Assembly (NCBI GenBank): GCA_008933805.1
Contig: WBUH01000003.1
Span: forward strand, 124,001 to 188,000
Source of the DNA: Bacteroidota bacterium
GTDB lineage: Bacteria > Bacteroidota > Bacteroidia > UBA8524
Direction of reading: 5' to 3'
Length of the DNA stretch: 64,000 nt
The notes under the pieces are model-generated. The model had not been told where the DNA came from, ran no database searches, and worked only from the letters and a program-made list of their open reading frames with translations. Position numbers and translations under genes: made by a program. This document shows, in pieces, positions 1 through 64,000 of this stretch. The stretch's first letter is position 1, and the number at the start of each line of letters is the position of its first letter.

Positions 1-216
1 CGCCCAAAAACTGAGTTCTTCAACCCGCTTATCAAATCAAAAGAAAGCGATACCATGAACGATGATTTGGCAACTGAAACATTGGCAAAAATATACCGCA
101 GCCAAAACCTTGTGGAGCGCGCTATGGATGTGTATGTGCGCCTAATGGCTAAATACCCCGAAAAGGCTGCCGAATATCAAAAGGCGATTGATGAAATGAT
201 TGACGAAGAAGGCTAA
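1..216 (+). CDS. C-terminal fragment of a TPR-like protein (5'-truncated by window)
   Basis: Frame 1 is open from the first base to a TAA at 214-216 and gives 71 residues with no start of its own, so this is the tail of a longer gene. It contains the segment LATETLAKIYRSQNLVERAM followed by a helix of the type YRLMAKYPEKAAEYQ, which has the A-x-x-Y and P-x-K-A pattern of a last TPR-like helical hairpin; an acidic tail follows. Bacteroidota genomes often carry such a C-terminal hairpin on otherwise disordered proteins. The function cannot be told from the tail. The next gene is convergent and begins its 3' end only 3 bases away. Confidence 0.7.
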   Translation, partial: RPKTEFFNPLIKSKESDTMNDDLATETLAKIYRSQNLVERAMDVYVRLMAKYPEKAAEYQKAIDEMIDEEG

Positions 217-219
217 GCC

Positions 220-435
220 TTATTTGTACAACCATTTTGCCATTAGCTTTTGCAGCAAGGGTATCGCCACAAAAACCATCAACGGTACTACTATAGCAGT
301 TATCAGCAGTGTACGCAACGGCAACGGGTTAATTTGCATAAAAACAGGACCTAAAAAGGTAAACATCAGGGTGATGATAGGGTAAATGGCAATCCATATT
401 AATATGGCCATTTTCCATTTCTTGGGAGGCTTCAT
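220..435 (-). CDS. Small two-helix membrane protein, COG3224 C-terminal-domain-like
   Basis: A 71-residue protein with two hydrophobic segments (about residues 8-31 and 43-62) joined by a loop containing NPLPLRTLL. The pattern (PP-x-K-W-K-M at the N-terminus, W-x-x-IYP, LPLRTLL, then VPLMVFVAIPLL) matches, from memory, the C-terminal membrane part of COG3224 antibiotic-biosynthesis-monooxygenase-like proteins, where it follows an ABM domain. Here the membrane part stands alone. It is convergent with the preceding gene and divergent from the VIT transporter. The role is unknown; the family link is an inference from motif likeness. Confidence 0.65.
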   Translation of the reverse strand: MKPPKKWKMAILIWIAIYPIITLMFTFLGPVFMQINPLPLRTLLITAIVVPLMVFVAIPLLQKLMAKWLYK

Positions 436-558
436 CTATATCTCTTAAAATTTATGGGCAAATTGTCGCAATGCTTATGCCATAATAAGGCAGCGTGTTA
501 GTTTATTCCTAATTTCACAATGTGTTAACATAAATTGCAATTATTTTGCACGCAGATT

Positions 559-1299
559 ATGAGCCCCAAACCCACCGAAACCAATATACATCACGGTAAA
601 AACCCGCTAAGTAAGTATCAAGGCTACTTGGGCGAGTTTGTTTATGGCGGTATCGACGGTTGTGTCACAACCTTTGCCGTTGTGGCAGGTGCTGCCGGTG
701 CCGGTTTGGGCAGTGATGTGATTTTGATTTTGGGTTTTGCCAACCTGTTTGCCGACGGTTTTGCAATGAGTGTGGGTAGTTACCTAAGTGCGAAGGCCGA
801 GCAGGATAACTACGAAAAGCACAAACGCCACGAGTATTGGGAAATTGAAAACTACCGCGAAAAGGAGATTGAAGAAATACGTGAGATATACATTGCCAAA
901 GGATTTGAAGGCGAGTTGCTTGAAAAAGCTATTGAGGTAATTACTGCCGATAAAGACCGCTGGGTGGATGTGATGATGAAAGAGGAGCTGGAAATGTTTG
1001 AAAGCAGTAAAGCCCCTATTCAATCAGGGTTAATGACCTTTATTTCGTTTGTAATAGTGGGGTTTGTCCCCATTATGGTATATGTACTGGACTATTTGTT
1101 GATGCTTGATTTAGGCCAAAAAGCTTTCATTTGGTCGGCAGGGTTAACCGCTTTCGGGTTTATCAGTGTAGGGTACTTAAAGTCCATTGTAAACCATACC
1201 AGCAAAAAGAAAGGTATCATAGAAACCCTTGTGTTGGGCACTATCGCCGCCCTTGTAGCCTACTTCCTCGGCGATTTCTTAGAAGGCTTCCTAAAGTAA
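559..1299 (+). CDS. VIT1/CCC1-family iron/manganese transporter
   Basis: A 246-residue inner-membrane protein of the VIT/CCC1 family, which moves Fe2+ or Mn2+ out of the cytoplasm. The first helix carries the family signature [15 protein letters not shown], the second has [20 protein letters not shown], and a charged cytosolic metal-binding stretch rich in Glu follows (about residues 85-155), before three C-terminal helices. All five expected helices are visible. An in-frame TTG at 535 exists but ATG 559 is preferred, since the family begins shortly before the H-x-G-K-x-P segment. It appears monocistronic. Function is known for the family; substrate choice here is inferred. Confidence 0.92.
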
Positions 1300-1300
1300 G

Positions 1301-1319
1301 ATTTGCATTTATTGCAAAT
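1301..1319 (+). terminator. Weak hairpin after the VIT gene
   Basis: ATTTGCA and TGCAAAT form a 7-bp stem around a 5-base loop directly after the stop codon, followed by TTTAAAAA. It is AU-rich and short, so it may be only a weak terminator. Confidence 0.3.
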
Positions 1320-1368
1320 TTAAAAATACCTGTAAGCAGTAATTGCCATAACTACTCCTTATAACTGC

Positions 1369-1402
1369 CATAGGTTTGTGTTGTTAATCATCATAACCTA
1401 TG
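1369..1402. promoter_or_regulatory. Inverted repeat spanning the -7 element and the start codon
   Basis: CATAGGTT at 1369-1376 is repeated exactly as its reverse complement AACCTATG at 1395-1402; the second arm contains the ATG of the first desaturase. The arms are 18 bases apart (26 bases between centres). It could be an operator placed over the promoter and start site, or chance; no regulator is known. Confidence 0.3.
1371..1378 (+). promoter_or_regulatory. Bacteroidota -7 element of the desaturase operon
   Basis: TAGGTTTG fits the Bacteroidota -7 consensus TAnnTTTG and lies 22 bases before the ATG of the first desaturase. The nearest TTG upstream (1343-1345) is 25 bases away, somewhat longer than the usual 19-21, so the -33 assignment is uncertain. 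Confidence 0.45.
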
Positions 1403-2479
1403 GAAAAATTAAAATTCAGTAAAGACGAAGGTTCTTTATTTTACAGTGCTCTTACGCAACGGATAAATACTTATTTTGAAGCCAACGGTTTATCACACAG
1501 GGGTGGTTCATTAATGGCTTTCAAAATTTGTTTATATTTTGGATTAGTAGCACTGTTTTACATTCTAACCTTAGCATCCCCTTCGCTCGCAGCATTCTAC
1601 ATATTCTATTTATTAATGGGAGTATTTGTGCTGCTCACCGCATTTAATGTATCACACGACGCTGCACACGGGGTTGCCGTAAAAAATAAAAAACTAAACG
1701 ATTTCTTATTTGAGCTTAGTTTTAACCTGCAAGGAAACAATGCTTATATCTGGAAAAAATACCACAATGAATCGCACCACCTATATACCAATATTGAAGG
1801 CAGCGACATAGATGTGCTCAATAATCCGCTTATAAGGATGACGGATACACAACCTTTAAAAGGGTATCATAAATACCAGCATTTATACGCTCCGTTCTTA
1901 TATTTATTGTATTCGCTTAATTGGTTCTTATTCCGCGAAACCCTTATGGCTATTGGTTACAGTAGTCGCACAATTACCATCAAAATTCCCCGGAAAGAAA
2001 TTATTAAGCTCTTCACCTTCAAACTTGTTTATTTATTTTTCATGATTGCCCTTCCGATATGGGTAGTGCCGTTTACATGGGTACATATTTTATGGGCGTT
2101 TTTGCTAAACCACCTTATCGTATCTGTAATCTTTACCTCGGTACTAGGTGTATCGCACCTGTCCGACCACGTTGAACACCCTCAACCCGATGAAAACGGA
2201 CGTTTAAATATGAGTTGGCCTAAGTTGCAAATGATAACCAGTGCCGATTATAACTCATCAAGTGTTTTTCTTAATTGGACATTGGGAGGCTTTAATGCGC
2301 ACGCCATACACCATCTATTGCCAAACATTTGCCATGTTCATTACCTTAAAATTGTTCCTATTTTCAGGGAAACAGCCAAGGAATTCGGTGTTGAATACAT
2401 CGAAATGCCTTACTACAAAGCATTACAATCTCACTTCAGGTTTTTAAAGAAAATGGGAAATGGAACTACAAATAAATAA
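1400..2479 (+). CDS. Fatty acid desaturase (first of a pair)
   Basis: A 359-residue membrane di-iron acyl-lipid/acyl-CoA desaturase. The three histidine boxes are H86-D-A-A-H90, H122-N-E-S-H126-H127 and H301-A-I-H304-H305, in the spacing of the DesA/linoleoyl-CoA desaturase family, with hydrophobic hairpins between box 1 and the N-terminus and between boxes 2 and 3. It inserts a double bond into acyl chains and so adjusts membrane fluidity. It overlaps the second desaturase gene by 20 bases, which implies co-translation. A -7 element lies 22 bases upstream. There is no N-terminal cytochrome b5 or ferredoxin domain. Regiospecificity cannot be read from the sequence. Confidence 0.93.
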   Translation: MEKLKFSKDEGSLFYSALTQRINTYFEANGLSHRGGSLMAFKICLYFGLVALFYILTLASPSLAAFYIFYLLMGVFVLLTAFNVSHDAAHGVAVKNKKLNDFLFELSFNLQGNNAYIWKKYHNESHHLYTNIEGSDIDVLNNPLIRMTDTQPLKGYHKYQHLYAPFLYLLYSLNWFLFRETLMAIGYSSRTITIKIPRKEIIKLFTFKLVYLFFMIALPIWVVPFTWVHILWAFLLNHLIVSVIFTSVLGVSHLSDHVEHPQPDENGRLNMSWPKLQMITSADYNSSSVFLNWTLGGFNAHAIHHLLPNICHVHYLKIVPIFRETAKEFGVEYIEMPYYKALQSHFRFLKKMGNGTTNK

Positions 2480-3572
2480 ACCCCGTTTTGCCAAAAACCC
2501 GCATGAAGATAAAATCTTCAGGGCGATTACTGCAGAAGTTAGTTTGTTTATGGCTAACACAACTAAAAGTAATGCCCCGATAATGATTGTAAAAGCTCTT
2601 TTGTATGTCGGGCTGTTTATAATCGGTTATGCCGGGATTATAACCGCTGAAACCACCTCCACCCTATTTATCTCTTATGCAGTAACAGGAATTTCATTGG
2701 TTTTATTGGGCTTAAACTTTGCACACGATTGCGCCCACGGTGCACTATTAAAATCAAAAACAGCTAATAACGCTGTTTACGAATCTCTGTTTACGCTAGT
2801 GGGTATTAACGGATACTTATGGAAAAAACGCCACACACATTCTCATCATAATTACCCTAACACTGAGGGGTACGATGTTGATATTGAACTAGGTAGTATT
2901 GTGCACCTGTCGGTTGCAGAGTCACCAAAAAATCACCATTCGGTTCAACATATTTACGCTCCGTTATTGTATGGAATCTATACCCTGTACTGGGTATTTT
3001 ATAAAGATTTTGTGTTGTTCTTCAAAAAGCACCATGCAAATCTTACTTTCAAAAAACACAGCACTAAAGAGTATGTAAAACTGTTCGGAGGTAAGCTACT
3101 ATACCTGACTTATATTTTTATCATACCATTACTGGTTACACCCTTCACAGTAGGCCAAATTACACTTGCCTTCCTGTTATTCCACTTTGCCGCCTCTTGG
3201 TTATTGCTGTTTACGTTCCTTATCACCCACCATGTTGAAAATACCCAATACTTTTCTGAACACGAAAAAGTACTCACCAGTTCATCATGGTTAATGCACC
3301 AAGTTCAAAGCTCAAATGATTTTCACGCTTGTAATACGGTAGCAAATTTTGTTTTTGGCGGATTTAACTGCCATGTTGCCCATCACTTGTTTCCTAACGT
3401 ATCACACGTTCATTACCCCGAAATAAGTAGGATAATATACAGGCACTTATACTCCAATGGCATTACCCCCAACAAAACCACTTTCTTGGGCGGAGTACTA
3501 TCACATATAAAACTGTTGAAAAAACTTGGCCGCCAGCATAATGCTACCTCAATCAGCTACGTAAAAATCTGA
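2460..3572 (+). CDS. Fatty acid desaturase (second of a pair)
   Basis: A 370-residue paralogue of the preceding gene with boxes H89-D-C-A-H93, H125-T-H-S-H129-H130 and H305-V-A-H308-H309. The overall layout and the phrase QHIYAPLLYGIYTL parallel the first desaturase, so the two arose by duplication but have diverged widely. The ATG at 2460 lies inside the end of the upstream gene (20-base overlap). The last 24 bases overlap the 3' end of the amidohydrolase gene on the other strand. The pair may differ in position of attack or chain-length preference; that is inference. Confidence 0.93.
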   Translation: MELQINKPRFAKNPHEDKIFRAITAEVSLFMANTTKSNAPIMIVKALLYVGLFIIGYAGIITAETTSTLFISYAVTGISLVLLGLNFAHDCAHGALLKSKTANNAVYESLFTLVGINGYLWKKRHTHSHHNYPNTEGYDVDIELGSIVHLSVAESPKNHHSVQHIYAPLLYGIYTLYWVFYKDFVLFFKKHHANLTFKKHSTKEYVKLFGGKLLYLTYIFIIPLLVTPFTVGQITLAFLLFHFAASWLLLFTFLITHHVENTQYFSEHEKVLTSSSWLMHQVQSSNDFHACNTVANFVFGGFNCHVAHHLFPNVSHVHYPEISRIIYRHLYSNGITPNKTTFLGGVLSHIKLLKKLGRQHNATSISYVKI

Positions 3573-4679
3573 GGTGAGGTATGTTTGAGGTACAGTTTGG
3601 GTGATTTTATCAAAAATCGGTTCGCTGTTATTTTTTACCAAAAAGCTGTAAAACTCATCGCGCAATTTGTCTTCAGGCTTGGCGGGAGTGGTTACGTAAA
3701 AATCAGTACCAAACAATATTTTATTGCCGATGGCGGGGTCGTTCAAATCAGCCAACAGCTTTTTGTACAAAGCAAAATCATCGTCGGTATTGTATAACGT
3801 GTACGAAATATCAGTGTACACATTGGGAAACTCAGCCATTAATTGTTTAATTTCAGGATACCAGCCGTTGTTCTTTTTAGACCTCCCCAGCATACTATCG
3901 GCACCGCCGTAGTGAGCCAAGTTTATCTTAAGGTTTCTGAATCCCAACGTATCCAATACATAGCGGTAATTACGAGGGTCGGTAAAATTGCGTTGAAAAT
4001 CATCGTTATCCTTAGATTTCAAGTCCAGATAATCAGGCCTGAAACGAGGATTACGTTTATTATCCAAATTACCGCGATAATAAGTAGGTCCTTGGGTACA
4101 ATGGGTTAAAATGGGAATTTGGTGCTGCTCGGCATAGCCGTACATTTTATCCAGTTTTTCATCAAACGGATAATAACCCACCGCAGGGTATAGCTTTATC
4201 CCCACAAAACCGTGCACTTCAATATAATCCCTCACAAAATTTAACACCGCATCACCGTTGCTAAATCTATTAGGGTCTACAAACAAAAAGGGTAGTAAAA
4301 TATCAGCATACCCGCTGTTGTTTTTACGTATATCAATAATCTCCTTCAATTGGTCGCGGTATATTTTGTTGGGTAAGCCGGCTCCCATTTGCTCCATGTC
4401 CATTGGCAACACTACAAACTTTACCGTACCCCATTCTTTATATACGCTCAGCAAATCATCAAATACATTTTTTTGAGTGGCCGACAAACCAATCTCAGCA
4501 AAGGTGAGGTAACGTCCTAATGACCGCTTAGGAGAATTTGGAGTTACCCAATTTGCAAATTTTGCGATAGCTCTGCCCACTCGGTCGCCGCTAATCCAGT
4601 TGGCTAATGGCACACCCATAGCGCGGTTGGGTACACAAGCTAATGTAAAAATATGTGTATGACAGTTATATATGCCCAT
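3549..4679 (-). CDS. Amidohydrolase-2 family metal-dependent hydrolase
   Basis: A 376-residue TIM-barrel hydrolase of the Amidohydro_2 type. The N-terminal H7-T-H9 is the first metal pair; later come GIKLYP (end of a barrel strand), ILTHC (third His), LAHYGG (fourth His) and FGTDF (metal-binding Asp). No signal peptide, so cytosolic. The substrate is unknown; relatives hydrolyse or decarboxylate small aromatic and lactone compounds. The gene for a membrane protein lies 25 bases upstream on the same strand, so the two are likely one operon. The 3' end overlaps the desaturase gene tail-to-tail by 24 bases. Confidence 0.85.
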   Translation of the reverse strand: MGIYNCHTHIFTLACVPNRAMGVPLANWISGDRVGRAIAKFANWVTPNSPKRSLGRYLTFAEIGLSATQKNVFDDLLSVYKEWGTVKFVVLPMDMEQMGAGLPNKIYRDQLKEIIDIRKNNSGYADILLPFLFVDPNRFSNGDAVLNFVRDYIEVHGFVGIKLYPAVGYYPFDEKLDKMYGYAEQHQIPILTHCTQGPTYYRGNLDNKRNPRFRPDYLDLKSKDNDDFQRNFTDPRNYRYVLDTLGFRNLKINLAHYGGADSMLGRSKKNNGWYPEIKQLMAEFPNVYTDISYTLYNTDDDFALYKKLLADLNDPAIGNKILFGTDFYVTTPAKPEDKLRDEFYSFLVKNNSEPIFDKITQTVPQTYLTSDFYVAD

Positions 4680-4704
4680 GATAGGTTAGTTATTGTTTAT
4701 GGTA

Positions 4705-5751
4705 TTATTTGCGGGATTCTTTAAGTGTTTTTTTGGTATCGATTAGTTTTTTAAGGGCGTTGTACCAGAAATCGGCCCCGAATGAAATTGCAAACCCTGT
4801 ACAGAGCCAGCCTAAAAGCGCAAACAACCCAAATTTCAGATAACCCCAAAACGATTCGTTGGCCTTATTTTTAACTTCAAAAAACGATTCTTTGTAATCG
4901 TAAAAGCTTTCCCAGCCCAAGGGTAAATTTAACTCTTCAATTATTTTACCGGCTTCTTTTGCGGCCACTAAATGCTTTTTAACCAATGAATCCTGACTAA
5001 TATTTGATGCTGTATCCAGTGCTTGTATTTTGTTGAGACTGTCTGTCGTCTCTACATAATTCATAGCTGTTTGCACAATTATCTCACGTTGTGCATCTTC
5101 CTTCCACAAATACTCCACTAAAATTATACTGTTCACATTAAACACCACCGATACCACTGTGCCTAATACTATCATACGGGTTCTAAGGTCTCTCTTAAAC
5201 CATCCGCCTGTGCGCTCCATGTAGGTATTAAACCACCCCTCAATATTTGCAATTGCCTTTTCAATGGCCAAATTTTTATCCAGCCCTTCGCTAATATCAA
5301 ATATCCATGTTTCGGCAATCCGCTTAAAAGGCCCATCATTCAGCGTTTCAATACCGTTTTTAAGCTTCTCAAAAGGTGAAAGGGTATCGTATATGGCATC
5401 CTCCAATACATCGTATTTCTTCGTTTCATGGTTGAACCGCAACGATTTATTTCGCGAACGGTATTGAAGGATATCGGTAATGGCCACAGCAAAGTGATTT
5501 GAGCTAAGACCTGAGGGAAACACTTTGCGGGTTTCTTTTACACTATCTACCAACGGGTGTCGGTATAGTTCATCTGCAAAGTTGTTGTTGTGCGGGTCGT
5601 TCAGTACATCGGTAAGTACCTTTTTTAAGAATCTTCCCCTGCGATTGTACAAAGATTGGTAAAGCTCATAAATACCTGAAACTGCTATGCTGAACAGCAT
5701 GTAGATAAAGGCCAATGAAAGCAATACATCAATAGCTTTTGCTTGTAGCAT
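4705..5751 (-). CDS. Conserved bacterial membrane protein of unknown function
   Basis: A 348-residue protein with one N-terminal helix (about residues 5-27), a large soluble part, a central helix following GGWFKRDLRTRM and a C-terminal helix with LLGWLCTGFAISFGADFWY. Many bacteria carry proteins of this build (N-terminal helix, a segment like L-x-x-HPLV, a central G-W-F-K-R, and a final G-A-x-F-W); their function is not known to me. An in-frame GTG at 5790 would add 13 residues; ATG 5751 starts right before the first helix and is preferred. It precedes the amidohydrolase gene by 25 bases, suggesting a joint operon. Confidence 0.75.
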   Translation of the reverse strand: MLQAKAIDVLLSLAFIYMLFSIAVSGIYELYQSLYNRRGRFLKKVLTDVLNDPHNNNFADELYRHPLVDSVKETRKVFPSGLSSNHFAVAITDILQYRSRNKSLRFNHETKKYDVLEDAIYDTLSPFEKLKNGIETLNDGPFKRIAETWIFDISEGLDKNLAIEKAIANIEGWFNTYMERTGGWFKRDLRTRMIVLGTVVSVVFNVNSIILVEYLWKEDAQREIIVQTAMNYVETTDSLNKIQALDTASNISQDSLVKKHLVAAKEAGKIIEELNLPLGWESFYDYKESFFEVKNKANESFWGYLKFGLFALLGWLCTGFAISFGADFWYNALKKLIDTKKTLKESRK

Positions 5752-5862
5752 TGTATAGTTATTGGTTAATAGGTTTTTTGTAAAACTCACCCAAAATTAT
5801 TGTTTATCTGTTAAATTATAAACAAGTGTTTTTTGGTAATTTGTTCTACATGATAATTGGGC

Positions 5863-7062
5863 TTATTTGCCCATGGCCTTATAAATTTCGGCAACGCTGT
5901 TTTCCCACGTATGCGATAGCGCATAGGTTATCCGTTTTTGTTTCAGCAAGGTATCCGTTTCGTTTAGTGCCTGCTCAATCATGGTAAGATAATCGGCTTC
6001 GCTTTCTGCCAAATACACATAACCTTCAAAAATCTCCATTGCCTCTGTTTTGGTAGCCACCGTGGGTTTGCCCATTGCAAGGTATTCATCAATTTTGCGG
6101 GGATAGTTACCAATAGTTACTTCGTTAAGTATTTGCGGGTTCAAAGCCACATCAAAACTCGAAAGGTAGGCAGGCAGTTCGTCGGGCTTTTTAGGGCCTG
6201 TGAAAAATACGTTGGCTAATTGGTGTAATGCACTGTTTTTAAATGCATCATCCTCTGGCCCTACTAGCACCAGATTCCATTGCGGACGCTGGCGGGCAAT
6301 GTTTTCAAGCAATTTTACATCCAGCCTAAGGCCGTACAATGCCCCTATATATCCAACGCGGGGACGGTTGATGTGTTGAATGTCTTGAGGCTCTGCGTGA
6401 GTTATCTCTGCGCTGAATTGTTCAGTCTCACACCCTTGTCCAACATAATAGCTTTTGGGGTTGTGCTTTTGTGCCACACGTGCCAAATACACGGAGTTTG
6501 CAGTTACCAAATCGGCTTTTTGCATTAAGGCGGGCTCAATGCGCAAACCGTGGCGTTTCCAATAATCTACGGCCAGCAAATTATCGCGCGTGTAGTAAAT
6601 ATATTGCGTGGGTTGTAGCAGTTCTTTGAGGTAAAAACTGCGAAACATATCGCTATCATTAAACAGTGCAAAGTCTTTAAAATCAAGCTCTGCTATGGCT
6701 TTCTTAATTTCACCGGCAAACCTGCGGTTATTGCGTTTGTTAAAAAAATCGAACAAAAAACCATCTGGCAAACGGTTAATAGATTCTAACCTGCAATTGG
6801 GAAAAAACTGCCAGATATTATCCCCCACCTTTTGCAGTTGCGGTTCATGCCCCGCCATCACAGCAAGTCGTTTTTTTACCTGAGGGTCGTCCTTTCTGTT
6901 CAGTAAAGTGTTTCTGTCAAGCGGTGAGTTCACATAAATAACCCTATTATTTTTACTCACCTCCAAGGCAATGTTTTTGCAATTGCTTCCAATCGGCAAA
7001 TCCCACGGTTGTAAGCCTACAAACACAAAATCCCTGTCCTTTACATTATACGCACTCCCCAT
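5863..7062 (-). CDS. Glycosyltransferase, TuaH/GT4-like
   Basis: A 399-residue GT-B glycosyltransferase. The N-terminal half begins FVFVGLQPWDLPIGSNCKNI and resembles TuaH-type teichuronic acid transferases; the C-terminal half has the sugar-nucleotide-binding features YIGALYGLRLDVKLL, LVGPEDDAF and PRKIDEYLAMGKPTVAT, where E-x-x-A-x-G-x-P is the GT4 donor-site signature. It is transcribed away from the exopolysaccharide operon with only 88 bases between the starts, so it very likely adds a sugar to the same polymer or its lipid-linked precursor. Donor and acceptor are unknown. Confidence 0.88.
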   Translation of the reverse strand: MGSAYNVKDRDFVFVGLQPWDLPIGSNCKNIALEVSKNNRVIYVNSPLDRNTLLNRKDDPQVKKRLAVMAGHEPQLQKVGDNIWQFFPNCRLESINRLPDGFLFDFFNKRNNRRFAGEIKKAIAELDFKDFALFNDSDMFRSFYLKELLQPTQYIYYTRDNLLAVDYWKRHGLRIEPALMQKADLVTANSVYLARVAQKHNPKSYYVGQGCETEQFSAEITHAEPQDIQHINRPRVGYIGALYGLRLDVKLLENIARQRPQWNLVLVGPEDDAFKNSALHQLANVFFTGPKKPDELPAYLSSFDVALNPQILNEVTIGNYPRKIDEYLAMGKPTVATKTEAMEIFEGYVYLAESEADYLTMIEQALNETDTLLKQKRITYALSHTWENSVAEIYKAMGK

Positions 7063-7150
7063 AGTACTAATAATTTGTTAATATGTTCAGCGACTAAATT
7101 AGTTATTTCGGGCTTCGCTACTACTTGTTAACAGGTTAATTTTTAAAAAA

Positions 7151-8008
7151 ATGTCGCACGGCAACATTTCTAATCGCACACAAAACATTTATAAATCACT
7201 GCTAGCCTTAGCATTAGCAATAACAGTGATAATTAACCTAAAAGCACAGTCATCCCTTAACGAAACGGGGTTCTTGCTGAACGATCCCATCGATACGATA
7301 AAAAGAGACACGCTTATCTTCAATTTGGATGTTGATATTAGCCAGCAATTGTTGCCGTTAGATACTATATTGCAGATTGCTTACTCAAACTCGCCCAATA
7401 TTAAGTATGAATCGTCGATGATAAAATCCAAAGTGCACGATTACAGGTATAACCGTATGCTGTTCTTTCAGGGTTTCAGCGGCTTCTACAACTATGCGGT
7501 GGGTAACCAAACCATGATAATCACGGGCTCTACTCCGGTAGATAACTCGCAGTTATCAAACGGTTACAGGGCGGGGATAAACATATCGTTGCCTTTTTCA
7601 ACCTTGTTTGGGCAAAACCAAAAAAATAAAACGTTGCGCGCCCTTATTGAAGCCGCCACACACCGTAGAGACCAAATTGAGTTAGAACTTCGCAGGGAGA
7701 TTTTGAGGGTGTATGTGAACATGATTGAAGCCCAACGTAAACTTACTGTTCGTAACGAGGATGCCCAATCATCGTTTTTATCAGCACAGGTAGCAGAGAT
7801 TGAGTTGGCTGAAGGAAAAATAAACACCACGGAATATGCCCGTGTAAAGAATATTTATGCCATTGCGCAAAACAACGTTGAGCAGGAAAGAGCCAACTTT
7901 TTACGCGCATTTTTTGATTTTGAAACCTTGGTGGGAGTGGAAATGAAATACCTTAAAAAGAAACCTGCAACTACTACCCCTACCCCAACTACGCCCAACA
8001 AAAATTAG
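7151..8008 (+). CDS. Short TolC-family outer membrane protein of exopolysaccharide locus
   Basis: A 285-residue exported protein: signal-like hydrophobic stretch at about residues 17-31, then DTILQIAYSNSPNIKYESS (the usual first helix of an outer-membrane efflux repeat), a strand-rich part ending GYRAGINISLPF, and long helices through EILRVYVNMIEAQRKLTVR to FFDFETLVGVEM. Ordinary TolC proteins have 400-490 residues and two such repeats; this one has a single repeat and ends with a Pro/Thr tail. It stands first in the operon, 3 bases before the Wzz-like gene, in the place where a Wza-type exporter would be expected. Confidence 0.82.
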   Translation: MSHGNISNRTQNIYKSLLALALAITVIINLKAQSSLNETGFLLNDPIDTIKRDTLIFNLDVDISQQLLPLDTILQIAYSNSPNIKYESSMIKSKVHDYRYNRMLFFQGFSGFYNYAVGNQTMIITGSTPVDNSQLSNGYRAGINISLPFSTLFGQNQKNKTLRALIEAATHRRDQIELELRREILRVYVNMIEAQRKLTVRNEDAQSSFLSAQVAEIELAEGKINTTEYARVKNIYAIAQNNVEQERANFLRAFFDFETLVGVEMKYLKKKPATTTPTPTTPNKN

Positions 8009-8011
8009 AAG

Positions 8012-10201
8012 ATGACGCTGCTCGGATTTGTAAGATTAGTGATAAAGAGGCTCCCGTGGCTCATCATATTCCCGGGATTATTAGCAGGTTTGGTGTTTTA
8101 CCTAACAAAAAACCTTAGCAAAGAATACATTTCATCCACCATACTTTATACGGGTATCGCTTCAGGTGTTAACATCACCGATGGTGGCGAAAACCGTATG
8201 GATTACTTTGCGGTAAATACGGCCTTTGATAACCTTATCACCACCATAAAATCAAGAGAAACTCTTGAAGAGGTGGGCATGAAAATGTTGGCGCTGCACT
8301 TGTTGCAAAACAAGCCTGATGTAACCATTATTAACGAAAAGAGTTTTAAAAAGCTGCAAGAGTTAGTATCGGATTCGCTTCGGAAGGTACTTGTAGTGCC
8401 TGGTAATATTGATTCTACGTTTGCACGCATTGAACGTATTCGCTCATCTGCCAGCCGTAACCCAATAGCTGATATCATCAACTCAGGTACTTCGCATTAT
8501 TCGGTACACAGTATTCTTGGTCGTTTGACGGTAATGCGCAAAATGAACAGCGATATGCTTGAAATGGCCTTTAGGGCTGATGACCAAGCTGTGTGTATGT
8601 ATACATTACGTTTTTTAACCATAGTTGCCAAGCACCGCTATCGCTCTGTAAAAGGTTCTGAAAACCAAAACGTAATACGCTATTTTGAAGAACAGTTGCG
8701 CCGCGCTTTGGTTGATTTGCGTGCTGCCGAAGACCGTTTGAAAAACTTCGGGGTGCAAAACCGTATTATCAACTACCACGAACAATCAAAATATATTGCT
8801 GAAAGTAAGGAGCACATGACTACTGATTACTACAAAGAAGTCATGCATTTTGGTGCATCAAAAGCGGCATTGGAGCGTTTAGAGAAAAAGCTTGACGACC
8901 GTGAGATTGTGGTAGGTAATTACAAAGACTTATTGACTAAACGGCAAGAATTGGCAATTGCCAACCGTAAACTGGCCAATGCTAAAGTATATGGCGAAGC
9001 TCCTGAACTTATTGAGGAGCTTGAGTACGAGGTAGAGACTCTACAAGAAGAGATGCGCCAGCTTGCCAAACAGTATTACAAACTGAACAATACAGTAGAA
9101 AGCGTACCTCAACAAGAGTTATTGGGCGAATGGCTGAACAAAGTAATCGAGTACGAAGAATCTTCGGCAAGGATTACGGTGTTTGAAAAACGCTTGAAAG
9201 AATACGACCAGATTTATGACGAGTTTGCACCTTTAGGCTCAGAAGTTACCCGTCTTGAGCGTAATGTGGATGTAACTGAAAAAGAATACCTGTCAATCCT
9301 GCACGGTTTAAACCTTGCCAACCTGCGCCAGCAAAACCTTGAAATGGCTAACTCGCTTACCATTATGGACGAGCCGTTTTATCCGCTTACTCCCCAAGCG
9401 TCTAAACGTATGATAATGATTATCGCATCGTTTATTGCGGGTGCGGTATTGTTATTGGCGTTGTTTGTGGCTCAGGAAATTTTAGACCAAGCTGTACGAA
9501 CTCCTGAAAAAGCGGTTAAATCATCAGGGCTTACTCTTGCAGGGGCATTGCCTGCCTTGCGTAAGGTAAAGTCGAAAGTAATAGTAGAGCAGGTAGAGCA
9601 ATCGCTTACCGAGCAACTGATTACCAGTATCACCATTGCTTTAAAAGAAGCCGAAAAGAAAAGTACCTATTACCAAATAAATACATTTAGTGCCCGCCAA
9701 GGCGATGGAAAAACATGGCTGAATCAGCGTATTGCCAACCGCTTTGCCCAAATAGGAAATAAGGTGTTGTATTTGTACCCTGAAACTTCTCCGTTAGGCT
9801 CGATAGAACTTGATGAACGCGTTGTGGCCATACCTTACGAGGTTAACGGCGGCTTTTTTGCAACCGATGGCATACAGGCATTACTTGCAGGAAAAGGCTA
9901 TAACAGTTTTGAGTTTGGGTATGTGTTTTTAGAAATTCCCTTCCTCTCTCACAACACCGTACCGTATGATTTAGTGGCACAAGCCCACGTTTCATTATTG
10001 GTGATGAATGCCGAACGCTCATGGACAACTGCCCACGAACGCGTAGTAGGCTTATATGAAAAGGCTGCAAAAAATAAAGTGATGCTGGTGCTAAACCGCG
10101 TTACTCCTGAAATGCTTGAAAGTGTTTATGGCGAGATACCCAAACACCGCTCACCACTTAGACGCATTATTAAACGGATTTTAAGCAGAGGGGCTATATA
10201 A
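8012..10201 (+). CDS. Wzz-like polysaccharide co-polymerase with degenerate tyrosine-kinase domain
   Basis: A 729-residue inner-membrane protein. A first helix lies at about residues 13-32, a long coiled-coil periplasmic part follows, then a proline-rich stretch (PFYPLTPQASKR) and the second helix at about 466-490, as in Wzz chain-length regulators. The cytosolic part (about 545-729) resembles a BY-kinase: SARQGDGKT at about 560 fits Walker A, but the usual D-x-D Walker A' site is replaced by LYPETS and there is no tyrosine cluster at the C-terminus. It probably sets polymer length and links the polymerase to the outer-membrane protein encoded 3 bases upstream. Kinase activity is doubtful. 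Confidence 0.87.
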   Translation: MTLLGFVRLVIKRLPWLIIFPGLLAGLVFYLTKNLSKEYISSTILYTGIASGVNITDGGENRMDYFAVNTAFDNLITTIKSRETLEEVGMKMLALHLLQNKPDVTIINEKSFKKLQELVSDSLRKVLVVPGNIDSTFARIERIRSSASRNPIADIINSGTSHYSVHSILGRLTVMRKMNSDMLEMAFRADDQAVCMYTLRFLTIVAKHRYRSVKGSENQNVIRYFEEQLRRALVDLRAAEDRLKNFGVQNRIINYHEQSKYIAESKEHMTTDYYKEVMHFGASKAALERLEKKLDDREIVVGNYKDLLTKRQELAIANRKLANAKVYGEAPELIEELEYEVETLQEEMRQLAKQYYKLNNTVESVPQQELLGEWLNKVIEYEESSARITVFEKRLKEYDQIYDEFAPLGSEVTRLERNVDVTEKEYLSILHGLNLANLRQQNLEMANSLTIMDEPFYPLTPQASKRMIMIIASFIAGAVLLLALFVAQEILDQAVRTPEKAVKSSGLTLAGALPALRKVKSKVIVEQVEQSLTEQLITSITIALKEAEKKSTYYQINTFSARQGDGKTWLNQRIANRFAQIGNKVLYLYPETSPLGSIELDERVVAIPYEVNGGFFATDGIQALLAGKGYNSFEFGYVFLEIPFLSHNTVPYDLVAQAHVSLLVMNAERSWTTAHERVVGLYEKAAKNKVMLVLNRVTPEMLESVYGEIPKHRSPLRRIIKRILSRGAI

Positions 10202-10217
10202 TCCCAAACAAATACCC

Positions 10218-11546
10218 ATGTGGCAACGGCTAAAACATATTATGCAAAGCAATGCATTTGCATCGCTGGCAGGCAATGGAATGGGTGCTGTATTGGGAAT
10301 TGGTACACTTGCTATACAAGCCCGCACGCTTAGCAAGAATGACTTGGGAAGCTGGCTGGTTTTTATCACCACCTTTACTCTTTTTGATGTAATCCGTTCG
10401 GGACTAATTCTAAATCCCGTTATCCGTAACATGGCCGGTGCCAAAACACAAGGCGAGCAGCAAACCATAGCCGGTGCGGCTTGGCAATTGTGTGTATTGT
10501 TTACCGCAATTGCCGTTGCAGTGTTCACGTTACCGGGGGTTGCCTTTTACGGTTGGTTTGCAAGTCTTGATATGGGCTTTTTTGTACAGTGGTTCTGGCT
10601 ATTGGCCGTTATCACCTTGCCCCACAACCTTGCTACCTGGTTTTTAAATGCTTCGCAGCAATTTAAAAAAGTACAATGGGTACGTATTCTTAACCAAGCT
10701 TTGTTTTTAGGTTTCAACATTGCCAATTTCAGCCTCAATTTGGGGATTGATTATATTTTTTGGGGCTTTGTCATCAGCCAGTTAGCTACATCGTTACTTA
10801 CACTTATTCTTGGCTGGAGCCGCATTACTGATTTTAGTAAAGGAGATAAACCTACCCGCCAAAAACTATTCAGTTTTGGCAAGTATAGCATGCTTACCCT
10901 ACTGGTTTCAAACCTGTTACGCAGCAGCGATACTTACATTTTAGGGCTGCTGCTGGGGCCTGTGGCGGTGAGTATTTATAATATTCCCCAGCGTTTGTTG
11001 CAAATTTTTGAAATGCCGATAAGTGCCATCAGTATTACGCGACTGCCCATACTGGCAGGATTGCACAGCCATGGCAAGGAAGAGGAACTGACCAATGAGT
11101 TTCACAAAAGTGCAGGCGTATTGTGGTTGGGCATAATACCCGTAGCATTGTTATGCTTTATTTTTGCTGAACCTTTAGTGATTTTGCTGGGTGGAGAAGG
11201 CTTTCGCGAGTCGTCCTCGGTACTGCGTTTTTTTGCTGTTTATGCTGCTTTCCTTCCGCTTGAAAGGTATAGCGGTATTGGTTTAGATGTGGTGAATCAA
11301 CCCCGTTTAAATCTGATAAAAGTGATACTTATGCTTGCTGTAAACATAGCAGGCGATTTTGCCGCCATCTACCTGTTTCCTAATGCCCCTGTGGCTGCGG
11401 TAGCGGGCATTTCGGTAATTACATTTGGCAGCGGAGTATTGCTGGGTTACAGCTTTTTGGGTAAACACATGAAGTTTTCATTTTCAGGCATTATAAGCAG
11501 CGGGTGGCAACAAATCGCCTCGCTGGCAGGCAAATTAAAGAGATAA
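10218..11546 (+). CDS. Wzx-like polysaccharide flippase
   Basis: A 442-residue integral membrane protein with about twelve hydrophobic segments and the N-terminal SLAGNGMGAVLGIGTLAIQ typical of oligosaccharide flippases of the MVF/PST superfamily. It should carry the lipid-linked repeat unit across the inner membrane. The segment YSMLTLLVSNLLRSSDTYIL in the middle is the usual start of the second half. The gene lies 16 bases after the co-polymerase gene and 5 bases before the likely start of the polymerase gene, in one operon. Confidence 0.88.
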   Translation: MWQRLKHIMQSNAFASLAGNGMGAVLGIGTLAIQARTLSKNDLGSWLVFITTFTLFDVIRSGLILNPVIRNMAGAKTQGEQQTIAGAAWQLCVLFTAIAVAVFTLPGVAFYGWFASLDMGFFVQWFWLLAVITLPHNLATWFLNASQQFKKVQWVRILNQALFLGFNIANFSLNLGIDYIFWGFVISQLATSLLTLILGWSRITDFSKGDKPTRQKLFSFGKYSMLTLLVSNLLRSSDTYILGLLLGPVAVSIYNIPQRLLQIFEMPISAISITRLPILAGLHSHGKEEELTNEFHKSAGVLWLGIIPVALLCFIFAEPLVILLGGEGFRESSSVLRFFAVYAAFLPLERYSGIGLDVVNQPRLNLIKVILMLAVNIAGDFAAIYLFPNAPVAAVAGISVITFGSGVLLGYSFLGKHMKFSFSGIISSGWQQIASLAGKLKR

Positions 11547-11551
11547 ACACC

Positions 11552-13009
11552 GTGGGAGAAAAAAACAGCTTATTCCGTGTATTGTGGCTGGCCCTTATTT
11601 TGGGTTTAGCGGCAGCCGGTTTGGCTTTTCTCATCACATCGGGCGGATTGGAAACCGCGGGCATATTTATTGTGCTGCCCATTGCTATTGGATTTGCAGC
11701 TATATGTATTGCAAAGCCCAAAACCGGACTTTTAATTTACCTGCATACCAGTTTCTTCAACAACGGACTTTTCAGGTTCTTCCCGCCTTCTATCCCCTAC
11801 GGGTTGATGATTGATGCCATACTGGGGGTATGCGTGCTGGGTACTTTCTTTAGTGTTGACAAAAAAGACTTAAAACGAGCCAACAATCCACTGGTTTGGA
11901 TAGTTGTAGTTTGGTTTTTATATACCCTTTTTCAGCTTGTAAACCCCGAAGCACGAAGCAAAGAAGCATGGTTTTATGCTGTGCGGGGGGTATCAATGTA
12001 CTGGGTACAAACCCTGCCCCTTTTATTTATATGGATGCACAAGCGCGAAGACATGGAGAAGTTCATCCGCATTTGGCTGGGCTGGTCGTTTGTGGCTGCT
12101 TTGTGGGGTTTTAAACAACAATACATCGGCCTTGCAGGGGGCGAAGTAAAATGGCTTGAAGAAGGCGCAAAAGACACCCACATACTGATGGGTAAACTCC
12201 GTAGTTTCTCCTTTTACTCCGATGCGGGACAGTTTGGTGCAGCAATGGCGCATTGTGCATTGTACTGCATCATATTAGGCATGGGTGTAAAAGATACCCG
12301 ACGGCGACTTATATACGGCGGGTTGGGCTTTATTTACTTTTGGGGATTTGCAGTGGCAGGAAGTCGGGGACCGTTATTTGTTATCGCCGCAGGATTTTTG
12401 ATGTACCTGTTTTTGGTGCGGAATTTCAGGGTACTTGCAGTTGGTTTGGTGGCAGGGGCTTGCGCCTTTATCGTGCTTAAATACACCACTGTAGGGCAAG
12501 GTAACTACCAAATACAACGGATGCGTACCGCGCTCGACCCTCAGGATGCTTCGTTTCAGGTGCGTCTTGAAAACCAAGCAAAACTTAGGGTATATTTAGC
12601 TTCACGACCTATAGGAGGGGGTATTGGTGCCGGTGGTAACTGGGGTAAACGATTCACCCCCGGAACATTCCTTGCTGAAACTGCATTGGATAGCTGGTAT
12701 GTGAAAATTTGGGTTGAAACAGGCGTAATAGGCCTTTGGATGCACATTTTGCAAATAGTAATTATACTTTACTACGGTTTCCGAAAAGTCTTTTTCTTAA
12801 ACGATAACGAGCTGCGGCTCAAAACCATTGCCCTGCTCTGCGGGTTCTTTGGGGTTGCGGTAGCCAGCTACGGAAACCAAGTATTCGGGCAATTACCTAC
12901 TTCAACCGTTTTATATTTCAGCATGGTATTCTTTTATTTGTGTGACGAATGGGATATACCCGACGATGAAGTAAAAAAGCCCGAACCTGAACGCAATTTA
13001 ATGTGGTAA
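11552..13009 (+). CDS. O-antigen ligase / polymerase-like protein (Wzy_C family)
   Basis: A polytopic membrane protein of 485 residues with a long periplasmic loop before the last helices. The loop contains YLASRPIGGGIGAGGN and TALDSWYVKIWVETGVIGL, which is the conserved part of the O-antigen ligase/polymerase family. In this locus it most likely polymerises the exported repeat units. Two GTG starts are possible: 11504, inside the flippase gene, or 11552, 5 bases after its stop; 11552 puts the first helix close to the N-terminus and is preferred. The end overlaps the next gene by 7 bases. Confidence 0.87.
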   Translation: MGEKNSLFRVLWLALILGLAAAGLAFLITSGGLETAGIFIVLPIAIGFAAICIAKPKTGLLIYLHTSFFNNGLFRFFPPSIPYGLMIDAILGVCVLGTFFSVDKKDLKRANNPLVWIVVVWFLYTLFQLVNPEARSKEAWFYAVRGVSMYWVQTLPLLFIWMHKREDMEKFIRIWLGWSFVAALWGFKQQYIGLAGGEVKWLEEGAKDTHILMGKLRSFSFYSDAGQFGAAMAHCALYCIILGMGVKDTRRRLIYGGLGFIYFWGFAVAGSRGPLFVIAAGFLMYLFLVRNFRVLAVGLVAGACAFIVLKYTTVGQGNYQIQRMRTALDPQDASFQVRLENQAKLRVYLASRPIGGGIGAGGNWGKRFTPGTFLAETALDSWYVKIWVETGVIGLWMHILQIVIILYYGFRKVFFLNDNELRLKTIALLCGFFGVAVASYGNQVFGQLPTSTVLYFSMVFFYLCDEWDIPDDEVKKPEPERNLMW

Positions 13010-13914
13010 CCTCTACACCTTTAGTAAGCATCATTACCGTAAACTATAACGGGGCCGAACACACCCTTGCTTTGTTGGATAGTTTACAAAAAATATCCTA
13101 TCCTGCTATTGAGGTATGGGTGGTGGATAATGGCAGCCACGAAAACCCTGACGTTATCACCCAAAAACACCCTTGGGTGCATTTGGTAAAAAGTACCCAA
13201 AACTTAGGTTTTGCGGGGGGTAATAACTTAGCATTAAAACAAGCCACGGGTAAATATTGCCTGCTGATAAACAACGATACCGAAGTACCTGCCGGATTTT
13301 TAGAACCGTTGGTAGAGAAACTTGAAACCGACGCAAAGTGCGGTTGTGTAAGCCCAAAACTGGTATACAGTTATGCCCCCGACACTATGCAATATGCAGG
13401 CAGTTTTGGGTTTAATGTATATACAGGACGTGCATTTGCAAGGGGCAGCAAAGAAAAAGACGAAGGCCAATACAACGGTACCGAGAAAACCGAGATTGCA
13501 CACGGTGCAGCAATGATGTTTCCTACACGTTTGCTTAAAGAAATCGGTTTGATGGCTGAGTTGTACTTTTTGTACTACGAGGAGATTGATTACTGCGAAC
13601 GTATAAAGCGCGCAGGGTATGAGATTTGGTATGTGGGCAGCTCTACCGTGTATCACAAAGAGAGCATGAGTACGGGCAAAAAAAGCCCCCTCAAAACTTA
13701 TTACCTGACCCGAAACCGCCTGCTTTTTGTGCGCAGAAACTTTAGCGGTTTGGCTAAATTATCCAGCGTATTGTTTTTTTATTTCGCCGCTATTCCTAAA
13801 AATTTAGTAACATTGGTAGTAAGAAAGGAGTGGAAATTAATTGTTCCTTTGCTGAGAGCTGCGTTTTGGAACTTAACGCACCACAACATACATACAAACG
13901 AGATTCTTAAATGA
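13003..13914 (+). CDS. Glycosyltransferase family 2 (rhamnosyltransferase-like)
   Basis: A 303-residue GT-A enzyme without strong membrane helices. Visible motifs are VSIITVNYNG at the N-terminus, VDNGSHENPD, the donor-site NNDTEVP in place of D-x-D, and FLYYEEIDYCERIKRAGYE, which holds the E-E-D-x-x-R-x-x-x-x-G acceptor-site pattern of the RfbF/WcaE-like group. It should add one sugar to the lipid-linked repeat. The GTG start at 13003 overlaps the preceding gene's end by 7 bases, and its own TGA overlaps the next ATG (ATGA), so translation is coupled on both sides. Confidence 0.9.
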   Translation: MVTSTPLVSIITVNYNGAEHTLALLDSLQKISYPAIEVWVVDNGSHENPDVITQKHPWVHLVKSTQNLGFAGGNNLALKQATGKYCLLINNDTEVPAGFLEPLVEKLETDAKCGCVSPKLVYSYAPDTMQYAGSFGFNVYTGRAFARGSKEKDEGQYNGTEKTEIAHGAAMMFPTRLLKEIGLMAELYFLYYEEIDYCERIKRAGYEIWYVGSSTVYHKESMSTGKKSPLKTYYLTRNRLLFVRRNFSGLAKLSSVLFFYFAAIPKNLVTLVVRKEWKLIVPLLRAAFWNLTHHNIHTNEILK

Positions 13915-15086
13915 TTATATTACAAATACTTGCATTGATCTTATTGCTATATGTCGGCTTCAACGTAGTTTATATGCTGATATATGCCCTTGCAGGTTTG
14001 TTTTACCGAAGGCCCCATTTCCCCGAGCGCGAACCGCAAGTTACCTTTTGCGTGATGGTGCCTGCATACAAAGGCGACAATGTGATTATAAACACTGTAA
14101 CCGAAAACCTAAAACAAAGCTACCCCAATCACTTATACGACATTTATGTAATTGCCGACAGTTTTAAGCCTGAAACACTGGAAGAGCTTAAAAAATACAA
14201 TGTGCGGGTAATTGAAGTACAATTTGAAAACAGTACCAAAGCCAAAGCCATCAACAAGGCGTTTGAAATAATTGAAGAGAAATACGATTACGTGGTATTG
14301 CTTGACGTTGACAACATTATGGAGCCTGCATTTTTGCAAAAACTGAACGACCGTTTGGTAAACAACGTGCAAATATTGCAAGCCCACCGTACTGCGCTTA
14401 ATACTAATACCTCGTACGCATTGTTGGATGCCATCAGCGAGGAAATAAGCAACCATATTTTCCGCAAAGGGCACGCTGCATTAGGGTTTTCTAGTGCATT
14501 AATCGGCTCAGGCAAGGCAGCCGGGTTCAGGTTTTTTAAAGACATTATGAGCACTATTGATGCTGTAGGTGGCTTTGATAAAGAACTGGAACTGAAAATA
14601 TTAAAACAACGCATCAAAATGTATTACTTAGAAGATGCGTATGTATATGACGAGAAAGTAGAAAAGGCCGATGTGTTCCAAAACCAACGTCGCCGTTGGC
14701 TTTCGGCACAGGTGTACTACCTGCGTAAAAACTTCTTTTCAGGCATTACCCAACTGTTTTACGGCAATTTTGATTACGCCGATAAAATTATGCAGTACAT
14801 GCTGTTTCCAAAACTGCTGTTGTTGGGTTCATTGTTCATCATCACCCCTGTAGTTTACTTTTCAGGTCTTCCCTTGTATAGCAGTGCGTGGATAGTGTTG
14901 TTGGTGTTAAACATCATTACCCTTGCCATATCTGTACCCTCTCGCTTTTATACTGCACAAACTGCACAAGCAGTGCTTACCCTGCCTAAGGCGTTTTTCT
15001 TGTTCTTTAGCAACTTGTTTAAACTAAAAGGGGCCAATAAAAAATTCATTCACACCCCGCACGGGCAGAAAGAGGCAAAACCATGA
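13911..15086 (+). CDS. Membrane-bound glycosyltransferase family 2
   Basis: A 391-residue enzyme with an N-terminal helix (about 3-28), a GT-A domain and two C-terminal helices. Catalytic features: VPAYKGDNVI, DSFKPETLE, the D-x-D-like LLDVDNIMEP, and NQRRRWLSAQ, the Q-x-x-R-W motif of processive or membrane-attached GT2 enzymes. Its ATG overlaps the previous TGA and its own TGA overlaps the next ATG. The topology resembles cellulose/hyaluronan synthase relatives, but it lacks the extra helices of a full synthase, so it probably adds a sugar on the cytosolic face. Substrates are unknown. Confidence 0.89.
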   Translation: MIILQILALILLLYVGFNVVYMLIYALAGLFYRRPHFPEREPQVTFCVMVPAYKGDNVIINTVTENLKQSYPNHLYDIYVIADSFKPETLEELKKYNVRVIEVQFENSTKAKAINKAFEIIEEKYDYVVLLDVDNIMEPAFLQKLNDRLVNNVQILQAHRTALNTNTSYALLDAISEEISNHIFRKGHAALGFSSALIGSGKAAGFRFFKDIMSTIDAVGGFDKELELKILKQRIKMYYLEDAYVYDEKVEKADVFQNQRRRWLSAQVYYLRKNFFSGITQLFYGNFDYADKIMQYMLFPKLLLLGSLFIITPVVYFSGLPLYSSAWIVLLVLNIITLAISVPSRFYTAQTAQAVLTLPKAFFLFFSNLFKLKGANKKFIHTPHGQKEAKP

Positions 15087-16210
15087 GGATAGGGATTGAA
15101 GCACAACGCCTTTTTCGGAAGAAAAAACACGGTATGGATATCGTGGCGCTTGAACTGATAAAAGCGTTGCAAAAGATAGATACCGGCCATGAGTTTGTTG
15201 TGTTTGTAAGACCCGATACGGATGATAAAGTAATAACCCCCGGTGCTAATTTTGAAATAGTTAGGGTAGAAGGTTCCCCCTACCCCGTTTGGGAACAGTT
15301 TAAACTACCTCCTGCTGTAAAAAAATACGGTATTGATGTGCTGCATTGCACCGCCAATACTGCACCGCTAAACAGTTCAGCCCCAATAATTACTACCCTG
15401 CACGATATCATCTACCTTGAAAAACTGAATCTTACACAAGGCAGTATGTATCAGCGTATTGGAAACTTATACCGCCGCTGGAATGTGCCCCGTACAGTAA
15501 AAAAGAGTAAAATTATCACCACTGTATCTAACTTTGAACGTAAACGCATTTTAGACCATTTCAACCTGCCCGAAGAAAAGGTAGTAACGGTGTACAATGC
15601 GGTTGGGTCTCACTTTAAAAAGATTACCGACCCAACTGAATTGGAACGGGTGAAAAAGAAGTATAACCTGCCCGACGAATACTTGTTTTTTTTAGGAAAT
15701 ACCGACCCAAAAAAGAATGTTCGCGGGGTGCTGGCTGCGCTGGCAATACTGAAACAACAAGGCAAGTTACGTTTGCCCGTTGTGATGCCCGACCTTGACA
15801 GTTTGTATCTAACCCAAATCTTAAACGACATAAAAGCCCCCGATTTGGCAAACGATATTGTACTGTGCGGCTACATACCCAATGTAGAAATACCTGCTGT
15901 GTATAGCCGTGCCGTATTGTTCTTATACCCTTCGCTGCGCGAAAGTTTCGGGATACCTTTGCTGGAAGCAATGGCTTGCGGAGTGCCCGTGGTTACCTCA
16001 AACTCATCGCCAATGACTGAGGTGGCCGGCAATGCAGCACTTTACGCCGAAGCCGCCGAACCCGAATCGATAGCCGATAATATTGATATGTTGTTGAACA
16101 ACGAGCAATACAGGCAACAGTTAATTGAGTTTGGTATGGAGCGGATTAAGTTGTTTTCTTGGGAAAACACAGCACGCCAAATGTTAAGCCTCTACGAAAA
16201 AATAGTATAA
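15083..16210 (+). CDS. Glycosyltransferase family 4 (GT-B)
   Basis: A 375-residue GT4 enzyme. The N-terminal domain starts MRIGIEAQRLFRKKKHGMDI, the interdomain region has YLFFLGNTDPKKNVRGVL, and the C-terminal donor site has LYPSLRESFGIPLLEAMACG followed by VPVVTS, the E-S-F-G-I-P-L-L-E-A-M-A-x-G-x-P pattern of mannosyl- and other retaining transferases. It is translationally coupled to the preceding gene through ATGA. It should act on the same cytosolic lipid-linked oligosaccharide as its neighbours; sugar identity is not readable. Confidence 0.92.
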   Translation: MRIGIEAQRLFRKKKHGMDIVALELIKALQKIDTGHEFVVFVRPDTDDKVITPGANFEIVRVEGSPYPVWEQFKLPPAVKKYGIDVLHCTANTAPLNSSAPIITTLHDIIYLEKLNLTQGSMYQRIGNLYRRWNVPRTVKKSKIITTVSNFERKRILDHFNLPEEKVVTVYNAVGSHFKKITDPTELERVKKKYNLPDEYLFFLGNTDPKKNVRGVLAALAILKQQGKLRLPVVMPDLDSLYLTQILNDIKAPDLANDIVLCGYIPNVEIPAVYSRAVLFLYPSLRESFGIPLLEAMACGVPVVTSNSSPMTEVAGNAALYAEAAEPESIADNIDMLLNNEQYRQQLIEFGMERIKLFSWENTARQMLSLYEKIV

Positions 16211-16228
16211 CAAGATAGTAAACTACCT

Positions 16229-16984
16229 ATGAAGGATTATTACAAATACACCGGATACACTTACGTTGAAGAGTTTAAACGCCTAGATTTTATTGTAGGA
16301 CAAGTGCAAAAAAACGTAACACCTCCTGCCAAAATATTAGATATCGGTTGCGGTAATGGTAACCTATCGATGGTACTTGGCAGTTTGGGATATGAAGTAA
16401 AAGGTATTGATGTGGATGATACCTCGATAGAAACTGCTAAAAAAAATAATACGTTTACTAACGTGAGTTTTGATGTAGCCGATGCAAACAAATTCACCAT
16501 GAATGATGAGTTTGATTTGATTGTGTGTACTGAAGTTTTGGAACACTTAACCGTGCCCGATGAGTTGGTACAATCGGCATACAGGATATTAAAACCGGGC
16601 GGTACTATGATTGTTACCGTACCCAACGGTTTTGGCCCCCGCGAAGCCTTGATGACCAAACCCATGCAATGGATGATGCGCAACGGCCACACCGATACAT
16701 TGCTTAAAATTAAACGCTTTTTTGGCTATAAACATGCTACCCACCAAAGCAGCAACCCCGATTTGACGCACATACAGTTTTTTACCCGCAAATCGTTGTA
16801 TAAGATGATGCAAAATGCAGGGTTTAAATTTATGGCCTTTGGTAAATCTAATTTCTTAGACCAAGTATTCCCCTTTTCGTTGGTGGCTAAACGTGTAAAA
16901 GCCCTACAGAAAATTGACAGTAAAGTGGCCGACATTTTGCCTCCTGCCTGTACCAACGGTTTTTATACCTCGTGGAAAAAGTAG
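16229..16984 (+). CDS. Class I SAM-dependent methyltransferase
   Basis: A 251-residue soluble protein. Motif I is ILDIGCGNGNLSMVL, the acidic ribose-binding position is GIDVDD, motif II is LIVCTEVLEHL and motif III is LKPGGTMIVTVPN, all standard for Methyltransf_11/23 enzymes. Located 18 bases after a glycosyltransferase gene and 9 before another, it probably methylates a sugar or caps the polymer; capping by methyl groups is known to end chains in some O-antigens, so a role in chain termination is possible but not shown here. Confidence 0.88.
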   Translation: MKDYYKYTGYTYVEEFKRLDFIVGQVQKNVTPPAKILDIGCGNGNLSMVLGSLGYEVKGIDVDDTSIETAKKNNTFTNVSFDVADANKFTMNDEFDLIVCTEVLEHLTVPDELVQSAYRILKPGGTMIVTVPNGFGPREALMTKPMQWMMRNGHTDTLLKIKRFFGYKHATHQSSNPDLTHIQFFTRKSLYKMMQNAGFKFMAFGKSNFLDQVFPFSLVAKRVKALQKIDSKVADILPPACTNGFYTSWKK

Positions 16985-16993
16985 CTGCCCCTT

Positions 16994-18166
16994 ATGACAT
17001 TGATTGAACTACTGTTTTGGGTGTTTTTTGCCATTGTGTTCTATACCTTTTTCGGGTATGGCATTCTGGTGTTTCTTTTAGTGAAGGTGAAAAATGTACT
17101 GTGGCCTAAAAAGAAACAGTTTGATGATACTTTTTTACCCGAAATTACCCTGATAGTACCCAGCTACAACGAGGCCGACTTTATACTGCAAAAGGTTGAA
17201 AACAGCAAAAGCCTTGATTACCCTAAGGATAAACTGAAGATAATTTTTGTAACCGACGGCAGCGACGACGGCACTTACGAAAAGATAAAAGACATTGACG
17301 GTATTATGGCCATGCACGTGCCCGAACGGGGTGGAAAATCAGGGGCGATGAACCGTGCAATGGGCTTTGTAACTACTGAATATGTGGTATTTTGTGATGC
17401 CAATACGATACTGAATAAAGAATCGCTGCGCGAGATTGTGAAGCACTACCAAAACCCAAGAAACGGCGCGGTAGCTTGTGAAAAACGCATCATACAAAAG
17501 GATAAGGAAAACGCCAGCAGTGCCGGCGAGGGTTTGTACTGGAAGTACGAATCGTTTTTGAAGAAATACGACAGCGATTTATATACCACAGCAGGTGCAG
17601 CAGGTGAGTTGATGAGCTGCCGCACTGCCCTTTACCAACATTTAGAACCCGACACATTACTGGATGATTTTATGCTTACCATGCGCATTGCTGAAAAGGG
17701 CTACCGTATTGTGTACGAACCCAAAGCATACGCTATGGAAACGGCTTCAATGTCGGTAAAAGAAGAGTTGAAACGTAAGGTGCGTATTTGTGCAGGCGGT
17801 TGGCAAAGCATTATGCGTCTGGGCAATTTGCTCAACCCGTTCTATAATTTTCCCTTGTGGTTTATTTATGTGTCGCGTAAAGTGTTAAGATGGTCGCTTA
17901 CCCCACTGTGCATGCTGCTATTATTACCGCTAAACATCCTTTTAGCTCTTGATGGTACTATATTTTATATCCTGCTGTTAATAGGCCAAATTGCGTTTTA
18001 CAGTGCTGCTCTATTGGGCTGGTACTTTGAGAACCGCAAAATAAAGTTCAAAGCGTTTTTTGTGCCCTATTACTTCTTCATCATGAACTACTCAGTGTTT
18101 GCGGGTTTTGTTCGCTTTATCCGTAAACGCCAGTCGGTTAGGTGGGAACGTGCAAAAAGGGCTTAA
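16994..18166 (+). CDS. Membrane-bound glycosyltransferase family 2, last gene of the exopolysaccharide operon
   Basis: A 390-residue GT2 enzyme with an N-terminal helix (about 5-30) and three C-terminal helices. The GT-A domain shows LIVPSYNEADFI, VTDGSDDGTYE, FCDANTIL, DDFMLTMRIAEKGYR and RKVRICAGGWQS, the last being a variant of the Q-x-x-R-W region found in IcaA/HAS-like enzymes. The domain order matches membrane synthases that extend a polymer, though it could equally act on a lipid-linked unit. It begins 9 bases after the methyltransferase gene and is followed by a convergent gene. Confidence 0.9.
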   Translation: MTLIELLFWVFFAIVFYTFFGYGILVFLLVKVKNVLWPKKKQFDDTFLPEITLIVPSYNEADFILQKVENSKSLDYPKDKLKIIFVTDGSDDGTYEKIKDIDGIMAMHVPERGGKSGAMNRAMGFVTTEYVVFCDANTILNKESLREIVKHYQNPRNGAVACEKRIIQKDKENASSAGEGLYWKYESFLKKYDSDLYTTAGAAGELMSCRTALYQHLEPDTLLDDFMLTMRIAEKGYRIVYEPKAYAMETASMSVKEELKRKVRICAGGWQSIMRLGNLLNPFYNFPLWFIYVSRKVLRWSLTPLCMLLLLPLNILLALDGTIFYILLLIGQIAFYSAALLGWYFENRKIKFKAFFVPYYFFIMNYSVFAGFVRFIRKRQSVRWERAKRA

Positions 18167-18189
18167 GACACTCTCCTACTCAACGATTT

Positions 18190-18729
18190 TTAACTTCCCA
18201 TTTCAATCAGTTTCACTACTGTTTTAAGGTTGCGCGTGGTGGCTGCCACTTTCAGCTTACCCTCAAAAAAGGTATTAGTCAGCTTAGTGTTTCCATACCC
18301 GTTTGGGCAATACACGTACACGGCCTTGCCCTCAATAATAAACTCATCGGGCAAATAAGAATATGTGTTGGCAGTAGCTATGTTTTGTGCCAACGGTTCA
18401 TCACCCAAAAAGGTAATGTGCAGTTTTTCAGTATCTACATCTTCACGTTTAAAAAAGGGATTGGATTCATGCACCTGTTTCATGTAATCAACCGTGCGCA
18501 CCAACACCGGAACATCGTACCCAAACGTGCTTTTTATCAAGGCGGTTAATTTAGCCGCCTGCTCATTTTCCGAAGTCCCTGAATGTTCAAATACCACATT
18601 ACCGCTTTGTATGTAAGTAGCTACATTGCTAAAGCCCGCCTTTTCCATAGCTGCTTTCAGTTCCTTCATGGGCATTATATTGTGTCCGCTCACATTTACG
18701 CCGCGTAGTATTGCAATGTATTTTTTCAT
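18190..18729 (-). CDS. DUF1697 family protein
   Basis: A 179-residue protein beginning KKYIAILRGVNVSGHNIMPM, the hallmark of DUF1697, with the later conserved ATYIQSGNVVFE segment and C-terminal VAATTRNLKTVVKLIEM (usual T-x-R-N-x-x-T). It is full length for the family, soluble and of unknown function. ATG 18729 fits the family start; the TTG further up is not needed. It is convergent with the exopolysaccharide operon and stands alone. Confidence 0.9.
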   Translation of the reverse strand: MKKYIAILRGVNVSGHNIMPMKELKAAMEKAGFSNVATYIQSGNVVFEHSGTSENEQAAKLTALIKSTFGYDVPVLVRTVDYMKQVHESNPFFKREDVDTEKLHITFLGDEPLAQNIATANTYSYLPDEFIIEGKAVYVYCPNGYGNTKLTNTFFEGKLKVAATTRNLKTVVKLIEMGS

Positions 18730-18772
18730 TCTATTGGGTTTGCTCCACAAGTTTATGCTTTCTATAACAAAA

Positions 18773-18798
18773 AATCCCCGCCTGTTTGGACGGGGATT
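18773..18798 (-). terminator. Rho-independent terminator of the Kelch-like lipoprotein gene
   Basis: AATCCCCG (18773-18780) pairs with CGGGGATT (18791-18798) around a 10-base loop; on the minus strand the stem is followed by TTTTTTG. It begins about 28 bases after the stop of the lipoprotein gene. Confidence 0.8.
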
Positions 18799-18826
18799 AA
18801 AGCATCACAATAACTGTGTACTTAAA

Positions 18827-20263
18827 TTATAGGTTAGGTTTTAGATACACTTTAAAGATCCTTTTGCTTGAAACTGTTGAATTAGGATCAGAGGTACTTT
18901 GAGAGGCCTTCGACTCGATACCGCCATACATGTAGCCCAACATAATACCTTTGCTATCGGTTGATTTTGGCAACTTGGCCATATCAATTGTTTTTTGCCT
19001 TCCTTGACTCAAAACAATGCTTACATGGGGTACAAAAATAGCTTCAGAACCCAAGTAGCCGGGCAAAGTAGGGCTTTGCTGAGGATACTCAACGGCTGTG
19101 CTGCTTCCGGTACGTACAATGGTAGTAGCATAGTTACTAAACGGCATAGGGTCTTGTGTGTTGTTGCTGTTCACCAAATTACCCTTGTCATCATAATAAT
19201 ACTGGGTGATACCGCCCAATATAGTAGTATAAGTGGTTTTGCTTGCCGCATCATAAAATGCAATATTTGGGGCAGCATATTGGTTAAACTGTTGCAAGAA
19301 ATTGTTATCGGTAGTAATGGTTGTGGCACCGGTAGTAGCATCCGCCTGTGAAATGTAAATAGGCGTTTGATAATCAATATTTGCTTGCGGAGTAAACACA
19401 CCACCGTACACAGTAATGTTAGGATTACCGTTTACATCGTAGCTTTCAAGTACCACAAGGTCGCGACGGTGGAACGATGAATCATCCCAAGTACAAGTAT
19501 CGGCAGCATACCCTGTAATTTTTGGTGTAGTGCCGCTGTTATCAATTTGGAACCTGCGAACCTCATTAGTATAAATCCCTGTAGAATTTGGGTTATAGAT
19601 TGTGTTAAAGTTTTGGCCGAACACCAAATAATACCAGTTGCCGATTTTGTGCAATTCGCCACCGGTTACCCTTAGCCTATCGTCAGCCGCACTTGAAGTA
19701 ATGGCTGAAGCCAAAGCGGCTGAGTTTTGGTTTTGGATAGCAGTAATAGCTGCGGGCACATTTATAGCCGTTAAATAGGGGAAAGTTTGGTAGCACGATG
19801 CCGGAGGGCTGTCCACATCGCATCCTTTGCCCGAAACTCCATAACCGCCAATGCAATACAGCGTGTTACCTTCATGGTAATACTCCATATTGGTAGCACT
19901 CAACCTGTCAAGAAATGCGGCAGGAATTGATAGTGAATCGGTTTTAGACGAATCTAAGTCTACCACATAAAAGTAGGTGTTCCTTCTTTTTGGAGTAAAC
20001 ACAGATGAAGTACCTGAAAAGTTGTGGAAACCGTTGGTACGTCCACCTAAAATCAGTAGTTCGCCTCCGGCTTGTGCCCAAGCAAACGATTGCAAAGCAG
20101 GGGCAAAATCGCTGTTTACTTCTTCCAAAGTAACTGTGTAAGGTGCTTTAGTAGCCGTTGCTGCATCATCAACCTTTTGTTCAGCGGGTTTGTTTTTGCA
20201 ACTGCTAATTGATACTACACCCGCAACAATTGCAAGTAAGTAGTACAAATAATGTTTTTTCAT
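18827..20263 (-). CDS. Kelch-like beta-propeller lipoprotein
   Basis: A 478-residue lipoprotein: hydrophobic signal at residues 5-20 and a lipobox ISSC giving Cys22. The mature part has repeated blades with a GG doublet after a hydrophobic strand (ELLILGGRTNGFHNFSG, TLYCIGGYGVSG, NITVYGGVFTP, TTILGGITQYYYD, LGYMYGGIESK), as in Kelch propellers. It should be anchored in the outer or inner membrane facing the periplasm or surface. The ligand is unknown. It is transcribed away from the ArsR operon and ends at a strong terminator. Confidence 0.78.
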   Translation of the reverse strand: MKKHYLYYLLAIVAGVVSISSCKNKPAEQKVDDAATATKAPYTVTLEEVNSDFAPALQSFAWAQAGGELLILGGRTNGFHNFSGTSSVFTPKRRNTYFYVVDLDSSKTDSLSIPAAFLDRLSATNMEYYHEGNTLYCIGGYGVSGKGCDVDSPPASCYQTFPYLTAINVPAAITAIQNQNSAALASAITSSAADDRLRVTGGELHKIGNWYYLVFGQNFNTIYNPNSTGIYTNEVRRFQIDNSGTTPKITGYAADTCTWDDSSFHRRDLVVLESYDVNGNPNITVYGGVFTPQANIDYQTPIYISQADATTGATTITTDNNFLQQFNQYAAPNIAFYDAASKTTYTTILGGITQYYYDDKGNLVNSNNTQDPMPFSNYATTIVRTGSSTAVEYPQQSPTLPGYLGSEAIFVPHVSIVLSQGRQKTIDMAKLPKSTDSKGIMLGYMYGGIESKASQSTSDPNSTVSSKRIFKVYLKPNL

Positions 20264-20489
20264 GGTAATTGTTTATAGTTAGTGTATGGTGATTGTGCTT
20301 AATGACAGTGATAATTATTGCTATCAGACAGTATTAATAACATGATTTTTAATAGGAACTTCAATCTCAAGCAGGTGCAATATACTTATAGTATGTAAAG
20401 TAACAAAAAAAACTTAACCCTATTTACCATTTTTAAATACAGGTTGTTATAACCCACTTATTTAGTAATTAAACGCTTTTTGAAAAAAC

Positions 20490-20535
20490 TTGTAACCAAA
20501 CGGTTACTTTTATAAATTTGTAACCTAACAGTTAC
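20490..20535 (+). promoter_or_regulatory. arsR-family promoter with two matching operators
   Basis: A TTG at 20490-20492 and TAAATTTG at 20513-20520 (20 bases apart) match the Bacteroidota -33/-7 pattern. Two 16-base inverted repeats of the same design lie over it: GTAACC-AAAC-GGTTAC at 20492-20507, covering the -33 edge and spacer, and GTAAC-CTAACA-GTTAC at 20520-20535 (extendable to TTGTAAC/GTTACAA), covering the end of the -7 box and the expected transcription start. Their 28-base spacing and likeness suggest binding of the ArsR-type dimer encoded just downstream and negative autoregulation. Confidence 0.7.
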
Positions 20536-20542
20536 AAATAAT

Positions 20543-20848
20543 ATGCGTAGAGACGTTTTCCAGGCAATTGCCGACCCGACAAGGCGACAAATTATCGGGC
20601 TGCTGGCAAAAAATCCGATGACCCTTAATACGGTTGCCGAGAAGTTTGAGATTAGCCGGCCGGCAATTTCTAAGCACGTGCGAATACTTACAGAATGTGG
20701 TTTGATAACTGTGAAAAAACAGGGCAGGGAACGATTTTGCAGTGCCCGACCTGAAAAGATAAAAGAAGTGGCCGACTGGACCGAACAGTACCGGATTTTT
20801 TGGACGGCTAAGCTGGATGCACTTGAAGACTTTTTAAAATCAGAATAG
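20543..20848 (+). CDS. ArsR-family winged-helix regulator (SdpR-like)
   Basis: A 101-residue regulator of the ArsR/SmtB fold. MRRDVFQAIADPTRRQIIG is the standard N-terminus, and the recognition region is TVAEKFEISRPAISKHVRIL, followed by the wing LITVKKQGRERFCSA. No Cys pair of the arsenic or cadmium sensors is present, so it is not a classical metal sensor. It belongs to the group that pairs with AHSA1/SRPBCC proteins, which are encoded next. Two palindromes in its own promoter make autorepression likely. Confidence 0.93.
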   Translation: MRRDVFQAIADPTRRQIIGLLAKNPMTLNTVAEKFEISRPAISKHVRILTECGLITVKKQGRERFCSARPEKIKEVADWTEQYRIFWTAKLDALEDFLKSE

Positions 20849-20872
20849 GACATTAATTACTTAATACACACA

Positions 20873-21301
20873 ATGGATACAACACCTTTTGTTATTGAAA
20901 GAACATTTGACGCACCGATAAACAAAGTATGGCAAGCCCTTACCGATAGGGAAAAAATGGCTAAATGGTATTTTACCCTTGACAGTTTTGAGGCTGTTGT
21001 TGGGTTTGAGTTTAGCTTTAGCGGGGGCAGTGAACAGCAAACCTATTTGCACTTGTGCCAAGTAACTGCTGTTGAGTTTGAGAAAAAACTAAGCTACACA
21101 TGGCGATACGATGGCTACCCGGGCAATTCGGAAGTGACATTTGAGTTATTTGCCGATGGAGATAAAACCCATTTAAAACTTACACACGAAGGGTTGCACA
21201 CCTTTGCAGGTAACGGACCTGATTTTGTGAGAGCTTGCTTTGCAGAAGGCTGGACCGAAATTGTAGGCAACCTTTTAAAACGCTACGTTGAGGCAAATTA
21301 A
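20873..21301 (+). CDS. SRPBCC (AHSA1-like) domain protein
   Basis: A 142-residue START-like protein. FVIERTFDAPINKVWQALTD is the family's first strand-helix unit, and LKLTHEGLHTF leads into the long C-terminal helix FAEGWTEIVGNLLKRYV. Such proteins form a helix-grip pocket for hydrophobic ligands. The gene follows the ArsR-type regulator by 24 bases, a very common pairing; the ligand and purpose are unknown, and it may sense or buffer the same compound that releases the repressor. Confidence 0.93.
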   Translation: MDTTPFVIERTFDAPINKVWQALTDREKMAKWYFTLDSFEAVVGFEFSFSGGSEQQTYLHLCQVTAVEFEKKLSYTWRYDGYPGNSEVTFELFADGDKTHLKLTHEGLHTFAGNGPDFVRACFAEGWTEIVGNLLKRYVEAN

Positions 21302-21317
21302 GGGTATAAAATAAAAA

Positions 21318-21345
21318 AGCCTGTTAGCATCCCTGCTCACAGGCT
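21318..21345 (-). terminator. Terminator-like hairpin between convergent genes
   Basis: AGCCTGT (21318-21324) and ACAGGCT (21339-21345) form a 7-bp stem with a 14-base loop. On the minus strand it is followed by TTTTTTAT, so it can end minus-strand transcripts from the Ig-like gene, though it lies about 225 bases after that stop; it may also end the SRPBCC transcript. The remaining 21346-21571 shows nothing clear. Confidence 0.5.
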
Positions 21346-21571
21346 GTGTGGAAATTTAAACTACCCTATTCCACTATTGTTTTGCCAATGAATTCTTTCT
21401 ATTTAATATGGTGCTAAAATGGGCTTGCGCCGCATTGTAGCATTTAGTTGATAGACTGCTTTTTGTATAAAAACGTTGCCTGACACTAAAGGGTTGGAAA
21501 AGGAATTGCCTGTTTTTACATTACTATGACGAAACCTTAGTTAATTAGCCTCTTCCCTATTTATGCACAGA

Positions 21572-22390
21572 TTATTTTACGATTGCAATTTTAACTGTAG
21601 TGTTATGAAAATTAACGAAATACAACCCTGCGGGCATCTCGCTTATATTTATTGGAGTCCTGCCACTATTTAGTGTTGCAGCCTCCATTGAATGAACAGT
21701 GCGGCCCTGAATATCTGTAATAGTTAACCGGCCACATGACTCACCGGTAAATATTACCTCAAAAATACCGTTGCTTGGGTTGGGATAAACACCCAAAGAG
21801 GTTTTTTGAACTTCAGCAACTCCGGTTGTTTGGGTACAGTCGACTACTGAAATAGTGCGCACTAAAACATTTGTGTTTCCCGATGCATCTGTTGCAGTGT
21901 ATGTAATCGGATATTGACCCACTACAGTAATATCAAAACTACCGGTGCGTGTTAAGTTTACAGTAGGATAATAATTATCGGTGACTGATACTGTAGGTTC
22001 TGTAAAGCTAAAATCATTTAAGCAAACTACTATAGTTGCCGGGCCGTTTATAACAGGTGCTATCCTGTCACTTACCAAAACCATGCGGATAGCATTGGCA
22101 GTATTACCCAATCCGTCAGTTACAGAATACTTCACTTGATAAACACCGGGTATATCCACCCTCACTCCAATCTGTACCGTAATTAATGAGGTTATATCAT
22201 TGTTGTTGCCGTCAACCGCTGTTGCTCCCAAATCTGTGTAAGTAGTATTTACATCGTGGGTTAGCGGATTATCCCCTATTATAGTAATTACGGGAGTTGC
22301 GAGTAGTGGCATTGATGCCACAAAAAAGAATAACAGACAGCTAAAAATAATTTTGCCCGAAAGGTTTAAAGGTTGTGATAGATTTTTCAT
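21572..22390 (-). CDS. T9SS-exported protein with Ig-like (DUF5011/HYR) domains
   Basis: A 272-residue exported protein. A signal peptide covers about residues 1-32. Next is a DUF5011-type domain (VITIIGDNPLTHDVNTTYTD ... PGVYQVKYSVTDGLGN), then a second Ig-like HYR-type unit (IAPVINGP ... YPITYTATDASGNTN), and last a T9SS type A sorting domain (SLGVYPNPSNGIFEVIF to MPAGLYFVNFHN). It is expected to cross the outer membrane by T9SS and be released or tethered. It is short for this class, with only two domains. The gene stands alone; function unknown, perhaps adhesive. Confidence 0.88.
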   Translation of the reverse strand: MKNLSQPLNLSGKIIFSCLLFFFVASMPLLATPVITIIGDNPLTHDVNTTYTDLGATAVDGNNNDITSLITVQIGVRVDIPGVYQVKYSVTDGLGNTANAIRMVLVSDRIAPVINGPATIVVCLNDFSFTEPTVSVTDNYYPTVNLTRTGSFDITVVGQYPITYTATDASGNTNVLVRTISVVDCTQTTGVAEVQKTSLGVYPNPSNGIFEVIFTGESCGRLTITDIQGRTVHSMEAATLNSGRTPINISEMPAGLYFVNFHNTTVKIAIVK

Positions 22391-22569
22391 ACGCTTAACA
22401 GAATTTTTTACTTCTTAAATTGGAAAACAAAGTTCCAAAATAAGCTCTAAAAACGCTATTAATTATGGTAATATTAATGCCATAATAATCTGACTATCAA
22501 ATTACAGGACTCCACCCAACCCTTTGATAAAACTATACGTATTAGGAATTAATTTTATATAAAATGTAA

Positions 22570-24438
22570 TTAATATTGTTGCTGTTGATAATCAAGCACA
22601 TCTTGAGGAATATCTTTGATATTATCACCGCGCAAGCGGCGGAAACGTTTACGGGCTTCAACGGTATGTAAGCTTCCGGGGTAATCAATCACCAGTTTTT
22701 CGTACAATTCTTTGGCCTTCTCTTTATCTCCCAATTGCCTTTCATACAACTCGGCTGCTTCAAAAAGAGCATTATCAGCTAAAATATCGTAGCTAAAGTT
22801 GGTGTACACATCGGTATAATAGGCGATAGCCTCTTTGTACATTTTCTTTTTGGCAAACACACGGGCTTTGCTCAACAGCACTTCATCGTTTAGCGAGTGG
22901 GTAGGATATTTAATTTTAATACTGTCTAATTTTAGCAAAGCCAAATCGGGGTCATTGCGCAGCAGCAGCAGGTTGGCTTCGGCATACAGCATTAATGCAC
23001 TGTCATCACCGTCTTCAAACCCGTAATTATCCTGTATCACCATGCTTAATTCTATGGCGTTGTTAGAAATCAAATGGCTGGTTGCCGATTTCAGCACATC
23101 CAACTGCGCCTGTGCCCACTCAAACTCGCCTTTATAGAATGACAATCGAGCATTGCGAAATTTAGCTTCTTGCCCCAACGGTTCATCTTTAAAGTCTTTA
23201 TCTACCTGCCCGTATAGCAACTGTGCTTCCCAAATATCGCCCCATACTAAGTATGCATCGCCAAGCTCCAGCTTGCATTCAGCCGTAAACGATTTATTCA
23301 TGCGGGGTATTTCAATCGCCCGTTTTAATAACTCAATGGCTTCCTTCGGTCTGTCAAAATAATAATTATACAAGTGCGCCAGTTGACGCATCGCGGGTGC
23401 TGAGATATAATTCTCACCAACTTCGGCAATAAACTCTTTGTAGTTCTTTTCAGTTTCGGTGATAAAGGCAGCATCGTACTCCCCTGTTTCGGTTATCTTT
23501 TTGTAACTGACCGTAAGCAAGCCGTTGCGGGCATCCAAGTAAAAAATCTTGTCAATACCTAAACCAATAATGTATTTGTAGCAATCCACAGCCACGTCAA
23601 GCGCATCGTTGGTAATAGCCAACTCAGCCAGTTCAATCATACGCCTGCCGTCTTCTTTATTACGTTTATCCAACGCCCTGAACTGAAGAAAAGCCCCGTA
23701 AAAATCTTTTTGCTGCACCAGCAACCACAATAACATTTCGGTGTACACCCCATCAGGAGCTTTTTGTATGCGGGTGAGAATCTCCTTTTTCAGCAGTTTC
23801 CAATCTTCATCGTTGGTGAAACGGTCTAAGAAATTGTTTTGTACTGAGGTAATCTCTTCGGGAAATATTGACAGGTGATTCAGGTATTCAGTAATCATCC
23901 GTTCTTTGTTACCGGTCTTCAAATACAACGAGCCTAAATCCAAGGCCATAATGTTGTTGTCGTTATACAGCTTGCGGGCTTTCTCTATTGTTTTTATTGC
24001 CCAAGAATAAAGATCGCGTTTCACAAACGCATTAGTAAGTGCTGCTATCTCTTCTTGTGCGGGGGCTTTGCCCATTTTTTTCAAACAGTCTTCGTATTCT
24101 TCCTCGGCATCCTTTTGCTCCCCTTTCTTCTCATACACAAAACCTAAATCTACCCTGTAATACGTATTATCGGGAAAACGCTTTTTCTGCTTTTTTACCG
24201 TCTTTTCTGCTTTGTCAAACTCTTTCAGTTTAAAATAGCAGGTAAGTAAATTATCGTAATAGTAGGGCGATTGCGTGGTTTTATCCAACAGCTTCTCATA
24301 CAAAACGGCGGCTTTGTCAAACTCACCGTTGGCAAAGTATTGGGCTGCCAATGCCTCATCGGCATTGTCTTGGGCATATAGGCCGGTACAGCCTAAGGCC
24401 AATAGCAGCAAAAAGGATATTTTTTTTAGCAAGTGCAT
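22570..24438 (-). CDS. Periplasmic tetratricopeptide-repeat protein
   Basis: A 622-residue protein with signal peptide (residues 1-22, ending LYAQ) and repeated helix pairs of TPR form, for example AAQYFANGEFDKAAVLYEKL, CYFKLKEFDKAEKTVKK, ELGDAYLVWGDIWEAQLLYG and AKELYEKLVIDYPGSLHTVEA. The last repeats resemble those of YbgF/BamD-type proteins. The C-terminus ends in glutamine-rich DYQQQQY. It probably serves as a periplasmic scaffold; partners are not evident from the neighbours, a lone Ig-like T9SS protein and a flippase on the other strand. Confidence 0.85.
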   Translation of the reverse strand: MHLLKKISFLLLLALGCTGLYAQDNADEALAAQYFANGEFDKAAVLYEKLLDKTTQSPYYYDNLLTCYFKLKEFDKAEKTVKKQKKRFPDNTYYRVDLGFVYEKKGEQKDAEEEYEDCLKKMGKAPAQEEIAALTNAFVKRDLYSWAIKTIEKARKLYNDNNIMALDLGSLYLKTGNKERMITEYLNHLSIFPEEITSVQNNFLDRFTNDEDWKLLKKEILTRIQKAPDGVYTEMLLWLLVQQKDFYGAFLQFRALDKRNKEDGRRMIELAELAITNDALDVAVDCYKYIIGLGIDKIFYLDARNGLLTVSYKKITETGEYDAAFITETEKNYKEFIAEVGENYISAPAMRQLAHLYNYYFDRPKEAIELLKRAIEIPRMNKSFTAECKLELGDAYLVWGDIWEAQLLYGQVDKDFKDEPLGQEAKFRNARLSFYKGEFEWAQAQLDVLKSATSHLISNNAIELSMVIQDNYGFEDGDDSALMLYAEANLLLLRNDPDLALLKLDSIKIKYPTHSLNDEVLLSKARVFAKKKMYKEAIAYYTDVYTNFSYDILADNALFEAAELYERQLGDKEKAKELYEKLVIDYPGSLHTVEARKRFRRLRGDNIKDIPQDVLDYQQQQY

Positions 24439-24639
24439 GTATTGCTCAATACTTTTAGTAAACGCAAAGTAAAACCAAGATATTTTAAATTATCGGTTTG
24501 TAGTTTAACTGTGTGAAACTTTTGACGAACATTTATTCCAAACACTTCAAACTTTGGGACACAATTTGCAAGTAAGTGCAACGGTGCTTCATCCAAACCG
24601 TATAATATCACTATTTTCGCAGGCTAAAACTGTGCCCGT

Positions 24640-26118
24640 TTGAGCGTTTTAAAGAAATTAGCCGGAGAAACTGCCATCTATGGAATACCCACAATTGCGG
24701 GTAGACTGATTAGTTTTTTCTTGGTGCCAATGTACACTAATCTCTTTGGTCCTTCCGAGTACGGGGTTGTAACCAGCATGTTTGCCTATGCCAGTTTTTT
24801 TAATGTGTTGTTTACGTACGGTATGGAAACTACGTTTTTCCGCTTTGCCAATGCACACCCCGAAAACGATAAGGTATATTCAACTGCCTATAATTCTATA
24901 ATTATCAGCACGCTCTTTTTTCTGTTTATTGCTATCCTGTTTAAACAGCCTATTGCCGATTGGATGGAGATAGGTGAACACCCCGAATATTTTTTGTGGT
25001 TTGCTATTATTTCAGGCATGGATGCTTTGGTGGCGCTACCGTTTGTGAAGTTGAGGCAAATGGGCAAAGCCAAACGATATGCGTTGGTAAAATCCATCAA
25101 TATGTTTACCAACATTGGGCTAAACTTTTTCTTTTTGTTATTGTGTCCGTATTTGATAAAAGAAGGTTGGACGTGGATTGAGGTGATTTACAAACCCGAA
25201 GTTGGAATAGGGTACATATTTATTTCGAACCTGATTGCCAGCATTATTACTTGGCCGTTGGTGTATCCTGAAAATCTGCAATTTAATTTTGGGTTTGATA
25301 CCGAGCTTTGGAAACGGATGATAATTTATGCCCTCCCCCTACTATTTGTAGGATTTGCAGGGATGATAAACGAAACACTTGACCGTATTTTGCTGACAAA
25401 ATTGTTGCCTGAGGACAGAGCTGATTATGAATCAGGCATTTACGGAGCTTGTTATAAACTGAGCATTTTAATGACCATTTTTATACAAGCGTACCGCATG
25501 GCAGCAGAACCCTTTTTGTTTGCCCGCTCTAAAGGCGAGGGAGCTGAAACAATGTATGCCAAGCTGATGAATTATTTTGTGATTGTTTGTGCCTTAATCT
25601 TCCTGTTGGTATCATTCAATTTACAGCTTTTTGCTGATTTATTTCTTCGTAATAAAGAGTACCACGCGGGACTTCACATTGTGCCTATACTACTGTTGGC
25701 CAATATGTTTTTGGGCATTTATTTCAACCTTTCTATCTGGTATAAATTGGCCGATAAAACCCTTATCGGTTCCTACATCGCAGTGGCAGCTGCAGGGCTT
25801 ACTATTCTACTGAATATCACCCTTATACCCACCATCGGTTACGAAGGTTCTGCGTGGGCTACGCTTATTGCCTATTTATTTATGATGGTGTTGTGCTACA
25901 CAACGGGCAAAAAATACTTCCCCATCCCCTACCAGCTCACCAAAATATATGCGCTACTACTGTGTATGGCTGTGTTTTACATTTTTCACGAGATACTTAA
26001 ATATCAATACCAACAAGTAAACATAGTGGTAGGTATTGTGCTAATGCTTGCCTATGCTGCGTTGGCGTTAGGCATTGAACGTTACGGCCTGCTTACTAAA
26101 ATTGGGTTGAAGGAATAG
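24640..26118 (+). CDS. Oligosaccharide flippase-family membrane protein
   Basis: A 492-residue protein with about fourteen hydrophobic segments. VLKKLAGETAIYGIPTIAGR and MYTNLFGPSEYGVVTSMFAY are the standard opening of the MVF-type polysaccharide exporter family, so it should flip a lipid-linked saccharide. No upstream ATG or GTG is in frame, and the family N-terminus begins exactly at the TTG at 24640, so a TTG start is adopted. Unlike the flippase of the exopolysaccharide operon it has no sugar-transferase neighbours, so its substrate is unclear. A degenerate tandem repeat follows its stop. Confidence 0.88.
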   Translation: MSVLKKLAGETAIYGIPTIAGRLISFFLVPMYTNLFGPSEYGVVTSMFAYASFFNVLFTYGMETTFFRFANAHPENDKVYSTAYNSIIISTLFFLFIAILFKQPIADWMEIGEHPEYFLWFAIISGMDALVALPFVKLRQMGKAKRYALVKSINMFTNIGLNFFFLLLCPYLIKEGWTWIEVIYKPEVGIGYIFISNLIASIITWPLVYPENLQFNFGFDTELWKRMIIYALPLLFVGFAGMINETLDRILLTKLLPEDRADYESGIYGACYKLSILMTIFIQAYRMAAEPFLFARSKGEGAETMYAKLMNYFVIVCALIFLLVSFNLQLFADLFLRNKEYHAGLHIVPILLLANMFLGIYFNLSIWYKLADKTLIGSYIAVAAAGLTILLNITLIPTIGYEGSAWATLIAYLFMMVLCYTTGKKYFPIPYQLTKIYALLLCMAVFYIFHEILKYQYQQVNIVVGIVLMLAYAALALGIERYGLLTKIGLKE

Positions 26119-26119
26119 T

Positions 26120-26195
26120 ACTTCGGCAGGCTCAGGACACTTCGGCAAGCTCAGTATTTTTAGGCAGGCTCAATGTACTTCGATAAACTCAGTAA
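26120..26195. repeat. Four 19-bp tandem repeats
   Basis: Four units of exactly 19 bases: ACTTCGGCAGGCTCAGGAC (26120), ACTTCGGCAAGCTCAGTAT (26139), a degenerate TTTTAGGCAGGCTCAATGT (26158) and ACTTCGATAAACTCAGTAA (26177). The core ACTTCGGCAAGCTCAG is, from memory, a phrase seen often between genes in Bacteroidota. It begins one base after the flippase stop codon and ends 26 bases before the ABC gene start. Confidence 0.8.
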
Positions 26196-26221
26196 TAACT
26201 TTTTTACATAAGTTTGCCTTG

Positions 26222-27907
26222 ATGCTGCTGCAAATCAATAATCTTTCACTGTCGCTCACCACTGATAACGGTATTTTTGATGCCCTTAAAGGCATTAGTC
26301 TTGCTGTTGATGCCCAACAATGCACGGCAGTGGTAGGCGAAAGCGGTAGTGGTAAAACGCTTACTTCGCTGGCGGTGATGGGCTTATTGCCCAAGCAAGC
26401 AGTGCATACCATCAGCGGCGAATTACTTTTTTCATCGCCCACAAAAGGCACTATTGATTTGCTAAAACTGCAACCGCACGAATGGCGCGAATTGCGAGGC
26501 AAAGAAATTGCCATGATTTTTCAGGAGCCGATGACGGCTTTGAACCCTGTTTATACTTGCGGCAAACAACTGTTTGAAAACATAGCTGTAGGTAATAAGC
26601 TGGGTAAAAAGGCAATTAAACAAATTGCTTTTGATTTGCTGGACGAGGTAAAACTACACGAACGTGAACGCATATTATCATCGTACCCGCACCAGTTATC
26701 GGGCGGACAACGCCAACGGGTGATGATAGCCATGGCATTGGCGCAAAACCCAGCCTTGTTGATAGCCGATGAACCCACAACAGCGTTGGATGTTACGGTG
26801 CAAGCATCTATTATCCAACTGCTGAAAGAGCTACAACAAAAACGCGGGTTGGGTATTTTATTCATCTCCCACGATTTGGGATTGGTGAAATCCATTGCCC
26901 ACCAAGTAACGGTAATGTACAAGGGCAAGGTGATGGAAAATAACTCGGCACAGGAGATTTTTGCCTCACCCCAAAATATTTATACCCAAGCACTGCTAAA
27001 ATGCAGCCCCGCAGCCAATCCCAACGCAAGCGTACTGCCTGTTTTAAAAGACTTTTTTGATGATACCCCGCAAGGGTTGGTGAAAAAGGAGTTTATAGCT
27101 CCCGCACCCGTAACCAAAAAAATGCTATCCAAAGAGCCTGCCATCCGTATTAGTAATTTATGTGTGGAGTATGGTAACGATGGGGGCTTTAGTTTCTTTA
27201 AAAAGAAGACCGGCAAAAAGGTGCTGGATAACGTTTCGCTGGAAATATACAAAGGTGAAACGCTAGCCGTTGTGGGTGAAAGCGGTAGCGGAAAAACCAC
27301 GCTGGGCATGAGCATTTTGCAAACTACCCGCATTACCGCAGGTACTATTGAGTACGATGGTTTAAGTGTATCGCTAAAGAACTATAAAGCCCGCAAAGCA
27401 TTTAGAAAACATTTTCAGTTGGTGTTTCAAGACCCGTATTCGTCATTAAATCCGCGCATCAGCATTGGGAAACAGATTGAGGAAGCCGTACGGAATTTTA
27501 ACCCCGATAAAAACAGCCGAACCCGCACTATTGAGTTACTGCAAATGGTGGGCATGGATGAGGCTGCGTATAACAAATATCCGCATGAGTTTTCAGGCGG
27601 GCAACGCCAGCGCATTTGCATAGCCCGCGCACTTGCTCCCCAACCGCAGTTTTTGGTGCTTGACGAAGCAGTATCAGCACTGGATGTATCGGTACAGGCG
27701 CAAGTTTTGAACCTTTTGAAAAAACTGCAACAAGAACTTGGTCTGACGTATTTTTTTATCACCCACGATTTAAATGTAGCCCGTTTTAGTGCCGACCGCA
27801 TTGTGGTGGTGCAACACGGCAAACTGGTAGAATTACAAACCACCCAAGAGTTATTCAATTCTCCCCAATCGGATTATACCAAACAATTATTAGGAGCGAT
27901 GCATTAA
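26222..27907 (+). CDS. Fused double-ATPase peptide ABC transporter protein (DppD-DppF/YejF type)
   Basis: A 561-residue cytosolic protein with two complete nucleotide-binding domains. Domain 1: Walker A GESGSGKT (about residue 39), signature [17 protein letters not shown], Walker [14 protein letters not shown]. Domain 2: Walker [10 protein letters not shown] (about 356), signature [17 protein letters not shown], Walker [13 protein letters not shown]. Between them lies the oligopeptide/dipeptide C-terminal region ([14 protein letters not shown]), and the tail ends with the same element. It powers uptake of peptides or similar solutes, but no permease or binding-protein genes adjoin it. ATG 26222 is preferred over the TTG just before. 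Confidence 0.92.
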
Positions 27908-28012
27908 TGCATACAAATCTTGATTAGTATGGTACTATTTTGATTTTTATTGCCCTTGGTCTGCATTTTGGACGCAAGCAAACATACCTTTACACAAATT
28001 TGTTTTACCATT

Positions 28013-28636
28013 ATGGAATCTCACACTAAAACACCCATCACCCGCGCACACGTTAAAGACGGTTTTTCGTACGAAGAATACAGGCTGATGGGTAAGGATT
28101 TGTTAAGTCAGAATAAAACCACCGGCCCCGACCAAAGCGAAAAATTCTTAAACTACAGCAAGTTGAATGACCAACGCATGGACAGGCTGGATAAAACGGT
28201 GGTGATTAATGATGAATTGAAGGCGTTGATTAAAAACATAAAACGCCCGATGGTGTGGGTAGTACTTACTGAGTTGTGGTGCGGCGATGCGGCACAAAAC
28301 TTACCTGCCTTTGCTAAAATGGCTGCGGTGAAAAACGGCAGAATATGGTTGTCGTTATCGCTAAGGGATGAAAACCCTGAGTTGATGGACGCCTACCTTA
28401 CAAATGGCAGCAGGTCGATACCAAAACTAATAGCACTGGACTCAGAAACGATGGAAGAGTTGTTTGTGTGGGGACCACGCCCCAAAAGTGCACAGCAAAT
28501 AATGCTGGATTACAAAGCAGCAGGCTCACCCGCTGATGTAGATTATAAAAAAGACATACAGGTATGGTACATTAAAAACCATACTGAGGAGCTGCAACAA
28601 GAGTTTGCCGCGCTGCTAAAACCTTATACCGAATAA
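28013..28636 (+). CDS. Thioredoxin-like protein with a WCGD site
   Basis: A 207-residue cytosolic protein of the thioredoxin-family group common in Bacteroidota. The active-site stretch is VLTELWCGDAAQNLPAF: only one cysteine is present (W-C-G-D), so it cannot form the usual C-x-x-C disulfide. SIPKLIALDSETMEELFVWG supplies the cis-proline (IPK) of the fold. An upstream TTG at 27950 would add a poor extension, so ATG 28013 is used. A role in binding or single-cysteine redox chemistry is possible; none is proven for this group as far as I know. Confidence 0.83.
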   Translation: MESHTKTPITRAHVKDGFSYEEYRLMGKDLLSQNKTTGPDQSEKFLNYSKLNDQRMDRLDKTVVINDELKALIKNIKRPMVWVVLTELWCGDAAQNLPAFAKMAAVKNGRIWLSLSLRDENPELMDAYLTNGSRSIPKLIALDSETMEELFVWGPRPKSAQQIMLDYKAAGSPADVDYKKDIQVWYIKNHTEELQQEFAALLKPYTE

Positions 28637-28647
28637 TTTGAAATACC

Positions 28648-28690
28648 CCCTAAGGTACAAAGCCATTTCTAATGCCTTTGCACCTTAAGG
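28648..28690. terminator. Hairpin between convergent genes
   Basis: CCCTAAGGTACAAAG (28648-28662) pairs with CTTTGCACCTTAAGG (28676-28690) over 15 positions with two wobble-compatible differences, around a 13-base loop. It sits between the thioredoxin-like gene and a convergent unknown gene and may stop transcripts from both sides, though neither side has a strong T-run. Confidence 0.5.
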
Positions 28691-28701
28691 TTAACAGGTT
28701 T

Positions 28702-29259
28702 TTAAGAATTTACAGTAATTACTGTTTGCCCATCCATATCACCCCAGTTAACATTTACTATGGGGTGGGTGTAATCTACTTTTTTCATAATAAATACACC
28801 ATTCAGATTCGCCGATGCCCTAAGCGCGGTAGTGTTTAACGGCCTGCTGATTCGGTAAGCAGCTTTGTGATTCTGAACAAGGTAATTCCAAATAGGGTCG
28901 GTTACGGCGTTCTCGGCATTATTACCAAAGTTTATTAAAATAGCTTGGGTGATGCGGGCCTTGTTGTCGCACAACCAATTTCCGGAAATATTCCATTGGT
29001 CTTTTAAATACTTTGAGGGTGTACTGTGAATAATGTACACCTCTGTAGGTGTTTTTACCACCATACCGCCGCAAGCAGTATAAGCCCCCCACTGTGTACC
29101 GCTGGCCCCATGCGTTTCGGTAGTGACGGGGTCGCTTCCCATTTGGGCGTTTAGTGCCGTGCTGTCGCCGGCCATTTTTTTGTCGTAGCCTGAGCGAAGA
29201 GTATCGTCGGCTTCATTAGTAAGCTGATTGGTGTTAGTTCCAATGTACCTGTTAGGCAT
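28702..29259 (-). CDS. Hypothetical protein
   Basis: A 185-residue protein starting MPNRYIGTNTNQLTNEADDT; an in-frame TTG at 29322 would add an unlikely extension. It has no signal peptide or membrane helix. Visible features are a Gly/Thr-rich middle (THGASGTQWGAYTACGGMVV), three aromatic-rich strands such as KDQWNISGNWLCDN, and a C-terminus with NVNWGDMDGQTV. I do not recognise the family. Codon use looks like that of its neighbours. It stands between a convergent thioredoxin-like gene and a terminator. Confidence 0.6.
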   Translation of the reverse strand: MPNRYIGTNTNQLTNEADDTLRSGYDKKMAGDSTALNAQMGSDPVTTETHGASGTQWGAYTACGGMVVKTPTEVYIIHSTPSKYLKDQWNISGNWLCDNKARITQAILINFGNNAENAVTDPIWNYLVQNHKAAYRISRPLNTTALRASANLNGVFIMKKVDYTHPIVNVNWGDMDGQTVITVNS

Positions 29260-29358
29260 AATAGTGCAATTAATAGGGATGCAATTTGTTAGCACATCAA
29301 AATAAGGCAATACAAATCGCAATATTTCAGGTACTTATACCTGATTTTAAAAACAAGA

Positions 29359-29398
29359 AAATTGAGACTGTTTAAAGAATACTCTACAGTCTCAATTT
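29359..29398 (-). terminator. Terminator of the DUF4286/menaquinone gene group
   Basis: AAATTGAGACTGT (29359-29371) and ACAGTCTCAATTT (29386-29398) form a perfect 13-bp stem with a 14-base loop. On the minus strand it is followed by TTCTTGTTTTT, 18 bases after the stop of the DUF4286 gene. Confidence 0.75.
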
Positions 29399-29415
29399 AT
29401 AAATACGCGCTGCAC

Positions 29416-29721
29416 TTACACGGTTTCAAGCACGGTGCGGAAAGCCATTAGCTTTTCGCCGTACTTCTGCATGGTTTTTAATTGCAAAGCCGGAGCATGG
29501 TCGCGTTGGTAGGTATTGTAATCCTCCATGTTTTTTGCAAAATATTGTATGCTGTACGTTACACCGCTTTCATCGGGTTGGCGGGTAAGTATCTTGTACA
29601 TTTTCCAACCGGCAAATTTACCTGTAGCCATTACCTCGGGTATGTGTATTTGTTTCATCCACGAAAACCATTCGGCGTGTACGCTGTCTTCTACGTTTAC
29701 TGTAACATTATATAGTATCAT
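29416..29721 (-). CDS. DUF4286 family protein
   Basis: A 101-residue protein of the DUF4286 family. MILYNVTVNVEDSVHAEWF is the typical N-terminus, followed by KQIHIPEVMATGKFAGWKMY and YNTYQRDHAPALQ. The length and the ferredoxin-like (ABM-type) strand-helix order fit the family, which is common in Bacteroidota and of unknown function. The gene follows the isochorismate synthase gene by only 7 bases and is probably its operon partner. Confidence 0.9.
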   Translation of the reverse strand: MILYNVTVNVEDSVHAEWFSWMKQIHIPEVMATGKFAGWKMYKILTRQPDESGVTYSIQYFAKNMEDYNTYQRDHAPALQLKTMQKYGEKLMAFRTVLETV

Positions 29722-29728
29722 AACTCAC

Positions 29729-30784
29729 TTATAAAAATTTTTTCAGGTTGTTCAATTTGTTTTCCGTTTCGGCAAGCTCCATTTCAGGCACAGAGTCTTT
29801 GGTAATACCGGCTCCGGCATAGGCCACCATACCTGCATTGGTAATTTGCATACAACGCAGGTTTACAAACAAGTTGGTTTCATCACCGCAATTTACCGGG
29901 CCTAAAAAGCCTGCATAGTAACTGCGTTGGTAGTTTTCGTTAGCCAATATATATTGCATGGCCTTTTGCTTGGGCAACCCGCACACGGCAGGTGTTGGGT
30001 GCAGTCGGGGTAATAAATGAGCCGCTAACGCAGCATTATTAACTCCCTCTTTTTTAAAACTGATTTCGGTATACAAATGCTCCAACGGTCCGTTTTGTAT
30101 TTTGCGCCGTGCAGCAACATCAACTTGGGTAGCTTGGTATTCGTTAAGTATTTCTTCAATATAACGCACCACCCAAAGCTGCTCTTCACTCTCTTTCTCG
30201 CTCCATTGTGCTTGGTCTTTCAGTTGTGTACCAGCCAACGCCACTGTGGTTAGTTTATCAGGGGTAACTTTTAGCAACCGCTCAGGCGTTGCTCCTATCC
30301 AAGTACCAATACCTTTAATACTCACCAACGACACAAACGCTTCGGGGTATTGACTGCAAAGGGTATTGAAAAACTGCAAGGGGCAAAATCCTTGCGGTGT
30401 AGCAAGCATGGTATTGCGTCCCAACACCACTTTATCCATTGCTCCTTGGCGGATTGACGCTACCCCATTGGCAACGTTGGTTACATATCCGACCTCTGTT
30501 TCAAGCGGCAATTGCCCGTCGGCCAAGTAATAATCACTTATGCTTGTTTGGGTAGATGTATCCACATCACTTATCTCTTCACCCGAAAGAAAAACAGCTT
30601 CCCCAGTCTCAAACGGTACAAAGGCAAAACCCGTTTGTCCTTGCTCAACTTGGAGGTATGAAAACGTTGATGGTTGAGCACACACTATCCCTTGTACCAC
30701 CGCTGATGCGGGTAGTTTATACAAGGCAAAACTGTGTCCCTGTTGTTTATATCCAGCAGGATTAAATTTCAACTTTGCGGGCAT
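29729..30784 (-). CDS. menF: Isochorismate synthase (menaquinone pathway)
   Basis: A 351-residue chorismate-binding enzyme. The catalytic half has WIGATPERLL, EEQLWVVRYIEEILNE, GPLEHLYTEISF, HPTPAVCGLPKQKAM, YYAGFLGPV, LFVNLRCMQI and the terminal AGAGITKDSVPEMELAETENK, which together define isochorismate synthases rather than anthranilate synthase. It converts chorismate to isochorismate. The start overlaps the thioesterase gene by 23 bases, so the two are translated together; that partner acts later in menaquinone synthesis, which favours menaquinone over siderophore production. The other men genes are not in this window. Confidence 0.9.
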   Translation of the reverse strand: MPAKLKFNPAGYKQQGHSFALYKLPASAVVQGIVCAQPSTFSYLQVEQGQTGFAFVPFETGEAVFLSGEEISDVDTSTQTSISDYYLADGQLPLETEVGYVTNVANGVASIRQGAMDKVVLGRNTMLATPQGFCPLQFFNTLCSQYPEAFVSLVSIKGIGTWIGATPERLLKVTPDKLTTVALAGTQLKDQAQWSEKESEEQLWVVRYIEEILNEYQATQVDVAARRKIQNGPLEHLYTEISFKKEGVNNAALAAHLLPRLHPTPAVCGLPKQKAMQYILANENYQRSYYAGFLGPVNCGDETNLFVNLRCMQITNAGMVAYAGAGITKDSVPEMELAETENKLNNLKKFL

Positions 30785-31229
30785 ATTTAGCCTCTCCGTT
30801 AATCTTCACGTTTGACATGGTAAGTCTGCTGATACACGTTAAGTTGCCCTCCTCATCCTCTATACGTATTTCCCACACTTGGGTGCTTTTGCCCACGTGG
30901 TACGGGCGGGCGGTGCCATATACATATCCTGTCATTGCGGCCTTTAGATGGTTGGCATTAATATCCAATCCTAATGCCACGTACTCGTTGCGGTCAATCA
31001 CAAGATTGGCGGCCATACTGCCCACTGTTTCAGCAAGGGCAAGGCTGGCTCCGCCGTTCAGCATCTTTAGGGGCTGCCAAGTGCGATGGTCAACCGGCAT
31101 ACGGGCTTTCAGGTAATCTTCGGTCAGTTCAACGTATTCAATCCCAATATGTTCAGCCATTGTACCCTTGTTCAAAGCGTTTAGTTGCTCAAGCGGTGTG
31201 GTGGCGTCTAGTTTATACTTTGTTGTCAT
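30762..31229 (-). CDS. menI: Hotdog-fold thioesterase, probable DHNA-CoA thioesterase
   Basis: A 155-residue PaaI/YdiI-type hotdog enzyme. The conserved loop HRTWQPLKMLNGGASLALAE carries the helix with Gly-Gly and the catalytic Glu; LGLDINANHLKAAMTG and the closing strand complete the fold. Family members hydrolyse aromatic or benzoyl-like acyl-CoA esters, and in menaquinone synthesis MenI releases 1,4-dihydroxy-2-naphthoate. The 23-base overlap with isochorismate synthase is the main reason for calling it MenI; without that context it would be only a PaaI-family thioesterase. Confidence 0.8.
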   Translation of the reverse strand: MTTKYKLDATTPLEQLNALNKGTMAEHIGIEYVELTEDYLKARMPVDHRTWQPLKMLNGGASLALAETVGSMAANLVIDRNEYVALGLDINANHLKAAMTGYVYGTARPYHVGKSTQVWEIRIEDEEGNLTCISRLTMSNVKINGEAKYARKVEI

Positions 31230-31303
31230 CAGGTTTTATTTTCAATTAAAATTCAAGGTGTTATTTTTACCGCCGTAAGAGAAAAAGTAGGCAAAAATCA
31301 CTA

Positions 31304-31930
31304 ATGGCTGATAAAAAAACAATTTACATTACCCGACACGGAGAAACAGAGTTTAACAGGTTAGGAATTATACAAGGCAGCGGGGTTGACAGCGAGTTAA
31401 ACGAAACAGGCCGCCTGCAAGCACAGTTGTTTTATAACCACTACAAAGATACTGCTTTTGATAAGGTGTACACCTCAGCATTGCAGCGCACGTATCAAAG
31501 TGTGCAACAGTTTATTGAGGAGTTGCGCATACCCTATGAACAACTGCCCGAGTTGAATGAGATACGCTGGGGAGATTATGAGGGCAAGGCTGGAAACCCG
31601 TATTGGAGGGAAGAATATTTGAAGATGATTGGTGAATGGGAACGCGGTAATCTTGAACACCGTGTACCCAACGGCGAAAACCCATTGGAGCTGCAACAAA
31701 GGCAACGCAAGGCTTTGAACCACATTATGCAATACGAAAGCGAACAAACGGTGTTGATTTGTATGCACGGACGTGCGCTGAAAAGTTTTTTGTGCCTGCT
31801 TACCGAAACACCGTTGGAACAAATGGAACGGTTTAGCCACAGAAACCTTGGTTTATACATACTTGAGTACGAAAACGGACGTTATACTATTGTGAAGGAA
31901 AATTGTGGTAATCACCTACAAAGTGCCTGA
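31304..31930 (+). CDS. Histidine phosphatase family protein
   Basis: A 208-residue soluble enzyme of the phosphoglycerate-mutase-like superfamily. R11-H12-G13-E14 in ITRHGETEFNRLG is the phospho-acceptor motif, TSALQRTYQSV holds the second Arg, ELNEIRWGDYEGK the Glu region, and CMHGRALKSFL the second His. It should dephosphorylate a small phospho-substrate or sugar phosphate; the true substrate cannot be read. It lies alone between the divergent menaquinone pair and the secreted HExxH gene, 39 bases from the latter. Confidence 0.9.
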   Translation: MADKKTIYITRHGETEFNRLGIIQGSGVDSELNETGRLQAQLFYNHYKDTAFDKVYTSALQRTYQSVQQFIEELRIPYEQLPELNEIRWGDYEGKAGNPYWREEYLKMIGEWERGNLEHRVPNGENPLELQQRQRKALNHIMQYESEQTVLICMHGRALKSFLCLLTETPLEQMERFSHRNLGLYILEYENGRYTIVKENCGNHLQSA

Positions 31931-31969
31931 TTTTTAAGTCTATTTAAGTATTCTTGTAGTACAAAGCGA

Positions 31970-32740
31970 ATGAAATTTACTTACTTTATAAGTGCTGTTT
32001 TTTTGCTGGCTACTGCTCCTTTATTCGGGCAAATGTCGGCTGAGGCAGATACGTTTGCGGTAGTAAAAGACTCTACCGCCACTGAAGCAGATACCATTAC
32101 CCGGTATTACTTTAAAGAAGAGGATTATAAAGACAGCTTGACTGTGTATATGGAATTGTTCGGTAAGAACAAGTTTATACCCGATACCTTGCGACTACCC
32201 TTTTTTGTAGCTCTTTCATACTACCCTGAGTTGTATGCCGACAAGATTGAGATTGAGGGCAGCATTATGTCGCATACTATGCAGGCAAGGCCCACAAAGG
32301 CCAGCGTTTTTAAACGCAAAAGCAAACGCACCTACAAAATCTTTATCAATAACCGTATGGGCGTGTATAAAGGAATACACCTTGCCAAGTTGAATTTTAA
32401 TATGCGTGTGGGCTTTTTCGGGCATGAACTGGCACACCTGCTCAGCTATAAAATGCGCAATGGAATGCAGTTGATTGGCATGGGCTTTAAATACATTTTC
32501 TCAAAAAAATATAAACGCCAGCTTGAACGTGAAACGGATATGGAAACGGTAAAACGTGGTTTAGGTTATCCTTTGCACGAAACTAAAAAGCTGATTTTGC
32601 ACAACGAGGATGTTGAAATACCGCTGGCCTACCGTCTCAATTCTAAAAAGAATTATATGACGGATGAAGAGGTATTGGATGCTATCCGCCACATGAGTTT
32701 TGAAAACACCGCCACTCACACTGAACTAAAGAAATATTAA
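31970..32740 (+). CDS. Secreted HExxH protein, possible zinc peptidase
   Basis: A 256-residue exported protein with signal peptide (about residues 1-20, ending LFGQ). Residues 152-156 are H-E-L-A-H in FFGHELAHLLSYKM, preceded by a hydrophobic strand as in metallopeptidases, and 188-190 are E-T-D in QLERETDMETVKRGLG, resembling the E-x-x-x-D third-ligand helix of M48-like enzymes. No propeptide or membrane helix is evident. The family is not one I know by name; zinc peptidase activity is inferred from motif and spacing. A strong terminator follows its stop by 25 bases. Confidence 0.78.
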   Translation: MKFTYFISAVFLLATAPLFGQMSAEADTFAVVKDSTATEADTITRYYFKEEDYKDSLTVYMELFGKNKFIPDTLRLPFFVALSYYPELYADKIEIEGSIMSHTMQARPTKASVFKRKSKRTYKIFINNRMGVYKGIHLAKLNFNMRVGFFGHELAHLLSYKMRNGMQLIGMGFKYIFSKKYKRQLERETDMETVKRGLGYPLHETKKLILHNEDVEIPLAYRLNSKKNYMTDEEVLDAIRHMSFENTATHTELKKY

Positions 32741-32765
32741 TTGGGTAAATCTCCCTTATTATACG

Positions 32766-32796
32766 CAGCACGGGTAATTGCCCGTGCTGTTTTTTT
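32766..32796 (+). terminator. Rho-independent terminator of the HExxH gene
   Basis: CAGCACGGG and CCCGTGCTG form a perfect 9-bp GC-rich stem with a 6-base loop (TAATTG), followed by seven T. It starts 25 bases after the stop codon. Confidence 0.92.
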
Positions 32797-32927
32797 ATAC
32801 CCTTTTGGGGGCATTCCCCTCCCCTCGTCCGAAGATTATCACCAATTCGTACCCATTCACATAAAATAAGCCCCGCTGGTGTAAAACCACTTCGGCAACA
32901 GGGTGGGTACCCATACCTTCGTATTGG

Positions 32928-33007
32928 ATTTAGGAACATTCCTGGGGGCCTTTACAAGGGCTAACTAACTATATTGGAATTTTGGCTATTTAGGAATATT
33001 ACTGAGG
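32928..33007. repeat. Two 20-bp direct repeats upstream of the SWEET-like gene
   Basis: ATTTAGGAACATTCCTGGGG at 32928 and ATTTAGGAATATTACTGAGG at 32988 agree at 17 of 20 bases and are exactly 60 bases apart. Copy 1 contains the inverted repeat AGGAA-CA-TTCCT. Copy 2 ends 12 bases before the ATG at 33020. They may be binding sites or remains of an old repeat. The rest of 32797-33019 shows nothing else clear. Confidence 0.45.
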
Positions 33008-33019
33008 AATTTGTTATTG

Positions 33020-33634
33020 ATGGAACCGAAAGAGATTTTTGAAATACTGGCTGTTTTTTTAACAGTGATATACAGCATTCCGCAGGTGGCCAAGGTTTAC
33101 TTGTCTAACTTTCCCAAAGCGGTTTCGGGTATTACCACTGTGCTAATGGTATTCAGCAGCCTTTCTATGTTGCTGTTTGGTTATTTTACTACCAACATTA
33201 CCGTACAATCGGCTTATTTGTTCCTGTTTTTGTTCAACCTGATTGTTTTGTTGCTCATTTTGCAAAAAGCAGGTGTAAACAAACTACGTATAGCAATCAC
33301 CTCAATAGTATTTGCAGTAGCCTTGGCTTGCACTGCCATCTTTTTACCAAAAGATACATTCGGATATTTCGGCGGATTAGTTTCGAGCTTTATGGTGATA
33401 CCTCAAGGCTTTAAAATGATACGTCAACGTGAAGCCACGGGAGTATCGGGACTTAGTTACCTACTAATGGCCTTTGCAAGTTTAAGCTGGCTGGCATACG
33501 GCCACCTAACTGAAAATATGTTATTGGTACTGCCCAATTTGGTGGTGTTTCCTACCGCAGCACTGGTATACATCAACGTGCTTAAGTACCGTTCTGCCAA
33601 TTACTTTTACCAAAGTGTAAAGGCAGCACGCTAA
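33020..33634 (+). CDS. SWEET-like transporter with two PQ-loop repeats (seven helices)
   Basis: A 204-residue membrane protein with seven predicted helices in a 3-1-3 order. The first helix has YSIPQVAKVYL (P21-Q22) and the fifth has MVIPQGFKMIRQ (P128-Q129), so both halves carry a PQ-loop; the second half is strongly SWEET-like (REATGVSGLSYLLMAFASLS, then WLAYG). Bacterial family members are usually SemiSWEETs with one three-helix unit that dimerise; here two units and a linker helix are fused as in eukaryotic SWEETs. It may move a sugar or other small solute by facilitated diffusion. The TTG at 33011 is not needed. Confidence 0.85.
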   Translation: MEPKEIFEILAVFLTVIYSIPQVAKVYLSNFPKAVSGITTVLMVFSSLSMLLFGYFTTNITVQSAYLFLFLFNLIVLLLILQKAGVNKLRIAITSIVFAVALACTAIFLPKDTFGYFGGLVSSFMVIPQGFKMIRQREATGVSGLSYLLMAFASLSWLAYGHLTENMLLVLPNLVVFPTAALVYINVLKYRSANYFYQSVKAAR

Positions 33635-33670
33635 TTATAAAAATTCCTATTTAACAGAGCATAATCTTAA

Positions 33671-33694
33671 AACCCGCATCATTGCGGGTTTTTT
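33671..33694. terminator. Bidirectional terminator between convergent genes
   Basis: AACCCGCA (33671-33678) and TGCGGGTT (33683-33690) form an 8-bp stem with loop TCAT. TTTT follows on the plus strand and the same hairpin is followed by TTAAG on the minus strand; it stands between the SWEET-like gene and the photolyase gene. Confidence 0.85.
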
Positions 33695-33711
33695 GTTTAC
33701 TACCGGTCGTA

Positions 33712-35034
33712 TTAAACCAAAATACCCTTTTGCCCTTTTAGTGCTACTTGATATACCTGTAAACAACGTTCACGTGCAGCCTTGTGGTCAACAATCGGGC
33801 GGGGATATAACGGTGTGCCGAATTCAGGCACCCAGCGACGCACATACACCCCTTGCGGGTCAAATCTTTGCAGTTGCAATTCAGGGTTAAACACACGGAA
33901 ATACGGCGCAGCATCTACGCCGCAGCCTGCCGCCCACTGCCAGCCGCCGTTGTTACTTGCCAGTTCAAAATCAAGCAGCTTTTGTGCAAAGTAGGCCTCG
34001 CCCCAGCGCCAGTCTATCAATAAATGTTTGGTTAAAAAGCTGGCCACCACCATACGCACACGGTTGTGCATATATCCCGTTTCATTCAGCTCACGCATCC
34101 CTGCATCTACCAACGGATACCCTGTTTTCCCCTCGCACCAGCGTTTAAACAGCTCTTCATCATTGCTCCATTGTATCGCATCAAACTCACGCTTAAACGA
34201 GTTACCGATTACGTGTAGGTAATGGTGCAAAATGCTCATGTAAAACTCGCGCCATATAAGCTCGTTAAAGTACTTTTCGCTTAAAAGGTGTGCCTTGGCA
34301 GCCTTCTCTCTAATGCTTACTGTTCCGAACCTGTAATGCACACTTAGTCTTGAAGTGCCGTGAATGCCCGGTATATCGCGGGTGTTAGCATAGTTTTTAA
34401 TCAACTCTTGAGAAACTACCGTTGGCGGAAACGAAGCGTCAGTTGGCAAAAACCCAAGCTCTTCTATCGGCATTAGCCGTGCAGGTGGTGTTTTTATAAA
34501 ATTTTCGAAGTAACGTTCAGTTGGGTAGGCTTTCAGGTAAAAATCGTTCAGTTTATTTTTCCAAACCTTACTGTACGGGGTAAACACTGTATAGGGAGTG
34601 CCGTTGGGTTTTAGCACTTCATCCCTCTCAAAAATTACTTGGTCTTTGTAGGTATGAAACGAAACCCCTGTTGTTTCCAGAAAGTCGCCTACCTGCTTAT
34701 CCCGCTCGTTGGCATAAGGCTCGTAATCGTGGTTGGTGAATACTTTTTTAATACTATAAGTGCGGGTCAAGTCCTTCCAAACATCTTGCGGAGTACCGTA
34801 AAACACTTGCAGGGTGCTGCCCATTTCTTCTAACTCCGCTTTTATATGCTGTAAGGCTTGATGAATAAACATCAACCGCTTATCCGCTTTGTCTTCCAGC
34901 TTGTCTAGTATATTTCTGTCGAAAATAAAAACAGGCAATACCGGCAACCCCGATTTTAAGGCATGATACAACCCTGCGTTATCTGCCAATCGTAAATCAC
35001 GCCGAAACCAAAACACACTTATTTCTGTTCCCAT
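33712..35034 (-). CDS. phrB: Deoxyribodipyrimidine photolyase (cryptochrome/photolyase family)
   Basis: A 440-residue FAD enzyme. VFWFRRDLRLADNAGLYHAL is the N-terminal antenna-domain signature; the FAD domain has IHGTSRLSVHYRFGTVSIRE, LIWREFYMSILHHY, GKTGYPLVDAGMRELNETGY, MHNRVRMVVASFLTKHLLID and NGGWQWAAGCGVDAAPYFRVF. These fit class I CPD photolyases, which use blue light to split cyclobutane pyrimidine dimers; a cryptochrome role cannot be fully excluded. It is one base from the TIGR01777 epimerase gene upstream, and that pair is divergent from a CarH-like photoreceptor regulator, implying light control. Confidence 0.94.
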   Translation of the reverse strand: MGTEISVFWFRRDLRLADNAGLYHALKSGLPVLPVFIFDRNILDKLEDKADKRLMFIHQALQHIKAELEEMGSTLQVFYGTPQDVWKDLTRTYSIKKVFTNHDYEPYANERDKQVGDFLETTGVSFHTYKDQVIFERDEVLKPNGTPYTVFTPYSKVWKNKLNDFYLKAYPTERYFENFIKTPPARLMPIEELGFLPTDASFPPTVVSQELIKNYANTRDIPGIHGTSRLSVHYRFGTVSIREKAAKAHLLSEKYFNELIWREFYMSILHHYLHVIGNSFKREFDAIQWSNDEELFKRWCEGKTGYPLVDAGMRELNETGYMHNRVRMVVASFLTKHLLIDWRWGEAYFAQKLLDFELASNNGGWQWAAGCGVDAAPYFRVFNPELQLQRFDPQGVYVRRWVPEFGTPLYPRPIVDHKAARERCLQVYQVALKGQKGILV

Positions 35035-35035
35035 A

Positions 35036-35941
35036 TCAACTGTTGGTTAATGCTGCCTTTAGCGCCGTTTCAAAATCAGTATATATAAATTTATAACCCG
35101 CATCTGCTACTTTTTTTGCCGATACATTGTGATTTACCAGCAGTTCGTAACTCATGCCGCCTAAAATAATTTTTAGTGCAAATGCAGGTGCATTGGGTAG
35201 CCACAAAGGTTTGCCAAGCAACTTTGCAAATAGTTTGGTGGCTTGGGCATTGGTGGTAGGGTTGGGTGTTACACAGTTGTACGGCCCTGTAAATCCTTCT
35301 TCAGTAATGGCTTTTAACACAATACCACACAAATCGTCGATGTGTATCCAGCTTATTTGCTGTTTACCGTTACCCAACACAGTACCGAAACCCATTTTTA
35401 TAGGCTTTGCCATTTCAGGTACAAATCCTCCGTTGGGCGACAATACAATCCCTATTCTCAAAATAGTAAGGGATGTGCCAAGACTTTCTATTTTTTGAGC
35501 TTCGTTTTCCCAATCAGCACACACTTGCGATAAAAAATCTTTTGACGGTGGGGTGCTTTCATCCACCAATGAAAGGCTATCACCATAATATCCCGTAGCC
35601 GATGCTGATATTACTTTTTTTACCGCCAACTTGTTGTTTTTTATGGTTTCATACAACAAACGGGTAGAGAGTACACGGCTGTCGTAAATCTCTTTTTTGT
35701 AGGCACTTGTCCACCTGCCGCCTGCCACACTGGCACCGGCAAGGTTTATAACAACATCTACCCCATCAAACGCTCTTACATCAATTTCATCTGTCTTATA
35801 ATCCCAACGGTATGTTTTAACAGGCCCGTTCAGGTTTTCCCTGCGCCCTAAGTGTGATACGGTGTACCCTTTCTGAGTTAAAAAAGATGTAAGGGCACTG
35901 CCCACCAATCCTGAGCCGCCGGTTATAAGTATGTGTTTCAT
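35036..35941 (-). CDS. TIGR01777-family NAD(P)-dependent epimerase-like protein
   Basis: A 301-residue extended-SDR protein. ILITGGSGLVGSALTSFL is the dinucleotide-binding GG-x-G-x-x-G, VDVVINLAGASVAGGRWTSA is the diagnostic TIGR01777 segment (NLAG then RW), SASATGYYG contains the Y-Y-G active-site region, and SWIHIDDLCGIVLKAI follows. The substrate is unknown. Only one base separates its stop from the photolyase ATG, so both are one transcript. From memory, genes of this family recur beside photolyase and B12-dependent MerR regulators in several phyla, which suggests a part in the light or oxidative response. Confidence 0.92.
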   Translation of the reverse strand: MKHILITGGSGLVGSALTSFLTQKGYTVSHLGRRENLNGPVKTYRWDYKTDEIDVRAFDGVDVVINLAGASVAGGRWTSAYKKEIYDSRVLSTRLLYETIKNNKLAVKKVISASATGYYGDSLSLVDESTPPSKDFLSQVCADWENEAQKIESLGTSLTILRIGIVLSPNGGFVPEMAKPIKMGFGTVLGNGKQQISWIHIDDLCGIVLKAITEEGFTGPYNCVTPNPTTNAQATKLFAKLLGKPLWLPNAPAFALKIILGGMSYELLVNHNVSAKKVADAGYKFIYTDFETALKAALTNS

Positions 35942-36024
35942 CAGGTGTTAATAAAATGTAAATTATATCTTTTCAAAAAACCTACGCCGTATGTGCGTTT
36001 GGCTGTAATTTGCCTTTGAACAAA

Positions 36025-36038
36025 TGTAATTTTTTACA
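36025..36038. promoter_or_regulatory. TGTAA inverted repeat in the light-module divergent promoter region
   Basis: TGTAA (36025-36029) and TTACA (36034-36038) form an inverted repeat with a 4-base T spacer, midway in the 159-base region between the divergent epimerase/photolyase and MerR/B12 genes. TGTAAWTT also occurs at about 36004 and 35958. These could be sites for the MerR-type protein, but no binding consensus for this lineage is known to me. Confidence 0.35.
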
Positions 36039-36100
36039 ACAACTATAAACAAACATGCCCGTTAAGTGTTTGTGCTATATACATTAGCAACAGCTGCACA

Positions 36101-36994
36101 ATGTCAAGGTTCGCAATTAAAGATATAGAATGCATAACAGGCATCAAAGCCCACACCCTGCGCATTTGGGAGCAGCGGTACAATCTTGTGGTGCCCAAAC
36201 GTACGGATACCAACATACGGTACTACGATGATGATGATCTGCGCTTTATTCTAAATGTTTCTATACTTAACAACTACGGCATAAAGATTTCTGAAATCGC
36301 AAAAATGTCTCGCGATAAAATACGCGAGATGGTACTGTTGGTTTCAGAAAAAGATTCACCGCACTCCGCACAGATTAAATCCCTTATCTCAGCTATGTTC
36401 AGTTTGGATGAGCAAGGGTTTAATAACATACTGTCGTCAAACATTTTAAAGCTGGGACTAGAAGATACCATTACCCAAGTGGTGTTTCCGTTTCTGCACC
36501 AGATTGGTGTGTTGTGGATGACTGAGGCAGTGCACCCCGCCCACGAGCATTTTATTACCAACCTTATCCGTCAAAAATTGTACGTGGCCATTGATGCCCA
36601 AACGGGGAAGCAAAATCCCGACGGAAAGAAATTTCTTTTGTTTTTGCCTGAGGGTGAAACCCACGAGATAGGTTTGCTGTTTGCCAATTACTTTTTGCGC
36701 GCCAGAGGACACAAAGTGGTGTACTTAGGCCAAAATTTACCTTACGGTGATTTGGGCAGGTTGTTTGATTTTTACGGGCCGGATTACGTATTGTCGTCTA
36801 TCACCTCTTCGTTGGCTGAGCAAGGAGTGCAGGAGTTTGTAAACAAACTTTCTAAGTGCTGGCCCGATACAACCATATTACTTACTGGCTATATGGTGCT
36901 TAACAACGATGACCTTTGTTTCCCCTCTAATGTGCAGGTGCTAAAAGACATTACCCACCTTGGTGAATTGGTGGATGCCATCCCTGTGCGCTAA
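36101..36994 (+). CDS. CarH/LitR-like MerR regulator with B12-binding photoreceptor domain
   Basis: A 297-residue regulator. Residues 1-70 form a MerR winged helix (FAIKDIECITGIKAHTLRIW, then EQRYNLVVPKRTDTNIRYYD). Residues about 90-165 are the helix-bundle cap: W139 followed after nine residues by E149-H150 gives the W-x9-EH motif that in CarH packs against the adenosyl group. Residues about 175-297 are a cobalamin domain with E186-x-H188-x-x-G191, the lower-ligand histidine. This set is that of adenosylcobalamin-dependent light-sensitive repressors. It is divergent from the epimerase-photolyase pair, its probable target, and may also control itself. Confidence 0.9.
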   Translation: MSRFAIKDIECITGIKAHTLRIWEQRYNLVVPKRTDTNIRYYDDDDLRFILNVSILNNYGIKISEIAKMSRDKIREMVLLVSEKDSPHSAQIKSLISAMFSLDEQGFNNILSSNILKLGLEDTITQVVFPFLHQIGVLWMTEAVHPAHEHFITNLIRQKLYVAIDAQTGKQNPDGKKFLLFLPEGETHEIGLLFANYFLRARGHKVVYLGQNLPYGDLGRLFDFYGPDYVLSSITSSLAEQGVQEFVNKLSKCWPDTTILLTGYMVLNNDDLCFPSNVQVLKDITHLGELVDAIPVR

Positions 36995-36999
36995 CCCCG

Positions 37000-37030
37000 T
37001 TTCTTATCCCGCATAATTCTTATATTTTTG
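37000..37030 (+). promoter_or_regulatory. Possible promoter of the LPG-synthase-like membrane gene
   Basis: TATTTTTG at 37023-37030 fits TAnnTTTG, and a TTTC at 37000-37003 stands 19 bases upstream as a near -33 match. The start of transcription would fall about 37037, which favours the downstream GTG at 37061 over the TTG at 37028 that overlaps the motif itself. Confidence 0.4.
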
Positions 37031-37060
37031 GGCCTTGGCAAACGGTTGCCGCATTTGTTT

Positions 37061-38071
37061 GTGAAGGATACTAAAAAAATTCAATCGTGGCTCATTAATG
37101 GAGCGTTTGCAGTATTGGCTGCCGTATCGCTGTACTATGCCTTTGCAGGCAAAGACTTGCAAGCTTTAGGGGCTGAACTTAAAAACGCTGATTACATTTG
37201 GGTGATTCCTGTGCTATGCTCTAGCCTGTTGGGCAGTTCAGCACGTGCTTTGCGCTGGCAGTTGTTGCTTGAGCCTGTGGCGCACAAACCCTCGTTTGGT
37301 CAATCGTTTTTTGCACTTATGTACGGTTATTTTGTAAACATAGGCACCCCGCGTGTGGGCGAATTAAGCCGTTGTATATCGTTGCAAGAAACTGCCAAAA
37401 TACCTTTTGCCAAGAGCTTTGGCACTGTGTTTACCGAACGTGCCGTTGATTTGGTGTGCTTATTACTTTGCGTAGCCCTTGCCTTCGGTCTTCAAGCTGC
37501 CTTTTTGGGTGATTTTTTTAATATCCACATTTTTACCCCCATAAATGATAAAACAGGCGGTAAAGCGGTTTATATCTTTACAGGATTGGTAGTAGCCGGT
37601 ATCATAGGCTTAGTGACTTTGCTTTTTATTGCCCGCAGGCTTAAGAAGCTAAATGCTGCCAACAAATTAGTGCTGTTTATCAGGGGAATTATTGAGGGAC
37701 TGGTGAGTATTTTCAGCCTTAAAAAGCCGTTGTTGTTTTTGCTTTATACAGCATTGATATGGTTCAGCTATTTCTTAACCAGTTATTTGTGGTTTTTTGC
37801 CTTTGATGCTACCCAAAACCTTACCGTTGCTGCTGCATTTACAGTAATGGCTGTGGGGGCTATTGCCAAATCATTGCCCATACAGGCAGGCGGTGCAGGC
37901 TTATATCACTTTTTGGTGGGGCAGTTATTGATAATGTACAGCATAAACGGGGTAAACACACTTGCCTACGCCACGCTTAACCACGGTACTCAATTAGTGT
38001 ATAATACGGTATTGGGCATTATTGCCCTTATATGGTTGTTTACGTCTAAACGCAGCGGAATTAAAAGCTGA
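37061..38071 (+). CDS. Lysylphosphatidylglycerol-synthase-like membrane protein (UPF0104)
   Basis: A 336-residue polytopic membrane protein with about eight helices. GSSARALRWQLLLEP and GYFVNIGTPRVGELSRCISL are the family's conserved first parts, and KSLPIQAGGAGLYHFLVGQL matches the usual P-I-x-P-G-G-x-G segment near the C-terminus. It corresponds to the flippase-like membrane domain without the aminoacyl-transferase domain. The substrate lipid is unknown. Start choice: GTG 37061 lies after a -7-like element, whereas TTG 37028 lies in it. The stop overlaps the convergent DUF4249 gene by 11 bases. Confidence 0.87.
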   Translation: MKDTKKIQSWLINGAFAVLAAVSLYYAFAGKDLQALGAELKNADYIWVIPVLCSSLLGSSARALRWQLLLEPVAHKPSFGQSFFALMYGYFVNIGTPRVGELSRCISLQETAKIPFAKSFGTVFTERAVDLVCLLLCVALAFGLQAAFLGDFFNIHIFTPINDKTGGKAVYIFTGLVVAGIIGLVTLLFIARRLKKLNAANKLVLFIRGIIEGLVSIFSLKKPLLFLLYTALIWFSYFLTSYLWFFAFDATQNLTVAAAFTVMAVGAIAKSLPIQAGGAGLYHFLVGQLLIMYSINGVNTLAYATLNHGTQLVYNTVLGIIALIWLFTSKRSGIKS

Positions 38072-38966
38072 TTATTTTCACATGCTCGTTGTAGGCGCCA
38101 AAGCAGCCTAAGCCTCCTTGCACGTTGCTAAATACCAGTGTTGGTTCAGAAAACGGGTCGCCACCGTTATTCACAGCTGTTTTGTGGTACTTGTAGTAGT
38201 TTTCGTCACACGATAGTAAATACACTCTTATACCTATCGGCCTGAATGAAAAACCCATAACCGTTCCGCCTATTTGTTCATACACCTCAGCCGATAAATC
38301 ATTCATCGCTATTTTTTGCCCGTCTTTGTTTTTATCCGTTTGCAAATCGCTGTACGAAGGGCCATACATAGTTTGTAAGGTTTCTTCAGGTGTTCCGTTG
38401 GTTTCAACCATACGTACAAACGACCCTGCTCTGTAATAATTAACTCCTCCGGCTATATCATTCCAACTCATATTCAACTTCACTGTTCGTGTTATTTGCC
38501 CAACATTATCGTCCCTGTTTGCAGTGGTATCCCATTTATAAGTTAACGACGCAGTATCGGCAGGATAAGGCACAGTGCAGGTAGCTTTTGCACTGCGGCC
38601 GTCTTTTGTATTAACCATCAGGGTATAGGTTTTACCCGCCACAATAGACATTTGCGAGGTATGAAGCGTGTACTTGGTACCCGATAGCCCGTCAAACAAA
38701 AGTTGCTTGGTAGTTAAGCCGTCCGAAATTTTTACATCGGCGTCTGTAATCCAACCGTTGTTATTTATGTTGCCGTTATATACAGGCCTTGTAAGGCTAA
38801 CAAATACTTTTATCAATGTATCTTGGGGTGATATAAAGCTTTGCACCACCAATTTAGGCTCAATTACGGGTATATCCACATTGGTTGCATCTTGTTCGCA
38901 GGCTGCAAAACTTAGGCAAACCAATAGTGCGGTAATATTAGCTACAACTACTTTTAATTTAATCAT
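38061..38966 (-). CDS. DUF4249 lipoprotein, partner of the TonB receptor
   Basis: A 301-residue lipoprotein: signal helix at residues 5-20 and lipobox SFAAC (Cys23). The mature part begins with the DUF4249 pattern EPKLVVQSFISPQDTLIKVF, followed by Ig-like strands, and ends LGCFGAYNEHVKIISF. DUF4249 proteins are commonly encoded just after a TonB-dependent receptor and probably act as surface lipoprotein partners in substrate capture, in the way SusD assists SusC; that role is inferred. Only 5 bases separate it from the receptor gene. Confidence 0.9.
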   Translation of the reverse strand: MIKLKVVVANITALLVCLSFAACEQDATNVDIPVIEPKLVVQSFISPQDTLIKVFVSLTRPVYNGNINNNGWITDADVKISDGLTTKQLLFDGLSGTKYTLHTSQMSIVAGKTYTLMVNTKDGRSAKATCTVPYPADTASLTYKWDTTANRDDNVGQITRTVKLNMSWNDIAGGVNYYRAGSFVRMVETNGTPEETLQTMYGPSYSDLQTDKNKDGQKIAMNDLSAEVYEQIGGTVMGFSFRPIGIRVYLLSCDENYYKYHKTAVNNGGDPFSEPTLVFSNVQGGLGCFGAYNEHVKIISF

Positions 38967-38971
38967 GGTGT

Positions 38972-41581
38972 TTAGAATTTATAGCTTAATGAAATTGAAG
39001 GAATGATGGGGAACAACGAAATCTGTTTCAGCTTTGTAACCCCGTTTTCAGTAGACGTGTAATAGAAGAATGGATTTTTGCGGTTATACACGTTATAAAA
39101 GCTAAACTCAATGGTACGGGTGTATTTTTCGCGCACTTTATCTGCTCGTATACCTAAATCCATGCGGTGGTAGGGAGCCATGCGGAAGTTGTTCTTCTCA
39201 CCATAATCTACCAAATCAATGGATGAAACTACATTGCTGGCTCCGTAAGTTGGGTCGTGCATTACACCTGTATAGTTTGCACGGGGCAATGTAATCGCCT
39301 GCCCTGTTCCGTACACCCAAGTAGCTGATAGTGATACGTTTTTGGTGATTTTATAGATACCCACTACTGATATATCGTGGCGACGGTCATAACGTGCCCA
39401 GAACTTTCTGCCGAAATTCAGTTCATCAAACTGCAATTGTGTCCAGCTAAGCGTGTAGCCTATCCAACCGCTAAATCTTCCCTTTTTCTTTTGAATCAAG
39501 AACTCAGCACCGTAACTCCAGCCCTGTCCTGTTGTAACGTTTTCTTCCCACGAATAACTATCGGCACTGGTAGGGTCGTCAAACACCAAAAAGGTAGCTC
39601 CCTCTTTATACCCCAATATGTTATTCATTTTCTTATAGTAACCTTCAACAGTTATGGCAAAGTTTTGCTTGGTAAAGTCTTTTACAAAACCCGCTGCGGC
39701 TTGCATACTGCGCTGCGGAGGGATGTTTGATGTTGCAGGCACCCACAAATCGGTTGGCAACCCTATCCCAGTATTACTCACCAAGTGCATGTATTGATTC
39801 ATCACAGCAAACGATGCCTTTATGGCCATATCTTTACCAACTTGGTAAGCTGTGGCAATACGCGGTTCAGGGTTAAAGTAGTGTTTGTTGCGATTGCTAA
39901 AGTGGCTCAAACGCATACCGGCGTTTACCTTAAAGCGTTTGCCCAACCTCATATCATCTTCTATATACAAACCGTTTTCAAATCCGTTGATGCTCTTTTT
40001 AGAGTTTAGGCTTTCGTTTGCAAAAGTGTTTTTATATACCACCGCACTTGGGGTAAACGTGTGCAGGGTTGAAGTAACCCCCATTTTTACATGGTGGCCG
40101 TTAACGGGGTAATAATCAAAATCGTACTTAATGCCGTAATCACGGATTTGCGAATAAAAGCGCAACTCAAATTGGTTGTTGCTTGATTTTTCAACTGTTG
40201 TAGCTCCTACTAAAAACCTGTAATTACTAAAGATGGCCGATGCATTACCAAATAGTTTGTTTGAAAACTCGTGGTTCCATCTGGCTGTAGCAGTGGCATT
40301 TCCCCACTCAAACCTAAAGGTATTTCTGGTTGAGGTGTTATTGGTGCTGGCGTAAAATTTATCCTTACCAAAATAACCGCTTAGGTACACTTTGTCTTTT
40401 TTGCCTAAGTCGTAGTTTATTTTAGCGTTCAAATCGTAAAAGTAGTACCCGCCTTTCTCGTTACCGGTCATAAACGGCTGCATAAGCGCATCAATGTATG
40501 TTCTGCGGCCTGATACAATAAACGATGATTTGTTTTTCTTTAACGGGCCTTCAATAGTAAACCTTGATGATATAAGGCCAATACCTACTTCGCCGCTGTA
40601 TTTTTCTTTGTGTCCTTCTTTCATGTGCAAATCAAGCACTGATGAAAGCCTTCCGCCGTAACGGGCAGGAAATCCCCCCTTTATCAATTCAACACTTTTC
40701 AAGGCATCGCCGTTAAACAACGAAAAGAACCCGAAAAGGTGAAAGGCATTGTACACGGGAGCACCATCAAGTATAATAAGGTTTTGGTCGGGACCGCCAC
40801 CGCGTACATAAAAGCCGCTTTGTCCTTCGCTGCCCTTTTGTACACCGGGCATTAGTTGTATTACTTTAAGCACATCTTTTTCTCCCAGCAATGCAGGTAT
40901 TTCTTTTATCTGCTCCACCGGAATATCAATGCTGCTCATTTGTGTTTTGCTGCTCTCCTTCACCACACTTTCAGCCACAACTTCTACAGCAGTTACTTCT
41001 TTTATCCCGTCTAGGGCAACGTTTATTTCTTTGTCCGAGGTAAGTTCAACATCTATCAGTTGGGTTTCGTAGCTGATGTATGAATAGGCCAGTTTGTAGG
41101 TTCCTTTGGGTAACGACAGCGAATAGAAACCATAGGCATTGGTAGTGGTTCCCAGCGAGGTACCGGGTATGTATATATTTACACCTAACAGCAATTCGCC
41201 GCTGCCTTTTTCAGTCACATAACCACTGATGGTAAGCGTGGGCTTGCCCGCATTTTTCTTGCGCATCAACACCACTTGCCCGTTCAGTTCTTTGTAGGTA
41301 ACTGTGTTGTGCAGTATGGCATCCAGTACTTGCGAAAGAGGCTTGTTTTGCACGTTAATGCTCACAAGATTACTTACGGGCACCATGCTTTCGCTGTATG
41401 AGAATTTTATGTCGTGTTTAGCCCCAATTTCTGCAAGGGCTTTCTTCAGGGAAATTTGTTTGGCCTTGTAGGTTATTTGTTTGTTTAGCAAAACTATCTC
41501 AGTAGCCTTGCTGCTTACTGTTACCAGTAATAAAATAACAAGCGGAAGAAGGCGCAGCAGTGTTGTTTTGTTTGTTTTCAC
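38972..41581 (-). CDS. TonB-dependent receptor with STN signalling domain
   Basis: An 869-residue outer-membrane receptor. From the N-terminus: signal peptide, STN domain (KQISLKKALAEIGAKHDIKF, SQVLDAILHNTVTYKELNG), a carboxypeptidase-like regulatory domain (ISGYVTEKGSGELLLGVNIY), plug (LMPGVQKGSEGQSGFYVRGG) and a 22-strand-type barrel ending in an aromatic residue (SISLSYKF). The STN domain allows contact with the FecR protein encoded just upstream, so ligand binding can be signalled. GTG 41581 gives a clean signal peptide and lies 23 bases past the fecR stop; an earlier TTG at 41614 overlaps fecR. The ligand is unknown. Confidence 0.92.
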   Translation of the reverse strand: MKTNKTTLLRLLPLVILLLVTVSSKATEIVLLNKQITYKAKQISLKKALAEIGAKHDIKFSYSESMVPVSNLVSINVQNKPLSQVLDAILHNTVTYKELNGQVVLMRKKNAGKPTLTISGYVTEKGSGELLLGVNIYIPGTSLGTTTNAYGFYSLSLPKGTYKLAYSYISYETQLIDVELTSDKEINVALDGIKEVTAVEVVAESVVKESSKTQMSSIDIPVEQIKEIPALLGEKDVLKVIQLMPGVQKGSEGQSGFYVRGGGPDQNLIILDGAPVYNAFHLFGFFSLFNGDALKSVELIKGGFPARYGGRLSSVLDLHMKEGHKEKYSGEVGIGLISSRFTIEGPLKKNKSSFIVSGRRTYIDALMQPFMTGNEKGGYYFYDLNAKINYDLGKKDKVYLSGYFGKDKFYASTNNTSTRNTFRFEWGNATATARWNHEFSNKLFGNASAIFSNYRFLVGATTVEKSSNNQFELRFYSQIRDYGIKYDFDYYPVNGHHVKMGVTSTLHTFTPSAVVYKNTFANESLNSKKSINGFENGLYIEDDMRLGKRFKVNAGMRLSHFSNRNKHYFNPEPRIATAYQVGKDMAIKASFAVMNQYMHLVSNTGIGLPTDLWVPATSNIPPQRSMQAAAGFVKDFTKQNFAITVEGYYKKMNNILGYKEGATFLVFDDPTSADSYSWEENVTTGQGWSYGAEFLIQKKKGRFSGWIGYTLSWTQLQFDELNFGRKFWARYDRRHDISVVGIYKITKNVSLSATWVYGTGQAITLPRANYTGVMHDPTYGASNVVSSIDLVDYGEKNNFRMAPYHRMDLGIRADKVREKYTRTIEFSFYNVYNRKNPFFYYTSTENGVTKLKQISLFPIIPSISLSYKF

Positions 41582-41604
41582 TTGTTTGTAGGGGAATTGG
41601 GCCG

Positions 41605-42597
41605 CTATTCGCAAGTTTCTCCCTTAATGTGGTATGCGCCATCCTTCTCTTCTATCTCAATAGGTAATACTGATGATAGAATTTCAATCACTTCTCCAAG
41701 GGTTGGGTTATTAAAACTGGCTGTAATACGGCAGGTTTCTAATTTTTTATCGTCGATAACCACATTGGCATTAAACCAGCGGTTAACGGTTGCTGTAGCT
41801 TGTGAAAGTGTGATGTTGTTAAAATCCATCACGTTTTTGCGCCACTCGTTATGCTTATCGGGCATAGGCATTGATTGCAAGCGATGCGATGTTTTGCCGT
41901 AAATGGCCATATTACCGGGCAACAGCTCTACAAGGTTACTATCGCTGTACACAGCTACTTTACCCTCATCCAAAGCAACGGCTATTTCATCATTATCAGG
42001 GTAGGCCATCACGTTAAACGATGTACCCAGTACTTTGGTAACTAACTCACCTGTATGTACCATAAATGGTTTGGTTTCGTCACGCTTCACTTCAAAGTAA
42101 GCTTCACCGTCAACGTAAACTTCGCGGGTACTGCCGCTAAAATCCTCGGGATACTTAATGGTACTTTCAGCATTCAGCCACACGGTGCTTCCGTCAGCAA
42201 GCGCTAATTGACGTTTTTCGCCCTTTTTGGTTGAAATTTCAACCATCTTCACTACGGTTTCGCTACCGCTGTTGTAGTTAAGTACATAAAATGATACCAC
42301 GCCTAAAATAATTACTGCAGCTGCGGCTGCACGGGTTAATATGTATGAAAGTGATTTACGTTTGGGTTGGGTTGTTGTTGCTTGTTGCAACCTGCCCTTA
42401 ACTTTTTGCCATGCGGCTTCGGTTTCCTGTACTTCGGCTAAAGGGCGTACCTGTCCGGTTTCGTCCCACATATTTTTAAGCCTCACAAAAAGGCCTTTGT
42501 TCTCGGTACTCTCGCCAATCCACGACTCTATCATCCTTGCTTCTTCGGGAGTGCACTGGTGCGAAAGGTATTTGCCAATTAGTACAGGTGTTATCAT
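41605..42597 (-). CDS. FecR-family anti-sigma factor
   Basis: A 330-residue inner-membrane protein. The cytosolic N-terminal part (about 1-85) includes LIGKYLSHQCTPEEARMIES and binds sigma; one helix follows at about 93-115 (RAAAAAVIILGVVSFYVL); the periplasmic part has the FecR core (TKKGEKRQLALADGSTVWLN, GEAYFEVKRDETKPFMVHTG, VLGTSFNVMAY) and a C-terminal STN-binding DUF4974 domain (VMDFNNITLSQATATVNRWF). ATG 42597 is preferred over a GTG 12 codons upstream. A TAATTTTG lies 5 bases before this ATG, so a leaderless internal promoter is conceivable. Operon with sigma factor and receptor. Confidence 0.92.
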   Translation of the reverse strand: MITPVLIGKYLSHQCTPEEARMIESWIGESTENKGLFVRLKNMWDETGQVRPLAEVQETEAAWQKVKGRLQQATTTQPKRKSLSYILTRAAAAAVIILGVVSFYVLNYNSGSETVVKMVEISTKKGEKRQLALADGSTVWLNAESTIKYPEDFSGSTREVYVDGEAYFEVKRDETKPFMVHTGELVTKVLGTSFNVMAYPDNDEIAVALDEGKVAVYSDSNLVELLPGNMAIYGKTSHRLQSMPMPDKHNEWRKNVMDFNNITLSQATATVNRWFNANVVIDDKKLETCRITASFNNPTLGEVIEILSSVLPIEIEEKDGAYHIKGETCE

Positions 42598-42614
42598 ATC
42601 GTCAAAATTAATAT

Positions 42615-42641
42615 GGGGAAAGGTACATTGCACCTTTCCCC
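42615..42641. terminator. Perfect hairpin between lipoprotein and fecR genes
   Basis: GGGGAAAGGT (42615-42624) and ACCTTTCCCC (42632-42641) form a perfect 10-bp stem with a 7-base loop in the short gap between two co-directional genes. There is no long T-run on the minus strand, so it may act as a partial terminator or an mRNA-stability hairpin that gives more upstream than downstream transcript. Confidence 0.6.
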
Positions 42642-42648
42642 TAAGTTT

Positions 42649-43113
42649 TTATTTCACAGTTATAAAAGTCATGTTCGCAGTTTCGCGTTTACCCTCATCA
42701 GTCTCAAACTTGGTTTCAACTCGCAATGTATCCGCAGTTAGTTTAAGGATTTTTAAAGTATCGGTTGATTCTGACACTATCGCTGTTTCATTGTTAATGA
42801 ATGACCATGCTGAAGTTTCGACTTGTGGGTCTGAGGGGTCACATTTTGTAGCACCTTCATCATCAATTACGGTGAAGTTGGTTTTAAAGGTCATAAAATC
42901 GTCTTTTTGGCAAGCTGGCAAAAAGCCAATGTAATCCATAGTACCTACTTTCATCGAGGTCATTCTCCAACTTTTTGCAGTTAAAAGTTGTGTTTTTGTG
43001 GGAGCCGGAGCCGGTGAAGGGGTTGGGTTTTCATCGGCATCTTTCTTACATGATGTTGCTGTTAAGGCAAGGGCAGCTACGGCTACCAACATTAGTTTGA
43101 TTTGATTTTTCAT
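42649..43113 (-). CDS. Lipocalin-like lipoprotein in the sigma/FecR operon
   Basis: A 154-residue lipoprotein: signal helix VAVAALALTATSC with Cys22 as the lipid-bearing residue, then a Pro/Ala linker (NPTPSPAPAPT). The domain KSWRMTSMKVG, ACQKDDFMTFKTNF, GATKCDPSDPQVETSAW resembles the lipocalin-like domain of many Bacteroidota lipoproteins (W at start, C-x-x-D-D, K-C-D-P-x-D-P). Two cysteines could form a disulfide. It sits between the sigma factor and fecR, an unusual place, so it may take part in the same signalling or uptake. ATG 43113 is required for the signal peptide. Confidence 0.85.
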   Translation of the reverse strand: MKNQIKLMLVAVAALALTATSCKKDADENPTPSPAPAPTKTQLLTAKSWRMTSMKVGTMDYIGFLPACQKDDFMTFKTNFTVIDDEGATKCDPSDPQVETSAWSFINNETAIVSESTDTLKILKLTADTLRVETKFETDEGKRETANMTFITVK

Positions 43114-43172
43114 AGTTTTAGTTTGTAAGCAGATTAATTGTTGTTTTCTAATAGTTTGTTTGGTGTTTGAAA

Positions 43173-43301
43173 TTAGTTGTTTGTTCCTTGTTCGGTTGGT
43201 TGAACTTCGTCGCAGTCGCCACCGGTGCATGAGCTAAACATTGTGATTGCAAATGCGGCAATTAGAGCGGCTAACATAACTTTGGTTTTCATAGTTTTCA
43301 T
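43173..43301 (-). CDS. 42-residue lipoprotein precursor
   Basis: A very small gene: residues 1-24 are a signal peptide (MKTMKTKVMLAALIAAFAIT) ending with the lipobox MFSSC, and the mature part is only 18 residues, C-T-G-G-D-C-D-E followed by an acidic/Gln tail. A second start at 43292 would shorten the signal by three residues. It lies between the ECF sigma gene and the lipocalin-like lipoprotein gene. Two ATG starts, a full lipobox and correct strand support it as real. Role unknown; a lipopeptide ligand, or a decoy for the operon's receptor, is conceivable. Confidence 0.65.
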   Translation of the reverse strand: MKTMKTKVMLAALIAAFAITMFSSCTGGDCDEVQPTEQGTNN

Positions 43302-43412
43302 TTGTTTATTGTTTTTATAGTTTGTGTTTACATAAGCATATACACAAACACCCCCACCTACCCCCAAGGCTGGTAAGAAAAAAATTTAAGAAATTTTATA
43401 ATTAATTGATTA

Positions 43413-44021
43413 TCAATTAAAAAAGATAAGAAACAAAGGAAAGTATTCTTTCAATTCCACTTTTAGCACTTTAAGGGCACGACCAATTTGATTCTCTACA
43501 GTTTTTGGTGCAATATCCAGTGCTTCGGCAATTTCTTTATAGCTCAACCCCTCGTGGCGGCTAAGCTGAAAGATAATTCGGCATTGCTCCGGCAATTTAT
43601 CAATGGCTTGTTCAATAGCGCGGTGCATCTCTTTAAAGTTAACCGCAGCCTCGGTGCGGCTATCAGCAACTAATTGCTCCTGCCAAATCTCATCATCGTC
43701 GATAGAGTGGGTTTTCTTTTTGGCCTTGATATGATTAAGGCATCGGTTGCGTACCGCCGTTATCAGATAGTTTTTAAAAGACGCATCGGGATTAACATTG
43801 CTACGCTTTTCCCAAATGTTTACAAAGGCATCCTGAACCAGCTCTTCGGCTTGTTCCAAGTCATCCAACATGTATTGGGCTACCTTGCGCAGCATTTGGT
43901 AATACCGCTTAAAAAGGGTTTCAAAGGCCTTCTCGTTGCCATTTATAAACTGCTCTACTAAAGCCTTATCGTTTACTTGCGCGGTTAATGTTGATGCACT
44001 TGCCTCTTGCATGAAATGCAA
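43413..44021 (-). CDS. ECF RNA polymerase sigma factor (Bacteroides expansion family)
   Basis: A 202-residue ECF sigma factor of the TIGR02985 type. Region 2 is FINGNEKAFETLFKRYYQML, EQAEELVQDAFVNIWEKRS, NYLITAVRNRCLNHIKAK; region 4 is IDKLPEQCRIIFQLSRHEGL, SYKEIAEALDIAPKTVENQI, GRALKVLK. It should be held by the FecR protein of the same operon and released upon ligand binding by the receptor, then raise expression of the receptor and lipoproteins. The start may be 44021 or the ATG at 44012. It is the first gene of the operon. Confidence 0.93.
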   Translation of the reverse strand: MHFMQEASASTLTAQVNDKALVEQFINGNEKAFETLFKRYYQMLRKVAQYMLDDLEQAEELVQDAFVNIWEKRSNVNPDASFKNYLITAVRNRCLNHIKAKKKTHSIDDDEIWQEQLVADSRTEAAVNFKEMHRAIEQAIDKLPEQCRIIFQLSRHEGLSYKEIAEALDIAPKTVENQIGRALKVLKVELKEYFPLFLIFFN

Positions 44022-44080
44022 ATATCACTTATTTGTTACTGACTACAAAGTATTTGAAAACGCTGCTGTATGCACATTTA

Positions 44081-44533
44081 TTATTTTTTGGCTTTGTCTT
44101 TTCCTTCCTTGGTCATGGCAAAACTGCGTGTCATGGTTTTAATGTGTTGCACTTTACGAAACCTGAGTGCCGACCAATCTTCATCTACAGCCACCATCCT
44201 AACCCCTTCAAAGCCTTGTTTCCCAACCAACTGCCAACCGTTATCGCGGTTAAACTCACACTTATACCGTTTTGAAGTACCCTTGGGGTACACAAACCAC
44301 ACTACCCCATCACCTTCTATTTTGGGTAATATCGTTTGGGCAACTTCGTCTACTTCACTCTGTTTGGTACAAAAGGCCATCAAAAACTGCACTGACTTTG
44401 CCTTAGCTGCATCAGTAATTACGTCGGCTGTAATCCCGAAATCGGTAATCAGGTATTGCAAATCTTCGGGCAGGCTTATTATTACTACCTCGCTTTGAGC
44501 CTTATAATTCAGCTTTTTCAGTAAGGGTGTCAT
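44081..44533 (-). CDS. Conserved hypothetical protein (DUF3052-like)
   Basis: A 150-residue soluble protein: MTPLLKKLNYKAQSEVVIIS at the start, a middle strand VWFVYPKGTSKRYKCEFNRD, and WSALRFRKVQHIKTMTR near a basic C-terminus. It resembles DUF3052-like proteins (WFVYPK, W-S-A-L-R-F-R), known from several bacterial phyla and of unknown function. The family match rests on memory of motifs only. It precedes the sigma gene by 59 bases on the same strand but is probably a separate unit. Confidence 0.68.
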   Translation of the reverse strand: MTPLLKKLNYKAQSEVVIISLPEDLQYLITDFGITADVITDAAKAKSVQFLMAFCTKQSEVDEVAQTILPKIEGDGVVWFVYPKGTSKRYKCEFNRDNGWQLVGKQGFEGVRMVAVDEDWSALRFRKVQHIKTMTRSFAMTKEGKDKAKK

Positions 44534-44564
44534 AGGTTGTAATTTTGTAACATTACAAAGCTAA

Positions 44565-45236
44565 TTAGTCAGGTTTCTTTTCCCGCATTGGGCGCCAAAA
44601 AATACCACCTACATTGCGCGCCCACATTTCCAAGATCTTATTCATTTTTACACATTCGCTAAATTGAGGAAGAGCTGAAGGAGAATGATAATAGTAAAAC
44701 CTGTACTTGCTAGGGGTAGCATATTCAACTGAGTATATTGTTCCGTCTGATATGCCCACATTTTCCATGCCTTTAATCTCGTCATTAGAAGGGAGGGTCA
44801 GTAAGCCTTCTTTATTCATACTATCCAGCAACATATTCCAATCACATTTAGGTTTCACCGAGTATAGCTGTACACTGTCAACTATATACCGGTAAAATTT
44901 AAAATTATTTAATGACTCATCATGCCCCCAGATATTGTACTGCATACACTGCCAGTTATTCTCCGCTTTTTTTAAGGTATATAATATGGCTGGCTGAGCA
45001 ATTGTAATTTCACTCCACAACCTCAACTCAAAACTATCAACCCCGTCCTCCAACCTTGTAAGGGATAATTGTTCGCTTACCATATTTTTATAGCGGTAGT
45101 AAAAATGGAGACTGTCCGCGCCTCTTGGTTTGGGAAGTTCATAGATAAATGTTTTTTCTTCTTTAGATTTTGCTGGATCACAAGCCCAAAAACTAAGGAG
45201 TAGAGTGAAAAGTACAAGATGTACATTTTTGTTCAT
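44565..45236 (-). CDS. Hypothetical lipoprotein
   Basis: A 223-residue protein with signal helix NVHLVLFTLLLSFWAC and Cys19 as probable lipid site. The mature part is rich in aromatic residues (FYYRYKNMV, KYRFYYYHSPSALPQFSECV) and has Asp/Ser strands (RGADSLHFYYRYK). I do not recognise a family. The small membrane protein gene upstream on the same strand is 19 bases away, so both are probably co-transcribed. Nothing points to a substrate. Confidence 0.72.
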   Translation of the reverse strand: MNKNVHLVLFTLLLSFWACDPAKSKEEKTFIYELPKPRGADSLHFYYRYKNMVSEQLSLTRLEDGVDSFELRLWSEITIAQPAILYTLKKAENNWQCMQYNIWGHDESLNNFKFYRYIVDSVQLYSVKPKCDWNMLLDSMNKEGLLTLPSNDEIKGMENVGISDGTIYSVEYATPSKYRFYYYHSPSALPQFSECVKMNKILEMWARNVGGIFWRPMREKKPD

Positions 45237-45255
45237 CAGATAAAACGGCTTTTAT

Positions 45256-45567
45256 CTAATACGTATCGGCTATGGTAAAAAGTACTACGATAATGAATAT
45301 TAAAAAGATATTGAACAGCGTAAGTACGAAGAAAAACAACTTATTGTGGGTTTCCTTCAGCATAATGCACAGTACTAGGGGAGCAATTGTAAATATCAGT
45401 GTTACCAACCCTATTTGGTACAGAAAGGCTACTTCGGGCTCATACATGTTATCGCTTTCGCTAAATGCATTAAACCCCAAGTGTGAAAACAATATCCATG
45501 TGGTAATAAGTAGAACGCACAAAACAAGGTTCACCAGTTTCAGAAACACGTATAAACTTTTACCCAT
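45256..45567 (-). CDS. Small membrane protein
   Basis: A 103-residue protein with three hydrophobic segments: about residues 5-25 (FLKLVNLVLCVLLITTWILF), 46-68 and 77-100 (FFFVLTLFNIFLIFIIVVLF). ATG 45567 (MGKSLYVFLKL) is preferred to the GTG at 45624. No family is recognised. It probably forms an operon with the lipoprotein gene 19 bases downstream. Function unknown. Confidence 0.62.
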   Translation of the reverse strand: MGKSLYVFLKLVNLVLCVLLITTWILFSHLGFNAFSESDNMYEPEVAFLYQIGLVTLIFTIAPLVLCIMLKETHNKLFFFVLTLFNIFLIFIIVVLFTIADTY

Positions 45568-45696
45568 ATAATGAAGCGAATTTATTGCACCCGACGCATG
45601 CCACCAAATAAAAACATTACGCACATTGTGTAATTGAATGCACGATGCTAAGTATTTGAAACAGTTGTTTAAGCATTATGGGTAGGTGAGAATGTC

Positions 45697-46221
45697 TTAT
45701 ACTTCTTTGGCCGGAACTCCTATTAGTGTTACATTATCGCCACAATTTTTTACAACCAATGCCATTGCGCCAATCTTTACATTACTTCCAATTGTTATTG
45801 GCCCCAAAACCACTGCATTGGCTCCCATTGAGCAATTATCTCCCAAAACTATTTGCCGGGGTTTAACTTCAGTTTTTGCACCAATTACATTTCCACCAGT
45901 GAGAGTAAGGTTTTTACCAATTAGCGATTTGCCTGATACAACTACCCCCATCGAGCAGTGAAGAATATTAATACCGGGGCCTATTTCTGCCTCATAATGT
46001 ATATCAATATTTGAGTAAGCCTGCCAAATATTGAACAATGGTATCAGAGGTATACGGATTATACGGTACGTTTTCCCAAAAAACAAAAATAGACTTCTAT
46101 CCAACCGATATGAGAAGATACCACAAAAACTACGGTTAAGCCATATAAAAGCAACGCGTAATTTTTTTTTACCTGCCATTCTTTTAACATCACCTGCAAA
46201 AAAACGTAGTTGAGTTAACAT
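45697..46221 (-). CDS. Hexapeptide-repeat (LbH) acyltransferase, serine-acetyltransferase-like
   Basis: A 174-residue protein with an N-terminal helical part (about 1-75) and a left-handed beta-helix: IHYEAEIGPGINILHCSMG, VVVSGKSLIGKNLTLTGGNV, GDNCSMGANAVVLGPITIGS, NVKIGAMALVVKNC, VTLIGVPAKEV. The HYEAEIG and G-V-P-A ends match CysE-related and capsule O-acetyltransferases. The CysE active-site H-x-x-x-x-x-x-x-H signature (H-H-T-x-x-x-x-x-G) is only partly kept (LHCSMGV), so the acceptor may be a sugar or other alcohol rather than serine. It has no sugar genes beside it. Confidence 0.82.
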   Translation of the reverse strand: MLTQLRFFAGDVKRMAGKKKLRVAFIWLNRSFCGIFSYRLDRSLFLFFGKTYRIIRIPLIPLFNIWQAYSNIDIHYEAEIGPGINILHCSMGVVVSGKSLIGKNLTLTGGNVIGAKTEVKPRQIVLGDNCSMGANAVVLGPITIGSNVKIGAMALVVKNCGDNVTLIGVPAKEV

Positions 46222-46283
46222 ATAAAATTTGACTTTACCAGAGTTAGAGGACGAAAATAGTCACAAAAGAACCATAATAAAAA

Positions 46284-46316
46284 CACCCCCTTTACTGATA
46301 AACAACAAAGAGGGTG
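46284..46316 (-). terminator. Terminator of alanine dehydrogenase gene
   Basis: CACCCCCTTT (46284-46293) and AAAGAGGGTG (46307-46316) pair over 10 positions with one G-U wobble in the minus-strand RNA; TTTTTATTAT follows on that strand. It begins 24 bases after the ald stop. Confidence 0.75.
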
Positions 46317-46339
46317 CGTGTATAGTTTGCTAAAAGTAA

Positions 46340-47467
46340 TTAGGCAGTTTGTGAGCCTAATACTTCATCAACATTATTCATAGGAAGGTTAAAGGCGTCA
46401 GCCACACCTTGGTAAACCACTTTACCGTTTACCACGTTCAAACCAAGTTTCAATTCTTCGTTATCACGGCAGGCAGCAACCCATCCTTTGTTTGCCAACT
46501 GTATTGCGTATGGCAAGGTAGCGTTGGTAAGTGCAAGTGTGCTGGTATAAGGCACAGCACCGGGCATATTTGCTACACAGTAGTGTACGATATCATCAAT
46601 GATATAAGTAGGATCTTCGTGTGTAGTTGGCTTACAAGTTTCGATACAACCACCTTGGTCTACAGCAACGTCAACCAACACAGTACCCGGCTTCATCATT
46701 TTCAACATATCACGGGTGATAAGGTGTGGAGCTTTAGCACCGGGTATCAATACAGCACCGATGATAAGGTCGGCACGTTGAATCATAGCACGGATGTTAT
46801 ACTCGTTGCTCATCATGGTATCCACGTTAGCAGGCATAATATCATCCAACTGACGAAGGCGTGGCAACGATACATCCATAATGGTTACGTGTGCGCCCAA
46901 ACCGGCAGCCATTTTAGCAGCTTGTGTACCTACAATACCACCGCCAAGTACAAGTACTTCAGCAGGTTTAACACCGGGAACACCGCCCAACAAAATACCA
47001 CGACCTTTCAAAGGTTTTTCAAGGTATTTAGCTCCTTCTTGGATTGACATACGACCGGCTACTTCGCTCATAGGAACTAGCAAAGGCAAGCTACGGTCTT
47101 TTTTCTCAACTGTTTCATACGCCAAACAAACCGCACCGCTTTCAATCATTGCGTGGGTTAGAGGCTCGTATGAAGCAAAGTGGAAGTATGTGAATACCAG
47201 TTGGTTTTTCTTTATAAGTTTATATTCTGATTGGATAGGTTCTTTTACCTTGATAATCATTTCAGCAATGCCGTACACTTCTTCAATAGTAGGAAGCATT
47301 TTAGCACCGGCACTTGAGTAATCCTCATCAGCAAAGCCGCTGCCAACACCGGCAGTTGATTGCACATACACGGTGTGGCCGTGTTTCATAAGTTCTTTAA
47401 CGCCCGCGGGGGTAACTGCCACACGGTTTTCGTTGTTTTTTATCTCTTTAGGAACTCCTATTATCAT
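46340..47467 (-). CDS. ald: Alanine dehydrogenase
   Basis: A 375-residue cytosolic NAD-dependent enzyme that interconverts alanine and pyruvate plus ammonia. MIIGVPKEIKNNENRVAVTP, IIKVKEP (catalytic Lys), FTYFHFASYEPLT (catalytic His), VLVLGGGIVGTQAAKMAAGL (dinucleotide fold) and the terminal VNGKVVYQGVADAFNLP are all as in Ald. Length is normal. It has its own -7 element and terminator, so is monocistronic. It may be used for growth on amino acids or redox balance. Confidence 0.96.
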   Translation of the reverse strand: MIIGVPKEIKNNENRVAVTPAGVKELMKHGHTVYVQSTAGVGSGFADEDYSSAGAKMLPTIEEVYGIAEMIIKVKEPIQSEYKLIKKNQLVFTYFHFASYEPLTHAMIESGAVCLAYETVEKKDRSLPLLVPMSEVAGRMSIQEGAKYLEKPLKGRGILLGGVPGVKPAEVLVLGGGIVGTQAAKMAAGLGAHVTIMDVSLPRLRQLDDIMPANVDTMMSNEYNIRAMIQRADLIIGAVLIPGAKAPHLITRDMLKMMKPGTVLVDVAVDQGGCIETCKPTTHEDPTYIIDDIVHYCVANMPGAVPYTSTLALTNATLPYAIQLANKGWVAACRDNEELKLGLNVVNGKVVYQGVADAFNLPMNNVDEVLGSQTA

Positions 47468-47486
47468 GATATGAATTTTTGGTGCG

Positions 47487-47494
47487 CAAAAATA
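47487..47494 (-). promoter_or_regulatory. -7 element of ald
   Basis: On the minus strand TATTTTTG fits TAnnTTTG and stands 19 bases before the ATG, leaving a short leader. No clear -33 TTG is visible at the usual distance. Confidence 0.45.
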
Positions 47495-47664
47495 GGCTTT
47501 TATTTGAGTTGAAAAGCTAAAGTTTTACGCTAAAATTTTTGGTATAAGCAGGTTGACTTCTAACAATCCTTAACGCAATCCAACAGCGTGTTTATCATTA
47601 AGAACTATATAATTGTAACTTCGGTTTTGAACCTTCTACTTTTTGGTGTGTACAGCCTTTTGAA

Positions 47665-48765
47665 ATGAAATTTTTTGCAATACTTATTCTGGCGCTTTTG
47701 GCAACAACGCAAGTGCTTTGGGGCCAAAGCGGGGGTCGTGAATCGCTTGAGCAAACCTACAATGCCCAACGTGCCGCAACCTTGATGGCTACCCATTACA
47801 ATGCTGCTACGTTGCAAACCCTGCAAAAACAGGTGGATGTTTGGGCTAAATTATGTCTGTTAGAAAGCCACAATGCGGAAAACTGGTTTAACTACTACAT
47901 GATTGTACGCCAATACCAACTGCAAAGCAATAAAGGCATTATTAGCAACGAAGGAGATAAATCACTTACCACCATTGCTGCTAAAATGGATAGTGCCATC
48001 ACGCAGAAGAGTTTTGAAACTTACATGGTAAACTATTTTGAAGCCCCTACCTATGAAAAAGCCACTCAGTATCTTACCGATGCTGAAAAGATAAGCCCTC
48101 AACACCCCATTATTTTACCTGAATTGGTAAAATATTACCACCACACGGGCAATTACACCCAACGCAACTTACTGCTGCAAAAACTACCGCAAATAGCCCC
48201 AAAAACAGGTTTGTATGCTTTGAGCAAAGCAATGGCTGACAACTTGCCTGACAGCAGTTGTGTAATAACGAACGGGGAATACGACACGTATGCTTTGTGG
48301 TTGGCTGCCTTAAATGCAGGCAAGCACATCACTGTGTATAGCTTGAAGTTTGAAGGCACTGAAAAAGGTCATTCAAACAACACAACTCCCAACGCCTCGG
48401 CATTACAAAAAGTTCTTACCACGATACCCAAAAATAAGAGCGTGTATATTTCCCTCACTGTTAATCCAGATTATTACAGCACAATACTGCCCCAACTGTA
48501 CAACATGGGTGTGTGTTATCAATATTCAGCATCAGCGGTGGATAATATCCCGTTCTTAAACAATACTCTCGTTGAAAAACAACCCGTAAGCCCCTACCCT
48601 TCAACGGGTACAGAAGTACTTAAAAACCTGATGCCGGGTTACATTGTTTTGTACCGCCATTATAAAACTACTGATACCACCAAAGCAGCGCAAACAAAAC
48701 AAGCAGCAAAGGATTTTGCCCAACAACTGGGCTTTTGGAACAACTATCAATCTTACTTTAACTAA
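47665..48765 (+). CDS. Secreted TPR-like protein upstream of a sigma factor
   Basis: A 366-residue exported protein: signal peptide 1-20 (ending LWGQ), then helical repeats (AENWFNYYMIVRQYQLQ, KATQYLTDAEKISPQHP, LPELVKYYHHTGNYTQRNLL) of TPR shape, and a C-terminal alpha/beta-like part with NKSVYISLTVNPDYYSTILP. Its stop is 4 bases before the sigma-factor ATG, so it is translated from the same message, although no link between the two functions is known. A role as sensor or as target of the sigma system is possible. Confidence 0.78.
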   Translation: MKFFAILILALLATTQVLWGQSGGRESLEQTYNAQRAATLMATHYNAATLQTLQKQVDVWAKLCLLESHNAENWFNYYMIVRQYQLQSNKGIISNEGDKSLTTIAAKMDSAITQKSFETYMVNYFEAPTYEKATQYLTDAEKISPQHPIILPELVKYYHHTGNYTQRNLLLQKLPQIAPKTGLYALSKAMADNLPDSSCVITNGEYDTYALWLAALNAGKHITVYSLKFEGTEKGHSNNTTPNASALQKVLTTIPKNKSVYISLTVNPDYYSTILPQLYNMGVCYQYSASAVDNIPFLNNTLVEKQPVSPYPSTGTEVLKNLMPGYIVLYRHYKTTDTTKAAQTKQAAKDFAQQLGFWNNYQSYFN

Positions 48766-48769
48766 ACGG

Positions 48770-49363
48770 ATGCAGTTGTTCAAAGCTTCGCTTGCAAAAA
48801 ATACCGATGAAGAACTGATGCAAAAAGCAACGGCGGGCAACTCGCGTGCTTTTGAAGAATTGTATAACCGCTATGCAACAAAACTGCTGGGCTATTTTAC
48901 CCGAATGCTTTGGAAGGATAAGGAACTGGCAGAGGATTGCCTGCACAAACTGTTTTTAAACATTATTGAAAAACCTGAACTGTTTAACCCCTCGCGAAGC
49001 TTTAAAACGTGGTTGTACAGTTCGGCACACAACCTATGCAAAAATGAATACCGGCGTATGAAACACCAATCGCCCGATGATGGCATTATACAGCAACCTG
49101 CGGCAAACGAGCCTGCTTTACCCGCAATACAGGAACATTTATTTGATAACAAGCAGTTTTTAGTCGCCCTTGAAACGGAACTAGAACAACTGGGCGAAAA
49201 CCACCGCCAAACCTTTCAACTAAGGTATTTTGACCATTTAAGTTTGAAAGAAATAGCAGTGGTAATGGAATGCTCGGAAGGAACGGTGAAATCAAGACTG
49301 TTTTATGCCCTAAAAGCTTTGTCGCAAAAATTAACCCCTTTTAAAAACCTCTTACAGCAATGA
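48770..49363 (+). CDS. ECF RNA polymerase sigma factor
   Basis: A 197-residue ECF sigma factor. Region 2: AFEELYNRYATKLLGYFTRM, KELAEDCLHKLFLNIIEKPE, FKTWLYSSAHNLCKNEYRRM; region 4: QTFQLRYFDHLSLKEIAVVM and ECSEGTVKSRLFYALKAL. ATG 48770 gives the normal family start (LFKASLAKNTDEELMQKATA); longer readings upstream run inside the previous gene. It overlaps the putative anti-sigma gene by 4 bases (ATGA), the usual coupling of a sigma factor and its regulator. It is not of the FecR-linked family. Confidence 0.92.
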   Translation: MQLFKASLAKNTDEELMQKATAGNSRAFEELYNRYATKLLGYFTRMLWKDKELAEDCLHKLFLNIIEKPELFNPSRSFKTWLYSSAHNLCKNEYRRMKHQSPDDGIIQQPAANEPALPAIQEHLFDNKQFLVALETELEQLGENHRQTFQLRYFDHLSLKEIAVVMECSEGTVKSRLFYALKALSQKLTPFKNLLQQ

Positions 49364-49938
49364 AATATCCTGACTTTATAGAGCAATTAATCCTTGAAAA
49401 AAGCTATGCCCAACTATCGGCTGAGGAGAAGGCACAAGTGGCTGAATGGATAGCTACGGAGGCTGAGTACACCAACATTCGCAGCTTGTTAACTACCCTT
49501 GAAGGAGCGGTGGAATCAGCGATGGAAAACCCTGTGCCCAACCGTGTGAAACAGCAATTAACTCAGGCATTTGAACAAAAGCACAACAAGCAGTCCCAGA
49601 AGGGGTTGATTATATTTAAAAAGTATGCCGTGCCTTTATCCATCGCTGCCTCGTTACTAATCATAGCAACGGTAGCAGGCGTGTTGCTCACCTCTGCCCC
49701 GCCTACTGTAGTGGCTGAAAATAAGACTACTCCAACACCATCGACTGAAACACCTGTTACGCCCCCAACGGTTAACGAGAATCCTATTCAGAAAATAGAA
49801 GAAGTAACGCCAACAAACATTATCCCTGATAATACTGAAACACCACATACTATTGAGCATACTCCTGAACCCCAATCTCAAACGGTAACAGCAGCCAACA
49901 ACCCTGATTTGGTGAATATGACAGTGATTGTTTTTTAA
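49360..49938 (+). CDS. Putative single-pass anti-sigma factor
   Basis: A 192-residue membrane protein: cytosolic N-terminal part (about 1-85) with ILEKSYAQLSAEEKAQVAEW, one helix at about 88-110 (AVPLSIAASLLIIATVAGVL), and a periplasmic tail rich in Pro, Thr and Glu (TPTPSTETPVTPPTVNENP). The layout and the 4-base overlap with the sigma gene mark it as the likely anti-sigma factor; there is no visible zinc-binding H-x-x-x-C-x-x-C motif. The disordered tail could be the site of regulated proteolysis. That is inference. Confidence 0.8.
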   Translation: MKYPDFIEQLILEKSYAQLSAEEKAQVAEWIATEAEYTNIRSLLTTLEGAVESAMENPVPNRVKQQLTQAFEQKHNKQSQKGLIIFKKYAVPLSIAASLLIIATVAGVLLTSAPPTVVAENKTTPTPSTETPVTPPTVNENPIQKIEEVTPTNIIPDNTETPHTIEHTPEPQSQTVTAANNPDLVNMTVIVF

Positions 49939-49992
49939 TCCCTGATTGAACCAAAGTGCTTTGTCGGTGTACAGCCATAAAAACAAAGCACC

Positions 49993-51030
49993 ATGAAAAA
50001 AGTAATTTCGGTTTTTACATTTATCATTCTTGCGCTGTCAGGCCAAGCCCAACACGCGGGTAACTCATTGTACAACGGCAGTAATAGTTCGCCGCAACTT
50101 ATCCCCTATAATCACCCTACAGGCGTTAACTTAAACATAAGCAATCACGGCCAAAGCTATGGCAACATGGTTTCGTTAAAGGCCGATGTGATGGTAAACG
50201 TACTTCCTTCGGCTTACATTATTATTTTGAGTGCTGAGCAAGTAAACGAGTCGTTTGAAATGGCTGACTCTATGCTAAATACCCGTTTTAGAAAACTCAA
50301 ACAAGGCTTACGTCGTTTGGGAGTTACCGAAGAGGATGTTCATATTGATTTCATCTCGTTAGTACCCCAATACGAAATTGAATTTTCTAAAAAAAAGCAC
50401 AGCATTACAGGCAATGAAATTGCTACAGGATATGAATTGAGAAAGAACATCCACGTACGTGTGGAAAATACCGCACTGGTTGACGGTATCATTGTTGCAG
50501 CGGCTGAAGCCGAGATATACGACCTTGTGAAGGTGGATTACGTGATTGAGAACATGGAGCAGATATACCAACAGTTACGGTTAAAGGCCATAGAGATAGT
50601 GAAAATGAAAATGCAGCCTTATGCCGAAACGGGTATAAAACTAAAACAACTGGATTTGGGCGAAACCCGCGGCAGTGTTTATCCTGCTGAACGCTATGCA
50701 AGCTATACCGCCTATAAATCAGGTACGCCCGCACACTTTACCCGCACGGATAAAAAAGATGTGGTGCAGGTGAATTACGCGGATAAAAAGAGTACGGTAT
50801 ATTATGAAAAAGTACCCTTTGGGCAATTTGACCATGTGATAAACCCCACCACCAATGAGCCTGCCGTTCAGTTTTATTTTAGCTTGCAGGTAAACTATAA
50901 AATAGTTGACGAGGAGGCTGAGCAACGCCAGAAAGAAGACCGTGATTTTGAACTACGCCGCCGCGAAATTGATTTGATTAATCTCAAAAATCCGCCTTGC
51001 GAAGACAAAACTCCGATAAAAAAGAAGTAA
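49993..51030 (+). CDS. SIMPL (DUF541) domain protein
   Basis: A 345-residue exported protein with signal peptide 1-19 (ending SGQAQ). The SIMPL domain covers about residues 55-225: VSLKADVMVNVLPSAYIIIL, SMLNTRFRKLKQGLRRLGVT, DVHIDFISLVPQY, ATGYELRKNIHVRVENTALV, AEIYDLVKVDYVI. An extension of about 110 residues with a charged end follows, longer than usual. Such proteins are periplasmic or surface-bound and of unclear function. It lies 54 bases after the anti-sigma gene and probably belongs to the same operon. Confidence 0.87.
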   Translation: MKKVISVFTFIILALSGQAQHAGNSLYNGSNSSPQLIPYNHPTGVNLNISNHGQSYGNMVSLKADVMVNVLPSAYIIILSAEQVNESFEMADSMLNTRFRKLKQGLRRLGVTEEDVHIDFISLVPQYEIEFSKKKHSITGNEIATGYELRKNIHVRVENTALVDGIIVAAAEAEIYDLVKVDYVIENMEQIYQQLRLKAIEIVKMKMQPYAETGIKLKQLDLGETRGSVYPAERYASYTAYKSGTPAHFTRTDKKDVVQVNYADKKSTVYYEKVPFGQFDHVINPTTNEPAVQFYFSLQVNYKIVDEEAEQRQKEDRDFELRRREIDLINLKNPPCEDKTPIKKK

Positions 51031-51047
51031 GACCTATCATTTTGCTA

Positions 51048-51147
51048 CGACAGGTATAAAACCTGTCGCATTTGAAAACAACGTCCCGAATGGTTTAAAA
51101 CCATTCGGGACGAGCCATTGCACAAGCGGCGGGCTTTATGCCCGTCG
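51048..51147. repeat. Three successive REP-like palindromes
   Basis: A: CGACAGGT-ATAAA-ACCTGTCG (51048-51068). B: arms CGTCCCGAATGGTT and AACCATTCGGGACG around TAA-like centre (51082-51112), a near-perfect palindrome. C: CGGCGGGC-TTTAT-GCCCGTCG (51127-51147, one wobble). All have a GC-rich stem and an A/T-only centre of similar type although their stems differ. They lie in the 243-base gap between convergent genes; the remainder of that gap shows only the terminator at 51206. Confidence 0.8.
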
Positions 51148-51205
51148 GCAAAATGGAACAACACTCATAAACCCCAACGATTTCGGTACAAATCCTCAAA
51201 AAACA

Positions 51206-51240
51206 CGAGCCGCAAGGGAACTCAAATCCCTTGCGGCTCG
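51206..51240 (-). terminator. Terminator of the DUF6263 gene
   Basis: CGAGCCGCAAGGGA (51206-51219) and TCCCTTGCGGCTCG (51227-51240) form a perfect 14-bp stem with a 7-base loop; TGTTTTTTG follows on the minus strand. It lies 33 bases after the lipoprotein stop codon. Confidence 0.85.
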
Positions 51241-51273
51241 TAATTGTATAAACAGGTTTACCCTGCAAAGAGG

Positions 51274-52215
51274 TTATTTAATCTCTTTTGAGGTAATAGT
51301 AATCAAACCTTTCATTTTCATTGGTATTTCCATACCCATTGCATTGGTAGTGGTATTAATATCTTGGGTAATGTTGCTTTGTAAAGGAAAACCGGTTTCG
51401 GTATCAACGGTGATAGTGCCGGTTTGTGTACCGTTCATTTTCATTTCACCGCCCTGCAATTCAGCCCCCGATTTTACTACATCAAACGCAGAAGAAAGAG
51501 TAACCACTGCATTTTTCCCGTTCATCTCTTTAAGGGTATAAGTGCTTTTGGTTTTAATACCCATATTCATCATGTTCTTTTCAGTTTCAATGTCCCAGCT
51601 TTCGCCTATGTTTATTGATTTACCGGGCAATATCCTTAACATTTCGTCAAATGTTTTCTTAAACTGGTCGTCAGAAAACTGCGGCTTTAATTGCGCAAGT
51701 ATTTTATCGGCTTCAGGAAGTGAATCAAGTCCCATGCTCTTAATCATATCGGCAAAAATCGCTTCCATACCGCTAAGGGCTACTACCTCGCCTTTATCGT
51801 TCACCATCAGCGTGATGCTTTTGTTCACTAAAGAACCAAATGCTTTTGCCATTATCCCCATCATTGGGTTGTTATTTGTATCAATATTATCAGAGTCGTA
51901 TGCCATATTACCCATCGGACTTTCGCTTGTAAATGCAATTCTCTTAAAGGTGGTGACCACAGTAGTATTGTTATCCTTGTCCTTCTCCCCTACTGCCATC
52001 AAATAGGTAAACCCGATATTGGTTTTACTGTTGATTTTTTGCCCCATCTGCTCCATTTCAACATCTTGTACGGTATTCATCACATACTCATACTTTTTCC
52101 CTTTTTTGGGAGCAAACGACAACATGGCTTTTTGCTCTGATTTACAACCTGATAAAACGATAGCTACTACTGCAATAGCAGCTACAACCGAAACAGTTAA
52201 GCGATTAAATTTCAT
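51274..52215 (-). CDS. DUF6263-like lipoprotein
   Basis: A 313-residue lipoprotein: signal helix ending VLSGC, Cys24. The mature domain begins with a KKGKKYEYVMNTVQDVEMEQ strand pair, and has NKSITLMVNDKGEVVALSGM, LPGKSINIGESWDIE, GTITVDTETGFPLQSNITQD and MGMEIPMKMKGLITI, in the order I associate with DUF6263. It is methionine-rich (many Met in EMEQMG, MMGIMAKAF, MNMG), which could reflect metal binding or a mere compositional bias. Function unknown. Monocistronic, with a strong terminator. Confidence 0.83.
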   Translation of the reverse strand: MKFNRLTVSVVAAIAVVAIVLSGCKSEQKAMLSFAPKKGKKYEYVMNTVQDVEMEQMGQKINSKTNIGFTYLMAVGEKDKDNNTTVVTTFKRIAFTSESPMGNMAYDSDNIDTNNNPMMGIMAKAFGSLVNKSITLMVNDKGEVVALSGMEAIFADMIKSMGLDSLPEADKILAQLKPQFSDDQFKKTFDEMLRILPGKSINIGESWDIETEKNMMNMGIKTKSTYTLKEMNGKNAVVTLSSAFDVVKSGAELQGGEMKMNGTQTGTITVDTETGFPLQSNITQDINTTTNAMGMEIPMKMKGLITITSKEIK

Positions 52216-52324
52216 TTGATAATTGTTTATGCTACGAAGGTAGCCTGATTTTTTAAGCCACAGAACCGCATCGGGAAAAGAAGATGGGAGAAACGACGGG
52301 GAATTCCTAAAATCGGACGAAGGT

Positions 52325-52891
52325 TTACGCCAAGCGGTGTTTCAACATAGTATCTACCGAATCGTACAGCTGGTAAGGCGAAAACTTACGCCAGTTCATG
52401 TCGTCCATTTCACCTCCAAAATTTACGTAATAATCAATGTTGGCCGATTTAAATTCATCCAGCACGTGCTCGCGGAAATTGATAAAAGCCACCCAGCCGT
52501 TTTCTACATCACTAAACCATTCCTCGTAATACGAGTCGTCGCTTGAGTGAAAGTTCAATACGTTTTCGCCAATCATAATAAACTTGTCAATGCCTTCCTG
52601 CATCAGCAACTCCAGCACTTCGCGTTTCAAAAACATAATGTCGTTATTAATGGCATCGTTCCACTCGCCAATCATTTCAATAACGGCAAAACCGGTTTCG
52701 TAATCCGCATAAATAATTTTAATGTATAACGTGGGCGAGCCAAACTCGTCCCATTGCGGGTGTATCAGGTGGTTGTATATCTGGTGGGTAAACTCAAACT
52801 CGCTGTACTCGCGTTCATAAAACGGAGAGCGGTTATCGTCCTCAGCCCTGTACAATTCGCGCCATAAAAAAAATGGCTCCAGTGTGTGCAT
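52325..52891 (-). CDS. Conserved Bacteroidota protein of unknown function
   Basis: A 188-residue acidic soluble protein starting MHTLEPFFLWRELYRAEDDN. It has alternating strands and helices (PTLYIKIIYADYETGFAVIE, NDIMFLKREVLELLMQEGID, KFIMIGENVLNFHSS) and a helical end (FSPYQLYDSVDTMLKHRL). Aromatic and Asp/Glu residues dominate. I do not recognise a named family. It is divergent from the SDR gene with a short intergenic region. No operon partner is apparent. Confidence 0.72.
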   Translation of the reverse strand: MHTLEPFFLWRELYRAEDDNRSPFYEREYSEFEFTHQIYNHLIHPQWDEFGSPTLYIKIIYADYETGFAVIEMIGEWNDAINNDIMFLKREVLELLMQEGIDKFIMIGENVLNFHSSDDSYYEEWFSDVENGWVAFINFREHVLDEFKSANIDYYVNFGGEMDDMNWRKFSPYQLYDSVDTMLKHRLA

Positions 52892-52998
52892 CAGTTGTCC
52901 TTACTTCTTAAATTTTATTACAAAGTTAGGGCTTAGATTTCATTAAAAAATTACCCCCAAAGGCTAAAATAGCATTAGGTTTGCAGGCTGCATTTAGT

Positions 52999-53790
52999 AT
53001 GTTACAGATAGATTTAAGAAACAAACGCGCCGTAGTTTGCGGCAGCACACAGGGCATAGGCAAAGCCACCGCTATGCTGATGGCTGAGGCCGGAGCCACT
53101 GTGATATTAATAGCCCGCAACCCTGAGAAATTGGCCGCGGTTAAAGCCGCTTTGCCAACTCCTTACGGGCAACCCCACGAATCGATTGTGGCTGATTTTG
53201 CCAACCCCAATATTTTGAAAGTGAAGCTGGATAATTACCTGCAAAAAACCAGCCCCGTACATATTTTGGTAAACAACACCGGAGGCCCTCCGGCAGGTAA
53301 AGCCATTGATGCGGGTGTTGAGCAATTTTTGGCGGCCTTCCAAGCCCATTTGGTGTGCAACCACATATTGGTGCAAACCGTAGCTGATGGCATGAAACGC
53401 GAAGGCTACGGCCGGATAATCAATATTATTTCTACCTCGGTAAAGCAACCTATACCCGGTTTGGGCGTATCAAACACCATACGCGGCGCGGTGGGCAACT
53501 GGGCAAAAACTCTTGCAGGTGAACTGGCCCCGTTTGGCATTACCGTTAATAATATTTTGCCCGGTGCCACCAGTACCGAGCGTTTGAGTGCCATTATTGA
53601 AAATAAATCAGAGAAAACAAATAAAGACAAAGGCACGGTTGAAGGTGAAATGCTGCACGAAATTCCCGCAGGGCGTTTTGCCGACCCAAAAGAAATTGGC
53701 TATGCAGCTACGTTTCTTGCTTCGCCAATGGCAGCCTATATCAACGGAACCAATGTGGTGGTTGACGGCGGGCGTACGGCCAGCTTATAA
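52999..53790 (+). CDS. SDR-family oxidoreductase (FabG-like)
   Basis: A 263-residue short-chain dehydrogenase. RAVVCGSTQGIGKATAMLMA has the T-G-x-x-x-G-x-G type cofactor site (G-S-T-Q-G-I-G), ILVNNTGGPPAGKAID is the N-N-x-G region, and the Ser position is in INIISTS, while the usual Tyr-x-x-x-Lys is not seen: NTIRGAVGNWAKTLAGELAP shows R-G-A-V-G-N-W-A-K, so the Tyr is replaced, as in a known SDR subgroup with this N-T-G-G-P-P phrase. The end INGTNVVVDGGRT is normal. It may reduce a 3-oxoacyl or other carbonyl, or be catalytically altered. ATG 52999 is preferred over TTG 52981. Confidence 0.88.
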   Translation: MLQIDLRNKRAVVCGSTQGIGKATAMLMAEAGATVILIARNPEKLAAVKAALPTPYGQPHESIVADFANPNILKVKLDNYLQKTSPVHILVNNTGGPPAGKAIDAGVEQFLAAFQAHLVCNHILVQTVADGMKREGYGRIINIISTSVKQPIPGLGVSNTIRGAVGNWAKTLAGELAPFGITVNNILPGATSTERLSAIIENKSEKTNKDKGTVEGEMLHEIPAGRFADPKEIGYAATFLASPMAAYINGTNVVVDGGRTASL

Positions 53791-53809
53791 ACCGTAATAC
53801 TATTTACCC

Positions 53810-53850
53810 AAAAGCGTTTTATCGGATGAAACCGTATGAAACGCTTTTTT
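53810..53850 (+). terminator. Terminator overlapping the start of the next gene
   Basis: AAAAGCGTTT (53810-53819) and AAACGCTTTT (53839-53848) form a 10-bp stem with a 19-base loop, followed by further T (53849-53850). The right arm covers codons 2-5 of the secreted-protein gene that starts at 53836, so the SDR terminator and that gene's start share sequence. Confidence 0.7.
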
Positions 53851-54315
53851 TGTTGCCTTCTTATCAGTGTAGCCGTTATGAGTGCTGCTTCTGCCCAGCG
53901 TACTTTTGATAGTGCCAAAGCAGATTCAGCCGAACTGGCAAAGGGACTAATACCTCTTGAGTTTAAGATGCTGCTGCCCCGTAAACGCTTTTGTTTTAAC
54001 GTGCCTTGGCTGATTGATAACGACAGTACATTGCTGTTATTAAAAGAGAAGTGCCCGCCTGCGGGTATCGACAGCTTTAATCTCAGTACCCATATTTTAT
54101 TGAATGAGTATTTTGGCGGCGATTGCCACGTGCGTTTCGTTCATCGTTTATATTTGGATACCACGCACAAAGCAATGATTTGGAGGGTATATAATATTTG
54201 GGGAGGGTGTCGTGCGGGTGGAGGGGAACGCTTTGTTCTAATGGCTCCTAAACCGCCTGCAGGGTACACTGTAAAGATAGATGAGGTGATGGTGGATGAT
54301 TACAGTACCGATTAA
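53836..54315 (+). CDS. Hypothetical secreted protein
   Basis: A 159-residue exported protein with a clear signal peptide (MKRFFCCLLISVAVMSAASA, cleavage before Q-R-T-F). The mature part has EFKMLLPRKRFCFNVPWLID, NEYFGGDCHVRFVHRLYLDT, and a C-terminus with GGCRAGGGERFVLMAPK; three or four cysteines may pair. No family is recognised. The signal peptide needs this ATG, which lies inside the right arm of the preceding terminator hairpin, so expression may depend on readthrough or a promoter in the loop region. Confidence 0.72.
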   Translation: MKRFFCCLLISVAVMSAASAQRTFDSAKADSAELAKGLIPLEFKMLLPRKRFCFNVPWLIDNDSTLLLLKEKCPPAGIDSFNLSTHILLNEYFGGDCHVRFVHRLYLDTTHKAMIWRVYNIWGGCRAGGGERFVLMAPKPPAGYTVKIDEVMVDDYSTD

Positions 54316-54346
54316 ATGAGAATGATTGAATCAAAGTAAAATTTGA

Positions 54347-54378
54347 TTGAAAAAATCAGGTTTTATTTTTTACCTTTG
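54347..54378 (+). promoter_or_regulatory. Near-consensus Bacteroidota promoter
   Basis: TTG at 54347-54349 and TACCTTTG at 54371-54378, 21 bases apart, fit the -33/-7 pattern very well. It stands 23 bases before the ATG of a 47-residue basic protein and is the best promoter match in the window. Confidence 0.75.
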
Positions 54379-54401
54379 CCGTCCTTTAAAATTTTTACGC
54401 C

Positions 54402-54545
54402 ATGGCAGTTACACGTTTAAAAAGAAAAGAAAGAAAAAACAAAGTGGTTTCAGTGCTTAAAAAACAAAACCGTAAGCTGCAAACCAAATTAACCACCATT
54501 GCTTCTCCAAACAAAGAGCAATCGGGCATCATCATCGAAGAATAA
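54402..54545 (+). CDS. 47-residue basic protein, possibly ribosome- or RNA-associated
   Basis: A small gene with ATG at 54402 and TAA at 54543. It begins MAVTRLKRKERKNKVVSVLK and ends ASPNKEQSGIIIEE: 14 of the first 31 residues are Lys or Arg. The N-terminus M-A-V-T-R-L-K-R-K matches, from memory, a group of tiny conserved Bacteroidota proteins of unknown function. A near-consensus promoter lies just before it and a strong terminator 129 bases after its stop, so it is a well-expressed single-gene unit. RNA or ribosome binding is inferred from charge only. Confidence 0.75.
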   Translation: MAVTRLKRKERKNKVVSVLKKQNRKLQTKLTTIASPNKEQSGIIIEE

Positions 54546-54592
54546 TATTTTTACTGAATATCAGTAAAATACATCTTCTCCACTATTAAAAC

Positions 54593-54802
54593 ATGTGGTT
54601 TGGTGTAATATTTGCTGCATATACGGTAGAGCAATACTTTCTTTCATTTTACCTTATAGATAAAATGAAATTACCGCAGGCCATCCCTGCGGTTTTTTTG
54701 TTTATAGCTGTTACAGTGTTTATTCTACACTTGCTTATGCAACAAATCATAGCACCCGGCAAGCATCTGAAGTTCTTTACTTCGCCACAAAGAAGATTTT
54801 AA
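54593..54802 (+). CDS. Doubtful small membrane protein
   Basis: An ATG-started 69-residue reading frame with two hydrophobic stretches (WFGVIFAAYTVEQYFLSFYL and AVFLFIAVTVFILHLLMQ). Against it, a perfect rho-independent terminator of the preceding gene lies in the middle (54674-54699), and the KLPQAIPAVFLF part is simply its translation; T-rich DNA readily yields hydrophobic peptides. It may be spurious, or be read only from transcripts that pass the terminator. Confidence 0.25.
   Translation: MWFGVIFAAYTVEQYFLSFYLIDKMKLPQAIPAVFLFIAVTVFILHLLMQQIIAPGKHLKFFTSPQRRF
54674..54699 (+). terminator. Rho-independent terminator of the 47-residue gene
   Basis: CCGCAGG (54674-54680) and CCTGCGG (54686-54692) form a perfect 7-bp GC-rich stem with 5-base loop CCATC, followed by seven T (54693-54699). 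Confidence 0.9.
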
Positions 54803-54854
54803 GTCATAATACACGTCGATACAAACGGATATCAAACTCGTTGCTTTAAAATAA

Positions 54855-54889
54855 AACGGGGGTTCGGGCTTTAAACCCGACCCCCCGTT
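54855..54889 (-). terminator. Terminator of the large T9SS gene, REP-like
   Basis: AACGGGGGTTCGGG (54855-54868) pairs with CCCGACCCCCCGTT (54876-54889) at 13 of 14 positions around CTTTAAA; TTTATTTT follows on the minus strand. It starts 18 bases after the stop at 54907. The TTTAAA centre resembles the palindromes at 51048-51147. Confidence 0.8.
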
Positions 54890-54906
54890 CTACTTAACGA
54901 AAGTTT

Positions 54907-57900
54907 TTATTTCACCACCTTTACCGCATACTTTTCGGTACCGGCCTCAATCACCACCTGATAGAATCCTTGTGGTAATTGCTCGGTGTTTGCAGTGGTT
55001 GTAAATGTATCTATCGGCATCTTATCGTTGTAAATATCCAACACTTTACGTCCCAATACATCGGTTATATAAACGCTAACCGCCTGCTTTGAACTCAACA
55101 CAAACGATACGTCAATACTATTGCTAAACGGGTTGGGCAGTACTTGTACCCCTTTTATGTTTTGGGGCAAATTAATCCCTACACCTATAATGTTTACCGT
55201 ATCAGAGTTAGTGTTTCGGCATCCTTGGTTGTCTTCTACCTCCAACAATACAGTGTATGTGCCGCCGTTTGCATATTGATGCGTAGGCGAAAATCCTGTT
55301 TGGGTACCGGTGTTATCTCCAAAATTCCAACGGTAAGTAGGATAGCCCGAAATGTTTGGGGTAAAGGTTACTTTTTTATCTGCCAAATAGGTTTTGTTAA
55401 ACGTGGCCGTTGGTTTATCAAGCACCATAATGGTTTTGGCAGTATCGTCCTTACAACCTTTATTGGTAGTGACTGTTAGTTTTATTGCATAAAGTCCGCC
55501 TGTTGCAAAGGTTTTTGAAAGTTGTGCTTTGGTAGAAGTATCCCCTTGCCCTAACTCCCATAGATAGCTTAATGTACCGCCCGAAACAGAACTGCTGTTG
55601 TTCAGTTGTATTTGCATGGGAGCACATCCCGCGAGAAAAGGGTTCATGCTGAAATCGGCCACAGGTTGCGGATGCACTTGAACTGATTTTAGCACACTAT
55701 CCGAGCATCCTGCTGTGCTTGCGGCTTTCAGTTTTACAATATAAGTTCCTTCGGTTTTATAGCTGTGCTGTACGCTTCCGGTCGGAACGGTTGTGGCACC
55801 ATCGCCCCAATTTAGTTCATACGTAACCAATGTACCCGATGATGGCGACGAAGTATTAGTAACTGTAAACGCATTACCCTTTAAGCACAACGAAGGCGTA
55901 TCAATGGTAAATGCAGTGTTTAATGAACTGTTAGAAGGATTAACCACTTTTGAAGCGGAGTCCGTACAACCCAAAGCAGTTTTGGCAATCAGCCACACCG
56001 TATAATTTCCCGCAGTAGCGTATGTTTTATAGGGGTGTATTGTGGTGGCGGTGGTATTATCACCAAACTTCCACGTGTAGGTTAGCGGACTTGCACCGAT
56101 GGAGTTGTTGGTGAAGTTAAACGCCCTGCTCACCGAACACGAAAGCGTATCTCGAACCACAAAACCTGCTACGGGTTTGGCTGCGATCCATACCAGCGAG
56201 TCTTTTTGATAGGCGGTGCTGCCATTAATGGCGGCGGTAACTTTTTTAAACCCTGCATTGCTGTACACTACTTTATAAGTACCGTTTCCGTTGGCGGTTT
56301 GGGGGGTAGCACCCACCCCGAAATCCCACAAAAGGGTATTTATTTTTCCGGTAGATGATGTAGTAAACACCACCGTATCACCAAAACAAAGGGTGTCGTT
56401 AGCTACAGTCAGGCTTGCTGTGGGTGCATCAAAATACACGTTATAATCTTCGGATTGACCGTAGCCCAACGTGGGGCAATCGGGTGAGCCTATAGTACCG
56501 TAATCAGATATTACCCGCATACGCAACAGTTTATTGGCTACTGCTGTTTTGGGTGTAGTAAAGTTGGTGCTGTGGTTGGTGCGTTGCGAAGGGCCTGCAA
56601 ATATTTGCTCGCCAAAATCTTTAAAGTCCCCGTCGTTGTTATAATCTATAAATACTTTTACCGACTCGTCGTTGTATGAACCTGTAGTAACATTCAGTGT
56701 GTAGGTGCTATCGTGCTTCAGTTGGATGATTTGCTGGCAAGTGTAGTCTTCATAACTGCCGTTTTGGTCAAATCCGTTGCTGCTGTTATCAACGTTGGCA
56801 AGTTTCACTTTGTGTACCCCAATACCAAACCCGGTAGTGCCCGTGGTATTGGTAATACAAGTACGTTTGGCCGTATCGTACACATAAATATAATTTTGGC
56901 GGATGGCGGTATCGCTGCCGTTCGCGTTTTGGGCAATTAATGTAACTGATATATTACCGCTTACATTTAAACGCACTGTGATGTTTTCAGAAGTATCGGT
57001 AGTGCCGTTTAGATAAGTTACGTTGGCAGGCGAAAATTGCCACTTTAATTTGGTGGGTATATAGCCTGTGTTGTCTTCTAAAGTAACTACTGAGTTCACG
57101 CACATTTCCGTGCGGTTGATACTAAAATCGGCCACCGGTTTTTTAGTACCGTCGGTATACAAATCGGTTTCCCACATCCCGCGTCCGTAGGTAGATGCAC
57201 GTAGTTTTGCGTTGGTTGGGTTGGGTATGTTGTAGTATATCTCAAGTTCGGTTACGTTGGTTGATAGGGGGAGTCCTTTAAAAAAGTACAACCAGTTAGC
57301 CATCGTGGTAAAGTTTCGGTAGTAAACCCCTGCATCGGTACCTACATACACTTCTTCCTGATTTTTTGAGGTATCTACCACAATAGTGTTGATGGTAAGA
57401 TTGGGAATGTTACCTGTAACATCTGTCCATGTATCGCCTTTATTGTCTGAGCGGTAAATTACTTTGCCCATCCCTATGTACACCCTGTTGTTGCTGTATT
57501 TTCCGGTTTCAATGCAGCGAGGGGTGAGTCCGCCCACCGGCAATTTTGAGGTTAGGTTTGTCCAAGTTGGGGTAGTAGCATTGGGGTTATCACACCTGAA
57601 AAATTTATTATCGCTGCGCGACATATACAAAATATCGGGATTGGTGCTGTGTTGCTCTAATGCGGTGATGTTTTCGGTATTGCTACCGGCAAGGTTGTCC
57701 GAAATTTTAGTCCATGTAATATTGGCTACATCATCCTTACCGTTGGTGGTGTGCCACACGTTTTTGTATCCTGCAAAAAAGGTAGCAGGGGTTGTGTTGT
57801 GCTGTATCAGTGGGGTTACCCATCCACCCTCTTCGGTAATTCCCAGTTTATCTTTGGCGGCAAATGTGCCTTCTGATTTTCCGTCATTATAACGCACAAA

Positions 57901-59514
57901 ATCACCGTAATACAACGAGCCTATCATAATATCCTCGTCAGAATAATCCACTACGCAATCCATACCGTCACCGCCGCGTATAGTGTGCCATTGGCCGTCA
58001 AAATAAGCGGTTCCGTTATCCTGATACCCATGAATATATTTTTTGCGGCTTTGAGTGCTTTGACCGTGGCGATATATTTGGGCTATCGCCATCCCGCTTG
58101 AGATGTCGCGCCAGTCTTTAGCTCCGTTGCGATTGTAATACAAACCGCCGTCGTTGCCTACATACAAGCGACCGTTTACAGGAGAATATTCAAACACGTG
58201 TTGGTCGGCGTGAACATCATCACCACCGCCGCTGCCCGTCCAATGGGCGTTTATGACCCAGTTGGCACCTCCATCGGTTGATTTAAATACATTCACACCC
58301 CCCGCATACACAATGTCTTTGTTGTTAGGTTCAACAGCAATGCACAGGTCATACCATCCCTGCCCTGTAGTTCCGCTGCCATCGGCAGCATAGCCCATAA
58401 TATTAGGTGTAGTAGAACGGGTACTGAAATTTACCCCGCTATTGGTAGAACGGTATAATCCTTTAAATACACTGTTTTCCGTCAATAAGAAGTACACGTA
58501 ACTCGGGTCGTTATCACTTACACCAATTACCCCGCGATGCCCTGTTGGCAACCCGCTGGTAATTTTTGTCCATGAATCGCCCCCATCGGCAGAGCGGTAA
58601 AAGTTTCCTGCTTCGGTAGCATACACTATTGTGTAATCACCGGGTTTAAAGGCGGCATCTTTAAAATTTGCCGTTAATGAGGTTTTAGTCCACGTATTGC
58701 CGCCGTTGGTGGTTTTATACATCCCGTTATTGGTGGCAGCTATCAACGTATTGGGCGAGCTTGGGTAAATCAGTAGTTTACCCACCGTACGACTCCCCAT
58801 TCCTGTATTAGCAAGAAACCAGCTTTCGCCTCCGTCGTTGCTTTTCAATACACCGTATCCATAAGAGTCTCCGCCGTCCCTATCGCCCGTGCCAATATAG
58901 ATTGTGTTTGGATTTGAGGGGTTTACCGCAATGGCCGATACCCCCAACGAGGGTAAACTATCGGTTGTAGTACGCCATGTTTGCCCGTAGTTTCTGGTAA
59001 TCCAAAAGCCTCCGGCAGGTGCACCTGCGTAAATAATGTTGCTGTCAGTAGGGTGAAAAGCAATGGCGTTTACCCTGCCCAATCCGTTGGGTTGACCGCT
59101 TACGTTGTTGGGTAGTAAAATAGGGCCAAGGGGTTTCCAGTTGCCCTCGTTGCCTTTGTATTGTATATCGCTTTCGCCTTTTTGCTCAAAAGGGTTGGTA
59201 TTAATCTCTTCTTTTAGTCCGTAAAAGCTATTCCACACATCGTTTGCAGCAGGAATATTTCCGTTGCTGTCCAATCGGTATTGCCAATAATACTCCCAGC
59301 GTTTAAAAGGTTTCCAGCCGCTGCCTTTGGTTACTTTCCGATGTTGCCAGTATAAATTAAACGCACGTTGGGTAGCGGCAAAATTTACACCGGGACGTTG
59401 CATCATTTCCACCCAATAAGGGTAGTTGGCAGTGTCGTTAGTGATGTTTTGGGCCCTTAAGCCAAGGCACAAACCGGTTAAGAACAGTGTGAGTGCTAAA
59501 AATAAATAACGCAT
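54907..59514 (-). CDS. Giant T9SS-exported protein with BNR/VPS10-like propeller, GEVED and PKD domains
   Basis: A 1535-residue exported protein. Signal peptide 1-21; a propeller part (about 120-800) with many repeats of the S-x-D-x-G-x-T-W kind (SNDGGESW, TTNGGNTWT, SADGGDSWT, STDGGANW, SDNKGDTWT), as in sialidase/VPS10-like proteins; a GEVED domain near 930-1045 (CPTLGYGQSEDYNVYF); then about five PKD-like domains (LTYTWKFGDNTTATT, YRWNFGDNTGTQTGF); and a T9SS type A sorting domain (VQVLPNPFSNSIDVSFVL to QGFYQVVIEAG). It is expected on the cell surface or released, perhaps for adhesion or polysaccharide binding. Sialidase catalytic residues were not seen. Confidence 0.9.
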   Translation of the reverse strand: MRYLFLALTLFLTGLCLGLRAQNITNDTANYPYWVEMMQRPGVNFAATQRAFNLYWQHRKVTKGSGWKPFKRWEYYWQYRLDSNGNIPAANDVWNSFYGLKEEINTNPFEQKGESDIQYKGNEGNWKPLGPILLPNNVSGQPNGLGRVNAIAFHPTDSNIIYAGAPAGGFWITRNYGQTWRTTTDSLPSLGVSAIAVNPSNPNTIYIGTGDRDGGDSYGYGVLKSNDGGESWFLANTGMGSRTVGKLLIYPSSPNTLIAATNNGMYKTTNGGNTWTKTSLTANFKDAAFKPGDYTIVYATEAGNFYRSADGGDSWTKITSGLPTGHRGVIGVSDNDPSYVYFLLTENSVFKGLYRSTNSGVNFSTRSTTPNIMGYAADGSGTTGQGWYDLCIAVEPNNKDIVYAGGVNVFKSTDGGANWVINAHWTGSGGGDDVHADQHVFEYSPVNGRLYVGNDGGLYYNRNGAKDWRDISSGMAIAQIYRHGQSTQSRKKYIHGYQDNGTAYFDGQWHTIRGGDGMDCVVDYSDEDIMIGSLYYGDFVRYNDGKSEGTFAAKDKLGITEEGGWVTPLIQHNTTPATFFAGYKNVWHTTNGKDDVANITWTKISDNLAGSNTENITALEQHSTNPDILYMSRSDNKFFRCDNPNATTPTWTNLTSKLPVGGLTPRCIETGKYSNNRVYIGMGKVIYRSDNKGDTWTDVTGNIPNLTINTIVVDTSKNQEEVYVGTDAGVYYRNFTTMANWLYFFKGLPLSTNVTELEIYYNIPNPTNAKLRASTYGRGMWETDLYTDGTKKPVADFSINRTEMCVNSVVTLEDNTGYIPTKLKWQFSPANVTYLNGTTDTSENITVRLNVSGNISVTLIAQNANGSDTAIRQNYIYVYDTAKRTCITNTTGTTGFGIGVHKVKLANVDNSSNGFDQNGSYEDYTCQQIIQLKHDSTYTLNVTTGSYNDESVKVFIDYNNDGDFKDFGEQIFAGPSQRTNHSTNFTTPKTAVANKLLRMRVISDYGTIGSPDCPTLGYGQSEDYNVYFDAPTASLTVANDTLCFGDTVVFTTSSTGKINTLLWDFGVGATPQTANGNGTYKVVYSNAGFKKVTAAINGSTAYQKDSLVWIAAKPVAGFVVRDTLSCSVSRAFNFTNNSIGASPLTYTWKFGDNTTATTIHPYKTYATAGNYTVWLIAKTALGCTDSASKVVNPSNSSLNTAFTIDTPSLCLKGNAFTVTNTSSPSSGTLVTYELNWGDGATTVPTGSVQHSYKTEGTYIVKLKAASTAGCSDSVLKSVQVHPQPVADFSMNPFLAGCAPMQIQLNNSSSVSGGTLSYLWELGQGDTSTKAQLSKTFATGGLYAIKLTVTTNKGCKDDTAKTIMVLDKPTATFNKTYLADKKVTFTPNISGYPTYRWNFGDNTGTQTGFSPTHQYANGGTYTVLLEVEDNQGCRNTNSDTVNIIGVGINLPQNIKGVQVLPNPFSNSIDVSFVLSSKQAVSVYITDVLGRKVLDIYNDKMPIDTFTTTANTEQLPQGFYQVVIEAGTEKYAVKVVK

Positions 59515-59536
59515 AGGTAAGATGATACCGCAAGGT

Positions 59537-59574
59537 ACTCAGAAAATCTGAGTTTTGTTGCTCCGATACGGAGC
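59537..59574. repeat. Two adjacent small hairpins
   Basis: ACTCAGA-AAA-TCTGAGT (59537-59553) and GCTCCG-ATA-CGGAGC (59560-59574) lie side by side; the second touches the stop codon of the GSCFA gene at 59575. They probably end or stabilise the 3' end of that transcript. GCTCCGATACGGAGC is a phrase I recall from other Bacteroidota intergenic regions. Confidence 0.6.
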
Positions 59575-60537
59575 TTACAGCCCATCCATCCCTAAGTTTA
59601 CAAACGGATATTGCTGTTTAAATGCTTGTATTTTTGATTGACGGGCGGCCACAAATTTTTGATACTGCGTAGTATCTGTATGAAACGGGCGATGGGAGGC
59701 ATCGGCCAATAATTGTTTCACCTGCGGGTAAATCAACTGCGCCTCACTATCAAAAGCAGCTTTTACAAAAGCATCCCATACGTATTCAATAGCTTGGGCA
59801 TTGGGATGCACCATGTCAGCCTCAAAAAAACGGTAATCGCGCAAATCGTCCATTACCAATTCATAAGCAGGGAAATAATGAACGTTCCCATAGTTTTCAC
59901 AAAGTGTATGAACGGCCTCAATCAGGCGGGCCTTACTGCGGTTGTTCTCTACCAAACCATCACGCACATAACGCACGGGGCTAACGGTAAGCAGAATGTT
60001 TAACCGGGGATTAACTGTTTGCAATAATTCAATAAACTTCCTCCATTCGGTAATAATTTCAGCGGTGCTTAGCAGTTCCTTGTCAAACTCTTTGTTGGGG
60101 TATTTGTGGCAGTTGGCTACTAATTGGCCGCTGCTTTTTAGGCGGTAGGCAAACGCTGAACCAAAGGTTACTACCAACCAGTGTCCGCTTTGTAAAAATC
60201 CCTTAGCGGCTTGCTGTTGCTCATTTATCCCTTTAATACAAGTGTCTTTATCGGGATGTGAAAACCGTCCGTGGTGTTGCCAGCTTGCCCATAAATCGTT
60301 GTGATAAAAAAGCTCTTCGGGCTCATACATCTTGCCTTCTAACGCTCTTTGCAAGGTTTGGGCAATACTTACGGGATTGTATAAAATGCCGTTGGGGTTT
60401 TGCAACACATTGAGGCGATAGTGGTGCAGCAGGTTGCCTATGTTCTCAGCAAAGCAACTGCCCGCCAGCAACACTTGTTGCCGGTAGTTTATTTTTTGGG
60501 GCAGCCCTTCGGGCTGAAATGCAAGCCTGAAATCCAC
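59575..60537 (-). CDS. GSCFA domain protein
   Basis: A 320-residue protein of the GSCFA family. KINYRQQVLLAGSCFAENIG carries the naming motif G-S-C-F-A; other conserved parts are LVVTFGSAFAYRLKSSGQLV, ANCHKYPNKEFD, LNILLTVSPVRYVRDGLVEN and YRFFEADMVHPNAQAIEYVW, the last fitting the D-x-x-H block of SGNH hydrolases. Acyl-hydrolase or esterase activity is assumed for the family. The likely start is GTG 60537; a TTG at 60579 would place a promoter-like TACCTTTG inside the gene. A cupin gene is divergent. Confidence 0.88.
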   Translation of the reverse strand: MDFRLAFQPEGLPQKINYRQQVLLAGSCFAENIGNLLHHYRLNVLQNPNGILYNPVSIAQTLQRALEGKMYEPEELFYHNDLWASWQHHGRFSHPDKDTCIKGINEQQQAAKGFLQSGHWLVVTFGSAFAYRLKSSGQLVANCHKYPNKEFDKELLSTAEIITEWRKFIELLQTVNPRLNILLTVSPVRYVRDGLVENNRSKARLIEAVHTLCENYGNVHYFPAYELVMDDLRDYRFFEADMVHPNAQAIEYVWDAFVKAAFDSEAQLIYPQVKQLLADASHRPFHTDTTQYQKFVAARQSKIQAFKQQYPFVNLGMDGL

Positions 60538-60541
60538 GCGG

Positions 60542-60549
60542 CAAAGGTA
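60542..60549 (-). promoter_or_regulatory. -7 element of the GSCFA gene
   Basis: TACCTTTG on the minus strand, a perfect TAnnTTTG match, ends 5 bases before the GTG at 60537. If used, the transcript would be almost leaderless. The nearest TTG upstream is 27 bases away, so the -33 part is poor. Confidence 0.4.
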
Positions 60550-60595
60550 GTGTACTTTTAATTTTTTACAGGCCGCCAAGCATTATCTTAGTAGT

Positions 60596-60991
60596 ATGAA
60601 ACTTTTTTACGCCTTATTGCTTGTTGTTTTTACCTCGCCCCTATTTGCCCAAAACACTCAAAATACGGATACGATACAATGTCCTGCGGGAGTTGAAAAT
60701 GTATATAGCCGTCCGTTGTACAGTGACAGTTTGTGCAGCAGCTTTGTAATTTTTATTAAAAAGGAAGTGAAACTACACAAGCACCTGCACCATACTGAAC
60801 ACGTTACGGTGCTTGATGGTGAAGCAATTATGACGCTGGGCGACAAAGTTTTTACAGTAAAAAAGGGTGATTTTATTTTTATCCCGAAAAATACGCCGCA
60901 CAGGGTGGTTACTACCTCAAAAACACCGTTGAAGGTGGTATCGCTGCAAGCACCTTATTTTGATGGCACTGACCGTGTTTTGCTGGAGTAG
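60596..60991 (+). CDS. Periplasmic cupin-domain protein
   Basis: A 131-residue exported protein: signal peptide 1-18 (ending LFAQN). The cupin fold shows KLHKHLHHTEHVTVLDGEAI (metal ligand motif H-x-H-x-x-x-E in the loose form H-L-H-H-T-E-H) and DFIFIPKNTPHRVVTT, with P-x-x-x-P-H. The metal and substrate are unknown; small periplasmic cupins can be sugar- or metabolite-binding. It is divergent from the GSCFA gene and its stop abuts the convergent broken barrel gene. Confidence 0.85.
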   Translation: MKLFYALLLVVFTSPLFAQNTQNTDTIQCPAGVENVYSRPLYSDSLCSSFVIFIKKEVKLHKHLHHTEHVTVLDGEAIMTLGDKVFTVKKGDFIFIPKNTPHRVVTTSKTPLKVVSLQAPYFDGTDRVLLE

Positions 60992-61623
60992 CTACAAACG
61001 CATCCCTATTTTGGCATCTACCGACAAGGACGGGAACCCCGTGTAAGGACGCTTTTGTGATACTTTGATATTGTTATAATTGGTTAAACCCATGCTAAGT
61101 ACCGCACCTCTTTTTGTATACGTAAATTCTACGCCAAGCAACACATAATGTTCGGTGTGACTTTGGGTTGATGTTAATTTTCTATTGAACGCCTGATTGA
61201 TTTGATACTCATATTTTACTTCACTACTCAGGTGTAGATATGGCATATATCCAAGTTTGCCATACAAGCCAAACGGTTGGTTTTTATGCTCGTGCAGGGC
61301 ATTGAAAGCAAAGTGAACGGGCATTGCAAAATACTTTGAGTTTCCGCTATAGGTAATGAAGCCCTGCGTATCAGGAAGATTTGTATAGGTATGACTAAAG
61401 GTACTGTAGCAATAGTTCATCTCTACTCCCAACCGGACACCGTTTGCAAAATTCCGCTCAAAAAAAACACCCGTCATTGGGCCTCTATTATCCATTACCT
61501 TGCAGGCTTACTGGTAACGGGTAAAATATAGGCCAACTTAACCCCTGCAACATTATCCACCGATTGGCTTTTGCACATAACCGATGCTGCCATTGCTATT
61601 AATATTACAACTAAATATCTCAC
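60992..61623 (-). pseudogene. Frameshifted outer-membrane beta-barrel protein
   Basis: The visible intact frame (60992-61495, 167 residues) has barrel strands (GVRLGVEMNYCYSTFSHTYT, FGLYGKLGYMPYLHL, HYVLLGVEFTYTKRG) but no signal peptide. Directly upstream in another frame, a GTG at 61623 begins RYLVVILIAMAASVMCKSQS followed by VDNVAGVKLAYILPVT and stops at 61495-61497. Adding one base (an extra G at about 61498) joins both into one protein of about 209 residues with a signal peptide and a first barrel strand. So the gene carries a one-base deletion, either a true mutation or a sequencing error. Confidence 0.75.
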
Positions 61624-61671
61624 CCGATAAAAATACACCCCTGAGTTTAAATTTTATACGTTCAGGTAAAT

Positions 61672-61702
61672 AAAAAACCCCGATAGCAATCGCCACCGGG
61701 GT
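61672..61702 (-). terminator. Terminator of the T9SS hydrolase gene
   Basis: ACCCCG and CGGGGT (61677-61682 and 61697-61702) form a 6-bp stem with 14-base loop, followed on the minus strand by TTTTTTATTT. It lies 26 bases after the hydrolase stop. Confidence 0.7.
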
Positions 61703-61727
61703 TCATTGGTTTATAGGTAGGTTAGGT

Positions 61728-63251
61728 TTATTCAAATACTACTTTACCGTAGGCAGTACCGTTTTCAAGCACGGCACGTACCATGTAAACACCGGCAGGC
61801 AAATCATTGCGACCAATAGTTACGCGGCTATCGTTAAAGTTGGTTTCGGTGGCTACCAATTGTCCGCTTAGGTTATACACCTCAACAGTTTTAATAGTAC
61901 CAGCACCAAAGAATAATGTAACTGATGATGAAGCAGGGTTAGGATATACCTCAACTTTTTTGCTAACATCAACACCTTTTACGCTGTTGGTTTTTTTAGC
62001 AGGGCAGCCCGGTAAACCCAAAGCACACACCATACGTGGGTTGATAAATCCTATTACGGTATCCATATAAGCTTTGCCTTTGGCATAGCTCATATCAGGG
62101 TTGGTAAGCATTGAGTTTTTGTGAGCATTAACACCCATAGGACCGAACATCTTAATGGTTGTGCTATCCCACCATTCCCAAGGTGAACCTTGGTTCAAGA
62201 ATTGTTGTGATGCTTGAGGCAAAACCAAAGGATACAAAGCTTGGAAGCCTTCGTTCATTGATTCTGCACGGGTGGTAAATACGTCGTTGTATTGACGGTC
62301 GTTGATGATATCGTTATTGCCCAATTTTTGGCTGATACGAATTGTTTCGCGGCTACCGCAAGCATTGTTTATAACAGTTGCACCGGTTGTAGGTACAATT
62401 ACGTTGCTAAATCCGTAAGGAGCATAAGGATCTAACTTACAGTGTACTGAAGCGATGGGTACTTCACCTGCTTCAATCCAAGATGAATCGCCCATTGCAC
62501 CACCGTAGTTAAATACAAAGTCAACATCGGTTGATACGTTTGCATCGCCGGGGATGTTTAGCTGCGGAATACCGCCCAAACCTAACCAATCGCCCATCAT
62601 GGCTGTATTAACCATTGGAGAAGTGTTAGGCCAGCTGAATTTTTCTAATTCAACTTCGCTTTGTTTAGTAAGTGCTGCGTATGCAAGAGATACATATCCG
62701 CCTGTTCCTTGTCCGCCAATTGCTATACGGTCAGTATCAATTTTATAAGTAGACGCGTTTGAGCGGAAGAAACGTACTGCATTACGGGTATCTTGTATGG
62801 CACGGTAAGTAGCTTGCAACAATAACGATGTAGCAGTATCGCTGTTTGTGGTGGTTGGGTTCCAACCTAAGCGGTAGCTAACAGCCACTGCTACATAACC
62901 ACGTTGTGCAAGACGGGTACAATAATGTACTATAGCGCTATCAGAGCGTCCGCCTGTGGTTTGCTGGTTGATTAGTGCAGGTAAAAAACTACCTGTGTGC
63001 AACAATATAACCAAAGGACGTGCAGTAGCGGTATCGCCTGTGGGTTCATAAATATCACATTGCAACCCGATTTTCACCAACGGTGGAGGAACTGCAGGAA
63101 GTGAAGGCCAAGACATGTTTGAATCGTACACCACATTTTTGGTTACGGTTACGTTGGCATACACTTCTGAAAGGTAGCGCTGTGCATTGGCCGAAATGGC
63201 GCTGCAAAGGCAAATACAAAGTGTGAGAACAGGGAGTAAAATTTTCTTCAT
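61728..63251 (-). CDS. T9SS-exported alpha/beta-hydrolase-fold protein lacking the nucleophilic serine
   Basis: A 507-residue exported protein: signal peptide 1-23 (ending ANAQ); an alpha/beta-hydrolase domain with RPLVILLHTGSFLPAL (oxyanion region), YVAVAVSYRLGWNPTT and RIAIGGQGTGGYVSLA; then a T9SS type A sorting domain (KVEVYPNPASSSVTLFF to LPAGVYMVRAVLENG). In the nucleophile elbow the normal G-x-S-x-G-G reads G-Q-G-T-G-G: the serine position (residue 182, codon 62706-62708 GGA) is glycine. So it may not be an active esterase and may bind a ligand or polymer instead. Monocistronic. Confidence 0.88.
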   Translation of the reverse strand: MKKILLPVLTLCICLCSAISANAQRYLSEVYANVTVTKNVVYDSNMSWPSLPAVPPPLVKIGLQCDIYEPTGDTATARPLVILLHTGSFLPALINQQTTGGRSDSAIVHYCTRLAQRGYVAVAVSYRLGWNPTTTNSDTATSLLLQATYRAIQDTRNAVRFFRSNASTYKIDTDRIAIGGQGTGGYVSLAYAALTKQSEVELEKFSWPNTSPMVNTAMMGDWLGLGGIPQLNIPGDANVSTDVDFVFNYGGAMGDSSWIEAGEVPIASVHCKLDPYAPYGFSNVIVPTTGATVINNACGSRETIRISQKLGNNDIINDRQYNDVFTTRAESMNEGFQALYPLVLPQASQQFLNQGSPWEWWDSTTIKMFGPMGVNAHKNSMLTNPDMSYAKGKAYMDTVIGFINPRMVCALGLPGCPAKKTNSVKGVDVSKKVEVYPNPASSSVTLFFGAGTIKTVEVYNLSGQLVATETNFNDSRVTIGRNDLPAGVYMVRAVLENGTAYGKVVFE

Positions 63252-63381
63252 AGCAAGCTAAATGTTTACAGTATAATGTATCTGCAAAATACAAAAAGGT
63301 ATCTGTAAAAAAAGCTATTTTTTTACATTACCGTTTTATTATCAACGCGCTTGATAGTATTGCCCAACTCCGTTTAAACAC

Positions 63382-63424
63382 AAAAGCACAAAAGCGCAAT
63401 TGTTCGTTGCGCTTTTGTGCTTTT
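63382..63424 (-). terminator. Long perfect hairpin downstream of pyrG
   Basis: An 18-bp perfect stem: AAAAGCACAAAAGCGCAA (63382-63399) with TTGCGCTTTTGTGCTTTT (63407-63424), loop TTGTTCG. It lies about 60 bases after the pyrG stop and can end minus-strand transcripts. A second small hairpin (AGAAC ... GTTCT, about 63440-63460) stands nearer the stop. Confidence 0.7.
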
Positions 63425-63481
63425 GCTATCAATCAAAAGAACTTAAAAACAGTTCTCTTAATGGTTATTAATTCTACTGAA

Positions 63482-64000
63482 TTAATAGGTAAGGCGGTTC
63501 ATGCTGTATTCTTTCGCTGCTTTAACAAAGCGGATGAAAAGCGGGTGTGGGTTGGCTACCGTACTCTTTAACTCAGGGTGAAACTGCACTCCGATAAAGT
63601 GCGGGTGGTCTTTCAATTCAAAAATTTCAACCAAATCACCATCAGGGTTTCTGCCGCTTGCCATCATTCCGTGCGCTTCATACTCAGTCAAAAACTTGTT
63701 ATTAAACTCGTAGCGGTGACGGTGGCGTTCAGAAATTTTTGTTTTTCCGTATGCTAATGATGCCAGCGAACCTTTTTGTAACTCACAGTTATAAGAGCCT
63801 AAACGCATAGTACCTCCTTTTTGAGTTACTTTTTTCTGCTCATTCATTAAGCTGATAACCGGATATTTTGTTTTAGCATTCATCTCGGTAGAGTCGGCAC
63901 CGCTCCAGTTAAGCACGTTGCGGGCAAACTCAACCACTGCACATTGCATACCCAAGCATATACCAAAGAATGGTATTTTGTTTTCGCGGGCAAAACGAAT
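63482..64000 (-). CDS. pyrG: CTP synthase, C-terminal glutaminase part (5'-truncated by window)
   Basis: The frame is open to the window edge and ends at 63482. It shows [20 protein letters not shown] with the catalytic cysteine of the class I glutamine amidotransferase, then [40 protein letters not shown] and [20 protein letters not shown] with the His and Glu of the triad. This is the glutaminase half of CTP synthase, which makes CTP from UTP. The synthetase half lies beyond the window. An internal ATG is not the true start, since the preceding residues are conserved. Confidence 0.96.

Follow-up and report, generated by a model that had tools for sequence, protein, structure and literature searches.

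The DNA analysed here, referred to as the window, is a 64,000-nt stretch of a Bacteroidota bacterium (UBA8524; assembly GCA_008933805.1, contig WBUH01000003.1, positions 124,001-188,000 of the forward strand). It carries an operon that opens with genes for a single-repeat TolC-family protein (half-OEP) and a Wzz/Wzc-like polysaccharide co-polymerase, the half-OEP stop codon being separated from the ATG of the second gene by 3 bases. The genes of the operon and its divergent neighbour were as follows:

5863..7062, minus strand: divergent GT4-like glycosyltransferase (TuaH-like), a conserved half-OEP neighbour
7151..8008, plus strand: half-OEP, 285 aa, with a signal peptide, one OEP repeat and a Pro/Thr-rich tail
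8012..10201, plus strand: Wzz/Wzc-like polysaccharide co-polymerase, 729 aa, with TM segments near 10-32 and 464-490 and a degenerate C-terminal kinase-like domain
10218..11546, plus strand: Wzx-type flippase (Polysacc_synt), 442 aa, PF01943, E 1e-15
11504..13009, plus strand: Wzy-type polymerase (Wzy_C), 501 aa, PF04932, E 7.5e-9
13003..13914, plus strand: GT2 glycosyltransferase (Pfam)
13911..15086, plus strand: GT2 glycosyltransferase, membrane type (Pfam)
15083..16210, plus strand: GT4 glycosyltransferase (Pfam)
16229..16984, plus strand: SAM-dependent methyltransferase (Pfam)
16994..18166, plus strand: GT2 glycosyltransferase (PgaC/IcaA-like)

The components of a Wzx/Wzy pathway (flippase, polymerase and glycosyltransferases) were all present in the operon. 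Pfam search detected no Poly_export (OPX) gene in it, and no porin-like gene was recognised there. An OPX profile was built from 20 OPX loci and recovered the known OPX of this genome; it gave no match in any of about 125 half-OEP neighbourhoods, in agreement with the sequence-only reading, which had reported that the operon lacks a Wza gene. The initiating phosphoglycosyltransferase was missing from the operon, and the sole Bac_transf gene of the genome was unlinked (C4:184521). At that locus (L071; G000 C4:183021-186734), a response regulator gene precedes the gene of a REC-like/sugar-phosphate transferase, and this pair adjoins the half-OEP in many relatives. The closest match to the Bac_transf protein among the collected neighbourhoods was 54% identical and was encoded immediately upstream of the half-OEP of L074, and thus the window operon has the usual arrangement except that the two leading genes have moved elsewhere. 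Homologs of the glycosyltransferase at 5863-7062 (about 46-61% identity) were found directly upstream of, and divergent from, the half-OEP in about 20 loci. Neither this neighbour, nor the initiating transferase elsewhere in the genome, nor the conserved family described below had been noticed in the sequence-only reading. Two minus-strand genes without Pfam matches flank the region, one for a 361-aa membrane protein (4705-5790) between a glycosyltransferase and an amidohydrolase, and one for a 478-aa predicted lipoprotein (18827-20263) just past the operon end.

Pfam analysis of the 285-aa protein gave a single PF02321 match (residues 70-260, profile positions 1-185 of 187, E 4.6e-15); since the profile was covered nearly whole and only once, the protein comprises one whole repeat and no second. 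PF02563, the Poly_export domain, was absent, and the protein was therefore not assigned to the OPX/Wza family. The AlphaFold model (single chain, 67 sequences, mean pLDDT 85.6) consists of a helix (70-107), two strands (110-117 and 139-146) and two further helices (149-220 and 226-261). The modelled helices of 26, 72 and 36 residues reproduce the layout of one OprM repeat, in which H2, H3 and H4 have near-equal lengths of 23, 67 and 36 residues and the strands have about a dozen (PMC8277102); the strands of the model are short, with 8 residues each. As read from the sequence, the residue alternation of the second strand (YRAGINIS) fits a membrane barrel strand. No solved structure was matched when the half-OEP sequence alone was searched, but the fold search did find matches: the top Foldseek hits in the PDB were all TolC, CusC, OprM, OprN, VceC or CmeC-type chains, and the alignments spanned about half of each chain. 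The OEP repeat and the two-strand, coiled-coil repeat fold of the TolC/OMF family were thus both found, within a chain that holds one repeat and not two. Both the single repeat and the two strands per chain had been proposed from the sequence; these analyses confirmed the first and supported the second.

A class-wide search revealed two length peaks, at about 225-340 aa and about 430-580 aa, the latter corresponding to ordinary TolC, and about 50 of the 395 genomes sampled within the class had the short form. Such single-repeat proteins, 210-320 aa long, were conserved across many of its families, with one copy per operon in a fixed place, and single-repeat matches were also obtained outside the class but within the phylum. 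In the tree, half-OEPs formed one clade (support 96/89). All 67 aligned relatives matched PF02321 and nothing else. A search of GTDB species seeded with the Wzz-like protein yielded 309 relatives, of which 80 were kept; the half-OEP lay immediately upstream of the Wzz-like gene and on the same strand in 79 of these 80 loci, the 80th being cut by a contig end. Recurrence of the same gene pair in 79 of 80 loci, together with PF02321 alone in 67 of 67 relatives, excludes chance. Over two partly overlapping samples, the Wzz-like gene was directly downstream of 117 of 123 half-OEPs, usually at a spacing of a few bases or with an overlap; among the six exceptions, L104 and L109 have a Wzz-like gene at another place in the locus, and L038 runs up to the edge of its contig. 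It might be supposed from its short length, the one point in favour, that the half-OEP is a truncated or decaying TolC, but a clade that spans many families with a single copy per operon in a fixed place rules out a truncation or a pseudogene, and this explanation retains next to no probability. Across 34 non-redundant operons, divergence of the half-OEP tracked that of Wzz (Pearson 0.89) more closely than that of Wzy (0.78) or Wzx (0.63), which is weak evidence since the genes share a history.

The second gene had been called Wzz-like from its sequence, and this assignment held. The Pfam matches of the 729-aa protein to GNVR (E 2.9e-5) and Wzz (E 0.012) were both under the Pfam cut-offs, and its family profile matched the PslE and Wzc structures with E values of 3.6e-11 and 2.1e-10, respectively. 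In structural comparison the model aligned with full-length Wzc, also with that of Wza-Wzc complexes, and it shows the features of a PCP-2a/Wzc protein, namely two TM segments and periplasmic helices within a full-length Wzc fold. The PslE structure entries were deposited with eight chains each. The Walker A P-loop (GDGKT) is retained, its GK being kept in most relatives, and the Asp residues of Walker A' (YLYPETS) and Walker B (VFLEIP) are lost; a C-terminal Tyr cluster is absent, the final 60 aa containing 2 Tyr. This loss of kinase residues suggests a missing or altered cycle of Wzc phosphorylation. Two additions to the Wzz-like protein were observed in other lineages. In the f62 lineage, which is mostly without OPX, a periplasmic insertion of about 190 aa bears two LysM domains (L080, L083 and L085; 914-921 aa), and in the Telluribacter type, a C-terminal extension adds a SPOR domain and one more hydrophobic segment, the third of the protein (L172, L180 and L188; 995-1011 aa). 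These two independent gains of peptidoglycan-binding domains would suit a stationary machine spanning the cell wall.

The Wzx/Wzy pathway is taken to have an OPX protein as its exit, and the whole genome was found to encode one, on another contig (C13). It lies beside its own 828-aa Wzc, which, unlike the 729-aa protein, retains the Walker A' and Walker B Asp residues and a Tyr-rich tail. This locus (L039; G000 C13:100001-120000) combines OPX, a BY-kinase Wzc and a NeuB/NeuC-type nonulosonic-acid cluster, and represents a separate surface-glycan locus. Whole-genome searches with PF02563 identified OPX in 44 of 47 genomes with a half-OEP, where no OPX on the half-OEP contig came closer than about 80 kb, and also in all 30 further host genomes. 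These high counts would be expected if the polymer were handed to an OPX encoded elsewhere (that of C13 in this genome), with the half-OEP in a secondary role such as exporting another product or stabilising; we consider this improbable, given that the C13 OPX adjoins its own kinase-intact Wzc and the nonulosonic-acid cluster, that no OPX was seen linked to any half-OEP locus, and that no OPX was detected in three genomes of family f62. All four f62 genomes carry the half-OEP, and in three of the four (92-96% complete) no OPX above the cut-off was detected with PF02563 in the whole genome. The lack of a linked OPX and the existence of such genomes indicate that the half-OEP operon does not travel with OPX, and the operon appears able to exist without it; in genomes that have an OPX elsewhere, use of that OPX in trans is possible. 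The genome-wide search for Wza thus did turn up one gene, but because this gene lies apart from the operon beside a Wzc of its own, and because operon-bearing genomes without OPX exist, it does not refute the earlier idea that the half-OEP takes over the exit step.

Taken together, the operon probably encodes a polysaccharide pathway of the Wzx/Wzy-dependent type, with a single-repeat TolC-family protein in place of OPX (Wza). Conservation in the half-OEP was highest in both strands, which should face the membrane, and in the turn at the tip, where the long helices meet and contact with the inner-membrane partner is expected; the outer-membrane exit is most likely a half-OEP homo-oligomer docked on the Wzz-like oligomer. 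Its lower end, with the conserved tip turn, would rest on the crown that the Wzz-like oligomer forms in the periplasm, so that a continuous path could lead from Wzy through both oligomers to the cell surface. Six copies with 12 strands, which would copy the TolC barrel, or eight copies with 16 strands, which would follow Wzc symmetry, are possible; Wzc-type partners are octamers, and the 16-strand octamer is therefore an equal alternative to the hexamer. The sequence-only reading had proposed a non-standard path leading directly from the Wzz-like protein; the tight pairing makes such a hand-over plausible, and the export function itself is inferred. That interpretation is partly supported, in that it was right in outline and the system is more general than it had recognised.

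In four related MAGs, the half-OEP has only 177 aa and the beta-hairpin is cleanly missing:

L147:2491-3021: 177-aa half-OEP
L151:312-842: 177-aa half-OEP
L152:5434-5964: 177-aa half-OEP
L154:5435-5965: 177-aa half-OEP

Pairwise dN was 0.03-0.05 and dS 0.24-0.50 among the more divergent pairs, about as in the neighbouring wzz genes, and this low dN relative to dS indicates purifying selection on the strandless form. It is the sole half-OEP found in its four genomes, which carry OPX genes, and this lineage may use a different exit. The strandless form keeps alive the view that the coiled coil may function alone, in which case the half-OEP would serve as an adaptor or sleeve in the periplasm, comparable to the hairpins of AcrA, MacA and HlyD, and would extend the Wzz-like protein towards a separate outer-membrane exit, either an OPX acting in trans or a beta-barrel that escaped recognition. 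The strandless genes, selected as they are beside Wzz and Wzy genes in OPX-bearing genomes, speak for it, as do the 8-residue strands of the model and the adaptor hairpins among the best VIA-align matches of the half-OEP, although long-helix matches at Z 9-11 are frequent by chance in VIA-align. We nevertheless regard a sleeve as unlikely, since both strands are among the most conserved segments, PF02321 is matched by every aligned relative, the window operon includes no gene recognised as porin-like, and three f62 genomes have no OPX above the cut-off.

The half-OEP also bears on the origin of TolC. Profile scores of half-OEPs were higher against the C-terminal repeat (mean 28 bits) than against the N-terminal repeat (14 bits), with C higher in 101 of 118. 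The C-terminal motif of OMFs, which are two-repeat trimers, could be ancestral (PMC8277102), and the preference for this repeat fits both a relic that predates the duplication and a secondary halving. A tree of half-OEPs with the N- and C-repeats of TolCs from their own genomes was weak and gave no order of the half-OEP relative to the TolC duplication. The same affinity to the C-terminal repeat, with eleven full-length TolC genes in this genome, could also be explained if half-OEPs entered mixed channels with full-length TolC, replacing one of its repeats; however, none of the genes in the loci was recognised as a full-length TolC, and it is Wzz rather than TolC to which the family is tightly linked, which makes mixed channels very improbable.

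Comparison with known systems places the proposed homo-oligomer apart from each of them. TolC, OprM and CusC (PF02321) share with the half-OEP the repeat fold, the signal peptide, and two strands and a long coiled coil per repeat; they have two repeats where the half-OEP has one, so it would not form the standard trimer, and they work with an adaptor and a pump, whereas the half-OEP is paired with a polysaccharide co-polymerase. Like Wza-Wzc of group 1 capsules, the window operon encodes a Wzc-fold co-polymerase, Wzx, Wzy and glycosyltransferases, but it has no OPX, its co-polymerase has lost the kinase catalytic residues and the Tyr tail, and the half-OEP occupies the OPX position. The composite 'third system' also joins a beta-barrel outer-membrane exit to the Wzx/Wzy pathway, through a short OPX and an 18-strand monomeric barrel (PMC9601211), whereas the half-OEP exit would have no OPX and would draw its strands from several chains; no OPX was detected in the half-OEP loci with the OPX profile, so this pair is not found there. 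Synthase-dependent export (AlgE, BcsC, PgaA) likewise has a beta-barrel exit without OPX, but relies on a synthase, a TPR scaffold and a 16-18-strand one-chain barrel (PMC9601211) in contrast to Wzx, Wzy, PCP and a TolC repeat. On balance we lean towards a fourth class of outer-membrane polysaccharide export, in which a single-repeat TolC homo-oligomer on a kinase-dead Wzc would let the Wzy polymer out without OPX, its subunit being a pre-duplication form of TolC or a secondarily halved one.

TolC is unmentioned in two 2022 surveys of OPX proteins (PMC9601211 and PMC9603273, the latter an OPX classification). Our literature search, which covered papers outside most subscription journals, turned up no account of a TolC with one repeat, nor of a TolC relative in the place of Wza; a match for 'TolC hexamer' concerned the AcrAB-TolC pump. 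This points to an undescribed arrangement, with priority unproven given that scope. Surveys of capsule systems look for OPX. If the proposal is true, a widespread type of Bacteroidota operon with a half-size TolC would be missed by these OPX-based surveys, the half-OEP would join the fields of efflux channels and polysaccharide export, and a natural single-repeat TolC would be available for testing the origin of the two-repeat trimer.

Among the collected loci, L186 (3993-5849) contains a half-OEP fused in frame behind an apparent membrane acyltransferase, with a junction that resembles a signal peptide, and this fusion is likely due to a lost stop codon or an assembly error. L183, a contig filed as a Rickettsiales MAG, bears a half-OEP operon of the Bacteroidota type and is probably a mislabelled bin.
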